From contig JAJOHG010000002.1 of assembly GCA_021029095.1 (NCBI GenBank), forward strand, positions 1,736,001 through 1,800,000: a stretch of DNA of 64,000 bases, given 5' to 3'. Positions within the stretch are counted from its first letter, which is position 1. Each line of letters starts with the position of its first letter. Positions 1 through 64,000 of this stretch are shown here, in pieces. The DNA comes from Phellopilus nigrolimitatus (lineage: Eukaryota > Basidiomycota > Agaricomycetes > Hymenochaetales > Hymenochaetaceae). Both the position numbers and the translations under genes were made by a program. The notes below the pieces were generated by a model. That model saw only the letters and a program-made list of their open reading frames with translations, made no database searches and was not told the origin of the DNA.

Positions 1-2
1 CG

Positions 3-624
3 CGCCTTCCCGAGATCGACCCCGTCTCGCTCTCTCTGCACCGCGCACTGCACTACTTCCAGCCATTGTCTGAGAAGTACGCGGCCACGCCGTATGGCGA
101 GGCATTCAACTGGGGCGAGCTCCGCCTGCCGGAGGACGAGGAGCGGGAGTGGTATTGCGTTGCGTTCCGTTCTCGAAGGAAGGAAGGGAGCGACGGAGAT
201 GGTCAGCTTATACTTAGTCCTTTGGAAAAGAAATAATGCTTGAAACTGATACTAGGCTTTATTCAGGGCTCTACGAGGCGGACAAAAAGGCACACGAAGA
301 GGCCGTGGAGAACGGCGGGGTGCGTCACGTCCTCTTCCTGTTTATACTGCCGACTCATCCCATCCGACCTTATATCAATTCTAGCTCCTAATGTACTGGT
401 ACGGCGTGCCCGACCCGCACACGGGGCTCAACCTCGCGACCTGCATCTGGCAGTCGCGCGCGCATGCGGCCGCCGCTAATGCACGTCCGCATCACATTCG
501 TGCGATGCGCCTCGCGCGTGACGCGTACGCGGTGTACGCGCTCGAGCGGCACGTGCTGCGGAAGGAAAAAGGGAGCACACGCGTGCAGGTCGTGGCGTAT
601 GAGGGTGGGGAGGTCGGATGGTAG
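3..624 (+). CDS. UPF0643 family protein, C-terminal part (5' end outside window)
   Basis: Three exons can be read: about 3-200, 270-321 and 387-624, joined by introns that start gtcagc and gtgcgt and end in cag/tag. The last exon carries the signature YWYGVPDPHTGLNLATC followed by IWQSRAHAAAANARPHHIRAM, which I recognise from the conserved fungal UPF0643 family (its function is not known to me). The protein ends with a stop at 622-624. Only the C-terminal third to half is present, so nothing can be said about its start or promoter. The next gene is convergent, with about 200 bp between stop codons. The frame is unbroken. Confidence 0.75.
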
Positions 625-827
625 TGGGACTCGTCACTTTAAAAGGTTCGAGGAAAGGATACCTGCTTTGCTTTTTTGCTTTTAAATTGGGTTTGTTTGA
701 TACCTTGCTCCTCGAATTTTGTAAAATCCATTACTTGCACTGTAAATTATTTCATGTACCTACTGATACACACATTCCACATGGTCTGTGGGAATTGCGA
801 GGCGAGCGCACGCCTAATACATATCCA

Positions 828-3093
828 TCAAACTTCCCAATCTTCAATTGAATCATCCGAGCCTTGGGACGGGTTCCAGTTGTCTACATCAGCATTCACC
901 GCCAACTCCTGAGCCTGCTCCGAGCTCAAGTCTACTATTTCCTGAAAGATACGTCAGTTACAGGCTGGTCATGATTGCGTGCTGAAGGTAACTTTACCTT
1001 GTCCCCGCTAACCTCGCCCGAAGCTTCCTGAGCTGGCGGGGATACGTCACGCAGCGGAGATAGATAGATCCCCGGGGCGGGCGCAAAGGCCGGGCGTGCC
1101 CTAATCGACTTGGGCATCATTGTCGTCGTCGTCGTCGTCTGACCTACTGTCTCTGTCGACTCCACCATCAGCGCTGCGACCTGGACCTGAACTTGAGAAT
1201 CAGGCTCATCGCGTCGACTTTCAACACTCATCCCGGTATCCTTCATTTGAGGAGTGTGCGGGGTCACGTCACTGTTAGCGCCATCGAGATCTTGCGGAAC
1301 ACGGGAGAAGCGCATATAGGGAGATGAGGAAGTGAGAACGAGACTGAAAGGCGCCGGAGTCAGGTCTCGCGCGGGCGCGTTTTCAGTGCCAGCGCGAGTG
1401 ACACAGTCGTAGGTAGGCGTTGGCGTGATTGGAGTTGAGGCATGTAGCGGAGGTAGGTATTCAGATGGACGAGGTGGTGTTGCAGTTACCGACTTGTCAA
1501 CTTCAAAAACGTCTTGTAGCTCATTCGGCACGTCGAGATCATCTCCCAAGTTGGTTATAGAACACTCTCCAGCGTCCCCTAACACCCACTTGCTGTTGGC
1601 GATCTCGGAATGATGCTTGGCGACGAAACGTGACACGTTTGATCTCATGAGCTCGTGCTCGAATTCAATGTCGTCGAATGGAGGTTCAGCGGGGTCAGAG
1701 AGCGTTGGATCTTCATTTGGCGAGTCGAAATACACGACAGGCGGTGCACAGAAGACAGGGCCAGGCATTGAGAAAGGTTGATTTACGTCGAAGTCATCAA
1801 GAATGCCGCTGTTGGCAGTATTGTCGAATCCGAGTGAACAAGCAAAAGAGTGCGCGTAGTCTTCGTCATTGGCTTTGTCGTTATCAAGGAGCGTAAGTGA
1901 GTCAGATGAAGCGTCGCGAGAAGTAAACGAGCAATCTACGTTGAGAGTCGGCTCATCTGCACGATCAAAGGCAGGGAGACGAGAAGCTGGACCAGGAGTA
2001 GCAAAAGGAACGAAGTCGGTCAGGAAGTCATCATGTTGAAGAGCGGAGGATGAACGCGAGCGGCTATGTGAGCCAGAAGTATTTTGGTTGGAAAATGTAA
2101 CCGGAGAGCTTCGGATTGGCGTCAAAAAGTGTACGGCTTTGCCTGCAAGGGGACCGGGTTGAGTAAATGGTTGAAATTCTTGTACAGTCTCTTGTATGGT
2201 TTTATAAGCGGCATTGTCAGAGGGGACGGCATGATCATAATTGTATTCGTCAGCAGTAAAGTCGATTATTTCTGCTTCGTCCTTCATGAAGTTGTCGGCG
2301 GGTGGGGCGAAGGCGAAGACATCGGCACTCTTTTCTTCGGTTTGCTTATCAACTTTATCAGCTTGGTGAGAATTAAGATTTTGTTCATGGTTGAAATCAG
2401 GCATTGCTCTGTAAGATGTGTCTGGACTCTTGACAGCTGCGAGAGCGCGTAGAGGGTGACTGGGCTCCAGGGTCGAAAATGTCTGAGAAAGCCAACTGGG
2501 CAACTCCCGTTGGCGCGGCTATCGCCCCAAAGTTTGAAAAAAATTGTAAATACAAGCACTGAGACTCACCTTGTTCGTAGACTGCTCTGTACCTCTCCAG
2601 GAAGGTAAATTATCGTCCAGTTGAAAACTTGGATGTACCGCGATCTAGCGAGCTGCCGACCTTGATAACCGAAAATCCCTCCCCGAGTCGATTGTTTTGA
2701 ACAACGTTGTGGATTGCATCTATGGGCGTTTGGGGCACCTCAAGACTAACGGCGGACGACGATGAGCCATTAGAAGGGATACGTGCACGATTTGCCCTAG
2801 ATGATGGGAGGTCGCCAGTGTAAGACATGTTGGCACGCTGAAGCATCCTGCTAAGTAGGCCATTGAGTCCGTTTGGCTTCCTTTGTTTCGCTGGACGACG
2901 TCCAAGTGCTAATGTGTTATGATCATCATCGCGTCCGTTCGAAGCACATGTCGACGACACGCTAAAACGCGTCAGAACAAAAACAACACGACTACTTGAG
3001 CGCGTCTACTGCTTACAGACTGTTTGAAAACCCATCGACGGAGCTCCCCTCGACGTACTCTGCCTCCAAATGCGATCTAGAGCGCACTGGCAT
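828..3093 (-). CDS. Unrecognised protein of about 658 aa with three PF-x-x-PGP repeats
   Basis: Not recognised. Four exons are proposed: 3093-3017 (ATG, MPVRSRSHLEAEY), 2961-about 2661, 2482-998 and 941-828. Introns 2962-3016 and 942-997 have clear gtaagc/gtaaag donors and ttttag/tttcag acceptors. The junction around 2483-2660 is less certain: a donor at 2660 (gtcggc) keeps phase 0 with the acceptor at 2483, and the stronger donor gtgagt at 2569 would need an extra small exon. The last exon, ending DSIEDWEV, is easily missed because the long frame otherwise stops at 935. The protein is acidic and Ser/Pro-rich, looks disordered, and carries three copies of a QPF-x-x-PGP motif (near 2160, 2000 and 1775) plus a six-Thr run from a tcg microsatellite near 1125. 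A nuclear or scaffold role would only be a guess. Confidence 0.7.
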
Positions 3094-3358
3094 CGTCCTG
3101 ATCCGTCGTCGCCGTCGTAGCACGCGTAATCGATGATTTGCGTGACACGGTTATTACGTTATATAACATGACTTATACAGGTGTCAGTCACACTGTCAGC
3201 CACTCACGCATATAACTCGCTCGAGTTTCCGTCTCCTGCTTTTCTTCTAGCCTCCACCACCCAGACCTTGCATCGCATATAATCACCCTGCAGATTCCGC
3301 TCAAAACTTTCCGATCTTTAATATTCACTCTCTTTACTATCGTGAACCCGAGCTCAAC

Positions 3359-3772
3359 ATGAACAACTTTCTCCGTCTCGTCGCGTCTCTCCTCATTCTC
3401 GTCTACGCCGCCGCCGCCATGCCCCAAGGCGCTCTCTCGTATTTCGACACGACCAAAGGAACAAAGTACGCCTTTAGCGGATACGCTCTCCCTTCTCCAT
3501 CTAAGGAGGCCGCATATAGGGACATTCGGTTTGGCCACGCCGTCGCCCCGAGGCAGATCCACAACGCAGACTACGGCGCTAGCAATGGCCCAATAGGGAA
3601 CCCAGTGCCTGTCCCAGCGCAACAGACTACTATCCCTGCCGCGCCACTCGCCGCCCAAGCAACCCCGGCAGCAGCTAGCGGAGACTCGTCAAGCTCTGGA
3701 AACGGACAGAAGCGTCGTGAACTCGTATCCAACACCCCGGACTCGGCTGATGTCAACTACTCGGACGCGTAG
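3359..3772 (+). CDS. Small secreted protein, 137 aa
   Basis: Single-exon frame starting at the first ATG after two TATA-like motifs (about 3160 and 3209). Residues 1-20 (MNNFLRLVASLLILVYAAAA) form a typical signal peptide with a likely cleavage after AAA. The mature part has no cysteines, is Pro/Ala/Gln-rich in the middle (GNPVPVPAQQTTIPAAPLAA), then Ser/Gly-rich, and has a dibasic/tribasic KRR site about 20 residues from the end that could be a Kex2-type processing site. I do not recognise a family. It is divergent from the gene at 828-3093, sharing a 265-bp intergenic region. It could be a small secreted effector-like or cell-wall-associated protein; that is inference from the signal peptide only. 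Confidence 0.65.
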   Translation: MNNFLRLVASLLILVYAAAAMPQGALSYFDTTKGTKYAFSGYALPSPSKEAAYRDIRFGHAVAPRQIHNADYGASNGPIGNPVPVPAQQTTIPAAPLAAQATPAAASGDSSSSGNGQKRRELVSNTPDSADVNYSDA

Positions 3773-4407
3773 AAGGACGCGAAACTGGAATGCCGATATG
3801 GGGTTTCTCTGGATTCTCACTTTGTACGTTTTCGACCCGACTGCTTGCAACTCTGGACCTGGCGACGAGTTTATCGTTATATCGTGGTGTTTCTGTGTCT
3901 GTTTTCTCTGGGACTTTGTTGTCTGTTGTATCCATACCAGTAGTGCCTCCAAACCTTTCATGCATGTGCTGGAATAAAATTTCTCTATGACTTGTGATCT
4001 ACGCTTGACACGCGACAAAATATTGAAAACCCATGGTCCGAAATTCGAACAAACCCTGACGCAGGTTAAGTAGTAACCGTTTCTTGTGCAGCACGTCGCC
4101 TCCTTCTGGGGTCGTTAAGCGAGCGAGCTGCACAACATGCACTTTCTCCCTATACACAATGGTTTGCGCTTTCATTTCAATCGTTGAGCTTCAACATTCA
4201 AACACTCCGGATCTGAGTTCACGATGTGCTTGCAAATATGAATCAACAAACTCAAATTCCACTCGCCTTAATACATTTCTTGGGTAAGCTAACTAGAGAC
4301 ATTGTACGGCATATATTCCGACGAAAAGAATGTAAATCAAGAACTTCGTGTACTTTATCTTGAGAGTAATTGCATTCGCCAGACATTGAGAAATGGCTAT
4401 CCCTCGA
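3773..4407. other. Intergenic region between convergent genes
   Basis: About 630 bp between the stop of the secreted protein and the stop of the SSU1-like gene. I see no convincing coding frame, RNA gene or repeat here; an aataaa-like hexamer lies near 3973 and would suit 3' end formation of the upstream gene. Confidence 0.5.
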
Positions 4408-6061
4408 CTAAAATGCTCTCCGAGACTGCCACTTCTCCTTAGATGTTGCTTGCAGGCTTCCCCCAGAGACCGTCGTTGACTGCATGACTTCTGCCGATCC
4501 CGTTTCTTCATGTGACGCCGTATGTCGTACGGGACCCTCCGAGTCAGTCATCGTCTCAGCTCTTTCCGTCCTGGTGAGACAAGGCGACTCGAAAATTGAT
4601 CCATCCCAGACCGCCGGTAATGTGTAACAAACAGCGAAAATCCACAGGGCCAGTGTGAAGCACGCGCATATTGACCCCCATATGCGCAGGACTCTGCAAT
4701 CGATCGTACCAGCAAGCTGGATCGTCAGATTTGCGTAGACACCCTACAATAGATGTTAGTAACTGCCTCCAACAAATGAGCAGTAAAACGTTTGAGTCCT
4801 TACGTTAGGGAAAATCATCCCCCAGAAAGAAAGTTGGAAGGGCAGGAAGCCTTTTATTAAAGTGTCGCCTAAGGCTAGGAGAGCGAGGAGGAACCAGCAT
4901 GTCGCTAAACCCCACAGCGCGAAGCTGAACACCCATGCGACGACATACAGTGTCTGCGCCGTTGCTTCATGCACAAATATACTCGAGCTTGGACCACTAG
5001 CCAAAGGGAAGAGATCCTCGCAGATTTCCCCAATTACGAGGCATGCGTAGCCACCCTGGCCGAGCGCGCCGATGGGCAAGAACACGGAGAAGATAGAGGT
5101 GCCCTCTGGAAGCCCGTGCACGATGAGTCTCTGCAAGTAGATCGTGAACATCGCGAGGGCGAGTGTCATGCCGACGGTGACAAGCGTCATGCATACGGCG
5201 AGCGAGAGACAGGCATGCGAAGTGTCGACCGGAACCAAAGCCTGCGCGACGATGGCGCCCGCAGAGGATGAGACAGTGAGTGTGACGATAGGCAAGAGCC
5301 ATAGCATAGTCATCGCCGAGACTTCATGCTTCTGGCGAGTGAACCTGTAGACATGATAGCATCGAGTGGGAGGGAACGAGTGAGTGTGAATGCGACATAC
5401 ATGATGTGTAGCTGCCCGAGACAAATGACAAGTGACAACGCGACGTCAAACCACCAGAGGCCCCAGAGTCCATACAAGAGCCTCTTGCCGCCAAAGTCAA
5501 AGAATTTATAAACAACTCCGACGGCTGCAATGATTATCGTCGCGAAACCCATAGGAAAAGTTCCAAGGTAAAGACTTGCGACAGGGTGGTGGATCATGGT
5601 CGCCCAAATATTGCGAAACGCGGTGTATCGCGTCGCTCCGACTATTGTAAGAATGATGAAAAGAGCAAGGTTGAGTAGGAGGAAGAAAAAGGCAATGCTT
5701 TGCATTCCACGAGTGGTAGTTCCATAGGGGAAGTTATGGAACAGGATGGATATCGCACCCGTGCCTATCCGAAGAATGTAAGTCAGTCAATTGATATTGA
5801 GCTAGTTAGAAGGGTATATTCACCCATGTTCACAGAATGCCAAGCAGGCGTAAAACGCCTTCAAACAGATGTATGTTCAGCGGTCCGATGATATCAATAA
5901 ATTTTCGACTAAACGTACCTGATACGCTCTTTCAGGGGATTACGATCCTGCCTTTTCAGCATGGTCGCGGTCAAAAGACTGGAACTTTCCCCACGGGGAC
6001 TTGAGCTCCTGGATTCCAATGGTGCACTACTAGTACTCGGACGAGAATGAAAATTAGTCAT
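4408..6061 (-). CDS. SSU1: SSU1-like sulfite efflux / TDT-family transporter (copy 1)
   Basis: Multi-pass plasma-membrane exporter of the tellurite-resistance/dicarboxylate (TDT) family; yeast SSU1 exports sulfite. Exons assemble without a frame break. The first ATG is at 6061 and there is a 46-residue Ser-rich hydrophilic leader before ERIRRFTPAWHSVNMGTGA, the hallmark of the family. Further helices include SIAFFFLLLNLALFIIL, the conserved HPVASLYLGTFPMGFATI loop, LYGLWGLWWFDVAL, and the segment around 5347 rejoined by an intron with donor gtatgt (LHIMFTRQKHEVSAMTM). The last exon begins GVYANLTIQLAGTIDCRVL after an intron at about 4748-4803 and ends at a TAG at 4408-4410. A close paralogue lies at 20483-22029 on the same strand. 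Intron positions are the same in both, so they arose by duplication. Confidence 0.88.
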
Positions 6062-6411
6062 AGCGAGGAAATGCATTTCCCTTGAGACCGGGAATTAGTG
6101 AGCAAGAAACATATATAGAAACAGGAATTTGAAAGCTTAAGTCCGATAATGACGTAATAATAGATCTACGATCACCACCACTCGATCTGCAGTGATGGTG
6201 AAAATCCAGAGTGTATTTGCTCGTATAATCCTGCAAAGTCGCGGCGTATAAATACAATACAGAAAACGGAAGAATCGTGGTCGTGGATGCCATACTGTAG
6301 CTTATTTGCATAAGAATTCATGACAGGTATAAGAGGGTCCGAAGGCATAGAAAAAGAATAAAAACTCGCAGAGCAAAAACGACGGTACAAATTCGAAAAA
6401 AAAAAAAAAAA
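6062..6411. other. Intergenic region, tandem minus-strand genes
   Basis: 350 bp upstream of the SSU1-like gene and downstream of the next minus-strand gene. It ends with a run of about 17 A on the plus strand (near 6396-6412) directly after the stop of the 489-residue gene, which is a T run just past that gene's stop codon. No gene seen. Confidence 0.5.
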
Positions 6412-7881
6412 CTACTTCTCAGTTGTCTTCGGAGCAACATTGTCCTTGATTACAGAAGGAGGCGTGACGACAAGAGCCGGAGGGGGTGTAGTAGAAACTG
6501 GAACAATATTCTTTACATCTCCTTGACTTGTAGGTGCCTCGGCAGCAGCCGAAGCGTCCTTCTGGTTGGCAGGTGGGTCAGAGAAGTCCCAAGGCCTGGG
6601 AACCATCGCGGCGGGCATAATCCACGTTGCCGCACACACAACGCCCTTGCCCTCATCCTGGGCCCTGATCGAGTTCCATTCGAAGTCGACGAACTGGCTG
6701 ATGTAGCGCACGAACGGAAGGACCTCGCGCACACCGTCATTCATGAGCGAAAGGGCGGTGAGGAAATTAACGACCTCATGAGAGATGCTATCTGCATTGC
6801 TGAGATGCACGAGCGACGGCGGAGGCAAACAGAGTTCGAGCCCCCACCAATAGGTGATGACGGACATGCGGTCCGTCGGCGGGTGCACGCCGGTGTGGTC
6901 CGGAAGGGCGGCCTTGCCAGTAGCATAACCAAGCGCCATAAGCTGCGGCGTGAGCTTCACCACGCCTTCGATTACGGTCTCCGCGGTCGGAACTGCACCC
7001 GCCAGTATACCCGGGCCATCACCCGGCTGGCCGAGACCAAAGTCCGGAGCGGATATGAGGTCTACGATGTGCAACTCATTGAAGAGAGAAGTGAGGGCTT
7101 CTAAGCTCGCGGACGCGACCGATTCAGCACCGAGCTTCGAGAAGTGTTTCTCCCGCACTTCGGCCTCAGTGCTTTCGAGGCAAACAGCGTGGATAGGACC
7201 GCATGTCTTTGCGGTCGGTGCAGTATCTGATTTCTTATCTGCTACCGGCCCGTCAGGCATGGGAAGCTCGCGCAGCTTCGCGATAAGCCTGTTCGCAGAT
7301 TTGGGCTGCATAAGGTCGGATTTGATCTTGGTGAGCTGCGAGCGTGAGACAGGCCGCGCTTTCGCATTCGGCGGGGAACCTGCTGTAGAGCCTACGATAA
7401 GACGCTGGACAGCGAGAGCGTCATTCTGTACGCGTCTGTCCACCACCTGACTACGTGGAAAGGGGAGCATTGAGGACAGGGACGCGCGCTTGGCAGCCGC
7501 TTCTGCTTTCTGGTGCTTGCTAGCATCCTGGTCGCGAGTAACAACATTCTTCTGACCGTGGAAGAGGCCAGCAGAGCGGAATGAAAAGCGCTTTGGGGCG
7601 GACATGGGCCGCTCTGCGTCCTCAGGCTTGTTTGCTGCTGGCTTGGGCTCGGTGGTAGAGGCGGAAGTGGCTGGCGCAGTCTCCACTGCCGCCGCTGCAT
7701 CTGTTTCTGGTGGCTCCTCTTCAGCACCGATGGGTGCAGACACGCCCGGTGCGTCGACACTGTCCTGCGCCTCGTTCTCCGCCTTATCTGCCACGACGTC
7801 AACGGGTTCCGCATTCAACGGTTCGGCCAACTTCGTCACGTTGGTCTTCGGTGTCCAGAAGTTGAGCATGCTGAGCGCCAT
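6412..7881 (-). CDS. Unrecognised basidiomycete protein, 489 aa
   Basis: Single-exon frame. I choose the ATG at 7881 (MALSMLNFWTPKTNV) although the frame is open to another ATG at 8049, because a TATA-like ttataaa lies at about 7930 between the two and would place transcription start just upstream of 7881. The N-terminal 220 residues are low-complexity (Ala/Glu/Pro/Thr), then basic and Ser-rich (RPMSAPKRFSFRSAGLF). The C-terminal half, roughly residues 250-430, looks globular with several hydrophobic helices (LEALTSLFNELHIVDLI, VITYWWGLELCLPPPSLVHL, VVNFLTALSLMNDGVREVLPF). The last 60 residues are again Pro/Thr-rich. I recognise no catalytic motif. It is divergent from the PI 4-kinase gene. 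Confidence 0.75.
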   Translation of the reverse strand: MALSMLNFWTPKTNVTKLAEPLNAEPVDVVADKAENEAQDSVDAPGVSAPIGAEEEPPETDAAAAVETAPATSASTTEPKPAANKPEDAERPMSAPKRFSFRSAGLFHGQKNVVTRDQDASKHQKAEAAAKRASLSSMLPFPRSQVVDRRVQNDALAVQRLIVGSTAGSPPNAKARPVSRSQLTKIKSDLMQPKSANRLIAKLRELPMPDGPVADKKSDTAPTAKTCGPIHAVCLESTEAEVREKHFSKLGAESVASASLEALTSLFNELHIVDLISAPDFGLGQPGDGPGILAGAVPTAETVIEGVVKLTPQLMALGYATGKAALPDHTGVHPPTDRMSVITYWWGLELCLPPPSLVHLSNADSISHEVVNFLTALSLMNDGVREVLPFVRYISQFVDFEWNSIRAQDEGKGVVCAATWIMPAAMVPRPWDFSDPPANQKDASAAAEAPTSQGDVKNIVPVSTTPPPALVVTPPSVIKDNVAPKTTEK

Positions 7882-8180
7882 TGCGGGTGGGGATATGGGA
7901 AGTAAGCAGAGCCTCAGATTCAGCGTTTGTTTATAAATGAGCGAAGGTAAAGAAGGTAAGGAGCAGCGGCGAGACGACCAAATGCCGAGGTCTCTGGCAA
8001 ACGACCAAGGCGTTGCCACCGAAGGATCGCCACGCCACCGTACGCTCATAGGCGCGCTAGGAAAGGCAATACTGATTAGGTAACAAATAAGTATAGCCGC
8101 CCACGTGTAACTTGCGGCCGAGTCCCCTCACGCATCCCGTCTTGCAAGGCGCGTTCTCAGCGCGTTCTCCACTACAGACG

Positions 8181-11100
8181 ATGCCGAACCGCTCGCAATA
8201 CCAGCCATTGGCCCAATCTGTTGAAGACGATGTCGAAAGGGCTGGTGCCAATGGTGCGGAGCCATCGCCGGCGTCATCCTCTCGTCGGTCGAGGGGGTTG
8301 CGGCGAGCGTCACGTCCAGGTCCTATTGACCTGAGCAAGCTGGACGCCGCATTCAAGCGGTAAGTATTGTGCCTCTGAGCTTGCTTTCGATGCTCTTGTG
8401 CTGAACGAGCTTTTTAACCTCATAAAGATGGACAGAGAACATCGCGCAGAAAGTGAAAGGCAAGAAGAAGGTCGAGTTGGACGACTCCCGGAAGGAGATT
8501 ATGAGGAGCGTATTTGACCCACCTATCCTGGCGCATATTCCACCTCCCCCTGTTGTGCGTTGCTTTTGCTCCAATGGCATGTCATTCATTTCATGAAAGG
8601 ATGTGCTCATGGCATGCAGGTCAAAACGCTCGACCACGGACCTCCCATGACGCAGGCAGATTATGATGAGTGTGTCTATTTTGTCAATTTTGCAAAAAAC
8701 GTTGCTCGGTTGATATTGATTGTATATAATCAAACAAGGCTAGCGTCGTCTGTCCGAAATGCCATTGCAGAGGGTATACACCCAAAGATGATCACGAAAG
8801 GTTCTTCCGGATCATATTTCGCCCGTGCGAAGGTGGATGGGAGAGTGCAAACCGTGGCGTATGTCCACTATGCTTTGCCGTTATTCTGTTCTGAATGCGG
8901 CTCTTAGTGTCTTCAAACCGAAGGATGAAGAACCTTATGGCCGACTCAATCCAAAAGTATGTTGTCCAAACCAAATTGAGATAATATAAGTAATGGCCTA
9001 TGTCGACGACCACAGACGACCAAATGGCTACATCGCCAATTTAGATGGCTAATTCCTTTTGGCCGAGCATGCTTGATACCAAATCTGAGGTCCACCATTT
9101 CCTTAGAATCAAACAACGCTTTGCTGACTTTTATGACTTATAGTTATATCTCTGAGGCAGCGGCCTCTCTTCTAGACGACCGTTTGAACCTGAATATTGT
9201 ACCAAAGACGCAGCTGGTGTCCTTTTCCAGTCATGTATGCATACTGTTCGTCTATACGATATCTTTGCAGTTTACTCATATATATTGCTACACTGATAGG
9301 CTTTCTTTTATGACTGGCTAGACAGGAACGCAGCGAAGAAAGAGGAAACCTTTACCAGAGAAAATTGGAAGTATGCAGTGTTTCATGCACGGTTACCAAG
9401 GTCAATATTCTGTGCTTTTGTCAAAAGCACAGAGAGCTTTATGTTGAAGAATTTTTAAGATGCTTCTGATTTTCTCCGCAAGCACCCGTGGCCTGGGAGG
9501 TCTATACGAGATACTTTCGATGACTCCACGCACCGGACAGGCAGGGTTAGCAAACGTCTGCTTTCCGCTCTAAAGGTGATCTGTGGCAGGGCTGGTGACG
9601 AAGAGGACATCAACGACCTGGAAGATCCCGATGAAGAACGTGCACTATATGACGCGAGCGAAGATGACGGGTCGAGCCGCCAGTTTTACTGGTCTGCGGT
9701 GCTACAAAACAGCTTCCGGGAGGAGCTAGAAAAGTAAGTAGATCCTCCCTCCATCCAATTTTCGCTAATTTGGTATGATTTCAGGCTTGTAATTTTAGGT
9801 TTGTTTTATTTTATTTCAGCAACCTTCCTGAGTTTATTGAGCCTTTGCCTAAAGATTATATTATGCACAATACTGACCGCGGAGCGGACAACTACATGAT
9901 AAAATATTGCGAGAGCGAGCATGAGAAGAAATCGCTGGTCGATGTCGCCCCAACGCGATCGAGTTTACTGCAAATGCCGATGATGAACGAGGTGCGCAAG
10001 GAGGGCATGATATCGACGCTGCCGATGTCAGCCGCAGCCTCCACATCGTCCCCATCCAGCCAGCCTCTGCCTCATTCCTCTCCCCAGCCGAGCCGAGCGC
10101 CTACCGCATACCCCGCTCAGGCACCATACACACGCTATCCCCATATTCACATCGCCGCAATCGACAACTCGCTTGCTTTTCCGCACGAACACCCGAAGGG
10201 CTGGCGCAAGTACACGTACGGGTGGCTCTACCTCCCCGTCAGTGTCATCGGGCTACCGTTCAGCCAGAAAACGCGCGACCACTTCCTGCCGCTGTTAACA
10301 TCGAAGGCATGGTGGGAGGAGACGACATACGAGTTAAGAAAACTGTTCGCGGTTGATCCGGATTTTAATCGCAAGATGTTCCGGGTTAGTGGACGGCCAT
10401 TCTGCTCGCTTTATTTACCGAGTTTTCTAATTTATTTCATGTTTCAGAGACAACTTGCTGTCATCAAGGGTCAGGCTTACAACGTCGTCCAGAGCTTGAA
10501 ACATCACGATGAGGGACCTCTCGAGCTGACAAGACGACAGAAGGTCCTTGTCTGGGATGACGAGGTTGAAGTCGCGGATGACACAATCACCGAGATCTTC
10601 AACGGCCCGCTGACGGCCTCGCCAAAGCCCTCCGTCAAGACGTTGCCTATCAACCTGCCGCAGTCACCCCCGCACCGGCGCGCGCTCAGCCAAAGCGCAG
10701 CCGACGGCAGCGGCTTCCCGCCACCCATGCGCCGGTCGACGTCGGACTCGCGCCCCGTGCCGTTCGCGAGCAAGCTGCCGCGTGTGCATCCCGGCACGAG
10801 CGGCGTCACCGTGCTCGAGCATATGGAGCGCGTCGACGCTGTCGAGGCAGGGCTGCGCCGGCTCGCGCTAGACGAGGACACGATCGAAGAGCAGGAGGGT
10901 GAGGTCGACGTCGGCCTGGTGGTGGCCTCGCCGTCCTCGCGTCCCTCGACCATCCAGGAGCATGAGCATGAGGACGAAGACGAAGACGTGCGCTCGGGCT
11001 CGGTGACGCCGAGTCCGCACCCCAAGGGCGGAAGCGCGCTTCGTTCTTCGCCACCGCTTTCCGCCCGTGAGCGAAGACGCGCGGCAGCTTGCTGCCGGCG

Positions 11101-11295
11101 GCGCGGACTTCGCTGTCGAGCTCTATGACGGAGGAGGATTTGGTCGCGATGTCGCGCTCGACCTCTGCGCTAGAACCGGCGGGACGCCCATGCACATGCG
11201 TATTAGTAGTACGGATAACCCCGGTGCAGGCACCAACCGAGCAACTTTGGACTGGATACGAGAGGAGGAGGCAGGAGAGAGGAAGCGTATCATGA
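8181..11295 (+). CDS. LSB6: Type II phosphatidylinositol 4-kinase
   Basis: Phosphorylates phosphatidylinositol at the 4 position on endosomal/vacuolar and plasma membranes. About nine exons assemble: start MPNRSQYQPLAQSVEDD, then ITKGSSGSYFAR (ATP-binding loop), FKPKDEEPYGRLNPK, a short basic segment, YISEAAASLLDDRLNLNIVP, CFMHGYQDASDFLRKHPWPG, the catalytic loop HNTDRGADNYMIKY and the DFG-like AAIDNSLAFPHEHPKGWR. A Ser/Pro-rich insert of about 100 residues separates the last two motifs, longer than in yeast. An intron at about 10384-10447 rejoins FRRQLAVIKGQAYNVVQSL. The tail is long and acidic. The obvious frame stops at 11128 after turning Arg/Cys-rich; one base slip near 11065 would lead into a Ser/Glu-rich frame (SLSSSMTEEDLVAMSRST) ending at 11295, so the C-terminus is uncertain. 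Confidence 0.88.
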
Positions 11296-11555
11296 TCAGC
11301 GAGGTACGCTCCTTCTTTCTTTCTGAGTCTCAGAGAACATATGATTAAGTTTATATTCGTTAACAGCGCATAGAAACGGTGAACTCCAAGCGCTCCTTTC
11401 CTGTTGGTAGCAGAAGTAGCGCTTGCCCTCCCTCTTTGCTTTCCCTTTTCACACACCATTGGACTATAAATACAAGAGATAACCTTGCACAACATTGTAT
11501 AAGTAGCGTCTACTAATTGCTTACGATCTGATATTAGATATCCCCTAGTCGTTAG

Positions 11556-13099
11556 TCAGTCGCCCTCGGTCAAAAGCCAATTCGCGAATTCATCCAGGCG
11601 CTTTTTCTCTCCAGCGTCACCCTCATCCTGAACTTCGTCGCGCGCACCGCTGCGCCTGAAGCGATATTTGCCATTATAGAGCGATGCCTCGACACGTTGG
11701 CCATCGAAAAATCGGACCTTGCATTTTCTAACGCACGTATGAACAATTGAAGTATGAACATAGAAAGGTAGACTCACCAGAACACAAGCTTGTGCGCTAA
11801 TGGGATCACGAAACTTCACTGTCATAATGCCTTCTGGTTCCTCCTTTACCTCAAGATAAAAAAAAATTGAATGAGGTACAAAGTGAAGCGAGTGATTGAC
11901 GCACATCGTAAAGTACCACATTTGTCACTTCTCCGAGCGTCGAACACTCTTCTCGTACATCCTCTTTCAAGTCCAGGAGTAGCGACTGCGTCTTCTTCGA
12001 GTTGTTTAAGCGTAAACATATGCTTTAGCACCACGACACGGCTGTTCTTGTTTGCAGCCTGACTATCTCCTGTACTGTCTGGAGACGGTCCCGAATTCAT
12101 CGTCTGAGCCCCAGTCTTCCAGCTTTCTACGGTGCGTTAGAGGAGTTTATAACTGGGTAATAGGATGATTACGCACTTTTGCATCCGCCCCAGACGCTTT
12201 GTCGTCCTCTTTTTATTCACTGTTTTGCGCGGCTTGTGCTCTTCCCCTCCAGCACCGGGCGCACCGCTTTCAGTCTTATGCGCAAATAGCGCCTGCGACA
12301 CGCTCATCGTTGTCGAAGGGTCACCGAAGCGCAGCTCCGCCTCGTCGAGCATCGCCACGGCGAGCGCAACGCTCTCCTCCTTGTAGTACACGACAAGCGC
12401 CTCGCCGCTGAACGTGCCGTCGTCGCGCGCGTAGAGCTTCACCTTCGGGTCGCCGTCGTCGTCTTCCTCGAGCACGCCGCATTTGGTGAAGCGCGCGGCG
12501 AGCTCGTCCGCGGACGTGTCCAAGGGAAGGCGCGTAACGTACACAGCGGTATTTTTCGACTTGCGCGGCGTGGCACCGGGAGCGGGGGCGGGGACGTCCT
12601 TTGTGCCCTTTCCGCGCTTTATGGAGGGCCCTGCTTGTGGCGCGGTCGCAGAGGTATAATCCTCCGGCTCCTTTCGCTTTTTGTTCTGTCGCTTGAGGAC
12701 GGGAGCTGCAGGGGCCTGTCAAATTAACGGATGTCAGTTTAGCTGTGTTTTTAAATAAAATAAAAGGCATAACTCGCCTCCTCGTCGACACCCGCAACGG
12801 CGTACGCAGCCTGCTGTTTCCGCAGCAGCTCTTCGTCCACCTACAAAAGTTCCTCCTAAGATAATTATATCCCATGAATGCTTTGCACGCACCACTGGTA
12901 CCCATGCTGCCTTCGCCGTCTCGTACTCCCATTCGTTCCCGTCGTCGTCTTCGAACGCCCAGCGGCGCGTTACCGTGGAAAAGTGAATGCGCGGTTCGGC
13001 CGCGAATGCCGCCGCTTGGGCGTCCAGCGATGCGCCGACGGCGGCCGTGAGGGCAGGAGGGCTCCCGCTTGAGGTCGTCGTCGACGGGGTAGACATCAT
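11556..13099 (-). CDS. CUS2: CUS2 / Tat-SF1 homologue, U2 snRNP-associated splicing factor
   Basis: Nuclear RNA-binding protein that helps U2 snRNP form the prespliceosome. Start ATG at 13099. Exon 1 has the WAFEDDDGNEWEYE segment; exon 3 has RRM1 (VYVTRLPLDTSADELAAR to FSGEALVVYYKEESVALAVAMLDEAELR); later exons have RRM2 (VVVLKHMFTLKQLEED, then LKEDVREECSTLGEVTNVVLYD, EPEGIMTVKFRDPISAQACV, RFFDGQRVEASLYNGKYRF). Intron 12716-12777 uses a GC donor (gcgagt). Intron 3 has two AG acceptors four bases apart; the downstream one keeps frame. RRM2 is broken by one extra base near 11986 between QLEED and LLLDLKED, both strongly conserved, so the frame must shift there; no intron explains it. Another possible one-base excess near 11707 can be avoided by using a later acceptor. 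Either sequence errors or decay. Confidence 0.85.
12716..12777 (-). other. GC-AG intron in the CUS2 homologue
   Basis: The 62-nt intron starts gcgagtta and ends tttgacag. Only this GC donor joins the exon ending AGVDEE to the exon starting APAAPVLKRQNKKRKEPED in frame; using the GT two bases further downstream gives a different frame. GC-AG introns are a small minority in fungi. Confidence 0.6.
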
Positions 13100-13268
13100 T
13101 GACAATGTGGGCAAGTGCGAAGTGTTGACTATTTATGGCCGAGGACTGCCCAGCGCGTCGATCCGGACCTCAAGGGCTCGGAGTGACGCGTCTCCCTTGT
13201 CTTCTACCGAGACGACGCGACCTGCTCGACGTTCCCAAAAACACGCAAAAACCCTACACAATTTAATC

Positions 13269-14250
13269 ATGACCTTCTATCATCCATTCAGCCCATCTGT
13301 TTCTCTCAAGTCGAAAACTCTGATAGTCGTATGTATGATGTCGTCTCCTCACAAGTCGCGACCTTATGCTAATGAGTAATTGTTCTTCAGCCCGTCGTCT
13401 CCATCGGAAACGTCCCTCAGCTCGCTGTCGACTTGCTTATTACGACCTTTGATCTCAAGCAAATCGGGATATTCGACTCGCGAGATCTTGTACCTGTCGT
13501 TGGCCCAAGGGAAGAGGGCCCGGGAGTCTCCACGCCATTGGAACGTGCGTACTTTCTTGATGTCGAAATGCTCACTACCGGTCTGAAGACGTGTAGTGTA
13601 TGGGAAGGATGGTGTGGATATTGTTGTGGTACAGCAACGCTCACCCGTGCTTAAGGTCTGTTCTGCTTGCAGCACGATCGCCATTCCTAGCTCACACGTA
13701 TATGCTAGATGCACAAAGAAGCTTTCTCTACCGCTCTCGTAAAATTTGTCCAGAAAAACGAACTGGGCGCGTTGCTTTACCTTACCGGTGTTGATCTCTC
13801 AAACAGGAGTGATGCTCAAATGCTGTATGTATGATTTACCCAAATGCTTAGAGTCTAGCTTAACAGCCACCACAGAGCACCCACCTACTCGCTTATCCCG
13901 CCTCGTTCCCCCACTCTTGAATCCTCACCAATATCTCTCGTATCACAGCTTCCGCCATACTCTTACGCATCGCCCAAGCCGCCCCATCCAAATCAGAAAA
14001 TATCCCCTTCATCCCAGGTGGTGGCCTAACCCGGCGCCTGCTGTCACTCGCTCCTTCGTCTACGCCCTGGAAAGTCCCGACTGCAGCCATTCTGCAGTTT
14101 GTGCTGGAAGGTGACAACCGCGCGGACGCAGAGTTCCTTGCAGGGGTCGTCGCGCGTGTGCTGAAGTTGAGTGTAGCACAATGGAAGCAGCCTGGCAGTT
14201 GGAGCGTCGGTTTATTCGGCACGCCGCATGATCAGACGCTGTACGGATGA
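13269..14250 (+). CDS. PSMG2: Proteasome assembly chaperone 2
   Basis: PAC2/ADD66-type chaperone that pairs with PAC1 and guides 20S alpha-ring assembly. Exons: MTFYHPFSPSVSLKSKTLIV from 13269, then PVVSIGNVPQLAVDLLITTFD (the family's N-terminal signature) with IGIFDSRDLVPVVGPREEG, then LYGKDGVDIVVVQQRSPVLK, MHKEAFSTALVKFVQKNELG, and the C-terminal exon with IPFIPGGGLTRRLL to AILQFVLEGDNRADAEFLA and a stop at 14248-14250. In the last exon the frame of LPPYSYASPKP and that of IPFIPGGGLTRR differ by one base; a missing A in the AAAA run at 13997-14000 would reconcile them. A weak 46-nt intron (donor gttccc near 13907) is the alternative. It is divergent from CUS2 with 169 bp between the start codons. 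Confidence 0.87.
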
Positions 14251-14876
14251 GGCATCTGTGAATCAAAAAAGACTATGTGTAATACAAAGGCAGGAATAAA
14301 AGCCGTCAGATAATCATCATGCAGATTTTAGGCTTTGCAAGCTACTAACGATCCACAGAGCGCATTTATTCTCTTCCTTTCTACTATGATTTCTATGACT
14401 TTCTATTCATTCGAAGACGAGATAGCAGAACGATTTGTCTTCGAATGCCTCACAATGTTGTAATTGATTATATGGGTTGGCTCGATTTTCAAAATTCGAC
14501 CGTTGAGTCTACGGATTCCACTCAGTATCATGCAACAGGAAAGACGTTGTCCGACGTCCAATTTCTAATGTATTATGATTCAGTCCTAGATCATTATATA
14601 AATTGTCCTTATGTCCTCCATGAACTGCATTTGTTTAAGAATCCATGCACTTGAGATTAATCTGACTATCCACGACCACCGCAAGTAGCACCTGCAACGA
14701 GGAATCCTTACATCGGAGAAGTCTTTATAAGATTTATGTATGTTCAGCGTTAGCATGATACTATAATGATGCAACGTCGCTTTGAATACGCGTACCTTTC
14801 TACTTCGACTGACTAGATAATGTTCCGTTTCAAACTGGTCAGAGTCGAGCTGGGTTGAGAGTTCAAGAAAGTATTG
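14251..14876. other. Intergenic region between convergent genes
   Basis: About 625 bp, AT-rich, between the stops of the PSMG2-like and F-box-like genes. I find no coding frame with family resemblance and no structured RNA. Confidence 0.5.
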
Positions 14877-16412
14877 TTACTCATCAGAGCATTGATGGTG
14901 TAACTTGGCAGGCCACTCACACGAAGCACGCGATAACGAATCAAACACAAGGTCACCAATGGTTAGACTTTGATCGGGACTAATCAGCGCGAGTTCGACC
15001 CCAATGTGCTGGCATAGTGTCCTTGTTTCTGAGACCATCTCTGCCTCCGGAATAAGGAGCTTCTGCAGCTTTGGTAGATGGTTGTCAGATAACAGCGAAT
15101 GCATGAGATGATCTGTTTTTGAGCTTTCGAACACAATCACACCGCTGCCATCGTCGCTGGCTACTCGATAAGCAGTCGCATCAAACTCCACGACGCGCAG
15201 AAGAGGAGGGTGCTGAGGCTGGCTCTCTAAGGTGATCAGGTCATTGATGTATATGTGAGGATGGAAGCATTCGAATTCAGCGAGAAACCGACAAGCTTCC
15301 TTGTTTGAGACCTCGCTCTGAGAGAGCTTGGCGAGAGAATTCGTCCCAATATAAAAAACTGTTGGGCCTGGGCCATAGCCTTTGGCCGCCGAGGAAGTAT
15401 GTCTTGAGTTCCTGTTCAATGAAGCCTGTTCATACACCGAAACGACAATCGTGTTCAGCGCGCGGGGGAATTTAATTGCCCCCAACTCGACTGCCAAGCG
15501 AGAGGTTTCGGGATCCTCATCTTCCTCGTCAGATATTGCAGAATCATCTTTAGGGTGCCAGTCACCTAAATGTAGGTATGAAAGCTTTTGAAGACCTTCG
15601 TTATGTTGGAAAAGCGAAACGAGCAACGAGCGGGCAAGCTGCAACGACAAGCCAAAGAAGAACAGTCCTTCTAAATGCACAAGTTTTCTTATGGCAAGAA
15701 ACACATCGCGCATTGCAGCAATGTCAACTTCATCCCAGTAATATAAGAAGCAATCGACGCAGAGGAACGATAGGTTTGGAGTATATGAGAGTAGAGCGAC
15801 CAAGGATTCCGGCTTCCAAGGGTAATGCTTAAAACCTGGCATCGTGGTTTGCTCTATGCCCATCTGCAGTTCTTTGATACGGGATAGGAAGTCTGTATTC
15901 CTGAGGAGACGGAGCGAGAGTTGATGACATATGTTTACTCGACGCTGAAGCGCCCTTTGAGCAGGCGCTGTCCACGTTCGATGCACAAGACACATGCTCA
16001 ATAGACATCTCTTTGTATCAGAGAACCTTTCCGTTCTACTTTCCGAAGAAGAGAGCGAATCGTAAAAGAACTCGTCAAGCCCTCCTTTGAGCTGCTCGAC
16101 AACCTGGTCGATAATGACATGAGCCATGGGAGACGCAATCCTGGGCTTGGCGAAAGCAGAGGGATCTCGGGCTATAAGTTCATAGTTGACGAGATGGCGC
16201 GTGAGTTCTGCGCCGCTCTCCAACGTAAGCCGCTGAGTGTCAAAGTCGTGGTGGCGCGTGAGCTGGAGCACCGCGTCGAAAGCCGCTTCAGAGAAACCGT
16301 GAGTCAGCGCAAGCTGCACGAGGAGCTGGTCAGACCGAGTCTTGACTGGTACGAGAAATGCGCTGGAAGGTTTGTGGACATAAAAATCGCCTCGACTCTG
16401 AGGCGCAGCCAT
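14877..16412 (-). CDS. F-box-like / LRR-like protein, 511 aa
   Basis: Single-exon frame; I take the ATG at 16412 (MAAPQSRGDFYVHKPSSAF), since the frame only extends upstream by three non-ATG codons. Residues about 95-150 (MAHVIIDQVVEQLKG, then LLSMCLVHRTWTAPAQRALQRRV) match the short F-box-like helix pattern common in Agaricomycete proteins, where the partner would be SKP1 of an SCF ubiquitin ligase. The rest is a run of leucine-rich helix/strand units (SLVALLSYTPNLSFLCVDCFL, LQKLSYLHLGDWHPK) with an acidic loop (SDEEDEDPE). No intron and no frame break. The substrate cannot be predicted. Confidence 0.72.
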   Translation of the reverse strand: MAAPQSRGDFYVHKPSSAFLVPVKTRSDQLLVQLALTHGFSEAAFDAVLQLTRHHDFDTQRLTLESGAELTRHLVNYELIARDPSAFAKPRIASPMAHVIIDQVVEQLKGGLDEFFYDSLSSSESRTERFSDTKRCLLSMCLVHRTWTAPAQRALQRRVNICHQLSLRLLRNTDFLSRIKELQMGIEQTTMPGFKHYPWKPESLVALLSYTPNLSFLCVDCFLYYWDEVDIAAMRDVFLAIRKLVHLEGLFFFGLSLQLARSLLVSLFQHNEGLQKLSYLHLGDWHPKDDSAISDEEDEDPETSRLAVELGAIKFPRALNTIVVSVYEQASLNRNSRHTSSAAKGYGPGPTVFYIGTNSLAKLSQSEVSNKEACRFLAEFECFHPHIYINDLITLESQPQHPPLLRVVEFDATAYRVASDDGSGVIVFESSKTDHLMHSLLSDNHLPKLQKLLIPEAEMVSETRTLCQHIGVELALISPDQSLTIGDLVFDSLSRASCEWPAKLHHQCSDE

Positions 16413-17266
16413 CGTGGTCAAGAATCAAGCCTTTGACGGTATTTCGAATTCGATCACCGCGCCGAATGGACTACTTGAGGGCCGGTGCTACTCACGTGAC
16501 ACATACGACGCGACTGTTGTGGCATGTTTGGATCGCGCCGTGCACACTGGTCAACATTACATATCTTACGGTGTAAACGAAATTTATACTAGTACAGCTC
16601 AAAACAAAAAAGAGAGAGATGGACTTACATGGTTTATGCCTCTGGATATGGGTTTCGATCACTGTTGTCCTAGCAAAATTTCCGATGGAATTACCTGCAG
16701 CCAAGCTCATGGGTGTCACAAGGTTGTCCATTTCTTAATATTAGTATTGCGTATACAGCGCTGAGACTTGCTAAGACATTCCACGATGAACGCACCTCCT
16801 ATAGGCCTTTTTATTCATAAGTCAAGCAAGCTAGGTTCTCAGAGTTCCTTACTCACTTCCATGTTGAACAAAATCTGGTTAGGAATGACTATGTATACAT
16901 ACAGAGAAAGGAGCGTACGGAAGCGGAAGGCGTGCGCGTGTGACTACGAATACAGATGCTTTTGGTTATGGTAGAGGGTAAACGAGGTGAGCCGCGTGGA
17001 TACGGCCTTTAATCGTGGTTATGAAATGAAAATGGAAGAAAAAGGAAAAGAGCTGAAAAAGATGCCTGCACCTGCCAGGAAAGACACAAGGATATAAGAG
17101 AGTCGAGTTCATCTAGGGGTATAATGCATCGGGAGATGCTGGAGCGAAGAAAGTACAAATTCCTGAAGAAACGCTTTTCTTTTGTGTATGAATCGAATAG
17201 ACATCTGCGCGGGGTTAGCTAGAAGAAGTCTGAACAAACATGCGTGTTCGAAGAAAAACGCAGTTT
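16413..17266. other. Intergenic region, upstream of F-box-like gene
   Basis: About 850 bp between two minus-strand genes. I see no supported gene, repeat or RNA. Confidence 0.5.
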
Positions 17267-19178
17267 CTATGTGTCATACTCCCTCTCAAAAGCATCAACG
17301 AGCCACGGATGGCTCTTTACCTCCGCAATGCTCGCGCGCCGCTCGGAGTTGGCCTCGAGACACCTCCTGAGCAGGTGCATGCATGCGTTAGACATGCGCC
17401 CCGCGTTCGCCTCGTCAAGCACGATCCGGCCGTGCCGCTTGTCATCCTCGGTCGGGAACGGAGACGTCCCCGTAATGAGAAAAGAGAGCAGTACGCCGAG
17501 AGCCCAGACCTCTGCGGCAGGGGCCTGGTATGGTTTGTCGTTAAGGATCTCGGGCGAGGCGTATGCGGCGGTGCCAAAGAATCTGCGATAGAATGGCCGT
17601 GGCTGGGTCGGGTCGGCAGAGACGACGCTTCCAAAGTCGATAATTTTAATCTGGAGCATCCCTTAGGATTAAGTACCGAGCCGGCTCTTTCGCGGATAAG
17701 CGCACCTTCAAATCTTTGTCAATGACGACATTCTCGTCCTTAATGTCGCAATGAGTGATACCGAGCTTGTCTAAATAGTCGACGACATCGACGACCTGTG
17801 CAAATACGTATTTGCCGTCTTCCTCAGCGAACCGCTTGTGCTTGGATTGTTCGATACACTCGAAGAGGTCATGCGATGCCCGGCGAACATTCTTTGGCCG
17901 AGCAAGGGGCCCTTTTCCAGGCTTTGGAGGCCTAGAAAGCTGACAGTTACCGTTACCTTGAGCAGAAAACGGATCGTCCGAGAGACTAGGCTGCTTCTCA
18001 TGTTGAGCTTGGGCAGTCGGAATGACTGGTGGTAGAACGTTCGCGTTCACAAGGCAAGTTCCACTAGGCTCTAGAGAAGACTGCTTCCCAGGAGTGAGCT
18101 TTTTCTTCTTTTTGATCCACGGAGTTCCATGAAGTTCTTGCACCTGCGTGCCAATAATGAGTATTGACAAATTCAACCGAGGGTAAAAGGACGAACAAGA
18201 TAAAAATAAACTTCATCCTCGAAGAGGTCGTAAAACTCGACAATGCCAGGATGGTCGACGATTGACAGCAATAGCGCCTCTTTCGGCACGTCGTTCCCAT
18301 GATCGTCCACGCCCCACCCGTACCGAGGGACCTTGTCTTTTGCAATGAACTTAACCGCGACCTCGCGTCCGTCATAACGATGCTGTGCCGTCATTACGAA
18401 GCCATATCCGCCAGCGCCGAGCTCCGCGTCCAGCGCATACTTGTGCACGAAGTCGGTTCGAAGACGGTGCTCAGGTGGAAAGAGCGCGCAGTACGACCGC
18501 CCGAGCGTAGACGGTAAGAACTCTGACGTATAAGCGCGTGCAAGCTTTGGCTTCTGACCTGGATGCGTGCTGCTGATCGGTGACTGCGTGCTAGGTGCGC
18601 GTTTGCGCCGCGGCGAGGGGAGGGATTGCGTATCCATGTGGAAGACAGGACGCGGGATCAGAGATGGTTTAGCCAATTCGTATGCAGAAGAAGCGTGTGG
18701 TGTGGGTGATTGGATAACGCTAGTCGGGTAAAGGTCGAGGCTAGTATCCTCGAGACTAATCTCGGTATCAAGTAAGGTAGTTGTACATAGCATTGAAGGA
18801 TCGAGGAACGGGGGAGAGACTGAGATAGATGAGGCAGGCGATGAGGTAAGAGAGTTTCCGAACATAGCTGTATCGGTTTCTTTCGGCGGAGTCAAGAAGC
18901 AGATTGGTTTGACTGGAGGGCTGGCCAGAAGAAGCGCATGCTGCTGCTGTGGCATGCGCACCTGAGTCTGAGGGATTCGACGCATCGACGTCATCTTCAA
19001 AGGAGTCGCAAAGAATAGGCGGGAAAGCAATGCGGACAAGTTGCGTGTTGTCCGTTATAGGCGTGTACAGCTGGTCTCCGTCGTCTGAGGACGTGTCTCC
19101 CAGGTCCACGCTAGTAGTCGAGTTCAGAGTCTGTTGAAGTTGTAAGCCGGTGCCACCAGAGCTAGAGCCACCAGCCAT
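17267..19178 (-). CDS. Serine/threonine protein kinase, PAS-kinase-like
   Basis: Catalytic domain in order: Gly-loop LGAGGYGFV, ATP lysine in VAVKFI, FEDE then VQELHGTPW after an intron at about 18155-18218, catalytic loop HCDIKDENVVID, then after an intron at about 17654-17709 IDFGS, ASPEIL and WALGVLLSFLITGTSPF. The order DIKDEN...IKIIDFGS resembles yeast PSK1/PSK2 and animal PASK; no PAS domain is visible. HCD replaces the usual HRD arginine. A 90-residue low-complexity insert lies between the hinge and helix E. The N-terminal 240 residues are Ser/Thr/Pro-rich regulatory sequence. Start taken at the first ATG, 19178 (MAGGSSSGGTGLQLQ). Between about 18950 and 19000 the reading frame must change; either an intron (donor near 19035, acceptor near 18969) or a one-base error. 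Confidence 0.8.
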
Positions 19179-19766
19179 AACAAGATATTCCGCTATCGTT
19201 GGGAAGCTTGTATCCGCGGCAATGCTTATTTGTTTCTTAGACGTTTTCACGAGTCATTCATATGAGAGATAGAGAAAAAGAAAAAGAGAAAAAGAGAAAG
19301 GAGAGTACGAGGGATCGCAGAGCAGACTGGTAGGATGGAAGACGATGGAAGAGTGAGGAAAGCGGCTTAAAGACCGATTTTGCCGCTAAGTCCAGAGTGA
19401 AATGCACCAGAAGTCATCGAAAGCACTCGGTCTGCGTCATCTCCTCCCTCCATCGTCGAGTCATAAAATATGCAGAGTTGAATCTCACAAAGTAGAGTAA
19501 CGATAATTCAGAGAGAAACGAAATGAGCGATGGTGGAGGTTGGGATGAAGGTATTTTACAGCCGCGGGGCTAACGGCTGCGGGGCGCTATGACGAACCGG
19601 CCCGGTACTCCTCCGCCTTGCCTCATTCAGCCGCCACGCCCATACTTAGGCTATCGTCATCACCCGCTGTATGTACATGTATCGAGCGCAGTCGTGACTC
19701 GCATTGACATCCTCTTTCCCGAACCACCATCTCCTCAACCAATCTACTCGCAGCGCAAAGCCCAAG
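19179..19766. other. Divergent intergenic region with a purine tract
   Basis: About 590 bp between the kinase and the I9 inhibitor. Close to the kinase start, 19263-19306 is an almost pure A/G tract (repeats of gaaaaa and gagaaa) on the plus strand, that is a pyrimidine tract in the kinase leader or promoter, where such tracts are common in fungi. Nothing else seen. Confidence 0.5.
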
Positions 19767-20240
19767 ATGTCCGAAAGTATGTGCTGCTTTGTATAATTTT
19801 TTCTAACTCTAGTCATCAATTCACCCTTTGTTTCATCATCGCCCTTACTATATGCGCCCACCCAGACTACATTGTCGCATTCCAAGACGACGTCACTGAA
19901 GAGCAGGTCAGGGAATACGCCGAACAAGTGAAAACAGGCGGTGCGCTCCCATTCTGTACTGCTCGCGATCCCGTTGCTGAAAGTTACAAGTATTTGTTCT
20001 CGAACTGCATTGGCACATTGCGACTCTAAATAGGCGGCTCGATCAAAGAGCACTTCGACTCGAGGTTCCTCAACGGGTTTTCAGCGACGATTCCACCGAC
20101 CGTCTTGCAGTCGTTCCAGAGCTTCCAGGGCGACATCATCAAGTACATCGGTACGAGCCTTTTCCTAGGTATTGTCTCATCTCAACACTAACCCGGGATG
20201 AACGGATGTAGAGCCCGACAGTGTTGTCACCATTCAGTGA
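19767..20240 (+). CDS. Stand-alone inhibitor I9 domain protein (PoIA1-like), 76 aa
   Basis: A small cytosolic subtilisin inhibitor related to the propeptide of subtilases (Pleurotus proteinase A inhibitor 1 type). Four exons: ATG at 19767 (MSE), an exon starting NYIVAFQDDVTEEQVREY, an exon GSIKEHFDSRFLNGFSATIPP to SFQGDIIKYI, and a last short exon EPDSVVTIQ with stop 20238-20240. Introns begin gtatgt, gtgcgc and gtacga and end cag/tag. The whole protein is one I9 fold: beta strand YIVAF, helix, central strand GFSATI, helix and C-terminal strand VVTIQ. There is no signal peptide and no attached protease. The frame is intact. Such inhibitors act as chaperones or inhibitors of intracellular/vacuolar serine proteases. 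Confidence 0.85.
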
Positions 20241-20482
20241 GGAGCGAGTGGTATTGGCCACCTGAATGTCTGAATTTGATTAGCAGAGTGTACAATAAGT
20301 GTTTGATTAGCAGGAAGGCCATATCGAAGCCGTCAATAAGAGATTACTTCAGTAAAATACATCCCGCTTATAATCTTTGAACTGTAAGGTAATAGTCTAC
20401 GACATGCGAGCTCTAACAACTGAGCACGGTTGACGTGCCAATGCCCAAGACCAAGACAAACATTCGTCCAAGTAAAAGACGT

Positions 20483-22029
20483 TCAGCCAACAGGTAGCTT
20501 CTCCTGCACCGCCGCCATCGTACCCTCCCCTAGCGCACAGGGTGTACGCACCGGTGTCCGCAGGGCCTCGCGTGATGCAATGCTCGAGCGCGCTGGGTCC
20601 TCACCCATGAGCTCCGCCTGCTCTGGCTTCGCCGCGAGACACGGCGCCTCGAAAATTGAGCCGTCCCACACACTTGGCAAAGTGCGAGACGTCGCAAATA
20701 ACCACAGCAAGAGTGTGAACACGGCGTAGATCGCACCCCAGACACGCAAGATACGCGAGTCGATGGTGCCAGCAAGCTGGATTGTTAGATTCGCGTAGAC
20801 GCCCTGTTTACAAAAATAAAATTTAAATGCCAACGAAAAGGCCAACTGTTACAAGCACTCACGTTAGGGAAAATCATTCCCCAGAAAGTGATTTTGAACG
20901 GCAAGGTGTTTTTCAGTAAAGTATCACCTAATGCCAGGAGGGCCAGAAGCAACCAGCACGTCGCGAAGCTCCACAATGCAAATGCGATCGTCCACGCCAT
21001 AACATACATGATATGCGGCGTCATCTCATGCACGAAGATGTTCGCCACTGCGTCACCCTTAAGCGGGAAAAGGTCCCTGCAGATCTCGCCGAGCAGGAGG
21101 AACGCGTAGCCAGACTGGCCGAGCGGGCCGAGCGGCAGGAACGCCGAGAAGATCGTGATGCCCTCCGGGAGCCCGTGCACGATGAGCCGGTGCAGGTAGA
21201 TCGTGAACACCGCGAAGGCGAGTGTGATGCCGACGGTGACGAGAGCCATGCACACGGCGAGCGTAAGACAGGCGCGGGCGGTGTCGAACGGGATCATGGC
21301 CTGCGCGATGACGGCGCCCGTCGAGGACGCGACAATGAGCGTGACGATGGGCAACAGCCATACCATCGTCATCATGGAGATGTCGTGATTCTGACGGGTG
21401 AACCTGAAGAAAAGAAAGAAAATCAGATGAGGGGATGTGTTGATAATTTGAAGAAATGCGTACATGACATGAAGCTGCCCGAAACAAATGACCAACGACA
21501 GTGCGACGTCAATCCACCACAGTCCCCACAGGCCATATAAAAATCTGTCTCCCCCGTATCCGAAGTAGGTATACACGATACCGACGGAAGACATGAGAAT
21601 CGTGGCGAAGCCCATCGGAAAGCATCCCAGGTAAAGACTCTGTACCGGGTGACGGATCATCGACGACCAGATTCCGCGGAAGATAGTATACCGAGCGACT
21701 CCGCACAGAGTAAGTACGACGAAAAATATTAAATTTAGGAGGAGGAAGAAAAAGGCCACGGTCTGCATCCCTCGACTTTCAGAGCCATACGGGAAGACAT
21801 GGAAGAGGGTAGAAATGGCGCCCGTGCCTACTCAAAAGAAACACATAAGCTCAGGCGCGTCCGGTGAGTAGAAAGGAGTATACCCATGTTGACTGCATGC
21901 CATGCTGGGGTGAAGTGCCTTCCAGCAAATAACTCAGTACGTAGCAAAAATTTGGAAAGAAGAAAAACTGACAACGCACCTAATACGCTCCCGAAGCGGC
22001 TTTTTGTTTTTGCAGTCGCACGTACCCAT
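20483..22029 (-). CDS. SSU1: SSU1-like sulfite efflux / TDT-family transporter (copy 2)
   Basis: Same family and exon structure as the gene at 4408-6061. Start ATG at 22029 (MGTCDCKNKKPLRERIRHF), with an in-frame TAG three codons upstream, so the leader is much shorter than in copy 1. Conserved segments: FTPAWHAVNMGTGA, MQTVAFFFLLLNL, RHPVQSLYLGCFPMGFATI, LYGLWGLWWIDVALSLVI, MMTMVWLLPIVTLIV, IVHGLPEGITIFSAFLPLG, ALGDTLLKNTLPFKITFWGM, and after the last intron GVYANLTIQLAGTIDSRIL. The C-terminal tail (about 70 residues after SVWDGSIFEAPCL) is hydrophilic. An intron at about 21404-21464 sits where copy 1 has a similar one. The frame is intact. About ten helices; plasma membrane exporter of sulfite or a related anion. 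Confidence 0.88.
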
Positions 22030-22870
22030 GTGCAGCTATCTCGTTCTGTGCGGTATGTTCAGCTCGAAAATAAAAACCTGCGCGAAACGGAGTTGGATAC
22101 CTCGTAGAGGATCGAGCCTGAGTCAAACGTCAGTGCTCTCGGACTGTTTCGGTCGACACAAATGACGCACGTGATCTCCCGATACTGGCCGAGCAACACG
22201 GGCATAGCAAAGGCCCTTGTATCGTTCCTACCAGCTTCATTTTTCTCGGGATTGTGCTGATCGTCGACGACAGCGAGCAAGGGCAGCAGGACACGCGGAC
22301 ATGGGCAACACGAAGACGACGAAATTTTGCGTGAGGCTTAGCGGTGACGCGATTCAGGGTCCAATTCACGCCTATTTCCTTTCAAGGACGCGTCGTGGTT
22401 GGCCAGATTTTCTGAACTTTCATCTCACCTTCCTACATTCTCCTCAGCTGCTGATCAAACCAGATACAAATGTCTTTTCTGAAATGAGGGGATCATAGAA
22501 TCTGACCTTGACTGGATCGGATCTCCTTCAAATACAATTCAGTACTACTGGTTCCTCTCCTGATCTCTGCACTAGGAAATCTGTACTCTTTGTCTTTGGG
22601 AACTGTGGTTGAGTTGGAGACGCAGAAATGAAATCTGATGAATGCGCAATGTGTGGTATACGTTGAGTGGATACTAGCCTTCAAATCAATGATCCAAAGG
22701 GTGATAATCAGCTGAGTTTTCCTCATCACTGTTTGTATCTCCATCTCGTCGTCATGAGATTTAGTTGAGTACTACTGTGCTGCGTAGTGCTCTGTAGAAC
22801 TACTTTCGTTCTGCTGAATCTGCCTTGAAATACTACGCTTGCATCCATCTAGAAAAACTACTCGTCAACT
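22030..22870. other. Divergent intergenic region
   Basis: About 840 bp between SSU1 copy 2 and the one-helix membrane protein relic. No supported gene or repeat. Confidence 0.5.
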
Positions 22871-24134
22871 ATGCTTTTGACGACAGACGCAAGCACTTCA
22901 CTCATAAATACTACCATCGACGACACTTTGGTAGATCAGGTGAATGGAGTATCTCTTACGTACAGTAATGAATGGGGCGTAAACACAAACGGTCGGACGG
23001 CAGCTCGGTGTTATGCCACATGGGCGTTGAGAAGACGTTGGCGTATAACGACACATATCACGCCGCAATTGCTCCAGCAAACATGAGCATGACTTTCACC
23101 GGTAAGTGTTACCTTCGGCAAACACGTTTACTTTACTTTACTTCTACATGTATAGCTTACAAATTTACAATGAAGGCTCCGCTATATATGTTTTCTTCAT
23201 TGTTCCTCCATGATGAATGACGGAACTCACGTAACGACAAACCTTACATTCCTCTTGGATAATGAATGGGCCGGAGCTTTCAGCAACTCGAGCGATTCTG
23301 ATGTTGATTACAACGTCCTCGGTTATTATAATACTTCTTTACCAAGCGGCACCCATGAGTTAGTTGTCTCGGCGACATCGAACAGCGAGAGCTCCCTATT
23401 ATCAGTAGTCATTTTCGACCGCATGATTTATACGTATGTGCCTATTCCCAGCCGTGCTTTTGATTTCTTCTGACTTAATTACATCGGTATTTAGATTCAG
23501 TCAGGAAGACGGAGCACCGTCTGCAACCTCTAATACCATCGCCAAATCTAGTGGAATCTCCGCCGCTACAACCTCTAGCTCTATAGTTGCTTCGTCAAGC
23601 AGAGGCTCTCCAGAAACAGGACCACTCGTTGGCGGCATCGTCGGCGGCGTCGCACTACTTGCCTTAGTAATGACAGGTCCTCGTCTACCTATGGCGGCGG
23701 GCACGCCAGTCAGCGTAAGAGCAGTCCAGATGCCTGCGCAGATTCGATCCGCGCCATGCTCGACTCTTCTCTTCGCTCAGAACAGGGGCTAGCTAACGCC
23801 ACTTCAAGAGAGCTGCTGGACGATACTTCTCATAATACGAATATGTGGGAGCCTATTCAAAGAGGGGATGGTATGAGAAAAGACATCGACGCTTGCAGTT
23901 TCGGGATTGTCACGGAGGAAGTTCGATTCTAGCGATACCTCCTGCCAATCATCTCTCACCTCCGCGGCCGCACATCCTCCTTCCTTGGATTTAGACGAGC
24001 CGGATAGCGAGGAAGACGGGGCATGCGTGCGTTCAGCCAGACTCGAGGCTGTGATCGAGCTGCTGCAAGAGGAGCATCATTCGTTTGACGACGAGGACCG
24101 GCGATTTTCAAGCGGCGAATATACCATTTCTTGA
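22871..24134 (+). pseudogene. Degenerate copy 1 of the signal-peptide/one-helix membrane protein family
   Basis: Related to the genes at 39680 and 43799: it has NTTIDDTLVDQVNG (matches the T-I-D-D-T strand), AAIAPANMSMTFTG, SAIYVFFIVPP, NLTFLLDNEWAGAF, SVVIFDRMIYT and a Gly-rich helix GPLVGGIVGGVALLALV. But the pieces lie in different frames: breaks near 23015, near 23213 (two stop codons after FIVPP), after the membrane helix near 23672, and near 23915. The N-terminus lacks the hydrophobic signal peptide of the two sister genes, and the membrane helix is cut short before its usual Arg-rich stop-transfer. This amount of damage exceeds that of nearby genes, so I call it a pseudogene, with the reservation that single-base errors are frequent in this window. 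Confidence 0.6.
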
Positions 24135-25734
24135 TATAAAAATACTATTGAGGGACTTGGCGATTCGTTTCCTGACACCATCCGCACTTCATCCCGTGTT
24201 CTAAGTTTCCATTGTACAACCTCATGGTCATCATAGTCATCATCGAAGTGCAATCACCGCTGGTGTATGATGTATGGCAAAGCACATGATACACGGACTT
24301 TGCATTAAGTACAACTCTTTCAATTTGTCGGTGACTGCTTGTTTGAAATTATCAAGGCTTCTTCTGATCTCACTTCGTCCGTCATTGATAATCACTGTAG
24401 CTTTCAATCATTTTTTTCCTTTATCTCGGCTGTCAAATCAACGAACGAGCGCGAACTTTAAACTCCTGTGGATGGCCGAACTATTCTGGGTTTTGTGTCA
24501 GCGTTCGGTTTTCGATATTTGTGACTTGAAGCTAACCTCCCAATTTCGTTGTGGCGCATTTTGACGTGCAGCTCCAGGGTTTGGCTACCATCAGTCCAAG
24601 GCTGACGACATCTTATGTGTTCCCGTCAACGGGGGATTAGGGGTTTCAATCTTTTCCGATGCAATGATGTGTTTTCTTCGGCATTTTACTCTTCCTTGTC
24701 CTACAGCGACAACTTCGTCCACATTTTCTGATTATCGACTTATCGAGGAAGCGAAGAGGCGTCGGCGCTCCCGAGGCAAGTTTTAAATCATGCTTTTTAA
24801 TCGGTATTAATACATTCGAGTTTTAGTTCTAATCTCACCTTTGGCTTCAAGCACTGCTCTCGTGAAGAGCAAAATCCCGACCGATCTTTCAACTCACATC
24901 TACACCTGCTCTTATTTCGCACACTTTCCTCGTCGCTCAACAGAAATCAGAAAAATACCAATCAGTCGCGTGTTTGATTACCAACAGGATGATTATACAA
25001 TTGGACAGCGTTCGAAATTGCTTGCGCGGACACCCCACACTTCGAGAGTCATGAATGGTCTTTGCCGCTGCGCCTCCTCGGTCTTGCGTGTGCATAGTTT
25101 AATACTCAACATTAACCACCTATCTATCTGCGTAGATAACAACGGATCTGGCAAATCCTTGTTGTGATAACGAGGGGCGGGGTCGCCAGCAGTCTGGCGT
25201 TCCAGAAATTCCAACAATCCTTCAGAAGAGTCCACGCAGAATTGGCATTACATGCTGCACGTCATGCGACTCTATGCTTAAAAGAATGTGGCATGGCGCG
25301 TAGACAGATTCAAAGCTTTACCGTTCGGCTCGAGAAGACTCATGTGATGTGTCTTGTTTATACGAAGGTGTCTCCTTCCGACTTTAGATAAGGATATTGG
25401 CGCGGGTCGTTGTGATTTACGGTTTACCGGCTGAACATATGCACATTGCTCATGACCAAACTAATTTCCGTGGGTCACGATTCGTCCAATTACGTCATGA
25501 AGGCTGGACGGTTTCGCACCGGTCTGCGGTTCTCTCGTTCGATGGCAACTGAAAGAGATGCGACTATCTCTCTCACACGCAAAAACAATTTACCGCTACG
25601 CACGCTATTCGCACATCCTATGTACATGGATGTTACTGGAGGCTTATATGTTTTAGAACATAACCAACGATGAGATCTGAAGGACCACCTCCAGCTCTGA
25701 ATTTCCCCTACAACACTCCCATACGTAGCAAAAC
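24135..25734. other. 1.6-kb gene-free stretch
   Basis: AT-leaning sequence with only short random frames. I see no tRNA-like cloverleaf, transposon ends or recognisable protein fragments. Confidence 0.45.
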
Positions 25735-27521
25735 ATGAACTCAAAGATCAACGGTACGAACGACGCGCATGTCTCTAGCGTCGATGCCGCCGCGAAGGCA
25801 GCCCTGGATGCAAACCCAGGAGTCGGATACAATAAGGTCGCTCCGCCGAACTCGACGGGCATCAAGGTCGTCATTGTCGGTGCTGGCTTCGCTGGCCTCG
25901 CGTGCGCGATCGAGTGTAAGCGCAAAGGACACGAGGTTCTGCTATTAGAAAAGTTCAAAGAGCTAAAGATCATTGGTAAGTTTTGAGAAGTGCTCACACC
26001 CGTTATACATAAGATGCTATTTATCCACCCTTCGCACACTATTCTAGGTGACGTATGTAGTACTGTTTGCTCTCGCGAAAACATATTGATCAAATTGTGT
26101 CTTCAGATTATATCGTTTGGGAGTAATGCTGGCAAGATCTTCGAGCGTTGGAACCTTCACAGCGAGTAAGTTAAAGTGGCCATTCTTTGATTATCGCTGA
26201 ATGGTCGTTATTTTTAATAGGATTTGGCCGTTGTGTACCCATCACTACGAACTTCACTTGCATAACTCGAAGGGGGAGTTGCTTACCAAGCAGCACCTGC
26301 CGAACGTGCAGTACGGGTCGTATGCGTACAACGGTCACCGCGGCGAACTCCACGAATGTCTCTTTAACTATGCAAAGTCCGTTGGCGTAGAGATCCGGCT
26401 CGGACAGGATGTCTCAGAGTACGAGGAAGACGAGGAAAAGGCGAGGCAAGCGTCCTCTCGAATGGCGAACGCATAGCAGCGGACGTAGTCGTTGGAGCGG
26501 ACTGGAGTAAGGAGCAAGGCGAGGATGCTTGTTTTGGTATGCCGTCTTCGATTAGTCCTCGATCACGAATCATCTCGACTCATCAACTTTCGGTTGAGCA
26601 GGGATATGATGATAAACCTAAATCTTCTGGATATGCCATATACAGGGCTTGGTTTGACACTCATGAGCAGGGAGTCGACAAAGATCCACTGACGGACTTT
26701 GTATGCAAGAATGGCGATACTTTCTTCGGATGGATAGGTGCGTATACTTGTCTCGAACTCTGCACGAGCGATCTCACATAAACACAGGCCCGGATGTCCA
26801 CTTCCTTTCTTCCTCATCAAAAGATGGCCGCGCTCTGTCATGGGTGATTACTCACAAGTTCGTACAGCCTATAATCACTCCTGTTTCATGTACAGCCTGA
26901 ATATTTAAAAACAAAACAGAGACAAAGCCGACATCGAAGAGTCGTGGTCGTTTCCTGGGAAAATGGAGGACGTCCTTGCCGTCGTTGACGGCTGGGATCC
27001 TCGGTGTGCCGCCATCCTCTCTAAAGCGCCCTCCTGTGTGGACTGGAAGCTTGTATATCGCGATCCTCTGCCGACGTGGATCAGCAAAGGCGCACGCCTT
27101 GCACTCATAGGCGATGCTGCACATCCCTTCTTGCCGTAAGCCCACCCTCCTAATCTCACTTATGTCGGAAGGTTGATCTATCGCGCTTCCAAGGACGAGC
27201 ATGCAGGGCGCATCGCAGGCCATCGAAGATGGCGTCACGCTTGCTGTAGCTCTCCAGATCGGTGGGAAGCAGGACATTTCACTCTCCGTACGTGCCTGGG
27301 AGAAGATCCGCTATCAGCGCGTACGGCGTGCGCAGGTGATGGGAGAAACAACGCGTGACATGTGGCACAAGGCTAAACCGTCCGACAGAGGCGCAGCCGT
27401 CGAGCTTCCACTGCCCGAGTGGCTGCTCGGTTTTGATGCAGAGAAAGATATGTATGAGGTGTATGGAGCAATTGCGAAGGAGATCAGGGAGAAGGGGTAT
27501 GAGTTACCGACTCTTCCTTAA
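25735..27521 (+). CDS. FAD-dependent monooxygenase (salicylate-hydroxylase type)
   Basis: Flavin hydroxylase of the aromatic-ring hydroxylase group. Exon 1 has the Rossmann motif VIVGAGFAGLACA after a 45-residue leader; then IISFGSNAGKIFERW, GHRGELHECLFNYAKSVGVEIRLG, VVVGAD followed by GVRSKARMLVL (the DG motif region), SWVITHKDKADIEESW, and the FAD ribityl-binding motif GDAAHPFLPTSMQGAS followed by QAIEDGVTLAVAL. Seven or so introns have clear borders. Two one-base slips interrupt it: near 26442 (EEK then EASVLSNGERIAADVV) and near 26503 (VGAD then GVRSK). Apart from these every exon is conserved. The substrate is unknown; no biosynthetic neighbours suggest a cluster. Confidence 0.85.
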
Positions 27522-27870
27522 AACACTGGTCCCGTTTATGCGTGTCGAATTTTTGATGTATCATGTTCCTATTTTTGTGCCTTCACCATGAATGAACACA
27601 ATGGATTTTTAAATGAGGGTGACTCACGAAAAAAGGCAGAAAAGGAAGATACAGCAGGAAATCGATGAATTTTTAGAGTCCCACGTTGGACGGTGCAACC
27701 GAAGTTCCCGTTCAAAGTATACATAGTATTGTAAGTTGATAAAGCCTACTTATTCGAATATATATGTAAAAATAAAATACCAAGCTCCTTGACGATGTCG
27801 TTTCATCCATGCCAGGGTACTTGTCACCGAAATAACCGCACGATCCGCACGATGTACAAATCGGTCCATG
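27522..27870. other. Intergenic region between convergent genes
   Basis: 350 bp, AT-rich, between the stop codons of the monooxygenase and a DUF6533 gene; nothing else seen. Confidence 0.5.
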
Positions 27871-29469
27871 CTATGCTTGGTCAACCTCGTGAATAACATA
27901 GATTTCCCTATTGTTTTGTAGGTCATGAGTTTTTGGCTTTAGTTTGTCGCACTGCTCGTCGTCAGGTCCGAAAGAGAAACCTTTCAGTACATGTGGCTGC
28001 GTATACGACACACCGGGTGTCGATGCGCTCTGTTTTTGTCTACTTGCGGCGCTCTGAATATTAAGCAGTGCGCGATTGAGGACGAGGGTGGTCATCGCCC
28101 AAACGAAGCTGGAAGAGGCAAGTTTTAGCGTATGCGAGAGTGGTATAAGTGAAGTTGGTATACAATACTCCGAGGATCGTCAATGTAGGCTAATTATTGG
28201 ACACATAAGTAATGAAAAAGAAAACAAGGGACAGTGACTTACTTTGACAAAGCAGGCGAGCATGAGGTTGAAGAATCGTAGTGCTAAACAGGTAATATCA
28301 GCGACATACCGGGCATAGGTCATACAACGTGCAGGAAACGCACCGGTCAAAACCTGTTCAGACACATGCTTAGCGATCTACCCATATAACAGAAATAAAA
28401 GGTAAATCACTAACAGCAAAATATCCCATCCCGTCCCTAGCCAATGACCGCGCCAACTGTGAGTCCTGCGAGCGCGGTCGGTCTAGCGAGTTCCAACACA
28501 CAAGCACAAGCACAATGACCTCGAAGAGCATCTAAATTTTGTGTCAGATAAATCAGGATAGAACTGTGGAAATGAAAAATGGTATCCAGAGAAAGAGATA
28601 ATGTAATAAGGCCAAAAGAATGGAAATAGAAGGAACTGGAGACTTACAGGTGAGGCCCATACTGCTGATAGCTCGTCAACTTTTATGGTCGAAACACACA
28701 TATGAACCTCCTTAATATACGTGAGACCCGCTGCACGAAGATCGAGAAAATTGAATGGACAAGGTCTTCTCGGTCAAATAAATAGACTCACGCAACATCT
28801 TCACTATGACAACAACCATGAGGCTGAAGGTGGCAAAGAATGAAATAAGAAAGCCCATCATCATGAAGATGGATTTGACCTGCTCCTGCAATCAGGACCG
28901 AGTTCCTAGCTCCTGTGCACCAGAACATACCCGATTTCTTTCCCAGAGATTAATGACTCGCAGGAGAACCAGTACGTTCCCGATGCCGATCGAGATGACA
29001 CCCAGGAGAGAAGAAAAGGTGAAAAAATTTCGACAAGTCTAAGGCAACTACGTGTTTGCTTGCTGAACATGCAAATAACGCATAAAAAGGACTTACAGTG
29101 TCCGTTATGACCGAGTTATCATCAAAACGGTTCATGACTGCAGCGGTGTCTGTCTGAGTGAACGACCTCAGACTTCAGTTTCTATGAAAATCACTCACCA
29201 TTTGCTACCCCGATCAAAACCGCCGGAACCAGATACCGGTTGGCAAGAAATGCTTTCTTTGCGAACGACGGTTTTGCGTGCCAAACGAACCGCACTTCGT
29301 CTCCGAAAGTCAAAATATGGTCGTAGAGCATTATGACAAGCCCGATGCCTTCATATTCTCGATCAGTGGAAATTCAAAAAACCAAATCGAGGGAGGATTA
29401 AGGTATACACGGACCATTAAGATATCGGGTTGCATTAGCATCCTCTATACACTGAGCAGCACTTTCCAT
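27871..29469 (-). CDS. DUF6533 family seven-helix membrane protein (copy 1)
   Basis: Basidiomycete-specific membrane protein family of unknown function. Start ATG at 29469 (MESAAQCIEDANATRYLN). Exons in order: GIGLVIMLYDHILTFGDEV (the DUF6533 signature), VMNRFDDNSVITDT, CRNFFTFSSLLGVISIGIG, EQVKSIFMMMGFLISFFA, AGLTYIKEVHMCVSTIKVDE, MLFEVIVLVLVCWNSLDRPR, VLTGAFPARCMTYARYV and a last exon with SFVWAMTTLVLNRALLNIQ and a 60-residue cytosolic tail. About seven hydrophobic helices are spread over nine small exons, each joined by introns of 45-115 nt. The frame is intact. A paralogue with the same exon pattern is at 47593-49456. Confidence 0.85.
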
Positions 29470-30792
29470 GACTTTGCGCCTATTTACGGTGTCAAGGACT
29501 CAAGAGACTCGTGAATCAGATATAGAGGGAACGGATGCAAGCAGCGTCGAGGCGGCTTTTAAACCCGCTGCGAAACAAACCGCGAGGTAGAGACACTTCG
29601 ATAATTTGACAGGAGTTGAGCGCTTCCGTACGTGAAAAGAAGAAAGGCATAAGTAGTTGGGGTTTGTCGCCGCACGTGCGAGAATGCTGAGCCTGCGGCG
29701 CAACTGCACAACTTGGTTCTTTTTATAGGGGTGATTGAGAAGTGATGCTGGGAGTTAGCTGTATTTGTCTTAGTTCTCCGCGTGAACACGGAGTAAGAAG
29801 ATGTGATAGCAATATAATGTGCTGGCGAATTTGGACCTTGAGAATCTTCGGTTGGTGTTTTGCTGTTGAACAGTGGCGAAGGCGCGGGCCAAAGGGTTGC
29901 GCATGCAGCAGAATACAAGGTCAGTATGGATCTTTTCTTTTGTAGCCAAGTCGAGAATGCAGAGCATTCGCGGTCTTCTGATCCTCCATTTGTATCCGCG
30001 TATGGCGTGTAGGCGCCTTATCATCAAAGATGGCTGTTTGAGATCAGCGAGGTGAGATTTCGGATGGCGGCTGCATCCGCCAGGCATATATGTAGATTAG
30101 ATTCTGATGTAGTTTGACTTTCATGGGAGGCAGTGGTAGATGACAAGTCACAATAGTGATCGATCAGCTTTCGTCTTGATCATACCTTCTCGTTTCCAAA
30201 GACTTTGCAATAGGAAGGTAACAATCCTCTTGCCAGGTGGCTGTGGCGGCAATCCTTAACGTGAATACAGATGCGAACTGTCATCTGCTGATGTTTTCCA
30301 GAACCAGAAAGCATGAATCATGTAGGAGTTCCCGTCCTTCAGCAGTGAAAGCAGGCAGTGATGAAGCATTTGCACTCCAAGAAGACTTCTTAAAATGGAA
30401 ATCAGAATTTGAAGAGGTGTTTCGAGATACATTTGTAATTGTAGGAAGCGCCAGTTGCAGTGGTTAGTATGCTTAGTATACGCGTGAGAGTCTTCGCCGG
30501 TCGTTGCGAGGTCCAAGCCACCGAGAGAGCGATCGCACAGATGCTTCAATGACTTTTAGTGACAGAGTAAGCGGAAGGAAGAGCACCGAATCTCCTTCTG
30601 GCGGAAAATAGCGTACCGGGGGATACCGTATTCTTGATCATCGAACGAGCCTGTGCATCTAGTCTAGATAAGGTTCCTTTGTACCCCTGTCTTTTCACTT
30701 CCATAAGTTCTCATTACATACGTGTGCTATTAAATGAAATCACTCACACGGTCTAAGTATAGCCAGGTGGCGTCTACGCATTTGTTTCGAGG
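29470..30792. other. 1.3-kb gene-free stretch
   Basis: Between the DUF6533 gene's start and the HAD gene's stop. Only short frames without family resemblance; no repeats with visible ends. Confidence 0.45.
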
Positions 30793-32591
30793 TCATCTCA
30801 GCCGTGCGAACTCCCGATCAATAGCCCACCGCACAGCCTGCTCAACGTCCTGGGCGATGTGCGACGGCTCGTGTGCTGGTGGCCCGCATTTGGGGTCATA
30901 GACTCCGGTGTTGACGAGAACAGATGACCATCCCTTCGCATTCGCACCGGCGATGTCTGAAAGATTTTAGAGGTAAACAATCCGCCTGGTGCAAAGCGGA
31001 GTAAGAAACGCGCACCCGACTCAGGATTGTCTGGGATAAAAGTATAGTTAATACACAATATTAGAATTATTGCCATCTGGCTTACCCCCGATCATGTAAC
31101 TACGAATGGAACCGATCAATCTTGTGATTTTAAGTACCAGAATAAATCACCTACACATTCGGAGTGTAATCACTATGTTCATTCTTAGAGACCATACCCT
31201 CCCGTAATAAGAGCTCGTGTAGTCGTCCACGGAGCACCTGCTCAGCATATGCGTAGGTCTCCCGAGTTGGCTTTCCATATTGTACGCATGGGTAGTTTTT
31301 GCCCGTCAGCGAGTGGTACACCGCCTCGAACGCAATACGGAAGCCGCCCTGTCCGAGACGCGGCACAGGAAAATCGGAGCGCCACAAAAGATCCGGGTTG
31401 CAGAACACGAGCTTCACGGCCCCCTCGTTCTCCGGAACTAATGTAGAGGCCGTGGGCCCTGCAAGCGCAGGCAGGACAGACCCGCCGTTCAGAAGGATGT
31501 CGCATGTGACCTGGATGTCGAGTGCCCAATTACGAGGGTCATGAAAGACAAAGATAGCGGCGAAACGGGTAGACGGTTCGAATGGAGGACGAGACTGTGG
31601 ATAGTTCATTAGAAACCACCTATGATGCACAATTTTTTCAGAAGCTCACCTCAACAAAAGCGCGCTCGTTTGCATCAAGATCATGCATAGGCCAGATACT
31701 TTAAAGAATCAGGTCCTTGCTCATGCTCCCATATTGGAGCCTTACCTCGGATTCCACGCCATTATGTCCAATGTTGTATATACATTGCGAAACCCATATC
31801 TAGCACCCGTTGTAAGGTTCATTTTAGCTCAGAATAATATTTGACATACTCTTCTGCAACTTGCGGAACAGATCCTGGAAGACCTCCGAGAACAAGCACC
31901 GGCTTTTCTGCATATTGGTCGACTATAGATTTGAGGACGGTGTGTGCTTGCATGAACTGCGACAGAGAAATCTGGATACCTTTCAATGAACTGCACGAAT
32001 GATAATAATAATTATAAGGCAAGCACCTCTACACCGAGCTTTTCAGTTAGTTTCTGGCAACGGACCGTCTCCGATACACCCCCTCCGTTTGTGATCTACA
32101 TGGACCTCGTCAGATGCTGACAGCGTCGAACTTCGCTGACATTTCAACTTACCATGATATAGGGTATTTTTCTAATTTTACATGTCAGCCACGACAAGCG
32201 TGAATTGGAAATCGTGCCACTTACATACCTAGTTCATTTTCTCCGTTAAGCATCCTTAAAGCCTTCTTAGCTTGTGGTATTACTTCTTCTCCGTGTAAGA
32301 GCACTCCATCCTGAGATCCTCGTTAGCTGGTTCCCTGGTTTTCTCGGGAAATTACGAGTAAAATAGCCATACGATGTCGAAGGCGAATGCTAATGGAGGT
32401 TTGCGCTGGAGTGTTTCTGTATGATCGTGAGCACGTTAGGGTCGGAAATCACAAAATGGACGGAACTCGCCCTGCAATGTCAATCCAGCCAGATGCGATT
32501 CTAACCTCCTTGGGTGATGAAATATACCTCCAATCGTTGTTCTGAATCCTCGATGGCCAAGACGCAATGTACCATGCAAGGCGAACGACAT
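30793..32591 (-). CDS. HAD-superfamily hydrolase, CECR5/YKR070W type
   Basis: Mitochondrial-type HAD phosphatase family of unknown substrate. Start ATG at 32591 (MSFALHGTLRLGHRGFRTT, basic and arginine-containing, which suits a mitochondrial targeting presequence). Motif I FAFDIDGVLLHGEEV carries the two catalytic Asp; motif II ITNGGGVSETVRCQKL; then ISLSQFMQAHT, VLVLGGLPGSVPQVAEEYGF, NVYTTLDIMAWNPSIWPM, FAAIFVFHDPRNWALDIQ, and motif III/IV MIGDNPESDIAGANAKG near the C-terminus, followed by WSSVLVNTGVYDP. About twelve exons, including very small ones around 31090-31010; every intron chosen (for example gtaagt at 32226 and gtatgt at 31845) restores the family sequence and no frame break is needed. 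Divergent from the GT90 gene, with 260 bp between starts. Confidence 0.88.
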
Positions 32592-32851
32592 GGTGGTTAA
32601 CAAAAACTCCAGCGTTCCGTTTCTAGGCCGAGATTGCCGTGCATGCTTGTAATAGGAACGCTGTCTTCTTTAGCGCCCACCATGAAGGACAAAACTCTGA
32701 TAGCCGTCTCCTGCACTACTGACCATCCACTCGACGGTGAAAACGCCCGAGAGGCGTTCTCTTTCGATCGCTGAGGGCACAGGGTGTTCGAGGTGAGCAC
32801 AACAGTCAGAATCGCATTCGAATCACTGACGAGTTTCTACTGAATACATAG

Positions 32852-35158
32852 ATGTCGACACGCAAAGGACATTTACCGTCGTATTCCAGTGATTTCACGG
32901 AAGAGTCGCGGTCATGGAGGAAAGGAAACACTGCCCGGTCAGGCATCAGCTTAACGACACCCTTCTCGGAATCGCCTGGCACCCCCGACGACGATGAGAC
33001 GAAAAGCGCTCTGACAAAGTTGAGGGTCAAGCTCAACAACATTCTCCCTCCGACTAGCTCGTCGACGCGGCTTCGCAGCAAGGACAAATATGCCTCCTGG
33101 AGACGGCCCAACTTTGCCCTGCTGCTCTTATGCGTTTGCGCAATCTATCTCTGGACCCAGTTCACGTCGAAAAGTACTACGAGTACAACATCTGCTGGGC
33201 GATCTGAATCACAGCCTCCTTTGCCCGAATCACCCAAGCGGAAAGATCGGACGGCACCGCACACTTATCGACCTGACGGTCTCCTCGAAGTCAACCCCAA
33301 CGGCTCGCACCCCATTTTCGATCTCATCGCGAAGGCGGAGTCGGCGTGGCATAGAAAACTAAGAAAGGCGAGCGCTACTTTCCAGGAAGCTGTCGAGGAA
33401 TACGTCCGACGCTACCACCGTCCTCCGCCAAAAGGTTTTGACAAATGGTGCGTGCGCATTACACCTGCTTTCATTGGTGACCAAGTTCATTTGAACCAGG
33501 TGGGAATATGTTCAGGAAAATAAAGTGCAGCTTCCCGACGAGTACGACGTCATCAATGAACGTCTTGAGCCCTTCTGGGGTATCCGGCCGCTCGATATTC
33601 GCCGGATTATGGCAGATTGGGAAGACCATAGTGACGTACCCGTCATTGGTTTTCGGCAAAGTCGACGGGAAGCGAATCAGGATACTCAAGAATGGCATGC
33701 CAGAAGCGGAAGCCGCCAATTTTGCCCAGTCACTGAGGGACCGACTGAACTTCATGCTGGATATAGAAGACGTGTTACCTGACTTCCGTGCGATCATTTC
33801 TCCTGGCGATACTCCAAATCTTCTGGGCGACTGGGAGCTGTTAGAAGAGGCGCGTAAAGCTGCACAAAAGAAAACATGTATGTTTCATCGATGATGTTCT
33901 CTACCAAAACTAACAACTTGCTGCAGACATCGACATTGACGGACCGCCCGAACCGAAACATGGTTGGCTTTCTGCTTGCAAGCCTAATACACCTGCCCAC
34001 AAAAGCGTGCTTGACTTTTATGCACCTGTCCCTACGGCCCTACTGCACAAGGAAAAGAAGACGTTCATCCACGACCATCGCGCGTCGATGAATCCATGTG
34101 CGCATCCATCACATCTTTTCCTTGGTGGCCAATTCCTCTCGCACTACGAGGGTCCATCCCCGCACCCCGTGCTAATCCCCCAGTTCTCTTCTTCTACATC
34201 GTTGCTGCACTATGATCTGCTCCCGATCCCTCCTCCTGGCTGGGGAGAAGAGCGGCGTGACATACCTTGGGAGGCGAAGTATGATGAACGCCTTCAATGG
34301 CGTGGTCTGAACACCGGCATGATGTGCACGCCTAATACGCGCTGGAGGCAGTCGCAGCGTTTTAGGCTCGTCGAGATGGCCAACTCAGTCGAAGGACATG
34401 TTACGGTACTTCGTCCGCCGAAGAAGGGCGAGGAGCTAGACGCTGTGGGCGAAGGAGAAAGGTGGGCAAAAGCACGCGTCAATCCCGCTATGCTGGACAT
34501 CGCGTTTTCGGGAGATCCGGTACAGTGCGAAGACTATACGTGCGACGAGCTTCGAAGGACTACCGACTGGAGAAAACGTATGGACACGCATGAATCGAGC
34601 AGGTACAAGTATGTGATCGATGTACGTGCGTCTTTCCTTAACAACCAGCGTAATTGCTAAACAATCAGCTATTCAGGTTGACGGAAACGGCTGGTCCTCG
34701 CGTTTCAAACGACTCATGGCCAGTAACTCCTTAATCTTCAAAAGCACTGTGTATCCTGAATGGTAAGCACAGTCATACAATGATCAACCAACTCCGTGTT
34801 TTTATACAAACGACAGGTTTGTCGACCGTATCCAACCGTGGGTGCACTACGTACCGATTGCCTTCGACTACTCCGACCTGCACGACGCGTTTGTCTTCTT
34901 CCGCGGGGACATCACAGGCAATGGGAATCACGATGAGCTAGCAAAAAAGATTGCACTCGCGGGCAGTAAGTGGGTAGAAACTTTCTGGCGAGACGAGGAC
35001 GTGACTGCGTACATGTTCAGGTCGGTTGTCGTTTTTACCTATTATTACCGTTCAACCTAATCAATTACGCTTGCCCTAGGCTGTTCTTGGAATACTCTAG
35101 GGTGATAAGTCTTGACCGGGAGGCTATGTCGATGAAGCTCTCTGAGTTCGGATCGTAG
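32852..35158 (+). CDS. CAP10-type glycosyltransferase family 90 protein
   Basis: Golgi type II membrane glycosyltransferase related to Cryptococcus CAP10 xylosyltransferases. Start [15 protein letters not shown] at 32852; a basic 85-residue cytosolic part; one signal anchor ([17 protein letters not shown], about residues 89-105); a Ser/Thr/Pro stem; then the catalytic part beginning [20 protein letters not shown]. Diagnostic C-terminal block: [17 protein letters not shown], then [39 protein letters not shown] and [11 protein letters not shown]. Introns lie near 33450, 33880, 34625, 34763 and 35020. One base slip near 33630 is needed between [10 protein letters not shown] and [15 protein letters not shown]. 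The acceptor sugar cannot be told from the sequence. Confidence 0.87.
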
Positions 35159-35614
35159 AAAATTTTAATACTTGGTACATCATCGCGTTTAGGGTACACA
35201 GATGATTTATTTGGGTTGATGAATACTTGTAAAACACTGGCACATTCACCTGTGAATGAAACTTGCTTGACTGACCGACCAACATGCTGGGTGGTGAGTA
35301 CGGGACAGATCCTTCCTTTCTTCATTCTTTTTTGCTCAGTAATGAAGCTCTGAGCACCTCCGTTTCCCTTCACCAAGACTATATTAAACACTCTTGCTGT
35401 AGATGCTCATGGTCCAAGAATTTAAAGGAAGCTTAGAACGACCGCGGAGTCATTATAGACTCTTATAAACCTCAAGGACGTATATTGTAAGCGTGCTCTA
35501 TGATGTTCAGCTCAACAGAGGAACGTCTGTATCAAGCACAACACATGTTATGCAGGAAACGTAGTCCAGCAGCTCAAAAATTATGGTAGAACTCAGCGGG
35601 AAAAGACAAGGAGC
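35159..35614. other. Intergenic region between convergent genes
   Basis: 455 bp between the GT90 stop and the F-box gene stop; no supported feature. Confidence 0.5.
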
Positions 35615-37025
35615 TTAATAGCAGTTCAGGCCCGGGCTAACCCCGAATTTTAAACCCTCTTCCATGCAGCGCCGTATCGATTCCATGCCCTTTACCTTCT
35701 CCATGTCGCAATCGATACTCGAAAACTCTAACTCCTCGAATTCTTCAAATGCGTTCCATCTGGATAGGAGCATATGAGCAACTAGGTCCTCCATACCTCC
35801 CCATCCAGAAATTTTGTGAACGACCATAATGTGCAACGACGGACACAGCGCATCAGCAGGTCTGCTGACCTCCCCTGACAGAAAACGCCTCCAGGAAATG
35901 CGCCGAAAGGGAAGAGTCAACGATCAGAAGTTCCTCTAACGAGGGCAAAAGCCGCAGAGCCTCAAGGAGATATTCCTCTTCCGTGAACCCTTCACAGACC
36001 CTGACAACTGTCAAAGGAGGCTGCGACCGCTTTATAAAATCCAGGAGAACAGGACCGGAATCCTCGAGCTCGGAACTGATAGACAAGCTAATGAGAGCGG
36101 GAGCCGTGAGTTTCCCAAGAATGAAGGTGACATCTATAGAATTGGCCATGTACAGACCGCGGAGAAGAGGTAGATTTATCGATGTCGAAAACCAAGGAAA
36201 ACAGGTTTCAGCGTTTTCAAATTCAACTCTAAACTCCTCGATATTGGGCGCTGCGTGCAGTAATTGGAGGCAAGCATCTGCAAAATAATTATCTTCTGGT
36301 GGAGCAGGGAAATTGAGCGAACAGCTCCTCAAATTCGTCAATTGTAGTTGTTCAGGGAGAGGTTCGAAAACTTCAGTGCATTCGAGAATGAGATTTTTTA
36401 TGTTGGGAGCAGAAGCGAGGTCAAGCGTGAAATCTTCAAGGATAAAGGTTACGGCGAAGCACAAAGCAAGGCGTTCTATCTGTGGCATAGACGACATCTC
36501 CATAGAAAATTCCTCAGAAGGACATAGGCCATCACATAACAAAGTCAGGTCCCTCCACCGGCTCTGGTGCTGCAACATAGTCGTGATGATCCGCTCGGCT
36601 GCGTGGTTGCTTTCGCCTAGACAGTTCTCGACGGATATGTTTACAGTATAATGTAATAAGGAGCTCCCCGATCTGAGCAGCCACGTATTCAGAACAACTT
36701 CGAATGCTGGAAGCGACATATCATTGCTCGAGTCATAGTGTAGAAAGGCCCACAATCGACTTGTGGTCAACGCGACGTCGCGCCAATATCGACAAGTTTG
36801 CGAGACGTTCCAAGGCACCTCACAGCTCGAAAGACGGTGATAGTTGCGGGACAGACACGCAAGAAAGATTTCCCGAACGACCTCTGGCGGAAGTCGCTGT
36901 GCGATCGGAGTCGGCACTGCACTCTCAACAGTAAGATCGTGTCCGAGCCTTTTTTGCACTAAAAAAGAACGAGGGGTTACAAAAGCATTCATTGCGCTCA
37001 TAGATCGAAGAGACCTACGCGACAT
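35615..37025 (-). CDS. F-box-like / LRR-like protein with one frame slip
   Basis: Start ATG at 37025 (MSRRSLRSMSAMNAF). F-box-like helix pair at residues about 43-90: RLPPEVVREIFLACLSRN and VSQTCRYWRDVALTTSRLW, as in the large Agaricomycete F-box-like family that tethers substrates to SCF ubiquitin ligases. The body has leucine-rich units (LTNLRSCSLNFPAPPED, SLEELLIVDSSLSAHFLEAF). The frame stops at 35856 after RGGQQTC, but the adjacent paralogous copy reads GQETVDVLCLLLYRI at the same place, and the next frame here continues ADALCPSLHIM then WGGMEDLVAHMLLSRW to a stop at 35615. One extra base near 35861 therefore splits the gene. A sequence error or a recent mutation are both possible. Confidence 0.75.
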
Positions 37026-37508
37026 GTCACCGCAAATCAGCGTCAGCTAAGAAAAACTGAGATTTCTGTCAAAGGATGTCGTAAACGAATCGAGTACGTT
37101 CAAACGTCGAGTTCAGTGCGGTGATTTGAGAGCCGCTTTATTTCTCGAGGCGTCGACCTTTATATTGCAAGATTTGAAAAAAACAAAAGGCACCTTGAAG
37201 CCCCACGAAACTGCACGAACAAAGAGACAAAAGCAAAGCGGCTCACCTGCACGAAGTGGCTCTGACTCCGGATCAATGAGCTGTAACAATTGGAAGATAA
37301 ATTTAGGTCGCTTCCGCCCATGCACTTTCTAGAGACAATTCCCGGTAAGAAAAGGCATACAGCCTACAGACGAGTGCATGATAGCGGCAACTCGAGGAGA
37401 ATATTCGTAATGACTTAAAGTTGGCACGACTCCTATGCGGTAAATATTGTTTGTACTGAAGTCCATTGGCACAGAAAGACCGTCTTTATCAAACACGCCA
37501 TAAACTTC
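37026..37508. other. Spacer between F-box gene and its decayed copy
   Basis: About 480 bp; promoter region of the intact F-box gene. No other feature seen. Confidence 0.5.
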
Positions 37509-38790
37509 TCAGTTAGCATGTTTGAAATGACGACAAAATTTTATCCAACCATACCAGAAGGAGGTCATACCATTTCTTAAGCCCTTTTTGATGCAGCTCT
37601 GTATCGATTCCATGCTTAATACCTTCTTTGTGTCGCAATCGATATTCGTAAAACCGAAGTCCGTAAAGGTTTTAAACATATTCCGGCTTGATAGGAACAT
37701 CTGAGCAACCGAATACTCCATGCCTCCCCATCCAGTCACACCTAAAGCAGCGATCCGATACAGCAACAGACACAGCACATCGACGGTCTCTTGGCCTTCA
37801 AGGACCGAGAATGTCTCCACGGAACGTCCAGAGAGTGACGTGCCTACAATCGTTATCTTCCGTAGCGCAGGTAGGAGCAACAGAACCTCTAGCAGCGTTT
37901 TTTTCTCTTGGGCACTCATCTCCGATTATGAGATTTGTTAAAGGAGGTCGCGATCGCTTCATGAAATTTAGAAAGACAGGACCGGCATCCTCGTGATTGG
38001 AACGGATCGCCAAGCTGGCAAGAGCAGGTGCTGTGACTGCTTCAAGGACTAAAGTGGCATGACCATGTAAGAGAAACGGAAATGAGGTAATACTATACTC
38101 GGTGTCGTGAACCGCTGCGACAAAAAAGTGCCCTGTGCACGTAGAAGATGAGTCGTCGGAGCTTGGGCGCTGCAGATAGCAACTGCAGACAAACAGTTGC
38201 AAGAGAATACTCTCCGTGGATTATAATACTGGAGTCGGCAACATAATCAACTGTTTGGTTATAGGTAGAACATAAACGCTTTCGAGGCAGAGTATTTGCA
38301 AGCTATATGCAGAAGAAAGGTCAAGTGTGAAGGCGTTGCCGGGGCAGTTTCTGGTGAAGCACAGCTCAAGGTACTCTATTTGTGGCATAGAATCCGCCTC
38401 GGTATTGAACCCATTCAAAGTGGATAGGTCATTGCACAACAAAGAGATGTTTCTCCACCAACTCTGGTGCTGAAACATAGTTGTGATGATCCGCTCGGCC
38501 GGGTACTTGGTTTCGTTCGGACAGTTCTCCGGATAATTAGTTTGACCCTATAATACGGGGGCGAGTTCCTTGATCTGAGCAGCCACGTATTCAGAGTAGC
38601 TTCGAACCCCCGAAGCGATACATCCTTGTCCGAGTCGTAGCGCAGAAAGGCCCACAGCTGTCCCGTGGCCAACGCGACGTGTTGTCAATATCGGCAAGTC
38701 TGCGACACGTTCCAGGGCGCCACACAGCTTGAAAGGTGGTGAGAGCCGCGGGCGCAAGGAAGATTTCTCGAACTACCTCTGGCGGAAGTC
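37509..38790 (-). pseudogene. Decayed tandem copy of the F-box-like gene
   Basis: Segments in several frames match the gene at 35615-37025 in order: RLPPEVVREIFLA near 38785, LWAFLRYDSDKDVSLRGFEA with LNTWLLRSRNS near 38600, SLLCNDLSTLNGF and MPQIEYLELCFTRN near 38400, TAPALASLAIRSNHEDAGPVF near 38000, and TLLEVLLLLPALRKITIV, ETFSVLEGQETVDVLCLLL, GWGGMEYSVAQMFLSS to 37509. At least three frame changes and an internal loss (the copy is about 200 bp shorter) break it. The ATG of the intact gene has no counterpart in frame. Same orientation as the intact gene, so a tandem duplication followed by decay. Confidence 0.75.
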
Positions 38791-39679
38791 GCTGGTAAGG
38801 AGTCAGGAAAATGCTCGTAGAGAGTCAGAAATCGAAGAAACTTACACGCTATGCCACTTGGAAACTTCTGCCATAGGATATGTTGAAGACGAGCCAGACG
38901 AGTGCGAACGCGAACGACGAGCTCGGTACTGTGGATCGCAAGCCTCTCCTTTTCAATGTGTCTCTTCCTTTATACCTACGGATATCATAGAACAAAGCGT
39001 CACAATACGCCATGATGAACAAGAGGCAAGGCAGCCTCGAGCTGAGTTAAGATACCAGATTCGCAAGCGAAGCGAGGAACAGCGAGGCCCAGTATCAACA
39101 GCCAACTGTAGTACCGCTTGCTTTCGCTGTCAGGTATTCCTGAGCGCTGAGCGGCGAGGACCAAAATCAAGTACATGAGCGGGAAGACAGCCGAGTGGAC
39201 AACTCGAGATGACTCAAGAGTCAGAGGGAAGAGACTTCAGAGGTCACGTGATGGGAATTTGAGACGAAGCGAAGTCGTCGTCGCTCGCGCGTCCCTGCCG
39301 TGTGCAGCATCTCCGTCTCGCGACGCCCCGCCCATTTTGCACCCGCTGGCGACGGCGTTCCCATCATCATCAGTCAACTTACCGAGCTGTTTCTCAAAAC
39401 GGATTTACTATGATCGAGCTATTGTTACTTTGGTCACGAGGCTGTAACGGATATTAGGCAGTGTTGGCTTCTTGATGCTGCATAGACATAGCCCGAAATC
39501 AGGCTCTCCAGACTATATGCATCATGAGCGATATTTAAAAATGCTGTTCAAGGTTTACCACGAGATATCAAAGGCCCTGTCTCAAACAAACTTCCCCACT
39601 GAATCCGACGCTCTCGCTATCGAGGCCATTCGATCTGACCCACTCATCAGTCTCGAGAGAGCTAGTATTGAACATTCGC
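38791..39679. other. Intergenic region
   Basis: About 890 bp between divergent genes. An open frame at 38729-39178 overlaps the F-box relic and has no family resemblance. No repeats seen. Confidence 0.45.
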
Positions 39680-41102
39680 ATGTTGCGCTTTCTAGACTCG
39701 CCTCTTCTATCTTTACTATGTTTCCTCGCATTGGTTTCGGATATAAACGGATCGACGCAGAATTTTACCATCGATGATACGTTTGGAGACACTCGGACTG
39801 GAGCGAATACATCGAATCCGATGTACTTTGGAAATTGGTCTTCGAGTGTCGGCTGTCTTGATGCAACGACACAAGTGAATGGTGAAGTCACAGCTTGTAG
39901 TGCAGCTGTCAACGCTACACTGGCATTTGAAGGAAGTTGGACCGCCACTGCCATAGGTTCAGCCTCTATGGACATAGCATTCGTCGGTATGTCTCTGTGG
40001 TTCTAACATACATCATCAGCACTTACTTTACCTTTATCCCCGGCCTTTTATCGAAGGAACTGCTATTTATGTGTTCTTCATCGTTCCAGGAATTGTTGAC
40101 GAGAATTTCAATACTTCTGAAGTGGTTCAAGAGCTTGTGCTTGTTGGATCGAATATATCGTTCACATTGGACGGCGAGGATGCGGGAAGCTTCGTCTCTA
40201 GCGTCCCTATGTACAATGTCTCCTACAATGCACTCGGTTACTCCAACCACACTCTGGCAAATTCCTCGCATACGCTCTCAATCACAAATTCGGAATTATG
40301 ACCGACCCGTCCAACGCGTCGAATAGCCTTCAACCGGTCGTATTTTTTGACCGTGCTATCTATACGTCCGTATAGTCCAGTTCTACTTTGGAATAACTGC
40401 TCCTCTGACATGCTTTGCAGTCTCAATACGGTTGAAGCACAGTCGAATCAGCCGTCGAGTTCCGGCGAGAGCAGCGCCCCCACTAGGATTCCAGTTTCCG
40501 GAGAAGTTGCGCACTCGTCTAATATTGGTCCTTTGGTCGGAGGAGTTGTCGGGGGCATTGCGTTCATTGGTTTAGTGGTGTCGACGCTTTTTGTCTTTAT
40601 TCGCCGACGCGCTCGCCAGCGGGTCGCGTCCCAGCGTGTACACGTCGAGCCCTTAGATGTGATAAATCAAAACGGGCCCACGCATCCAGAGCGCAAACGG
40701 CCTCTGCCCATGATCTCCCAGCTGCCTGGCCAAAGAAGCCTATTCGTCACAGAGAAGGCACTTTCGAGGGCGATAGCCGCACAGGCGCAGGCTTTTCCTC
40801 CGGAAGAGCATCATCCTGTGCTTCCAACCGTACAGCCTACTGTAGCCATTACTCCCAGTCGCACCGATCAAGGGGCTGATAGAACTTCCCTAGCCGAGCT
40901 AAGGCGGCCATCGGCAGCCCCAGAAGAAACCTCTAGTCTCAGCATGTTAAATGGAAACGAGGGCGAAATCTCGCAAAACGACCGCGAGCGTATCGCCAGA
41001 CTGGAAGCCGAGATGGAGTATCTCCGTGCTGAAAGGGAGGTTCGGCCAGGGGAGGATCTTCCTGCCTACGACAACCTAGTCGTTGGACAACGCGTCGATT
41101 AA
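39680..41102 (+). CDS. Signal-peptide/one-helix membrane protein family, copy 2
   Basis: Not recognised by name; an Agaricomycete-type surface protein. Start ATG at 39680 gives a signal peptide (MLRFLDSPLLSLLCFLALVS). The extracellular part has a beta-sandwich-like pattern: FTIDDTFGDTRTG, SMDIAFVG, then after an intron at about 39987-40053 GTAIYVFFIVPGIVDENF, NISFTLDGEDAGSF, LGYSNHTLANSSHTLSI, and VVFFDRAIYT. After another intron comes a Ser-rich stalk, one membrane helix (GPLVGGVVGGIAFIGLVVST, LFVFI) with a basic stop (RRRARQR), and a 150-residue cytosolic tail with a short coiled coil (RERIARLEAEMEYLRAERE) and C-terminal LPAYDNL. One base is missing or extra near 40298 between LSITNSEL and the frame of DPSNASNSL. 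Confidence 0.72.
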
Positions 41103-41652
41103 CTGGGTCGACCGTCTCCCTTTCCTTTTCTCAGTTCTGTTTTTTTTTCTTCTCGAAAACAATTTCAAAGCCAACTAAAAAACAGACAAGAAACAGCAAC
41201 ATAGGCGACGTTCCGCACTTCATGGAGAATCTTCTGCATTTTAGAAGCTCCCAGCCATAACTTAAATCCGCATCACATGAATTATTGTTTACTACGACGG
41301 TTCCTTTCCCTTTTATTTCTTTACTGGATTTCTTCCTCCATCTTGCGATTCTCTAGTTTGGTTTATATCAGGAATGCTGAAAATTATCAAGTAGTTACTT
41401 AGGGGACCCAACTTCATACATACATGTCTTTGCTTCCGTCAAAGGAAGCAATCTCGCACAATCTTGCCCAATCTCAACTTCGCCGAGCTTTCTTCCCTTC
41501 TTTATGTTATCTCATAAAGGATGTATAGTAAAGTAAGCACGCCGCACGATTGTGATTGTAATGGCGCGCTATTAGTGTACAATGTGCATACAACGAAGTT
41601 ACAGACAGCATAGTTGCAGACTTGAAATATACAGCCAAATTCAAGTCTGTGC
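41103..41652. other. Intergenic region between convergent genes
   Basis: 550 bp, AT-rich with T tracts just after the upstream stop; no supported feature. Confidence 0.5.
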
Positions 41653-42301
41653 CTAAGCCCGTCTCGAAGCACTTTTCTCCGCCTCTCCAGCCAAGTGCTT
41701 GGTCTCGCGCGCGCCTTGGGCGGCCTTATCCGCTGCCTCTTTCTTTGCGTCCTCGGTCTTTCCTTTCCCCCAACCCAACCAACTCCACCACGAGCTTTTC
41801 GCCTCCTGACTCTTCGCGTCAGCGTACCCCTTCGCACCCTGCACGGTCTTGTCCGTCTCGGAGTGTGCTTGCTGCAGGGCGGACGTGGCCGAGTCCTTGT
41901 AAGCTGCGAGTCGCGCTTGCGCGTCCGCTGCGGCTGCGCTCGCCTTCGAGGACGCGCTGTCGTAGCTCTGCTGCACACTCGACTGAGCAGCATCAACCTT
42001 CGCCTTGCCGCCCGCCTGCATGAACTGTAAATAACGCGACGATACACTTGGCGTATCAGCAGCGAACCTTTGCTTCATCAAACTTCTCGCGTCCCTCGTC
42101 GACCTTTGTCTGGGCCTGCAGGCGCGCAGCATTGTCGAGTTCACGCGCCTTCAGCGCGACGTCGTCCTCTTTCTTCTCCTGGCTCAGGTAATAGTAACCT
42201 ATCGCGCCGCCAGCAGCGACGAGTCCGCCCACAATCAGGGGCGTGTTCGAGACCTTTGGTTCTGGAACGCCAGAGCTGCTGGGTGGCGGTGGGCCCGACA
42301 T
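41653..42301 (-). CDS. Small membrane-anchored LEA-like helical protein (calcofluor-hypersensitive-like)
   Basis: Two exons (42301-42066 and 42019-41653; intron starts gttcgc, ends tttacag). MSGPPPPSSSGVPEPKVSN is followed by one N-terminal membrane helix (TPLIVGGLVAAGGAIGYYYL) and then about 150 residues of charged Ala/Lys/Asp/Glu-rich helix with 11-residue-like periodicity (ASSKASAAAADAQARLAAYK), like late-embryogenesis-abundant proteins. An aromatic, probably membrane-touching motif SSWWSWLGWGKGK precedes the basic end. The layout resembles fungal proteins annotated as calcofluor white hypersensitive protein; the cellular membrane is not certain, mitochondria being a fair guess from the short helix. 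Frame intact. Confidence 0.7.
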
Positions 42302-42638
42302 TTTCCGAACGCCGGTGGACGGACATGTTCGATGCTGCGGGTCGGCGGAAGATCAGCAAGCCGCCCGACGATGGACGCGATGGCGGGACGTACTTTGGCG
42401 ATGGCGGACCTGCGTACTGCGCTTCGTGCGATATGTGAAGAGTACATGGTGATGATAGTCTGTTGTACAGTTGGATCCCTGCTCCTCGTGCTTAAAAGCA
42501 GCGGTTGTGCATGACATCATCCTAACCTAATCGTCATCCTCAGGATCGACACCCTAACAGCCGGCCCTAAATATTCCTTACGTAACCGAACATAAATCGT
42601 GACCGTGATCGACCAACTGAACTTTGGTTCGATCACCA
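42302..42638. other. Intergenic flank of the fold-back element
   Basis: About 340 bp between the helical-protein start codon and the transposon target duplication; promoter region of the minus-strand gene, nothing else seen. Confidence 0.45.
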
Positions 42639-42645
42639 CTACATA

Positions 42646-43332
42646 TGAGGGGAGGCAATCCCTGCCAAAAGAGTGTGCACGCTTCGTAATCTGACAAATG
42701 ATCGGCACTTCCCAAATTAAGACATTTTGGTGGCAAAAATTTACAGATGGCCAACTTGACGCAATTCAGCCACTCCTTGCTGACTTTTACTCTTTTAAAG
42801 TCATAGAACTGTATTTTAAGGCTATACATACAATAATCACTTGATATAGTATGGCTTGTTTCTGAGGAAAGACTTATAGCAAAGAAAAGAGCAGGAGGAG
42901 AGCGCATTTTCGACTGGCACGTGACCTCAGTGCACAGGAATGGCCGCGCATACATGCAAATGCGCAGAACGATTTTTTGAGCTCATTTCTCAACAGTTCT
43001 ACGCGATTTAAGCTGGAAAATGCTCTTGTTATATGGGGCTGGGAGGGCTACGTTGTCGATTTTTTAATTCCGCCCTCAAAGTGTCAGAACAACCATGTAA
43101 GACAGCTGTTCTGACACTTTGAGGGCGAAATTAAAAAATCGACAACGTAGCCCTCCCAGCCCCATATCATACCAGCGCATACGAGCTTAAATCACGCAAA
43201 ACGGTTGAGAATAGAGCTCAAAAAATCGTTCTGTAACTTGTCTTTCACTCAGGAGTCGCAAAATTTCCGTTTTTGGTAGAAGTGTAAGCAACTACAAATG
43301 CACACTCTTTTGGCAGGGATTGCCTCCCCTCA
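42646..43332. mobile_element. Non-autonomous fold-back MITE with 34-bp terminal inverted repeats and 7-9 bp target duplication
   Basis: The two ends are perfect inverted repeats of 34 bp, 42646-42679 and 43299-43332, starting TGAGGGGAGGCAATCCCTGC. The flanks carry a direct repeat CTACATA (42639-42645 and 43333-43339); because the terminal bases overlap it, the duplication can be read as 7 to 9 bp. A target duplication of this size suits hAT (8 bp) or Mutator-like (9 bp) elements. Inside lies a second, much longer inverted repeat (42966-43091 and 43107-43232, nearly perfect) with a 15-nt loop. There is no transposase frame. It sits in intergenic DNA 470 bp upstream of the membrane-protein copy 3. 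Confidence 0.85.
42966..43232. repeat. 126-bp-arm inverted repeat (long hairpin) inside the fold-back element
   Basis: Left arm 42966-43091 and right arm 43107-43232 are near-perfect reverse complements: the inner 60 bp (around ctcaaagtgtcagaaca / tgttctgacactttgag) differ at a single position, the outer part (agaacgattttttgagct) at a few. The loop is only 15 nt. A transcript would fold into a long hairpin, a possible source of small RNAs. Confidence 0.9.
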
Positions 43333-43339
43333 CTACATA

Positions 43340-43798
43340 ATCATACGTGCTATCTAATGCTGTTGATTCATTTGAATTTCCCATGATCTCCGGGCCAACG
43401 AACAGACAGCATCTACTGTCTGAGATGGTTGCAAAGCATTATGCATTGAAACTACTTCCGCACAGGGATGGAAGATTGCCTTTAGAGTCAACTGGTATGG
43501 ATGAGTTGAGATAGAGCCGCAGCCATTACTTACATATCACTCTTGGATGCGTGTGCATCCATGTTAATCTCGGAAGCTATGGCAAAGGTCGCGCCGAAAG
43601 CTTCGACCCAGTGAGTCAAGATCATTGTATTTTCGTACCAATCTCTGATATTCCCCGCGCAGCTTCATATCTCTTCCGATATAAATCGCTCTGAGAACGC
43701 TCTCAAGATGCTTGCCTTGTTCGCTCCTTTGCTTTATCTCCTCTTCGACGGTTCTTCAGCCGTTTTTCTCTATGGCCGATTAGAGACACTCTTAACTT
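43340..43798. other. Upstream region of membrane-protein copy 3
   Basis: About 460 bp between the transposon and the start codon; tatataaat-like motif near 43680. No other feature. Confidence 0.45.
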
Positions 43799-45092
43799 AT
43801 GCGTTCCCTCGCGACTTTCTCCGTTGCAATTTTCCTCGCCGTGCCTTTCGCTTTTGTGTCTAATGCTTCACTGGTGAACATTACTATCGACGACACTACT
43901 GGAGATGCGCAAACTGGAGATCTGCCAACGTACACCCAACTCCCAGGAGGAGCTCCTTGGATGTCGGATGTCGATTGCAAAATGAATATCACGGGGATGT
44001 GCCCATGGAGCATTGTCGACACATCGTCGGAATTTAATAGCTCGTGGCACGCCTCCTGGGGGCCAGCAAATATGTCTTTGACGTTCAATGGTATATCGTT
44101 CTGCTAGATTTTCTACCAGTTTTCTTCAATGCTTATTAGTGTTGAACATAAAGGCACAGCCATATACACCTACTTCATCATCCCAGGCTACGTGTGGCAC
44201 GTGTAACTAGAGACAGGCTACGTCGGCACGAACTTGTCGTTTCTTCTAGACGAGGAGCCTGTCGGGACATTTACCTACGTCCCCCGTGTTGGTGATGACG
44301 CTCAGAGTGTGCTAGCTTATGGCAGCAGTACATTGTCGAACACGGTTCACGAGCTAACGATGCAGGCGAGCCCGCAAGTCGTGCGCTCTTTCCGCGATCG
44401 CGATTTTTGACCGTGCGGTATACTCGTACGCTCGATTGCTTCCTTGCTCATGCCAGACGTTTTTCTCTGACATTTGCTTGTTTGTCAGATTTGGTTCCGA
44501 TAAAGCGGCACTGGATTCCAGTAAGAAATCCTTGGTGTTCGGCGTAGTCGCCGGAAGTGTTGCACTCATAGTCGCAGTGGTTACCGGCTGCACGTGCTAT
44601 CTCCGCCACCGCCGGCGTGCCCATCTCCAGGTCCTGTGCCGCATCCAGCCATTCGACAGCGTGTGGGGCCGCATCCAATCTGACTTGGACCTTTCGCTCT
44701 CCATGCGCTATACACCGCGTGCCATTCCGCCCACAGTAGTTGCCAAGGGAATGAAGCGAAGCGGCCTGTACGAATCAAATATCGCAGCTGCGCACGTGCG
44801 TGCATTGATATCCACGCAAGATACGAGCTCCGAGCCACCAGGCGAGCGGCGTCCGTTGGTTAACCCGCAGCCGCGCGCCGACGGGCACGGGCACGGGCAC
44901 GGGTACCAACGCATGTCTTCTACTTCCTCCGTGCTCGCGGACCTCGGCCTTGACAGTGAACTTCCGGCCTATGATGCGCTGTCTGCGATGGAAAACAGTG
45001 CGATGCGGGACGGCGCGAATATCGATTCTGACAATGTGAAGTGGGCAAAATACTTCAAGAGGTTTGGTTCCCTTGAAGGAGCCAGAAATTGA
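43799..45092 (+). CDS. Signal-peptide/one-helix membrane protein family, copy 3 (damaged)
   Basis: Same architecture as copy 2. ATG at 43799 with signal peptide (MRSLATFSVAIFLAVPFAFV), then VNITIDDTTGDAQTGD, ANMSLTFNG, an intron at about 44092-44153, TAIYTYFIIPGY, VGTNLSFLLDEEPVGTF, and IFDRAVYS. After an intron follow a membrane helix (SLVFGVVAGSVALIVAVVTG), the stop-transfer RHRRRAH, and a long tail with a HGHGHGHGY run and the C-terminal motif SELPAYDALS. Two lesions: a TAA at 44204-44206 inside a 29-bp segment bounded by a repeated ggctacgt, and one extra base near 44390 just before SAIAIFDRAVYS. Without them it would be a complete gene; it may be a young pseudogene. Confidence 0.65.
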
Positions 45093-45473
45093 ATGGACCT
45101 ATATTCCTTTACGATTGTACTATGAGAAGCGTAGTCGTGTCCGTAGATTTTTGGCGAAAGTGGAACTTGAGGGAGCCGGAGATATGTCTGAGGCGAGCCA
45201 CCTCCGCGCGCGCTGGGCTAGTTACCTGTTTCTCTAGCATGACTTCCCTCCCCTGCTCCTCTTTTTGAAGGTCCGACGCACCTCGCGCGCATCTTTCGTG
45301 CACTGTGCATGGAAGCTTCGCCAAAGATACCGTTTTCTTCACGTGTTCATATCGTCTTTCCGACATGCGCTCACGGTGGCGGCTACATCAATCAGACCTT
45401 GCGCACACACGGATTAGCTTCCGAATCCAGAGATCCAGAGTTGTTCTTTACAAAAAAAGCCTGCCAGGCTATA
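45093..45473. other. Intergenic region
   Basis: About 380 bp between copy 3 and the TA-flanked element; no supported feature. Confidence 0.45.
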
Positions 45474-46493
45474 CTGTCTTGTAGCGGGTAATGATCCATT
45501 CGCAGTAATGAACCAAGCCTAAGCTAGCTCCTGCACAATTCGTTCAATCCCTGTCAAATTTTGTACATACACAGAAAGATACATTTCGAAATACCTGACA
45601 AAAATTTGTAGTCGTAGAGCAAGTAGAAAAAAAGATATTGTTGTCGCAAGTGCTGCCTGAGAGAGGATTTGCTGTTTTGCTAAGATTCTGAGCTAAGGTT
45701 ATTGCCTTTCATTATATTTTAAATCAAGCGCTCACTAGATATCTTCGAAATTTTACACATTTGTTTTCATGAACTGATCAGACAACTAATGAGTTTCTCC
45801 AAATTTAATGACAAATGTGGCTTGCTGTATGGTGTATCTAAGAACTTGTGAGCTGAGCTTGTTAGCTCGGAGGTGCATGTACTTTTCGTATTTTTCTTGT
45901 TCTAGCCAATTCCAAGACATCTCAGTTTTTCTACATATTCATACTATTCCTTATATTTAGCACTTGTATTTGATGCAATTAGTGTGACAGAGTTGATAGT
46001 TTTGAAGTTATGGGGTAGGCAAGAGGCCCTTCATGAAACCACAGAGTTCGGCCCATATGAGCCCATGGAGAAGGATAAAGGGCCTAACTCCGAAGCAACC
46101 CAGCCATAACGACATATATAACTCCTAAGGATGCTTTGGGCTCGAAAATACACTTGAAATCAGATTTCTGGTTGAATGAGACCAGATCTGAAAACCAGGA
46201 GACATAGGTCGACCGAGTATATGCGTGTTCCCACGCTGGTTCATTGCAGGCAACGACGCGCGCGATCTGTGAGTTCCCACGCTGGTTCATTACTACGAAA
46301 TCCTTCAATTTGAGTCCTCATACCGTAAAATCTATATAATATTTACCCGTACATATTTCACCATTCTGACACTGTATAGTACTCAGTGACATGCTAGCTT
46401 ACAAGTATATCTTGGAAGAATACAAAGGGCTGTTTCACAAAAACTGATTTACATCGACGAGTCTTAGTTGGTTCATTACCCGCTACAAGACAG
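45474..46493. mobile_element. Non-autonomous TA-flanked element (Tc1/mariner-like MITE), about 1.0 kb
   Basis: Perfect 21-bp terminal inverted repeats, 45474-45494 and 46473-46493, beginning CTGTCTTGTAGCGGGTAA, each bordered by TA (45472-45473 and 46494-46495), the target duplication of Tc1/mariner elements. The subterminal motif ggttcattac (or its complement gtaatgaacc) recurs near 45506, 46239, 46283 and at the right end, and a 19-bp direct repeat starting gttcccacgctgg occurs at 46227 and 46273; such subterminal repeats are typical transposase binding sites. The interior is AT-rich and holds no transposase-like frame, so it would depend on an enzyme encoded elsewhere. Confidence 0.75.
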
Positions 46494-46495
46494 TA

Positions 46496-47592
46496 GTTCC
46501 ATACGATGAGTGAAATGTATTGCCAAGTACTTGTTAAGCGGAGGAAAACAGGCTTTTCTTAAGGCAACAGATTGTAACAAACCCCGCGGGAGGTCTTAAT
46601 TTAAATATATACATAAATTATGTGGCTTGCTTATCCAACCTCGTTCTTCTTGATCGCCGCAACTAGACTTATCAGGACATTTGTCCGTCCGGGGTTATTC
46701 GAGCCGACGTGTCGTATATTTTCACATTGGAAAAGTTATGTGCTGTAGCTTGAGGGCGATGTCTGTCTTTCTCCTGACGAGTTAGTACGGCCACCGGTGG
46801 TTTCTCGGGGATCACGTCGCGAAGAGTCGAAGACTACCCACATATCTACCTACCTCGCGCACGGAACTTCTCTACCTTATAGTCTGCGCCTAATTTACCT
46901 TCTGTTACCAAAAAAGGATGATTGGCGTTCTGCTATGCTTGATATAGGCACTCCGCTATGATTGCCTTTCTTGTAGCACGCTTCGCATCACGCTCGGCCA
47001 TTCGGCCGTCAAACCTTAGACCACGTGTATGTATTCGAGGCTCTTCCTATCTTCGACGGTTGCGATCGCTCTGAGGGGTTACAAGATCCAATATGTAGAT
47101 TTGCTTCTTATGCCTCAGATCCGCGGCGCACTTACAATTACAAGCAGGTCCGATCACAGCTCAATATAAAGCCAACCATAATCGGTCAAGTCTTTAGCTC
47201 GATTCAGGCTCTTCCCGACGCTTAGCCTAGTACATCCGGAAGTGCTATCAAGCGAGCTGGACTTCCTGGTTTACATCTTCTGGCCGCGTAGTCGTCCCCG
47301 GCTTCCTCGTCTGACATTCATCGTCGCCCCCAACTTTGGGCAGTAGCTGCTCAACACTTACGCTTTTCTCTCTATGTTCTTATTCTAGCTGCTTGCATTG
47401 GCCGTTTTGGAGGATACCCGAATACCCGGTGAGTTTAATTTGTTGCTTCTCCTTTGTCGTCCTCCAGTTAAAAAAACTGACGTTGGTTTTGCGTGTGCTT
47501 GCTAGACTGCAGTTTCACAAAACACTTAAATCGGCCTCACTGGGAGCCTCTTGACGAAACTTGGAAACTACTCGCTTCTTGCACATATAATC
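46496..47592. other. 1.1-kb gene-free stretch upstream of DUF6533 copy 2
   Basis: No supported gene or repeat; contains the promoter region of the following gene. Confidence 0.45.
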
Positions 47593-49456
47593 ATGTCAGA
47601 CACCGCGGCTGCAATGGAGCAGGAGCTCCTGATACAAGGCGTGCACGACTCAATCGCAACGCGTTATGTCACCGGTCCGTAATCCTTATTTCATATTTCT
47701 TTCTCCCGGATTAATGCTGCTGTGACGTGCATAGCTGTCGGCCTTGTCTTCATGCTGTACGATCATCTTTTGACCTTTCAGGACGAGGTAAATCTAGTCT
47801 GGACCGCGAAACCATCATTTGCGAAGAAGCTATTTCTTTTGAATCGCTACGTTGTACCGATAAGCCAAGTCATGACTGCAAGCTGTGCGTCCTTTAGCCT
47901 TCATCCCCTCTCATGTATAAATACTCATAGAGGAGTTGCGCAAGTCATGAATCATTTCGGGGAAAGCTTGCTTTCAGACGATGTGAGTTAACACTCGTTT
48001 ATGCTCTCGCGGAAGTTGACATCTCCCGCTTGAAAACAGGATTGCAAAATGTTTCTCTGTGTTACATTTATTCTTGGAATCTTGTCTGTTGGGTGCGCGA
48101 ACGTCCTAGTAATATTGCGGGTAATTACGCTGTGGGAACGTGATCGAGTATGTTTTTGCATTTGCCGTGCAGAAGGCCAGTAATTTATTTTACAAATTTG
48201 CAGCGAGTCGTTAAGCTCATGGGCATCGGGTTTCTCTTTTGCTTCACCCCAACCCTTTGTCTGACGATCATTGTACTTTCAAAGGCTTACGGTGCGTTGA
48301 TAAATAACCCGTGCTCGACCGAAATCTCTCAAGAACTTCCTGCTAACCTCTATGATTATTATATACATATGCGCAGTCGGTTTTGTATACGTTGAGCACG
48401 TACACATGTGCGTCTCGACTGTTAAGGCGCCTGAACTTCCTGGCGTATGGGCTTGCTCAGTGCGTCTTTTCCTTCTGATAAGCAGAGCTCCGACTTCCCC
48501 CGCGACACTCGTAGCTTGTCTTCTTTCTAATTGTTCTCTTTTTCGGAAGATGGTTTTTGAGGTGCTTGTTCTGGCGTGTGTGGTATTTAATGCGATCGGC
48601 CGTCCCCGCTTGCAAGACACGCCCTTGCGGCGCGTGCTGTACCGCGATGGTTTATTCTTCTTTGTTGTAAGCATCCTTTGACTATCAGAGAGAATGACAT
48701 TTGACATCGAATGATCTTCCGCACCTAGTTTTTGTCGAGTAAGCTCGAGTCTTTCATTTAAGAGATGAGCGCCGAAGCTAATGAGCATACAATTCTCATG
48801 AAGCACTACGGACCATTAACCTTATTATATCTATCGCCGCCAGGGTTCGTGCCCTATTCTATGTCCATTTCATTTGCTTATTTTCTCGATGACAATAGTC
48901 AACATTGATTCTTGTTTCGTCATAGTACGCTTTCTCTCTCGCTTTTTCAATCAACCTCGCATCTTACTTATCCTCACGCCTAAGTTTCGTCTGGTCCATG
49001 ACGACGCTCGTGCTTAATCACTCTCTCCTGGACATCCAGAAAGTCGCATCACTCTCGTCGCACTCGCACTCCGCTTCGCGCACGCGAGTCTTGCGGCGCG
49101 GACGAACGCATAGCGGCAGCCACAGCCTCAAGTTGACGACCGCGTTGAGCAAGACGTCGGTCGACTCAAACTCAGCTGCAGAATCTGGAATGGCCTCCAC
49201 ACCTGTTTCCGTGCACACCGGGTCGCGCGTGCGGTCGCGTTCTCCGCTATACTCAGGCGCAGACGTGGGGCCTGGGTCTGACAGGGTCAATGCGTTTGGG
49301 ATCGAACATGTGCTGAATGAGGCCGATGATGACAATTACTTCATTACAGAGGGTGCATACTCGGATGAGAGTTTTGCTGCTGGCGAGCAAAATCTGGACG
49401 TGCACGAAGGAGCGTGGGGGATTGAGCTAGGGAATAGGCGTATACACGAGCCCTGA
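47593..49456 (+). CDS. DUF6533 family seven-helix membrane protein (copy 2)
   Basis: Start ATG at 47593 (MSDTAAAMEQELLIQGVHD). Exons follow the same order as copy 1: AVGLVFMLYDHLLTFQDEV (DUF6533 signature), AQVMNHFGESLLSDD, MFLCVTFILGILSVGCANVL, VVKLMGIGFLFCFTPTLCL, GFVYVEHVHMCVSTVKAPEL, MVFEVLVLACVVFNAIGRPR, then LSTYNSHEALRTINLIISIA and finally SFVWSMTTLVLNHSLLDIQ with a 150-residue hydrophilic tail rich in Ser/Arg, then acidic. The exon near 48750 is joined through an intron from 48735 (gtaagc) to the acceptor near 48784. The tail is about 90 residues longer than in copy 1. Frame intact. Function unknown. Confidence 0.83.
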
Positions 49457-49868
49457 CCGTCTGATTCATGCTGTGGACTTGATCTGTATTTCGTATATAC
49501 ATGTACGTTTCTCTCGCGACCTTGTTAATTGGTTTATTTCCATGATGGGTACTTAGGGCCTCAAAGAATCATGTACGTCGGAAAGGGCGACGTTTCTCTC
49601 AGAGGTATGCTGAGCATGTCTGCCAGTAGAACATTCTGCTGCTTTGTCTTCCCTTATATTACGTCGTCGACGTCTTGAATTCATACGGGTCACAAGCGGT
49701 CATGACTGGGCATTAAAGCCGAGATAGAGACGACTTAAGCAAATCTCAGAACCACATAATTCTTGCACGAACGTAAGCAATCTCACTAGTTTGATTTACA
49801 AAGCAGCTGAAATACCCTATTCTCTCGTACGTGCATTGTTCTCCTTCAAACTTGTTGTCTCGCACCCC
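49457..49868. other. Intergenic region between convergent genes
   Basis: About 410 bp; no supported feature. Confidence 0.45.
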
Positions 49869-50610
49869 TCAGTGCCTCAACCCGTTTACTCCCATGGCCC
49901 TCATCGTTCCCTTCGCCCTTTCAGTGCAATTCTCGAACTTGCGGATTCTCAGACCCGCGTCGAAGTCCTTAACACTCGCGGCGTCGACGTTAATCGTTGT
50001 CTCCCCCTTCAAAGACGTCTCGCTTGTAATGTAATCGTTGCTGTGGATCTCGACGTCGCATCGCGCATGTGAGACATCGTACCCTTCCCAGGACCCGACG
50101 ATCCACTCCTCGTTCCATGCGTCGAGGATAAAATACACGTCAGAACGCAAGACGTACTTCCTCTGGTAAAAGAACAGCTCCGAACGAGGAGCCACCTCGA
50201 CCCTCGTAGTCTCCGTCTTCGAGGTCGTCGTCTCCTCGGAGTGGAACGTCTTCTCGCTGTGCTCCGCTGAGATCGTGATGCCCTTAAACGCAGCAGACAG
50301 GCCGATCGTGTTGCTGACTTCAGAGCCGTTGGTCACCTTGAGCTCAGTCTTGTACTCCTGCGTGTACGACTGGGCGGCGGAGGTGCTGTTGTCCCAGGAC
50401 ATGAGCTTGTCGTTCTGGATTTGGACTAAATAGTTCGTGACGATGGCGTATAGTGCCTCATCTCCAGCGGCAGAATAGACGGTCTGGCGGCTTCGGCTGA
50501 GGAGAACGTCACCACTCTGGGGTCGACTAACGAGGAACTTCGTGACGGGGTCGTTGCCTTTGGGCTGGGGGGAATGGGAATGACACCAACGGTCAGTCGA
50601 CAAAATTGGC
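49869..50610 (-). CDS. Unrecognised beta-rich protein with Ser/Thr-rich amphipathic hairpin (5' exons unresolved)
   Basis: The main exon runs from the acceptor near 50567 (PKGNDPVTKFLVSRPQSGD) to the stop at 49869. It is dominated by alternating polar/apolar strands: TQEYKTELKVTNGSEVSN, then TIGLSAAFKGITISAEHS, EKTFHSEETTTSKTETTRVE, followed by YQRKYVLRSDVYFILDAWN. This arrangement resembles the membrane-insertion region of aerolysin/ETX-MTX2-type beta proteins, but the resemblance is to a pattern and not to a named family. An upstream exon ends SRSKIM at a gtgagt donor near 50642 and can be followed back to about 50730; its start codon is not clear (an ATG-CAT exon with donor gtaaga near 50874 is one option). 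No signal peptide can be assigned. Confidence 0.5.
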
Positions 50611-50649
50611 GGACACGAAAGAGGTTTGCAGACTGTACTCACCATGATT

Positions 50650-51811
50650 TTCGATCTCGAGTTTGGGTTGTAGTCTCTGGGCGTGTAGATGCCCGGTATT
50701 TGTACACTCGGGGACAGGTCAACCGAGGAGGTGGTGCTGCCTCGACTCGTTCATATCCGCCGACGTCGGTTCAGCAAAACAAGGGCGCGCAACGTGTGTA
50801 TCTTTCAAGTTTCCTTTGCTGTTTGAACGACGCCCCCAAAACGAGCACTTTAGGCTCGCATATCTTACATGCATGGAACCGCGATCGCATCCGGAGCGGC
50901 GCATCAGCAGGAAGCCATGCCAGTACTAGTACTAGTATAGGCCCTAGTAGTCCCCGAGCTCCAGCAAATACGGGTCGCGCGAATATCGATCCGACAGTGC
51001 TCGTAAATTGCAAAAAATAGTGCAGGAAGTCAGATTTCCCCGGACTGAAGCTGGGCTGGAAGTGCTAGGACATGAACTCGAGTAAGCTTCTATTCGTTCG
51101 CCTTTCGACCGAATTTCGTGCACATGCCACCGCATCGACAAAATCACATATTCTGTGACGACAATTATCGAGAACTTGAGAGGATTCCCTGGTCCTTTCA
51201 GTGTGCCAAAAGCAATAAAATCGGGAGTAGTACTAGTAGTACGGAATCAGTGCATGGTATGCGAATATTGTTCGATTCCGGCACCTTCCGAACTCTTTCG
51301 GTTCCGTTTGTTTCGATGTCTCTTGCCATCGAATGAGGCATCCAGAAAAGTATATTGGAAAGAAAGAGCTTGTTGTGCACCTATAGCAACCTTCTTAACA
51401 TTCAAGTAAAGATAAGAATTGCATACAATAAGACTAAAAAAGATATTGGATATAATGGGCGACGATAGTGGGACCGATTATTAAATAGAACTCCTTGAGA
51501 CCAAGACAAAATAAAGGGATGCTTGGGAAAAGAGGAAAACGTGCAACAGAGGAGGTGGGAGGGTGGTCAGCTGTGAATATCTCCGATGGGAGAAGAGTAC
51601 GTGTGGACGTGAGCATCTGGACGATATAGATGTCTGATAACTGTGTTTGATTTGGTTCGATCTCCACTGGCTCCCGAAATACAATACTCGACGCTTCAGT
51701 CTTCCGCGACTTTGAATTCGATGCGCGGACGAGCGCTTCGGCGCCTCCGCTCGACGAGAAGATAGCTCACTGATTTGATACAGATAACGATGCCGCTGTC
51801 AGATGCCAAGG
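50650..51811. other. 1.2-kb stretch with unresolved 5' exons and otherwise nothing seen
   Basis: The first 250 bp probably contain the upstream exons of the beta-rich gene. Near 50927 and near 51225 there are short ACTAGT-type tandem runs (agtactagtactag and agtagtactagtag). The rest shows no gene. Confidence 0.4.
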
Positions 51812-52476
51812 TCACACAATACAGAGACAGACGAAATAGTGCTGACTGATGAGTGCATCAAGGGAATCGACGACTTCGGGCTTTATCTCTAGGTAGGCAT
51901 GCTGGGACATCCGGAAAAAGAAGAAATGCCGCTTGTGTGGATGACGAACGACAAGTGGCTCCTTGTTGTCGCTATCTGGACGGATCATCTGCAGCAGAAA
52001 TCAATCTGAGAGGTAAATCTGACTTATGGATAGTATGATAGTTTACCTGCAACTGCCGTCTGTGCGTTTTCCAGCGGTACTGAACACCCGAATTGCCGTG
52101 GAAGTAACCTCCTCTGCTGACAAAACACCGCTCAGCCAGAGCCAGAAAAAAAGAAGGACAACGAAATTGAGTATGAGTCACTTACACTTTCTGCGATTCC
52201 TTTTGCAGAAATCTGGAGGCTGGTATCCATTCCGCATCCTGGCCGCCGAAGCGCAGGCGGGTTTCGCGGCCGGGCTCACGCTCGATCTCTGCGATAGTGA
52301 CCATTTCTGCCGTGTCTGTGTCGAGCTTCTTTATCTTCGTGAGGTTGGGGTGCCAGAAGCGCGTGACGACCTCGTAGTAAAATGCGTCGTCGTCCACGGC
52401 GATGGTTGTGTTCCGTATGGAGTTGGTCGAAAGCACTAGTTTGTGCGGCGGCTCTACTTTCTTGGGAGGAGGCATT
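51812..52476 (-). CDS. DUF6593 family protein
   Basis: Small basidiomycete family of unknown function. Start ATG at 52476 (MPPPKKVEPPHKLVLSTNS; the frame is open further upstream but with no better start). Exon 1: IRNTTIAVDDDAFYYEVVT, TKIKKLDTDTAEMVTIAEIE and RLRFGGQDAEWIPASRFL; exon 2: GYFHGNSGVQYRWKTHRRQL; exon 3: MIRPDSDNKEPLVVRHPHK then the hydrophobic end LEIKPEVVDSLDALI to the stop at 51812-51814. Pattern and length (about 165 aa) fit DUF6593 well: lipocalin-like small beta domain with conserved E-I-E and F-G-G followed by W. Introns near 52100-52183 and 51990-52050 have clear borders. Frame intact. Confidence 0.82.
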
Positions 52477-52604
52477 GCAAGTCGGAAGCGGAGACTTAGG
52501 CGAAATAAAAATCTAGTAGAGCTGCGTCCAGGATGCAGCAGGAAGGACAAGAAGGTTCCGGTAGGCAAGCTCGAGAGGATATCTTGTTTCATTGAGTTTT
52601 ATCT

Positions 52605-53040
52605 TATATAACACGCCTCCGACGAGTACCCACAGCAGCACAGAGAGTCCCCACGACACACCCAGATAGCCAAGAGGAGTCTGGGAAAACAGAGTTTCCA
52701 GAGATTAGGCTCCCGTCATCGCTCGACCAGAAACCCGATTTGGCATCGAATAAGAATACGAATGAGCCTTGAGATCGCGCGGTGGGTAGAATGACCGCTT
52801 GCCAACGCGAGCGTGTAGGGGAGAGCACCGAAGATGATCGAACCCAGGAAAGATAATTGGCTGCGCCAGCAGAGCCACTTGACGGTGGGATCACAGTAGT
52901 TCGTATTCGGTCTCAAACATTGGTAGCCGATGATAGTTTCGTCAAGCCTATGGGAGATATTCCGAACATTCCTCGCAGCAGCATACTGCGCTCAGGTGCC
53001 ACGATAGTTGATGGCTTGGAAGTAAAATCTGCAATCAGCA
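52605..53040 (-). pseudogene. Probable membrane-protein gene remnant with in-frame stop
   Basis: Not recognised. On the minus strand one frame reads FYFQAINYRGT, a TGA at 52992-52994, then AQYAAARNVRNISHRLDETI, IGYQCLRPNTNYCDPTVKW and a membrane helix LSFLGSIIFGALPYTLALAS. The smooth continuation on both sides of the stop suggests a former sense codon. A ttttcccag acceptor near 52685 could add an exon with another hydrophobic segment (GYLGVSWGLSVLLWVLVGG). No start codon or clear first exon is found. It could also be an active gene with an undetected splice. Confidence 0.35.
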
Positions 53041-53516
53041 AAAGACAGTCACTGGTCACATAGTTCTCACGGATGTTCTGTTCACCGTCTTCAGGCCTCT
53101 CATATTTCACTTTATTTCTTCCGCTCTGAACAGAGACGTCCCAGACCAGTAGATCGCATAACAGCCACATATTTTCTCTACGTTTGGTCTCTTTTGATTG
53201 GACCAAACCTCTGCAGAACAAGATAAAAAATGTGGCTCCGAACTTGCCTGTTTTGGCGAGTGCTGTGTGCTTGATCGCGTCGCAGCTCGCCGCTGTCTGG
53301 CGACGACCGAACTCTCTTTCACCTCGCCTTTTGCGCAAGGCTGACGATCGCTGTGTGCTTGACGACGCCCGAGTCCGATTGTCGTGTGCTCACGTCGTCC
53401 CTCGCGCTGACTGCTGTCGCAACGCCTCGCACACTTCACGCGCCAGCTGGTATATCACTCGACTCGTCGCGCCTTCTGGGCGCACACACAGCTCGGCTCG
53501 ACCCCACTGACGATAC
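53041..53516. other. Upstream region of the SEC2-like gene
   Basis: About 475 bp, divergent from the membrane-protein remnant; open frames here are not convincing. Confidence 0.4.
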
Positions 53517-55079
53517 ATGCTGCATTACCCACTTCCACTGGCGAACAGCATGATGAACGGGAAGCCGTTGCCGACTCGCCCAGACGGCCTGCGCTCGACA
53601 GCGCCCGCGGCGGAAATCGCGCTGCTCGGCAATCTCCCGGACGAGCTGCACGACATGCGGCGTGTGCAGGCGTACGGCCAGGAGGAGGATCTGAAAGAGG
53701 CGCTTGGGAAGATGATAGGCAGAGTGGAAGAGCTGGTGAGGCCGTCCTTCACGCTAACCTGACGGCCCGGCGCTGACCGACAGTAAAGAGCTCAATGCTC
53801 AGCCAAGCCCACAGGACGCAGACGGAGCTCGAAACGTCTCTGAAGCTCACGCGCTCGAATCTGCAGCTCGCGCTCGCGAACAACGAAATGCTTGAAGACG
53901 CGCTTAAGCGGGAGAGCGCGACTGGGAGCAAGGACGTCGGCTGGCGGCGGCGGAGCGACCGCCCCGAGTCGCGCCAGGGCATCAGAAAAGAGCAAGACTC
54001 CACCGAGCGGCCGCCATCGCGACAGAGCGGCGGCGACGCGTCCTCCTCCTCCGTGCTCTCCACGCCGACCAGCGAGGCCTCCGCGTCGAGCCCGCCGCCG
54101 GTGAAGCCGACCTCGCCGCCGCCGCCCGTCGTGCACGACTCGCGGTTCTTCCGTTTCCGGTTCGGTTCGTCTTCCGCATCGACGAGCCCGAACCTGAATG
54201 CGCACGCGGGGCCGGCGTCCCGCCCCCAGAGCCCGACCCTGCGAAAGCACGCGGACGTGATCCGCGACCGTGACGCGAGCCACCTCACGAGCGCGTCGCT
54301 CCCGAGCCTCGTCGCGAACACGAACAAACGCGAGGAGGAGCTCGTCGCAGAGCTGGAGTCCGAGCGCGCGAAGTATACAAAAGTGGTCACCGAAAAGAGC
54401 ACCTTGGAGCAGGAGCTCGAGGGGCTGAGCCAGGCGCTGTTCGAAGAAGTACGCCAATCTTATTTTACTTTTAGTAAATCTTTAAGCATGACACTTATTT
54501 TTGGACTAGGCGAACAAGATGGTCGCACACGAGCGCATCAAGTGTGCCGAGATCGAGGCGGAGCTGCGGCAGATCCGCCAGGAGAAGGATGCCCTCCGGG
54601 GCGCGATGCGCATCATTGAGCAGGAGAACTCGCGCCTGAAGAGCCCCGCGCTCACACAATCCCCGCAGGCTCCTGATTCCTATTCTGGAGCAGCCAACGA
54701 GTTTGCCAACGACATCACACCTCACGACACGCGGCCGCCCTCGCGCGCGGGAGCCAGGTCGTCGTCGAGCGGCTTGCGGACGCAGAGCCCAACGCCGTCT
54801 ATGTCGCCGTCCGAGGGCTCGATGTCGATGTCATCGTCGGTGCAGGGCTGCCGCTCGAAGTCGAGCGAGTCGGAGCGCGGCTGGGCATCACCGGAGCCCG
54901 AGTTGGAGGGCTCGGCGGAGCATGTGCTGGAGTTGGAGGAGCAGGAGACGAAGACGGGCTTCGAGCAGACGGAGAAGGAGAGAAAGAGCGGCGCTGAGGC
55001 TGTGACTGAGGCGAGGTTCTCGGTGCCGGTTTCCCCGCTGCCAGACATGCCTGTGGAGGAGTCGCCGTGGGCACAGTAG
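53517..55079 (+). CDS. SEC2: SEC2-type Rab guanine nucleotide exchange factor
   Basis: Activates Sec4/Rab8-type GTPases on secretory vesicles. Start ATG at 53517 (MLHYPLPLANSMMNGKPL); a second ATG ATG lies at 53550. Exon 1 joins exon 2 through an intron whose acceptor is the aag at about 53788 (frame SSMLSQAHRTQTELETS), since the earlier cag gives a stop. A long coiled coil begins in exon 1/2 (LETSLKLTRSNLQLALANNE), is interrupted by a Ser/Pro-rich insert of about 110 residues, and resumes in LVAELESERAKYTKVVTEKS. The Sec2 core LSQALFEEANKMVAHER spans the second intron (about 54448-54510) and continues IKCAEIEAELRQIRQEKDAL. The C-terminal 150 residues are disordered and acidic. Insert in the coil is unusual compared with yeast SEC2. 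Frame intact. Confidence 0.86.
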
Positions 55080-55739
55080 CGTGGAGAGGGTTGAAGTCGC
55101 GCAAGACGTCGTACACATTTGTAGGCGCTGATTTGCTTCCTGAATTGTCTGCTCCGTCTCGTGCTCACCTTTTTCGTTACTAAAGCTTAACTTCGCTTCT
55201 TCTTCTTTCTCTTCCAGATTCCAGACGCACCGTCCTGACCATAGCTTGCTTTCGCACCATACCCCTTCTCATTGTTTTGTCTGTTGCCCTTTTAGCTTTT
55301 CGTTTCGCGAGCACGAATGTTCTGTGGACTCTTTTACTTCATTTTCCTCATTGTTCTTCGCCCTTTCGCTTCTATATCCCGGCCACCCTCTATGCGGGAT
55401 GTGCCAGACCTCATAACCCATCTGCATGTGTACTAGTAAAATCACGATTGCAATTTATCACCCACCATATGTTCGACACCGAACTCCTCAAGAAAGGCCA
55501 GATGCAGTTATCGGAGGAAAAGGCTCCACGCGATAAACATGTAGGGCCTTGTGGGTCCAAACGGACCCGCCTGTCGCGACCACGCGTGCGAAGCGCCACG
55601 ACGAAGCCCAGAGCTCCATGCTGGCAACATAAACGCTTACAGCGCGCAATTCTGGCGGTATTCGAATGAGCTTTCGTGTACGATAGAAAGAGGGGAAATC
55701 AGTGTCATTTGTGGTCTCCTCGCTGTAGTAAGCCACATT
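55080..55739. other. Spacer between SEC2 and the tandem array
   Basis: 660 bp; 3' flank of SEC2, T-rich until about 55350. No gene recognised; composition becomes GC-richer from about 55550. Confidence 0.45.
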
Positions 55740-56083
55740 TTCTAGGTCGGTGCGGGAGTGCCGCGGGACTGCACCAGTGTGCAGTGAGAGACGACACGGG
55801 CGCGTGCTGACCTAGACGGCGGTGGGGTGATCTGGCTGCTGCTGTTGACGTCGATATAACAAACAGGATGAAGGAGAAGAGGCGGCGCGGAGATCTCGCA
55901 GAAACACCAAGGACGCGGTCTCAGCAACGTTGCATGTTTTGCGGGCAATCTTCCATATGCCCGTTGGCTAATTACGCACACAATGCTTTCTGCTTTCTGC
56001 TCTGGATACGGGGCCCGTATCTGTTTGCACCATTTGCGTCCTGGCAAATTTGTCTGTACGCCACTTTGCACAGGCTCATTTTC

Positions 56084-56177
56084 TATATAAGACGCATCCC
56101 TGGCAGCCTTTCTCGCCTCAACATATCCACTTACCAGAAACAAGGTGCGCATCTGACTGATCTGCAGTGATCTGCAG
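56084..56177 (+). promoter_or_regulatory. TATA promoter and leader of unit A
   Basis: TATATAA at 56084-56090 within the stretch ctatataagacgcatccc, which also occurs in units B and C at the same distance (about 140-147 bp) from the start-codon position. A 33-nt segment 56145-56177 (gtgcgc...ctgcag with ctgac branch-like motif) looks like a tiny leader intron. Confidence 0.65.
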
Positions 56178-56223
56178 CGCTTATTCATATGTTTTGTTCT
56201 GGGACAGCGCACTTGACTTTAAC

Positions 56224-56535
56224 ATGCCGCCCAAGTTTGAGCACAGCCCCGCGGACTATGAATATGTGGTTACACAGGCCCATATAAAGATCGCCACCGC
56301 CATCGTCGGTCCCCACGATACGCATTTGCAACAAGCCGACGACAATGTAGCACGGGCTCTTGCTGAGATTCAGAATTGTAAGGACGAGCTGGAAGATATC
56401 CTTGAAAAGAAGAAGCAGAACCCACAAGCGTACCTGGAGACGGAATGCACAGTGAAAATGAGACTGAAGTTCATGGAAGATCTGCACCAGCATTGGTCGA
56501 AGTATGTACATGAATTATTACACCCCATAGAATAG
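56224..56535 (+). CDS. Small helical protein A of the tandem array, 103 aa
   Basis: Not recognised. ATG at 56224 (MPPKFEHSPADYEYVVTQ), stop TAG. The first 40 residues are polar, the rest is a charged helix (ALAEIQNCKDELEDILEKKK) ending in MRLKFMEDLHQHWSKYV, which is the signature shared with proteins B and C: M-K/R-x-K-F ... H/E-Q-Y/H-W-x-x-Y/F-V. No signal peptide, no membrane helix. An upstream ATG at 56191 is out of frame and overlaps the start, so translation could be reduced or leaky. The frame is also open upstream through FWDSALDFN, a peptide conserved in the leaders of B and C. Confidence 0.55.
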   Translation: MPPKFEHSPADYEYVVTQAHIKIATAIVGPHDTHLQQADDNVARALAEIQNCKDELEDILEKKKQNPQAYLETECTVKMRLKFMEDLHQHWSKYVHELLHPIE

Positions 56536-57640
56536 TAGGACTGTATCCCGATTAAAGTAGTAATACAGGCGAGCTGCCCATGCGCGGTACAACACCCCTC
56601 CCGCCCGAGAAGACATACGTCCACGTGCTGTTTTTCTCTCTCTGTATGACTACGAGTGTGCCGCCGAGGATGGCAGTTAGCCATTGCGCCTTTGCGCATC
56701 CAGAATCCAATGCATGGCCAGCGCTGCAGCCGCCATCACGTGAGCTCAGCTGCCGTGCGAGTCTTATTTGACTATGTTTGGCAGAGTCGGAGTTTTAATA
56801 GTTCAGCATGTATGCGCACCCGGGAGTCCCTCGCGCATTTACTACGTATTACACGATATGCTTGGAAACACTTTCGTTGTCTTCGCCAGCGCCACAAAGA
56901 CAAAAATCCAATACTAGGAGCGCGCAGACATGGTTGGAGACTACGCACCTGCGACTACCTGTTGACGGCCCGGAATGTGCCCTAGAATACTACAATACCG
57001 GCCGGCTGCCCGCCAAGCGCGCACGGCGGCTTTGCAGAGCGCATCGCTGTGCAGTGAGCGCCGGCGTGCGCTGAATTGGGGGAAGTCGGACGGCGCCCAC
57101 GCCGCCTACTGCTGTCGACATGATATAATAACTAGGGTGAAGGAGAAGGTATGACGCGGAGATCTCATCCTGCCGCGCGCGCTCTGCGCTGACGGCCAGG
57201 GAGCCGCAATGTGGTGCACACGTACGCAGCTGCAGTCGTCCTGGAAACAGTGGCGCTTATGCCATGGACGTCGTCTCAGCAATCTTGCATGCTTTGTACT
57301 AGGCAATGGTTGCATTCTTGTTCAAAAACAGCGCGCCGCCGCATCCGCGCGCCCAGTTCGGGTGCACGGGTGCGCGGCGCGTCGTTGGCGGCCAGGGAAC
57401 CGCAATGTTGCTCACGTATGGGGCTGCATCGTCTTGGAAACAGTGACGTTTTCTGCCAAGGACGTAGAGCAATGCTGCATGCTTTGCAGGCAGTCTGCAA
57501 TACTGCATGCTCTGCGGGCAATCTTCCGCCTGTCAGTTGTCAGGCTACGCACACAATGCTGGATACGAGGCCCGTAACTGTTTGCACTGTCTGCATCCTG
57601 GCAAACCTGTCTGTGCGCCACTTTGCACAGGCCCATTTTC

Positions 57641-57755
57641 TATATAAGACGCATCCCTGGCAGCCTTTCTCGCCTCAACACACCTACTTACCACAGACAA
57701 GGTGAGCATCTGACTGATCTGCAGCGATCTGCAGCGCTTATTCGTATCGGTCTTG
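57641..57755 (+). promoter_or_regulatory. TATA promoter and leader of unit B
   Basis: TATATAA at 57641-57647, followed by gacgcatccctggcagcc and by the 33-nt tiny intron-like segment beginning gtgagc near 57701 and ending ctgcag near 57734. Nearly identical to unit C. Confidence 0.65.
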
Positions 57756-57785
57756 TTCTGGGACAGCGCACTTGCAGATTTTAAC

Positions 57786-58109
57786 ATGTCGCCCCGGTTT
57801 CCACACGACACCGCCTACTATCAAGGCGTAGTTACACAGGATGATATAAATGTAGGCACAGCCGGGCTCATCGGCCCCCACAGTACGCAACATAAGGAAG
57901 CAAAAGCAAAAGAAAATACGTTTTTCCAGTTGTTTAACAAATACAAGAAAGACTTGGCAAATATCCATGAAAAGATGCAGCAGAGCCCACAAGCGCGGCA
58001 GGAGGCCCTGAAGAAGGAGAAACACGAAACAGAAATGAAAGTGAAGTTTGCGGAAAATCTGCACCAGTATTGGATGGAATATGTGATTAGTTTGTACGAG
58101 ACGGAATAG
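57786..58109 (+). CDS. Small helical protein B of the tandem array, 107 aa
   Basis: Not recognised. ATG at 57786 (MSPRFPHDTAYYQGVVTQDD); stop TAG. Lys/Glu-rich helix (FNKYKKDLANIHEKMQQS) ends with the family signature EMKVKFAENLHQYWMEYV. Most similar to protein A: both begin M-x-P-x-F and have VVTQ at the same place, GPH followed by a polar stretch, and the same length. Leader frame upstream of ATG encodes SVLFWDSALADFN as in unit C. No signal peptide. Confidence 0.58.
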   Translation: MSPRFPHDTAYYQGVVTQDDINVGTAGLIGPHSTQHKEAKAKENTFFQLFNKYKKDLANIHEKMQQSPQARQEALKKEKHETEMKVKFAENLHQYWMEYVISLYETE

Positions 58110-59841
58110 TAGGAATGTATCCCAGCTATAGCGACTGAAGTAGTGATATAGACGAGCTGCCCTCGTATGGTACAGCGCCCCCACCCGCCCGAGAAGACGA
58201 CCACATGCTGTCTTTCTTTGTGTGACTATGAGCGCGCCAGAGTTGGCCGTATTCCGAAGCATGGCCAGCGCCTCAGCCGCCATCGCGCGAGCGCCCGGTC
58301 GGACACGCTCTTTAACGCTTTCCTGTTCCGTTCCATCCTCTGAGTCTGAATAAACCGCCCGGACCGCGCGTGCATGCAGGGTGCCGGGCCTTCCCGCTGT
58401 GCGAGAGATACTGAGCAGCAAACTGGGGAGCACGCGTTCAAGTCTAGATCAGATGTCCCGTGTGGGTATAGCACACTGTTGTATCAGTAAATCTACATGT
58501 AACGCGTGTTTTCTTCATTATTGCCTCCAATAACGAAAGTAGACTTTGCGGCTTACTGGCATCCGACCGCATCCCATCCGAGTCGCCAATTTCGTTCGGC
58601 CATGCAAGCAGTATATGCACTGGGGCGATTCGGACAAGTACACATCCAAGTGACCGCACGTCTGAGAGCGCACAGGCACGGTCGGAGACTCCGTGTCCTC
58701 GCGTACTTCAGGAAAGTGCGTAGTATACTACGATATCGACCACCTGCCTGCCCGCAAGTGCGCGCGGCGGCTTTGCGAAGCGCGTGCCGGTGCAGTGAGC
58801 GCCGGCGCGCGCGGAACGAGAAGTAGTCGGACGGCGCCATCGCCGGCTGCTGCTGTCGACGCCGATATAATAAGTAAAGGCGAATGGGAATAGAAAGAGG
58901 CGACGCGGAGACCTCGTCGCAAAACTGCGGTATGCGAGTCGAGTCGTCCCCTCGAAAGCATACCTTTTTGCTTTCATAACGTGTTTACAAAGACACTACA
59001 TCGCCCCCAAAAACAACACGGCGTATATTCGATAGTCAGTTAATCTATTCGCAACATGCAAGCTGCGAGGGCCACTCACGGTCTCCTGGCATGCACCCCG
59101 CAGTGTCCGCGCCGCGGCGATTCTAACCAGCTGATTAGGACCGGAAAGGGCGCTGAATAAACAGCCACGGCCGTTCCCGCCTCAAGCGCCTTTCCCACCG
59201 CTCGGGATGACGGGACACGGCGTGGCGGGAATGCGTAACGGGTCTGATGGGGTGCGCCGCGGTGCGGATTCTGGGCCTGGCGGGCCTCGTAGGTCCAGAT
59301 CTTCGGATCGGCGCAGAGCGAGGCGGACGCCGGAAGCAGCCAGCAAGGTCCATGCAGGTGCATCGCTCGCCGCACACAGACGGGCCTGCCGCGCATGCTC
59401 TGTGCTGACGGCCAGGGAGCCGCAGTTGCAGTCGTCCTGGAAACAGTGGCGCTTATGCCATGGACGTCGTCTCAGCAATCTTGCATGCTTTGTACTAGGC
59501 AATGGTTGCATTCTTGTTCAGAAACAGCGCGCCGCCGCATCCGCGCGCCCAGTGCGGGTGCACGGGTGCGCGGCGCGCGCGCCGCTGGAGACCAGGAGGC
59601 CGCAATGGTGCACACGTATGCGGCTGCAGTCGTCCTGGAAACAGTGACATTTTCTGCCAAGGACGTAGAGCAATGCTGCATGCTTTGCAGGCAGTCTGCA
59701 ATACTGCATGCTCTGCGGGCAATCTTCCGCCTGCCAGTTGCCAGGCTACGCACACAATGCTGGATACGAGGCCCGTAGCTGTTTGCGCCACTTGCGTCCT
59801 GGGAAACTTGTCTGTGTGCGAGTTTGCACAGGCCCATTTTC

Positions 59842-59936
59842 TATATAAGACGCATCGCTGGCAGCCTTTCTCGCCTCAACATATCTACAATGCCAGAAAC
59901 AAGGTGAGCATCTGACTGATCTGCAGCGATCTGCAG
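59842..59936 (+). promoter_or_regulatory. TATA promoter, leader and 33-nt intron of unit C
   Basis: TATATAA at 59842-59848. Leader exon ends caag at 59903, intron-like segment 59904-59936 (gtgagc ... ctgactgat ... ctgcag) with a second ctgcag ten bases earlier. In this unit the leader exon contains an ATG at 59890 that A and B lack. Confidence 0.6.
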
Positions 59937-60531
59937 TGCTTATTTCATATCCGTCTTGTTCTGTGACAGCGCACTTGCAGACTTCAACAGGCTGGAATGC
60001 GCCGCCGATCATGGATATCAAATCGAACAAGACGACATAGATGAGCTATTTGCGGAACGCAAGAAAATCCTCGCGGGCGACTCGGAACTGTGGCGCAAAA
60101 AAGTTCGAGAACAGTTAGAGAGGGTTGCTAGAGAAATTTATTCCGAAGGGTTGATGGTGAACCTTCTCCGTGAAAATGAGCACGTGAAGCCAGTCGTGTA
60201 CAAGGAGTTCTTCCCAAAAGCAGAAAACAAAATGAAGTTTTTGATAGGCAAGGAACAGTATTGGAAGGACTTCATCGGTGTACACAAAGCGCTACTTGCG
60301 GAACGCAAGAAAATCTGCGAGGGCGACAAGAGACTGCGGCACAAAAAAGCTCAAGAACAGTTAAAGAGGACTGCTGCAGAAATTAATTCCGAAGACGAGA
60401 ACTTGAAGAAGCTGAAAATTCTCCGTGAAAATGAGCACGTGAAGCCAGACGTGTTCCAGAAAGCAATCAACAAACTGAGGTTTGCGATGGACAAGGAACA
60501 GTATTGGGTTAAATTCCTCCATGCAAGTTGA
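59890..60531 (+). CDS. Helical protein C of the tandem array with doubled module, about 203 aa
   Basis: The ATG used by A and B is AGG here (59989-59991). An ATG in the leader exon at 59890 (MPET) reads, after removal of the 33-nt intron 59904-59936, in frame through SAYFISVLFCDSALADFNRL into the main frame and to the stop at 60531. The hydrophobic start (AYFISVLF) could act as a weak signal or membrane sequence. The body is two related modules of about 80 residues: ELFAERKKILAGDSELW to KMKFLIGKEQYWKDF, and LLAERKKICEGDKRLRHKK to KLRFAMDKEQYWVKF, each with LRENEHVKP in the middle. Proteins A and B have one such module. If the tiny intron is not spliced, the gene has no usable start and is a pseudogene. 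Confidence 0.5.
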
Positions 60532-60930
60532 GAAATGTATCGCAGTCGTAACAGTTGAAGTAGTAATATAAGCGAGCTGGCCCTGCGCGGTACAGCACCC
60601 CCTCCCGTCCGAGGAGTCGTCCACATGCACCACCTCGCTGCGCATGCTTTTTTCTTTCTCTCCCTGTATGACTATAAGTGTGAAGTGTGCCCCCGAGAAT
60701 GGCACTCAGCCAACCGCGCGGCTGCGCGTTCAGAATCTAATGCATGGCCAGAGCTGCACGTGAGCTCCTCTGAATATACCGTGCGTGCTGGACGCCTGGC
60801 CTCCCTGCTGGGCGGAGACACTAGGCAGCGAGCCGGGAAGCGCGTGCCCGAGTCTACTACGCGCTGCGGAAAGCCAGATGCCCCGTGTGGGTAGAGCAGG
60901 CTCGTATTTAGGAAATCTAATGCGAGCTCT

Positions 60931-62433
60931 CTTTGTCATTGACTGCCGACTACTGCAATATCAGCAACAGACTGCGCGGCTCACTCCAAATCTGCGCGGC
61001 CATATATACGCGCGGGGCGGCACCGCCACGCGACGAGATATAATATGCGTCTTGTGGGGTAGGATATAATGGGGTGGGGGCACGCGGAGGGCCCTGGGGG
61101 TCCCGCGCCTCACGTACCCTCGGCGATTCGCGCGGCACGGCGGGAACGCGTAACGGGTCTGCGGGGAGCGTGGAAGAAACGCAGACGGGGGGCGTGCGTG
61201 CGGGTGGAGCGCGGCGGCGGCGGGCTGCTCTGCTCGCGGGTAGCGTAACGCGGCTTGGCTTGGCTTGGCTTGTATTTAGTAACTCTAGTGCCATCGACTG
61301 TAGACACGGGCCGATAGCGTGCATTTAGGCCACTCTGTCGAAGAGAGCCTTCTGCGCACCGGGGCGACGCACATGCAGGTCCGGACCCCCGGATCGGCGC
61401 ACGCAGGGAAGCCCGTTATACAAATGCATGTGCTGCGGCCGAGGGACCGGGAAGAAGGGACGCGTGCGTCCGGAGAGAGGCGGACGCCGGACAGACGTCT
61501 CGTGCGCGTGCGTGCGTGTATAGGGACGACTGGGAAGATGGGAAATAGACTCGGCGGATGTCGTTGGACCTCGGACGGCATGGCATGTGGCATGGAAGGG
61601 GGACCTGATTTGCGCCGGATCGGCGGATGACTCATCCGCCCCCCCTCCCCTTCCGCATCTGAGTCCGCCGAAAGCAAGAATAAAGTCCGAAACGTCCGAT
61701 AGGGACATGCGCGACCCGCCCGGCGCCGAGCCCGAGCCCGAGCCCGAGCCCCGAGCCCCCGAATTTGAATCTGCAAAGAACGAAATCGGAAACAAAAACA
61801 AGGCCCTTTCCTTTGATAACGCGTTTGGTCCCCGGGCGGCTACGAAAACAAAGACGCGCGCGCGCAGGTGGGCAAGTGCGGATTGGAGAGAACGCGCTTT
61901 GCGCCGCGACCCGTGAACAGAGGAATTCGCCGCGGGTGCGATCGACGCGCGCGCGCAGCTGCTGGCTGGCTGGCTAACGCGAGCCGCGCTCCGCAAAGAG
62001 CAAAGAGCAACGGGGGTGGCTTCGCACTACATGTACGCTTAGAAAGCCGGCCGCGGTGCACGGTTAATCACGCACGTACGTATACGTGTCGCGCTTATCG
62101 CCCCCTTTGACCCGCCTAAAACAAAAATATACCAGCACAAAGCCGTCCGCCAGCGCCGGATCTCTTTCGCCTCAGCAGCCCCCTCCTTCCTTCAGGCTTC
62201 CATACACCGCGCAGCTCGGCGTTGCGTGGCGGACGTGGCAGCGCGGCGCTGCAGCCCGAGACACCGCGCACACCGCACCGCAAACTGCGCTTCGCGCCGC
62301 TTTCGCGTATACATATAGCAGGAGCCCAGCTCAGCCCCCCCTCGCGTCTCTGCTTTGTTCTCTTTTCTGCGTCGCCTCAAGTATATACATACGCCGCTAC
62401 CGCCGCCGCGTCCCCCGCGCCCGACCGGCTTAC
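60931..62433. other. GC-rich intergenic region with short tandem repeats
   Basis: About 1.5 kb. Contains ggctt repeated four times (61253-61272), gagccc repeated four times (about 61728-61751) and cgcgcg/gcgc runs. Open frames here on both strands are Arg/Ala/P-rich by-products of GC composition. A tatac/tatag stretch near 62307 may belong to the promoter of the next gene. Confidence 0.45.
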
Positions 62434-64000
62434 ATGGGCCGCCGCGAGATCCAGCTCGCGCTCGACCTGCCCCCGAGCCTGCGCCTCTACCCCTGCGCCG
62501 TCGCGGGCACCTGCCGGAAGGCCGGGAAGGCGACCCTGCACCTGCACCTGCACGACGCCCTCGACGACGACGACGAAGACGACTGCGGCGCAGGCGACCT
62601 CGCGTTCGAGAACGGAACAGGCGCGCAGCACACGCACACGCACACGCATATGCACAGCGCGCAGCAGCACCAGCAGCTGCGCCCGCAGCGCCCGCACCTG
62701 CGCAAGCACCACACCGACCCCGGGCACCAGCAGCGCACGTTCATCTTCTCCGCCGACTTCGCGCCGCGCGCGTCCGCGCGCGTGCGGCACCGGCACCCCG
62801 CGTCGCTCGCGCGCGCGACGCTCGCCGCACACGCGTTCGGCGCGCCGCCGCCCGCGTACGCGTTCGCGGACCGCGTCGCCGCGCCTGCGTACGCGGCGCG
62901 CTTCTTCGAGTGCGTGGCGTCGCCGCCCTGGAGCACGAGCACGAGCTCGTCGGCCTCGTCGGCCTCGGCGGCGAGCAGCGCGGGCGCGGTCACGCCCGGC
63001 AGCGCGGCGGGCCCGAGCGCGGGCGGGTTCCCGTTCCCGGCGTTCGAAGCGCCGGCGTGCGCGGCGGCGGAGGGCGCCGACGCGGGTGCGCGCGGGGCGT
63101 GGCGCGAGCTCGCGCTCGAGGACGGGGTTAGCGGGGCGTGGACGGCGGGGGGCGAGGGCCGGCTGGACGCTAGCCTGGGCCCGGGGCTCGAGCCGGAGAG
63201 TTTGACTGGGATTGGCAATACGGGCGACGCCCTGGCACGTTGTTGTGCTGCGCGGGGGCGCCCAGAGCGGGCGAGCGCCGGCGTGTGTGATGGCGATGGC
63301 GATGGTGGGAACGGGGAGCAACGGGCGCAGCTGGACGCGGGCGGGCGTTCCGCATCGGGCACCGGGGGCGCTTCTTGGACGGCCTGGGCTGCGTGTACAT
63401 CGCAACCCCCGTCTGCTTCGCCTTCTGGGCCCGGCGCCGGCCCCTCTTCGCCCAGTCACGATCCCAGGCCCACCCACCACATGCCTCCTCTCCTAAAGCC
63501 GCACTGCCCGTCCTGCACCTGCGCCCACGCCCACTCCCGGCCGTCCTCCCCTCCCTCTGCCTCTGTCTCTGCCTCTGCCTCCGCCTCTACCTCTACCTCT
63601 GCCTCCTCCGCGTCCACATCGACCTCCACGCCGGCACCATCCAGCCCGCACGCCCGCCCAGCCCCCTACGCGCGCCCCCGCCCGTCCGCCCTGGCATCCG
63701 TCCTCCCGCCGAGCCTCCCCGCGACGCCCGCCGGCCCCGGCCCCAGCGCCCTGCGCCCGCGCGCCCGCCCTGCCCCCCGCCGCGCCGCATCCTACGAGCC
63801 CGAGCCCGCGCCTGCCGCCCAGTCCATGTTCGCGGCCCTCTTCGCGGGCGGTCTCCCGAAGGAGGCGCGCGAAAAGGAGAAGGAGAAGGAGACGGAAATG
63901 AAGATGAAGATGGAGGAGGGAGGCGGAGAGCGGAGGAAGGAGGCGCAGGAGAGGAAGAGGGAGGTAGAGACAGAGGCGGAGGTGGGCCGCGCCAAGGCCG
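62434..64000 (+). CDS. Very GC-rich open frame, at least 522 codons, 3' end outside window
   Basis: From ATG 62434 (MGRREIQLALDLPPSLRLY) the frame stays open to the window end, which I checked codon by codon. Codons are strikingly GC3-rich (GCG, CTC, GAC, CGC), the third-position bias expected of real coding sequence in a GC-rich region. It reads: a short ordered start (LRLYPCAVAGTCRKAGKATL), a His/Asp run (HLHLHDALDDDDEDD), HTHTHTHMHS, a middle part with RTFIFSADFAPRAS and AARFFECVASPPW, long Ser/Ala, Ser/Thr/Pro runs from a tct-gcc microsatellite (63553-63606), and finally a Lys/Glu/Arg-rich coiled coil (EKEKEKETEMKMKMEE). No family recognised. An intron inside cannot be excluded. Other frames on both strands are also open for long distances because of base composition. 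Confidence 0.5.
   Translation, partial: MGRREIQLALDLPPSLRLYPCAVAGTCRKAGKATLHLHLHDALDDDDEDDCGAGDLAFENGTGAQHTHTHTHMHSAQQHQQLRPQRPHLRKHHTDPGHQQRTFIFSADFAPRASARVRHRHPASLARATLAAHAFGAPPPAYAFADRVAAPAYAARFFECVASPPWSTSTSSSASSASAASSAGAVTPGSAAGPSAGGFPFPAFEAPACAAAEGADAGARGAWRELALEDGVSGAWTAGGEGRLDASLGPGLEPESLTGIGNTGDALARCCAARGRPERASAGVCDGDGDGGNGEQRAQLDAGGRSASGTGGASWTAWAACTSQPPSASPSGPGAGPSSPSHDPRPTHHMPPLLKPHCPSCTCAHAHSRPSSPPSASVSASASASTSTSASSASTSTSTPAPSSPHARPAPYARPRPSALASVLPPSLPATPAGPGPSALRPRARPAPRRAASYEPEPAPAAQSMFAALFAGGLPKEAREKEKEKETEMKMKMEEGGGERRKEAQERKREVETEAEVGRAKA

Follow-up and report, generated by a model that had tools for sequence, protein, structure and literature searches.

The locus raises the question of why strongly differing helical proteins should stand under a near-identical control region and intron, a pattern that, at the level of sequence, would be typical of genes engaged in recognition or genetic conflict. 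The window, a 64,000-nucleotide stretch, derives from contig C112 of the 56.4-Mb genome of the wood-decay fungus Phellopilus nigrolimitatus. The three tandem units, A, B and C, described in a sequence-only reading are all present, with their TATA boxes, leader introns and ORFs located (Table 1), and the array continues outside the window with four further copies on the opposite strand. In unit C, the second-exon ATG is lost (now AGG), and the frame is open from the exon-1 ATG at 59890 if splicing follows the pattern of the NCBI models P0001 and P0003. P0003, the model of copy B, itself reads through the TATA region and is an example of automatic gene models running through a promoter.

Table 1. 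Coordinates of the three units within the window
Feature	Position	Strand	Evidence or remark
Unit A promoter and leader	56002..56223	+	Aligned at DNA level with B, C and further copies in the genome
Unit A TATA; leader intron	56084-56091; 56145-56207	+	Same alignments
Unit A ORF (helical protein, 103 aa)	56224..56535	+	Frame open; amino acids 39% identical to those of B
Unit B upstream DNA	57014..57558	+	Blocks 57225-57381 (98%) and 57429 onward (93%) common to unit C
Unit B promoter and leader	57559..57785	+	Alignments; same splice in NCBI model P0003
Unit B TATA; leader intron	57641-57648; 57702-57766	+	
Unit B ORF, 107 aa	57786..58109	+	Predicted two-helix hairpin; missing in haplotype C81
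Unit B conserved 3' flank	58110..58230	+	Counterparts about 56536-56660 (A), 60532-60680 (C)
Unit C upstream DNA common to unit B	59385..59759	+	
Unit C promoter and leader	59760..59988	+	DNA alignments
Unit C TATA; exon-1 ATG; leader intron	59842-59849; 59890; 59904-59969	+	
Unit C ORF (191 aa with 59904-59969 spliced out)	59890..60531	+	Coding part lacking in haplotype C81
Unit C two internal modules	about 60040-60279 and 60280-60528	+	Mostly replacement differences

The promoter, leader and intron are indeed alike in the three units, with leader identities of 91% (A-B), 89% (A-C) and 89% (B-C), whereas the coding sequences are more diverged, at 64%, 48% and 48% identity for the same pairs in codon-guided alignments. 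The leader intron is conserved as much as the promoter. Over 400 bp upstream, B and C are 93% identical, compared to 48% for A-B and 51% for A-C; the upstream sharing between B and C is real and comprises 157 nt at 98% and 259 nt at 93% identity. Over 400 bp downstream, the identities are 62%, 58% and 65% (A-B, A-C and B-C, respectively). The block following the stop codon, previously described as nearly the same in all units, is conserved but less closely: among six copies compared in 60-column bins (copy D was excluded because its 3' flank is unrelated), the median distance is 0.22 in the first bin, 0.20 in the second and above 0.3 farther on. The motif MKxKF...QYWxxYV, proposed as a common C-terminal signature, occurs in its strict form in B only, and a tryptophan is the sole invariant column besides Met1 in an alignment of seven proteins. 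For A-B, about 20 of 222 leader positions differ versus about 24 of 60 synonymous sites (Fisher p = 9e-8), so that the contrast between leader and coding sequence is not due to chance. Leader K is 0.10-0.23 versus a dS of 0.39-1.68 in 10 cluster pairs and 0.31-0.58 versus 0.49-1.23 in four older pairs, of which C68d-C68e and C556b-C556c have a dS > 1, close to saturation; synonymous divergence amounts to 1.6-13 times leader divergence. The coding sequences thus far exceed the cassette in silent divergence, and they do so at replacement sites as well.

The same arrangement recurs across the genome. This leader stands at 22 or more gene positions, followed by helical ORFs that mostly defy alignment, and the likeness of the leader holds between loci on different contigs whose proteins cannot be aligned. 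Across 56 Mb the promoter pattern matches nine times, each time at a family locus, and the reversed control gives no match. Eight family frames are modelled as proteins in NCBI records. The frame is interrupted by a stop in copy H2 and is broken in C603 and in both alleles of C457; part of the family is decaying. Homology between the protein groups is weak, which counts against the reading favoured below: hhalign gave a P of 0.012 for A2 with A5 and found nothing between A2 and P0007. Protein searches with family members returned matches in Phellopilus nigrolimitatus only, and the titles and abstract openings returned by literature searches aimed at this species or at such genes contain no description of the family. 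The best reading of these searches is that the family may be lineage-specific, having so far been seen only in this fungus.

Flanks more conserved than coding sequence had been taken as a sign of fast diversification. By itself the contrast does not indicate diversifying selection, because synonymous sites also lie far above the leader, with dN/dS about 1, and because ectopic recombination homogenises part of the flanks and the intron is conserved like the promoter. What stands of the proposed fast diversification under shared expression is the shared cassette and the fast-diverging open ORFs; the flank contrast alone as proof does not. In the cluster, noncoding divergence is below synonymous divergence and dN/dS is about 1 or above; dN/dS is about 1 with all 10 pairwise intervals spanning 1, a result also expected under weak constraint. 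The only significant replacement excess is between the two internal modules of unit C (dN/dS about 4.8), which differ by 47 replacement and 3 silent changes (Fisher p 0.0029-0.0001, depending on kappa), an excess reached in 0 of 2000 neutral simulations; as one of 18 comparisons, the signal has a p x18 of 0.05 (kappa 1) or 0.007 (kappa 2). Restricted to ungapped segments, the counts are 34.5 versus 1.5 (p 0.009-0.002; p x18 = 0.16 at kappa 1 and 0.04 at kappa 2).

A possible, if rather less probable, explanation is that these are weakly constrained orphan genes, a coiled-coil family evolving by birth and death, in which the coding sequence drifts since only helicity matters and the flanks are alike owing to recent tandem duplication and to gene conversion that resets them. 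The cluster dN/dS values in all 10 pairs fit this scenario, as do the broken copies, the direct evidence of leader conversion presented below, and the eight allelic pairs which, when pooled, show no replacement excess (piN/piS 1.15, Fisher p = 1). However, dN/dS is 0.44-0.58, with confidence intervals below 1, in three of the four older paralogue pairs, and open frames are improbable under pure drift, the simulated neutral chance of a frame staying open being 0.006-0.08 per branch across five settings. The unit C modules, the leader likeness across contigs despite unalignable proteins and one locus with unalignable alleles also argue against drift alone.

Comparison of haplotypes provides the evidence of recombination. 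The D and D81 alleles have no CDS differences in 297 bases but differ in 25 leader columns, and the leader of copy D carries an F-like tract; ectopic recombination therefore acts on the leader. The C81 allele of the unit A ORF is 99.7% identical, but both the B and C CDSs are gone from this haplotype, B by unequal exchange, the crossover lying between the promoters of B and C, and C by deletion. Leader tracts have thus been swapped among paralogues, and unequal recombination has taken place within the block that they share, one haplotype losing genes. Among the nine CDS pairs present in both haplotypes of this one strain, eight are ordinary (98-100% DNA identity) and one is unalignable. At the latter, the C457/C556 locus, leader bins are 84-88% and CDS bins 46-58% identical, between flanks with 97.9% (3') and 89.4% (5') identity. 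The 5' value is over 5 kb, with some bins at 74-88%; the 5' flank is itself diverged and, therefore, the divergence is not limited to the coding part. The C556 allele has relatives in the genome that are only 35% identical, and a protein search found no other match in the genome for the C457 allele. Recent cassette replacement was considered as the origin of this difference and set aside, the protein search having revealed no donor, although a lost or unassembled donor is possible. The presence or absence of B and C between haplotypes, together with this locus, bears out the suggestion of a pattern resembling recognition or conflict genes. Such divergent alleles also raised the possibility of a mating-type locus, which was dropped for want of a homeodomain (no Pfam match among 11 family proteins).

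The predicted structure of the unit B protein is a two-helix hairpin (residues 32-66 and 69-105; pLDDT 91.8), and that of P0004, from the longer group, consists of long coiled coils (pLDDT 87.9). The P0004 model has no match in the PDB at E <= 0.001, and a PDB profile search yielded three chance-level matches of coiled-coil type (best E 0.009, kinesin light chain). Helical-hairpin folds that can be set beside the family include TOCA1 HR1, UvsY, prefoldin and 5los, the last being Serendipita (Piriformospora) indica PIIN_05872, likewise a basidiomycete two-helix hairpin. None of the 11 family proteins matches a Pfam family at the cut-off, including HET, NACHT, NB-ARC or similar domains (scans at E <= 1 or 0.1); the C68 516-kb protein matches an NWD1-like winged-helix model below threshold (15.1 bits against a cut-off of 27). 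Six family proteins yielded nothing near the cut-off in NCBIfam. The A, B and C proteins are hydrophilic (maximum 15-residue hydropathy 0.70-1.27), with no membrane-like stretch; P0004 has one hydrophobic stretch.

The proteins of the wtf genes of Schizosaccharomyces, by comparison, are multi-pass membrane proteins, and Pfam includes a WTF family. A killer meiotic-drive or driver/suppressor family of the wtf kind, in which starts in exon 1 and exon 2 would give two protein forms, appears unlikely here: the clusters, the haplotype presence/absence, the nonallelic exchange reaching promoter and leader (the D/D81 leader tract and the crossover in the B/C promoter block) and the start codons in both exons are in its favour, but the hydrophilic hairpins differ from wtf proteins, and the Pfam scans of the 11 proteins revealed no sequence relationship to them. 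The likeness is one of evolutionary mode. According to the passages cited, wtf genes form a clustered, rapidly diverging multigene family in which recombination makes new copies (PMC6526906, PMC13160552); nonallelic conversion is pervasive and includes promoters, in-frame starts occur in exons 1 and 2, and the exon-2 ATG starts the poison form (PMC6526906). The family described here belongs to another phylum and is known from sequence alone.

It is quite improbable that the cassette itself is the functional entity, as a regulatory or noncoding RNA leader or a mobile promoter cassette, with incidental downstream frames. Its intron is as conserved as its promoter and it is dispersed over many contigs, but the older pairs have dN/dS below 1, most frames are open, eight of them modelled as NCBI proteins, and Rfam has no match at E <= 1 in 55700-61000. 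ARAGORN found nothing in the whole window. Secreted effectors or toxins behind a conserved expression cassette, an earlier suggestion that small size and rapid divergence would fit, are not favoured and are very improbable, given N-termini that lack a hydrophobic signal-like stretch in eight proteins (hydropathy of the best 15-residue stretch among the first 35 positions, -0.67 to 1.27), few cysteines (0-5 in eight proteins) and no family match at the cut-off.

We favour, with moderate confidence, the view that A, B and C belong to a fast-diversifying family of helical-hairpin or coiled-coil proteins with a common expression cassette and a putative role in recognition or conflict. One promoter/5'-exon/intron cassette stands before small, probably intracellular proteins. 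Its likeness would owe something to selection for joint expression and something to ectopic gene conversion, and the cassette would supply the homologous stretch through which copies are exchanged, added and lost. The hairpin surfaces would diversify through an involvement of the proteins in recognition or genetic conflict, candidate processes being nonself recognition between nuclei or mycelia and a selfish driver/suppressor system. This role is a guess taken from the evolutionary pattern. More tentatively, the family might represent a basidiomycete system of conflict or nonself recognition, in which the cassette serves both as expression control and as a recombination platform for hypervariable hairpins, so that the nuclei of a dikaryon may carry unrelated proteins at one locus.

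In venom phospholipase A2 genes, which lie in tandem arrays, exons evolve faster than introns. The small serum protein genes of snakes show this too and, as in our family, noncoding sequence is far less diverged than coding sequence, with dN/dS about 1 or above (PMC6609765). The family differs in that the shared part consists of the promoter, 5' exon and one intron, and in its recurrence at unlinked loci with unalignable proteins, and one locus has unalignable alleles. Fungal het and mating-type loci similarly have highly diverged alleles at one position and haplotype presence/absence, as described in PMC10890737 and PMC8229728; here, there is no HET, NLR or homeodomain match at the cut-off, and one such locus was found in one strain.

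How somatic incompatibility works at the molecular level in basidiomycetes is poorly understood, the models coming from ascomycetes (PMC8229728). Even if the genes were only weakly constrained orphans, they would constitute a clear natural case of conversion keeping the leader alike, with coding silent sites diverging several times more than the leader. Allele-level replacement of coding sequence, copy-number differences between haplotypes and a recombining leader together make the family a concrete candidate, open to testing, for a locus of recognition or drive.

The family extends well beyond the array of units A, B and C. Nucleotide searches that used divergent leaders as queries, together with two pattern searches, placed the cassette (shared promoter, 5' exon and intron ahead of each open frame) at 22 gene positions, after merging of haplotigs, in the 56.4-Mb, 635-contig assembly, where the window occupies G000:C112:1736001-1800000 (see the table). 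One promoter pattern had nine genomic matches, all at family loci, and its reversed control had none; the other pattern had 19, including 14 at family loci. Outside the 22 positions are a promoter remnant on contig C609, with neither leader nor frame, and a further protein, P0006. Across 20 aligned leaders, columns average 69% identity, and a TTTG motif that lies upstream of the TATA box never varies, even between genes with unalignable proteins; the copy at 44 kb of C556 is without the splice donor. At the 13 further positions, most frames are open, charged, ~75-280 residues long and helical in appearance; those on C603 and in both C457 alleles are broken, and those on C516 and at 496 and 497 kb of C68 are short. 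A second cluster on C68, with three plus-strand copies facing two minus-strand copies over ~18 kb, is laid out convergently, like A-G. Copy H2 contains an in-frame TAG and is probably a decaying family member.

In each of A, B and C, which lie head to tail on the plus strand, a TATA box precedes a short exon 1, a predicted intron of 63-66 nt (GT...ACAG) and an exon 2 that holds one open frame. The NCBI models for copies F and B (P0001 and P0003, respectively), both hypothetical proteins of Phellopilus nigrolimitatus (Hymenochaetales), splice to this acceptor; P0003 runs upstream across the TATA region, and its N-terminus is probably misannotated. In copy C, the exon-2 ATG is replaced by AGG, and the predicted splice to the same acceptor opens a 191-residue frame from an exon-1 ATG, which is also found in D, F and G and is absent from A, B and E.

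None of 11 family proteins reached the Pfam cut-off and none of six the NCBIfam cut-off (D, E and G left out of both). Protein-database searches gave no match outside P. nigrolimitatus at E <= 1 (1, 2 and 5 own-species matches per query), although distant orthologues may be missed, because a match had to share 5-residue words with its query and one query was scored against just its 7,995 best candidates. For B, AlphaFold2 predicted a hairpin of two helices of 35-37 residues (pLDDT 91.8, pTM 0.82; six sequences, five models at pLDDT 77.0-91.8), and for the family protein P0004 long coiled coils (pLDDT 87.9); PDB matches are of a generic kind, either helical hairpins or coiled coils. Residues 37-51 of P0004 are strongly hydrophobic (15-residue hydropathy 2.8), a feature that P0006 shows more weakly (1.6) and P0008 lacks.

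The contrast between conserved flanks and diverged frames that the sequence-only reading described for A, B and C recurs throughout A-H, with leader identity of 75-92% versus CDS identity of 37-64% in 28 pairs. In ten chosen pairs, dN is 0.32-0.91 and dN/dS 0.54-1.32, every interval spanning 1; with dS at 0.39-1.68 versus a leader K of 0.10-0.23, divergence at silent sites likewise exceeds that of the leader severalfold (ratios 1.7-12.6). Within the leader, divergence of the intron does not exceed that of the promoter (mean distances 0.105 and 0.133, respectively). Four older pairs at other loci have a leader K of 0.31-0.58 versus dS of 0.49-1.23, and their dN/dS values are 0.56 (CI 0.34-0.87), 0.44 (0.23-0.68), 0.58 (0.33-0.87) and 1.10 (0.70-1.81). 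These values indicate coding constraint in three of the four, two of these with dS > 1, and a leader that evolves slowly even without visible recent conversion.

Within copy C, two modules compared over 76 codons differ by 47 replacement versus 3 silent changes (dN/dS ~4.8; Fisher p 0.0029, 0.0004 and 0.0001 at kappa 1, 2 and 3), an excess reached in none of 2000 neutral simulations. Restriction to ungapped segments (69 codons) left 34.5 replacement versus 1.5 silent changes (p 0.009 and 0.002). As this was one of 18 comparisons, multiplication by 18 yields 0.05, 0.007 and 0.002 for the full set and 0.16 and 0.04 for the ungapped one. Copy F likewise has two modules, which are too saturated to be informative, and a replacement excess sought in eight pooled allelic pairs was not detected (piN/piS 1.15, not different from 1).

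Copies D-G on C112 are interspersed with ordinary genes; neighbours, assigned by eye from ORF lists without family tests, include a NIPA-like transporter, mitochondrial elongation factor G, an F-box-like ORF and tyrosyl-tRNA synthetase. Contig C81, the allelic haplotype of this region, is 98.3-98.4% identical to C112 in two outer stretches of 6.4 and 21.8 kb, and 92-96% between them. An LTR retrotransposon (end repeats 297/298 bp, ~99.8% alike; target duplication GTATC) is inserted in C81 roughly 12 bp after the stop of A, and related LTR pieces occur on C112. The C81 allele of copy E (L010) is without E's stop (TAA -> CAA) and ends one codon later.

Features of the family loci and their surroundings
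Feature	Location	Strand	Remark
Cassette positions (22)	A-G; two on C113; 13 others		
13 other positions	C603, C516, C457/C556 (two), C556 (two), C101/C620, C622/C25, C68 (five)		
Copies D-G	C112 1804.9, 1811.9, 1814.5, 1818.4 kb	-	beyond window, DNA search
Copy H2 (L019)	G000:C113:438046-438432		
C68 cluster (L028, L034, L035, L036)	C68 496-519 kb	+ and -	
LTR retrotransposon (L014-L015)	C81 15835-21454		~5.6 kb
Related LTR pieces	near C112 1809.8 and 1815.5 kb		
F-box-like ORF	window 35853-37046	-	below Pfam cut-off
ORF visibly similar to it	L011:130-1506	+	other side of cluster, ~50 kb away
SLAC1-type anion channel	window 20785-21831	-	Pfam E 8e-65
Second ORF related to SLAC1-type channel	window 4756-5445	-	by eye, ~15 kb from first
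293-aa ORF	window 49869-50750	-	open frame; Pfam none at E <= 1; PDB sequence search nothing meaningful (best E 0.21)

Comparison of the haplotypes revealed exchange and loss. The C112 and C81 alleles of D are identical over 297 coding bases and differ at 25 alignment columns in the leader, with an F-like tract in the former and a partly B-like tract in the latter, an exchange that toggles the exon-1 ATG. Between A and C, C81 carries the upstream DNA of B and then switches to the leader of C near C81:22,420-22,480, inside the shared promoter block, the coding part of B being gone; that of C was removed by a separate ~1.36 kb deletion. Because C81 lost both coding parts, B and C are present on one haplotype of this strain and missing from the other.

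Among nine haplotype coding pairs (A, D, E, F, G, C101/C620, C622/C25, C556/C303 and C457/C556; C556:44k/C346 left out), eight are ordinary (98-100% DNA identity), the exception being C457/C556. Here, C457:15.0-24.5 kb is collinear with C556:118.3-128.0 kb, and the gene lies between 4.3 kb of 97.9%-identical DNA on its 3' side and 5.0 kb of 89.4%-identical DNA on its 5' side. Binned by 100 columns, identity is mostly 90-100% in the 5' flank (some bins 74-89%), 84-88% in the leader and 46-58% in the coding part, the last amounting to alignment noise; it recovers to 97-98% within ~150 bases past the stop. Nothing else in the genome matches the coding piece of C457, and the sole relatives of the C556 protein, 35% identical, are on C101/C620. 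Because its frame is broken and it carries a second stretch resembling an intron, the C457 allele may be decaying. A tenth pair, C457:3.3k/C556:107k, kept outside the codon counts, is 85-100% identical per bin, with the frame broken on C457 alone.

Overall, comparison at the DNA level shows a cassette common to the copies, fast coding divergence behind it, mostly open frames and leader exchange, as well as unequal crossing-over, haplotype loss and one locus with unalignable alleles. PMC6609765 describes a similar contrast, slow introns versus fast coding regions, in snake small serum protein arrays (intron KN 0.065 and 0.049; KA/KS > 1 in young pairs). The wtf family of killer meiotic drivers of Schizosaccharomyces offers the closest working analogy, although membership fails on protein type; conversion that includes wtf promoters is documented (PMC6526906) and new drivers are said to arise by recombination (PMC13160552). 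We infer that the cassette would provide common expression of the family, the members of which may have a role in recognition or conflict.
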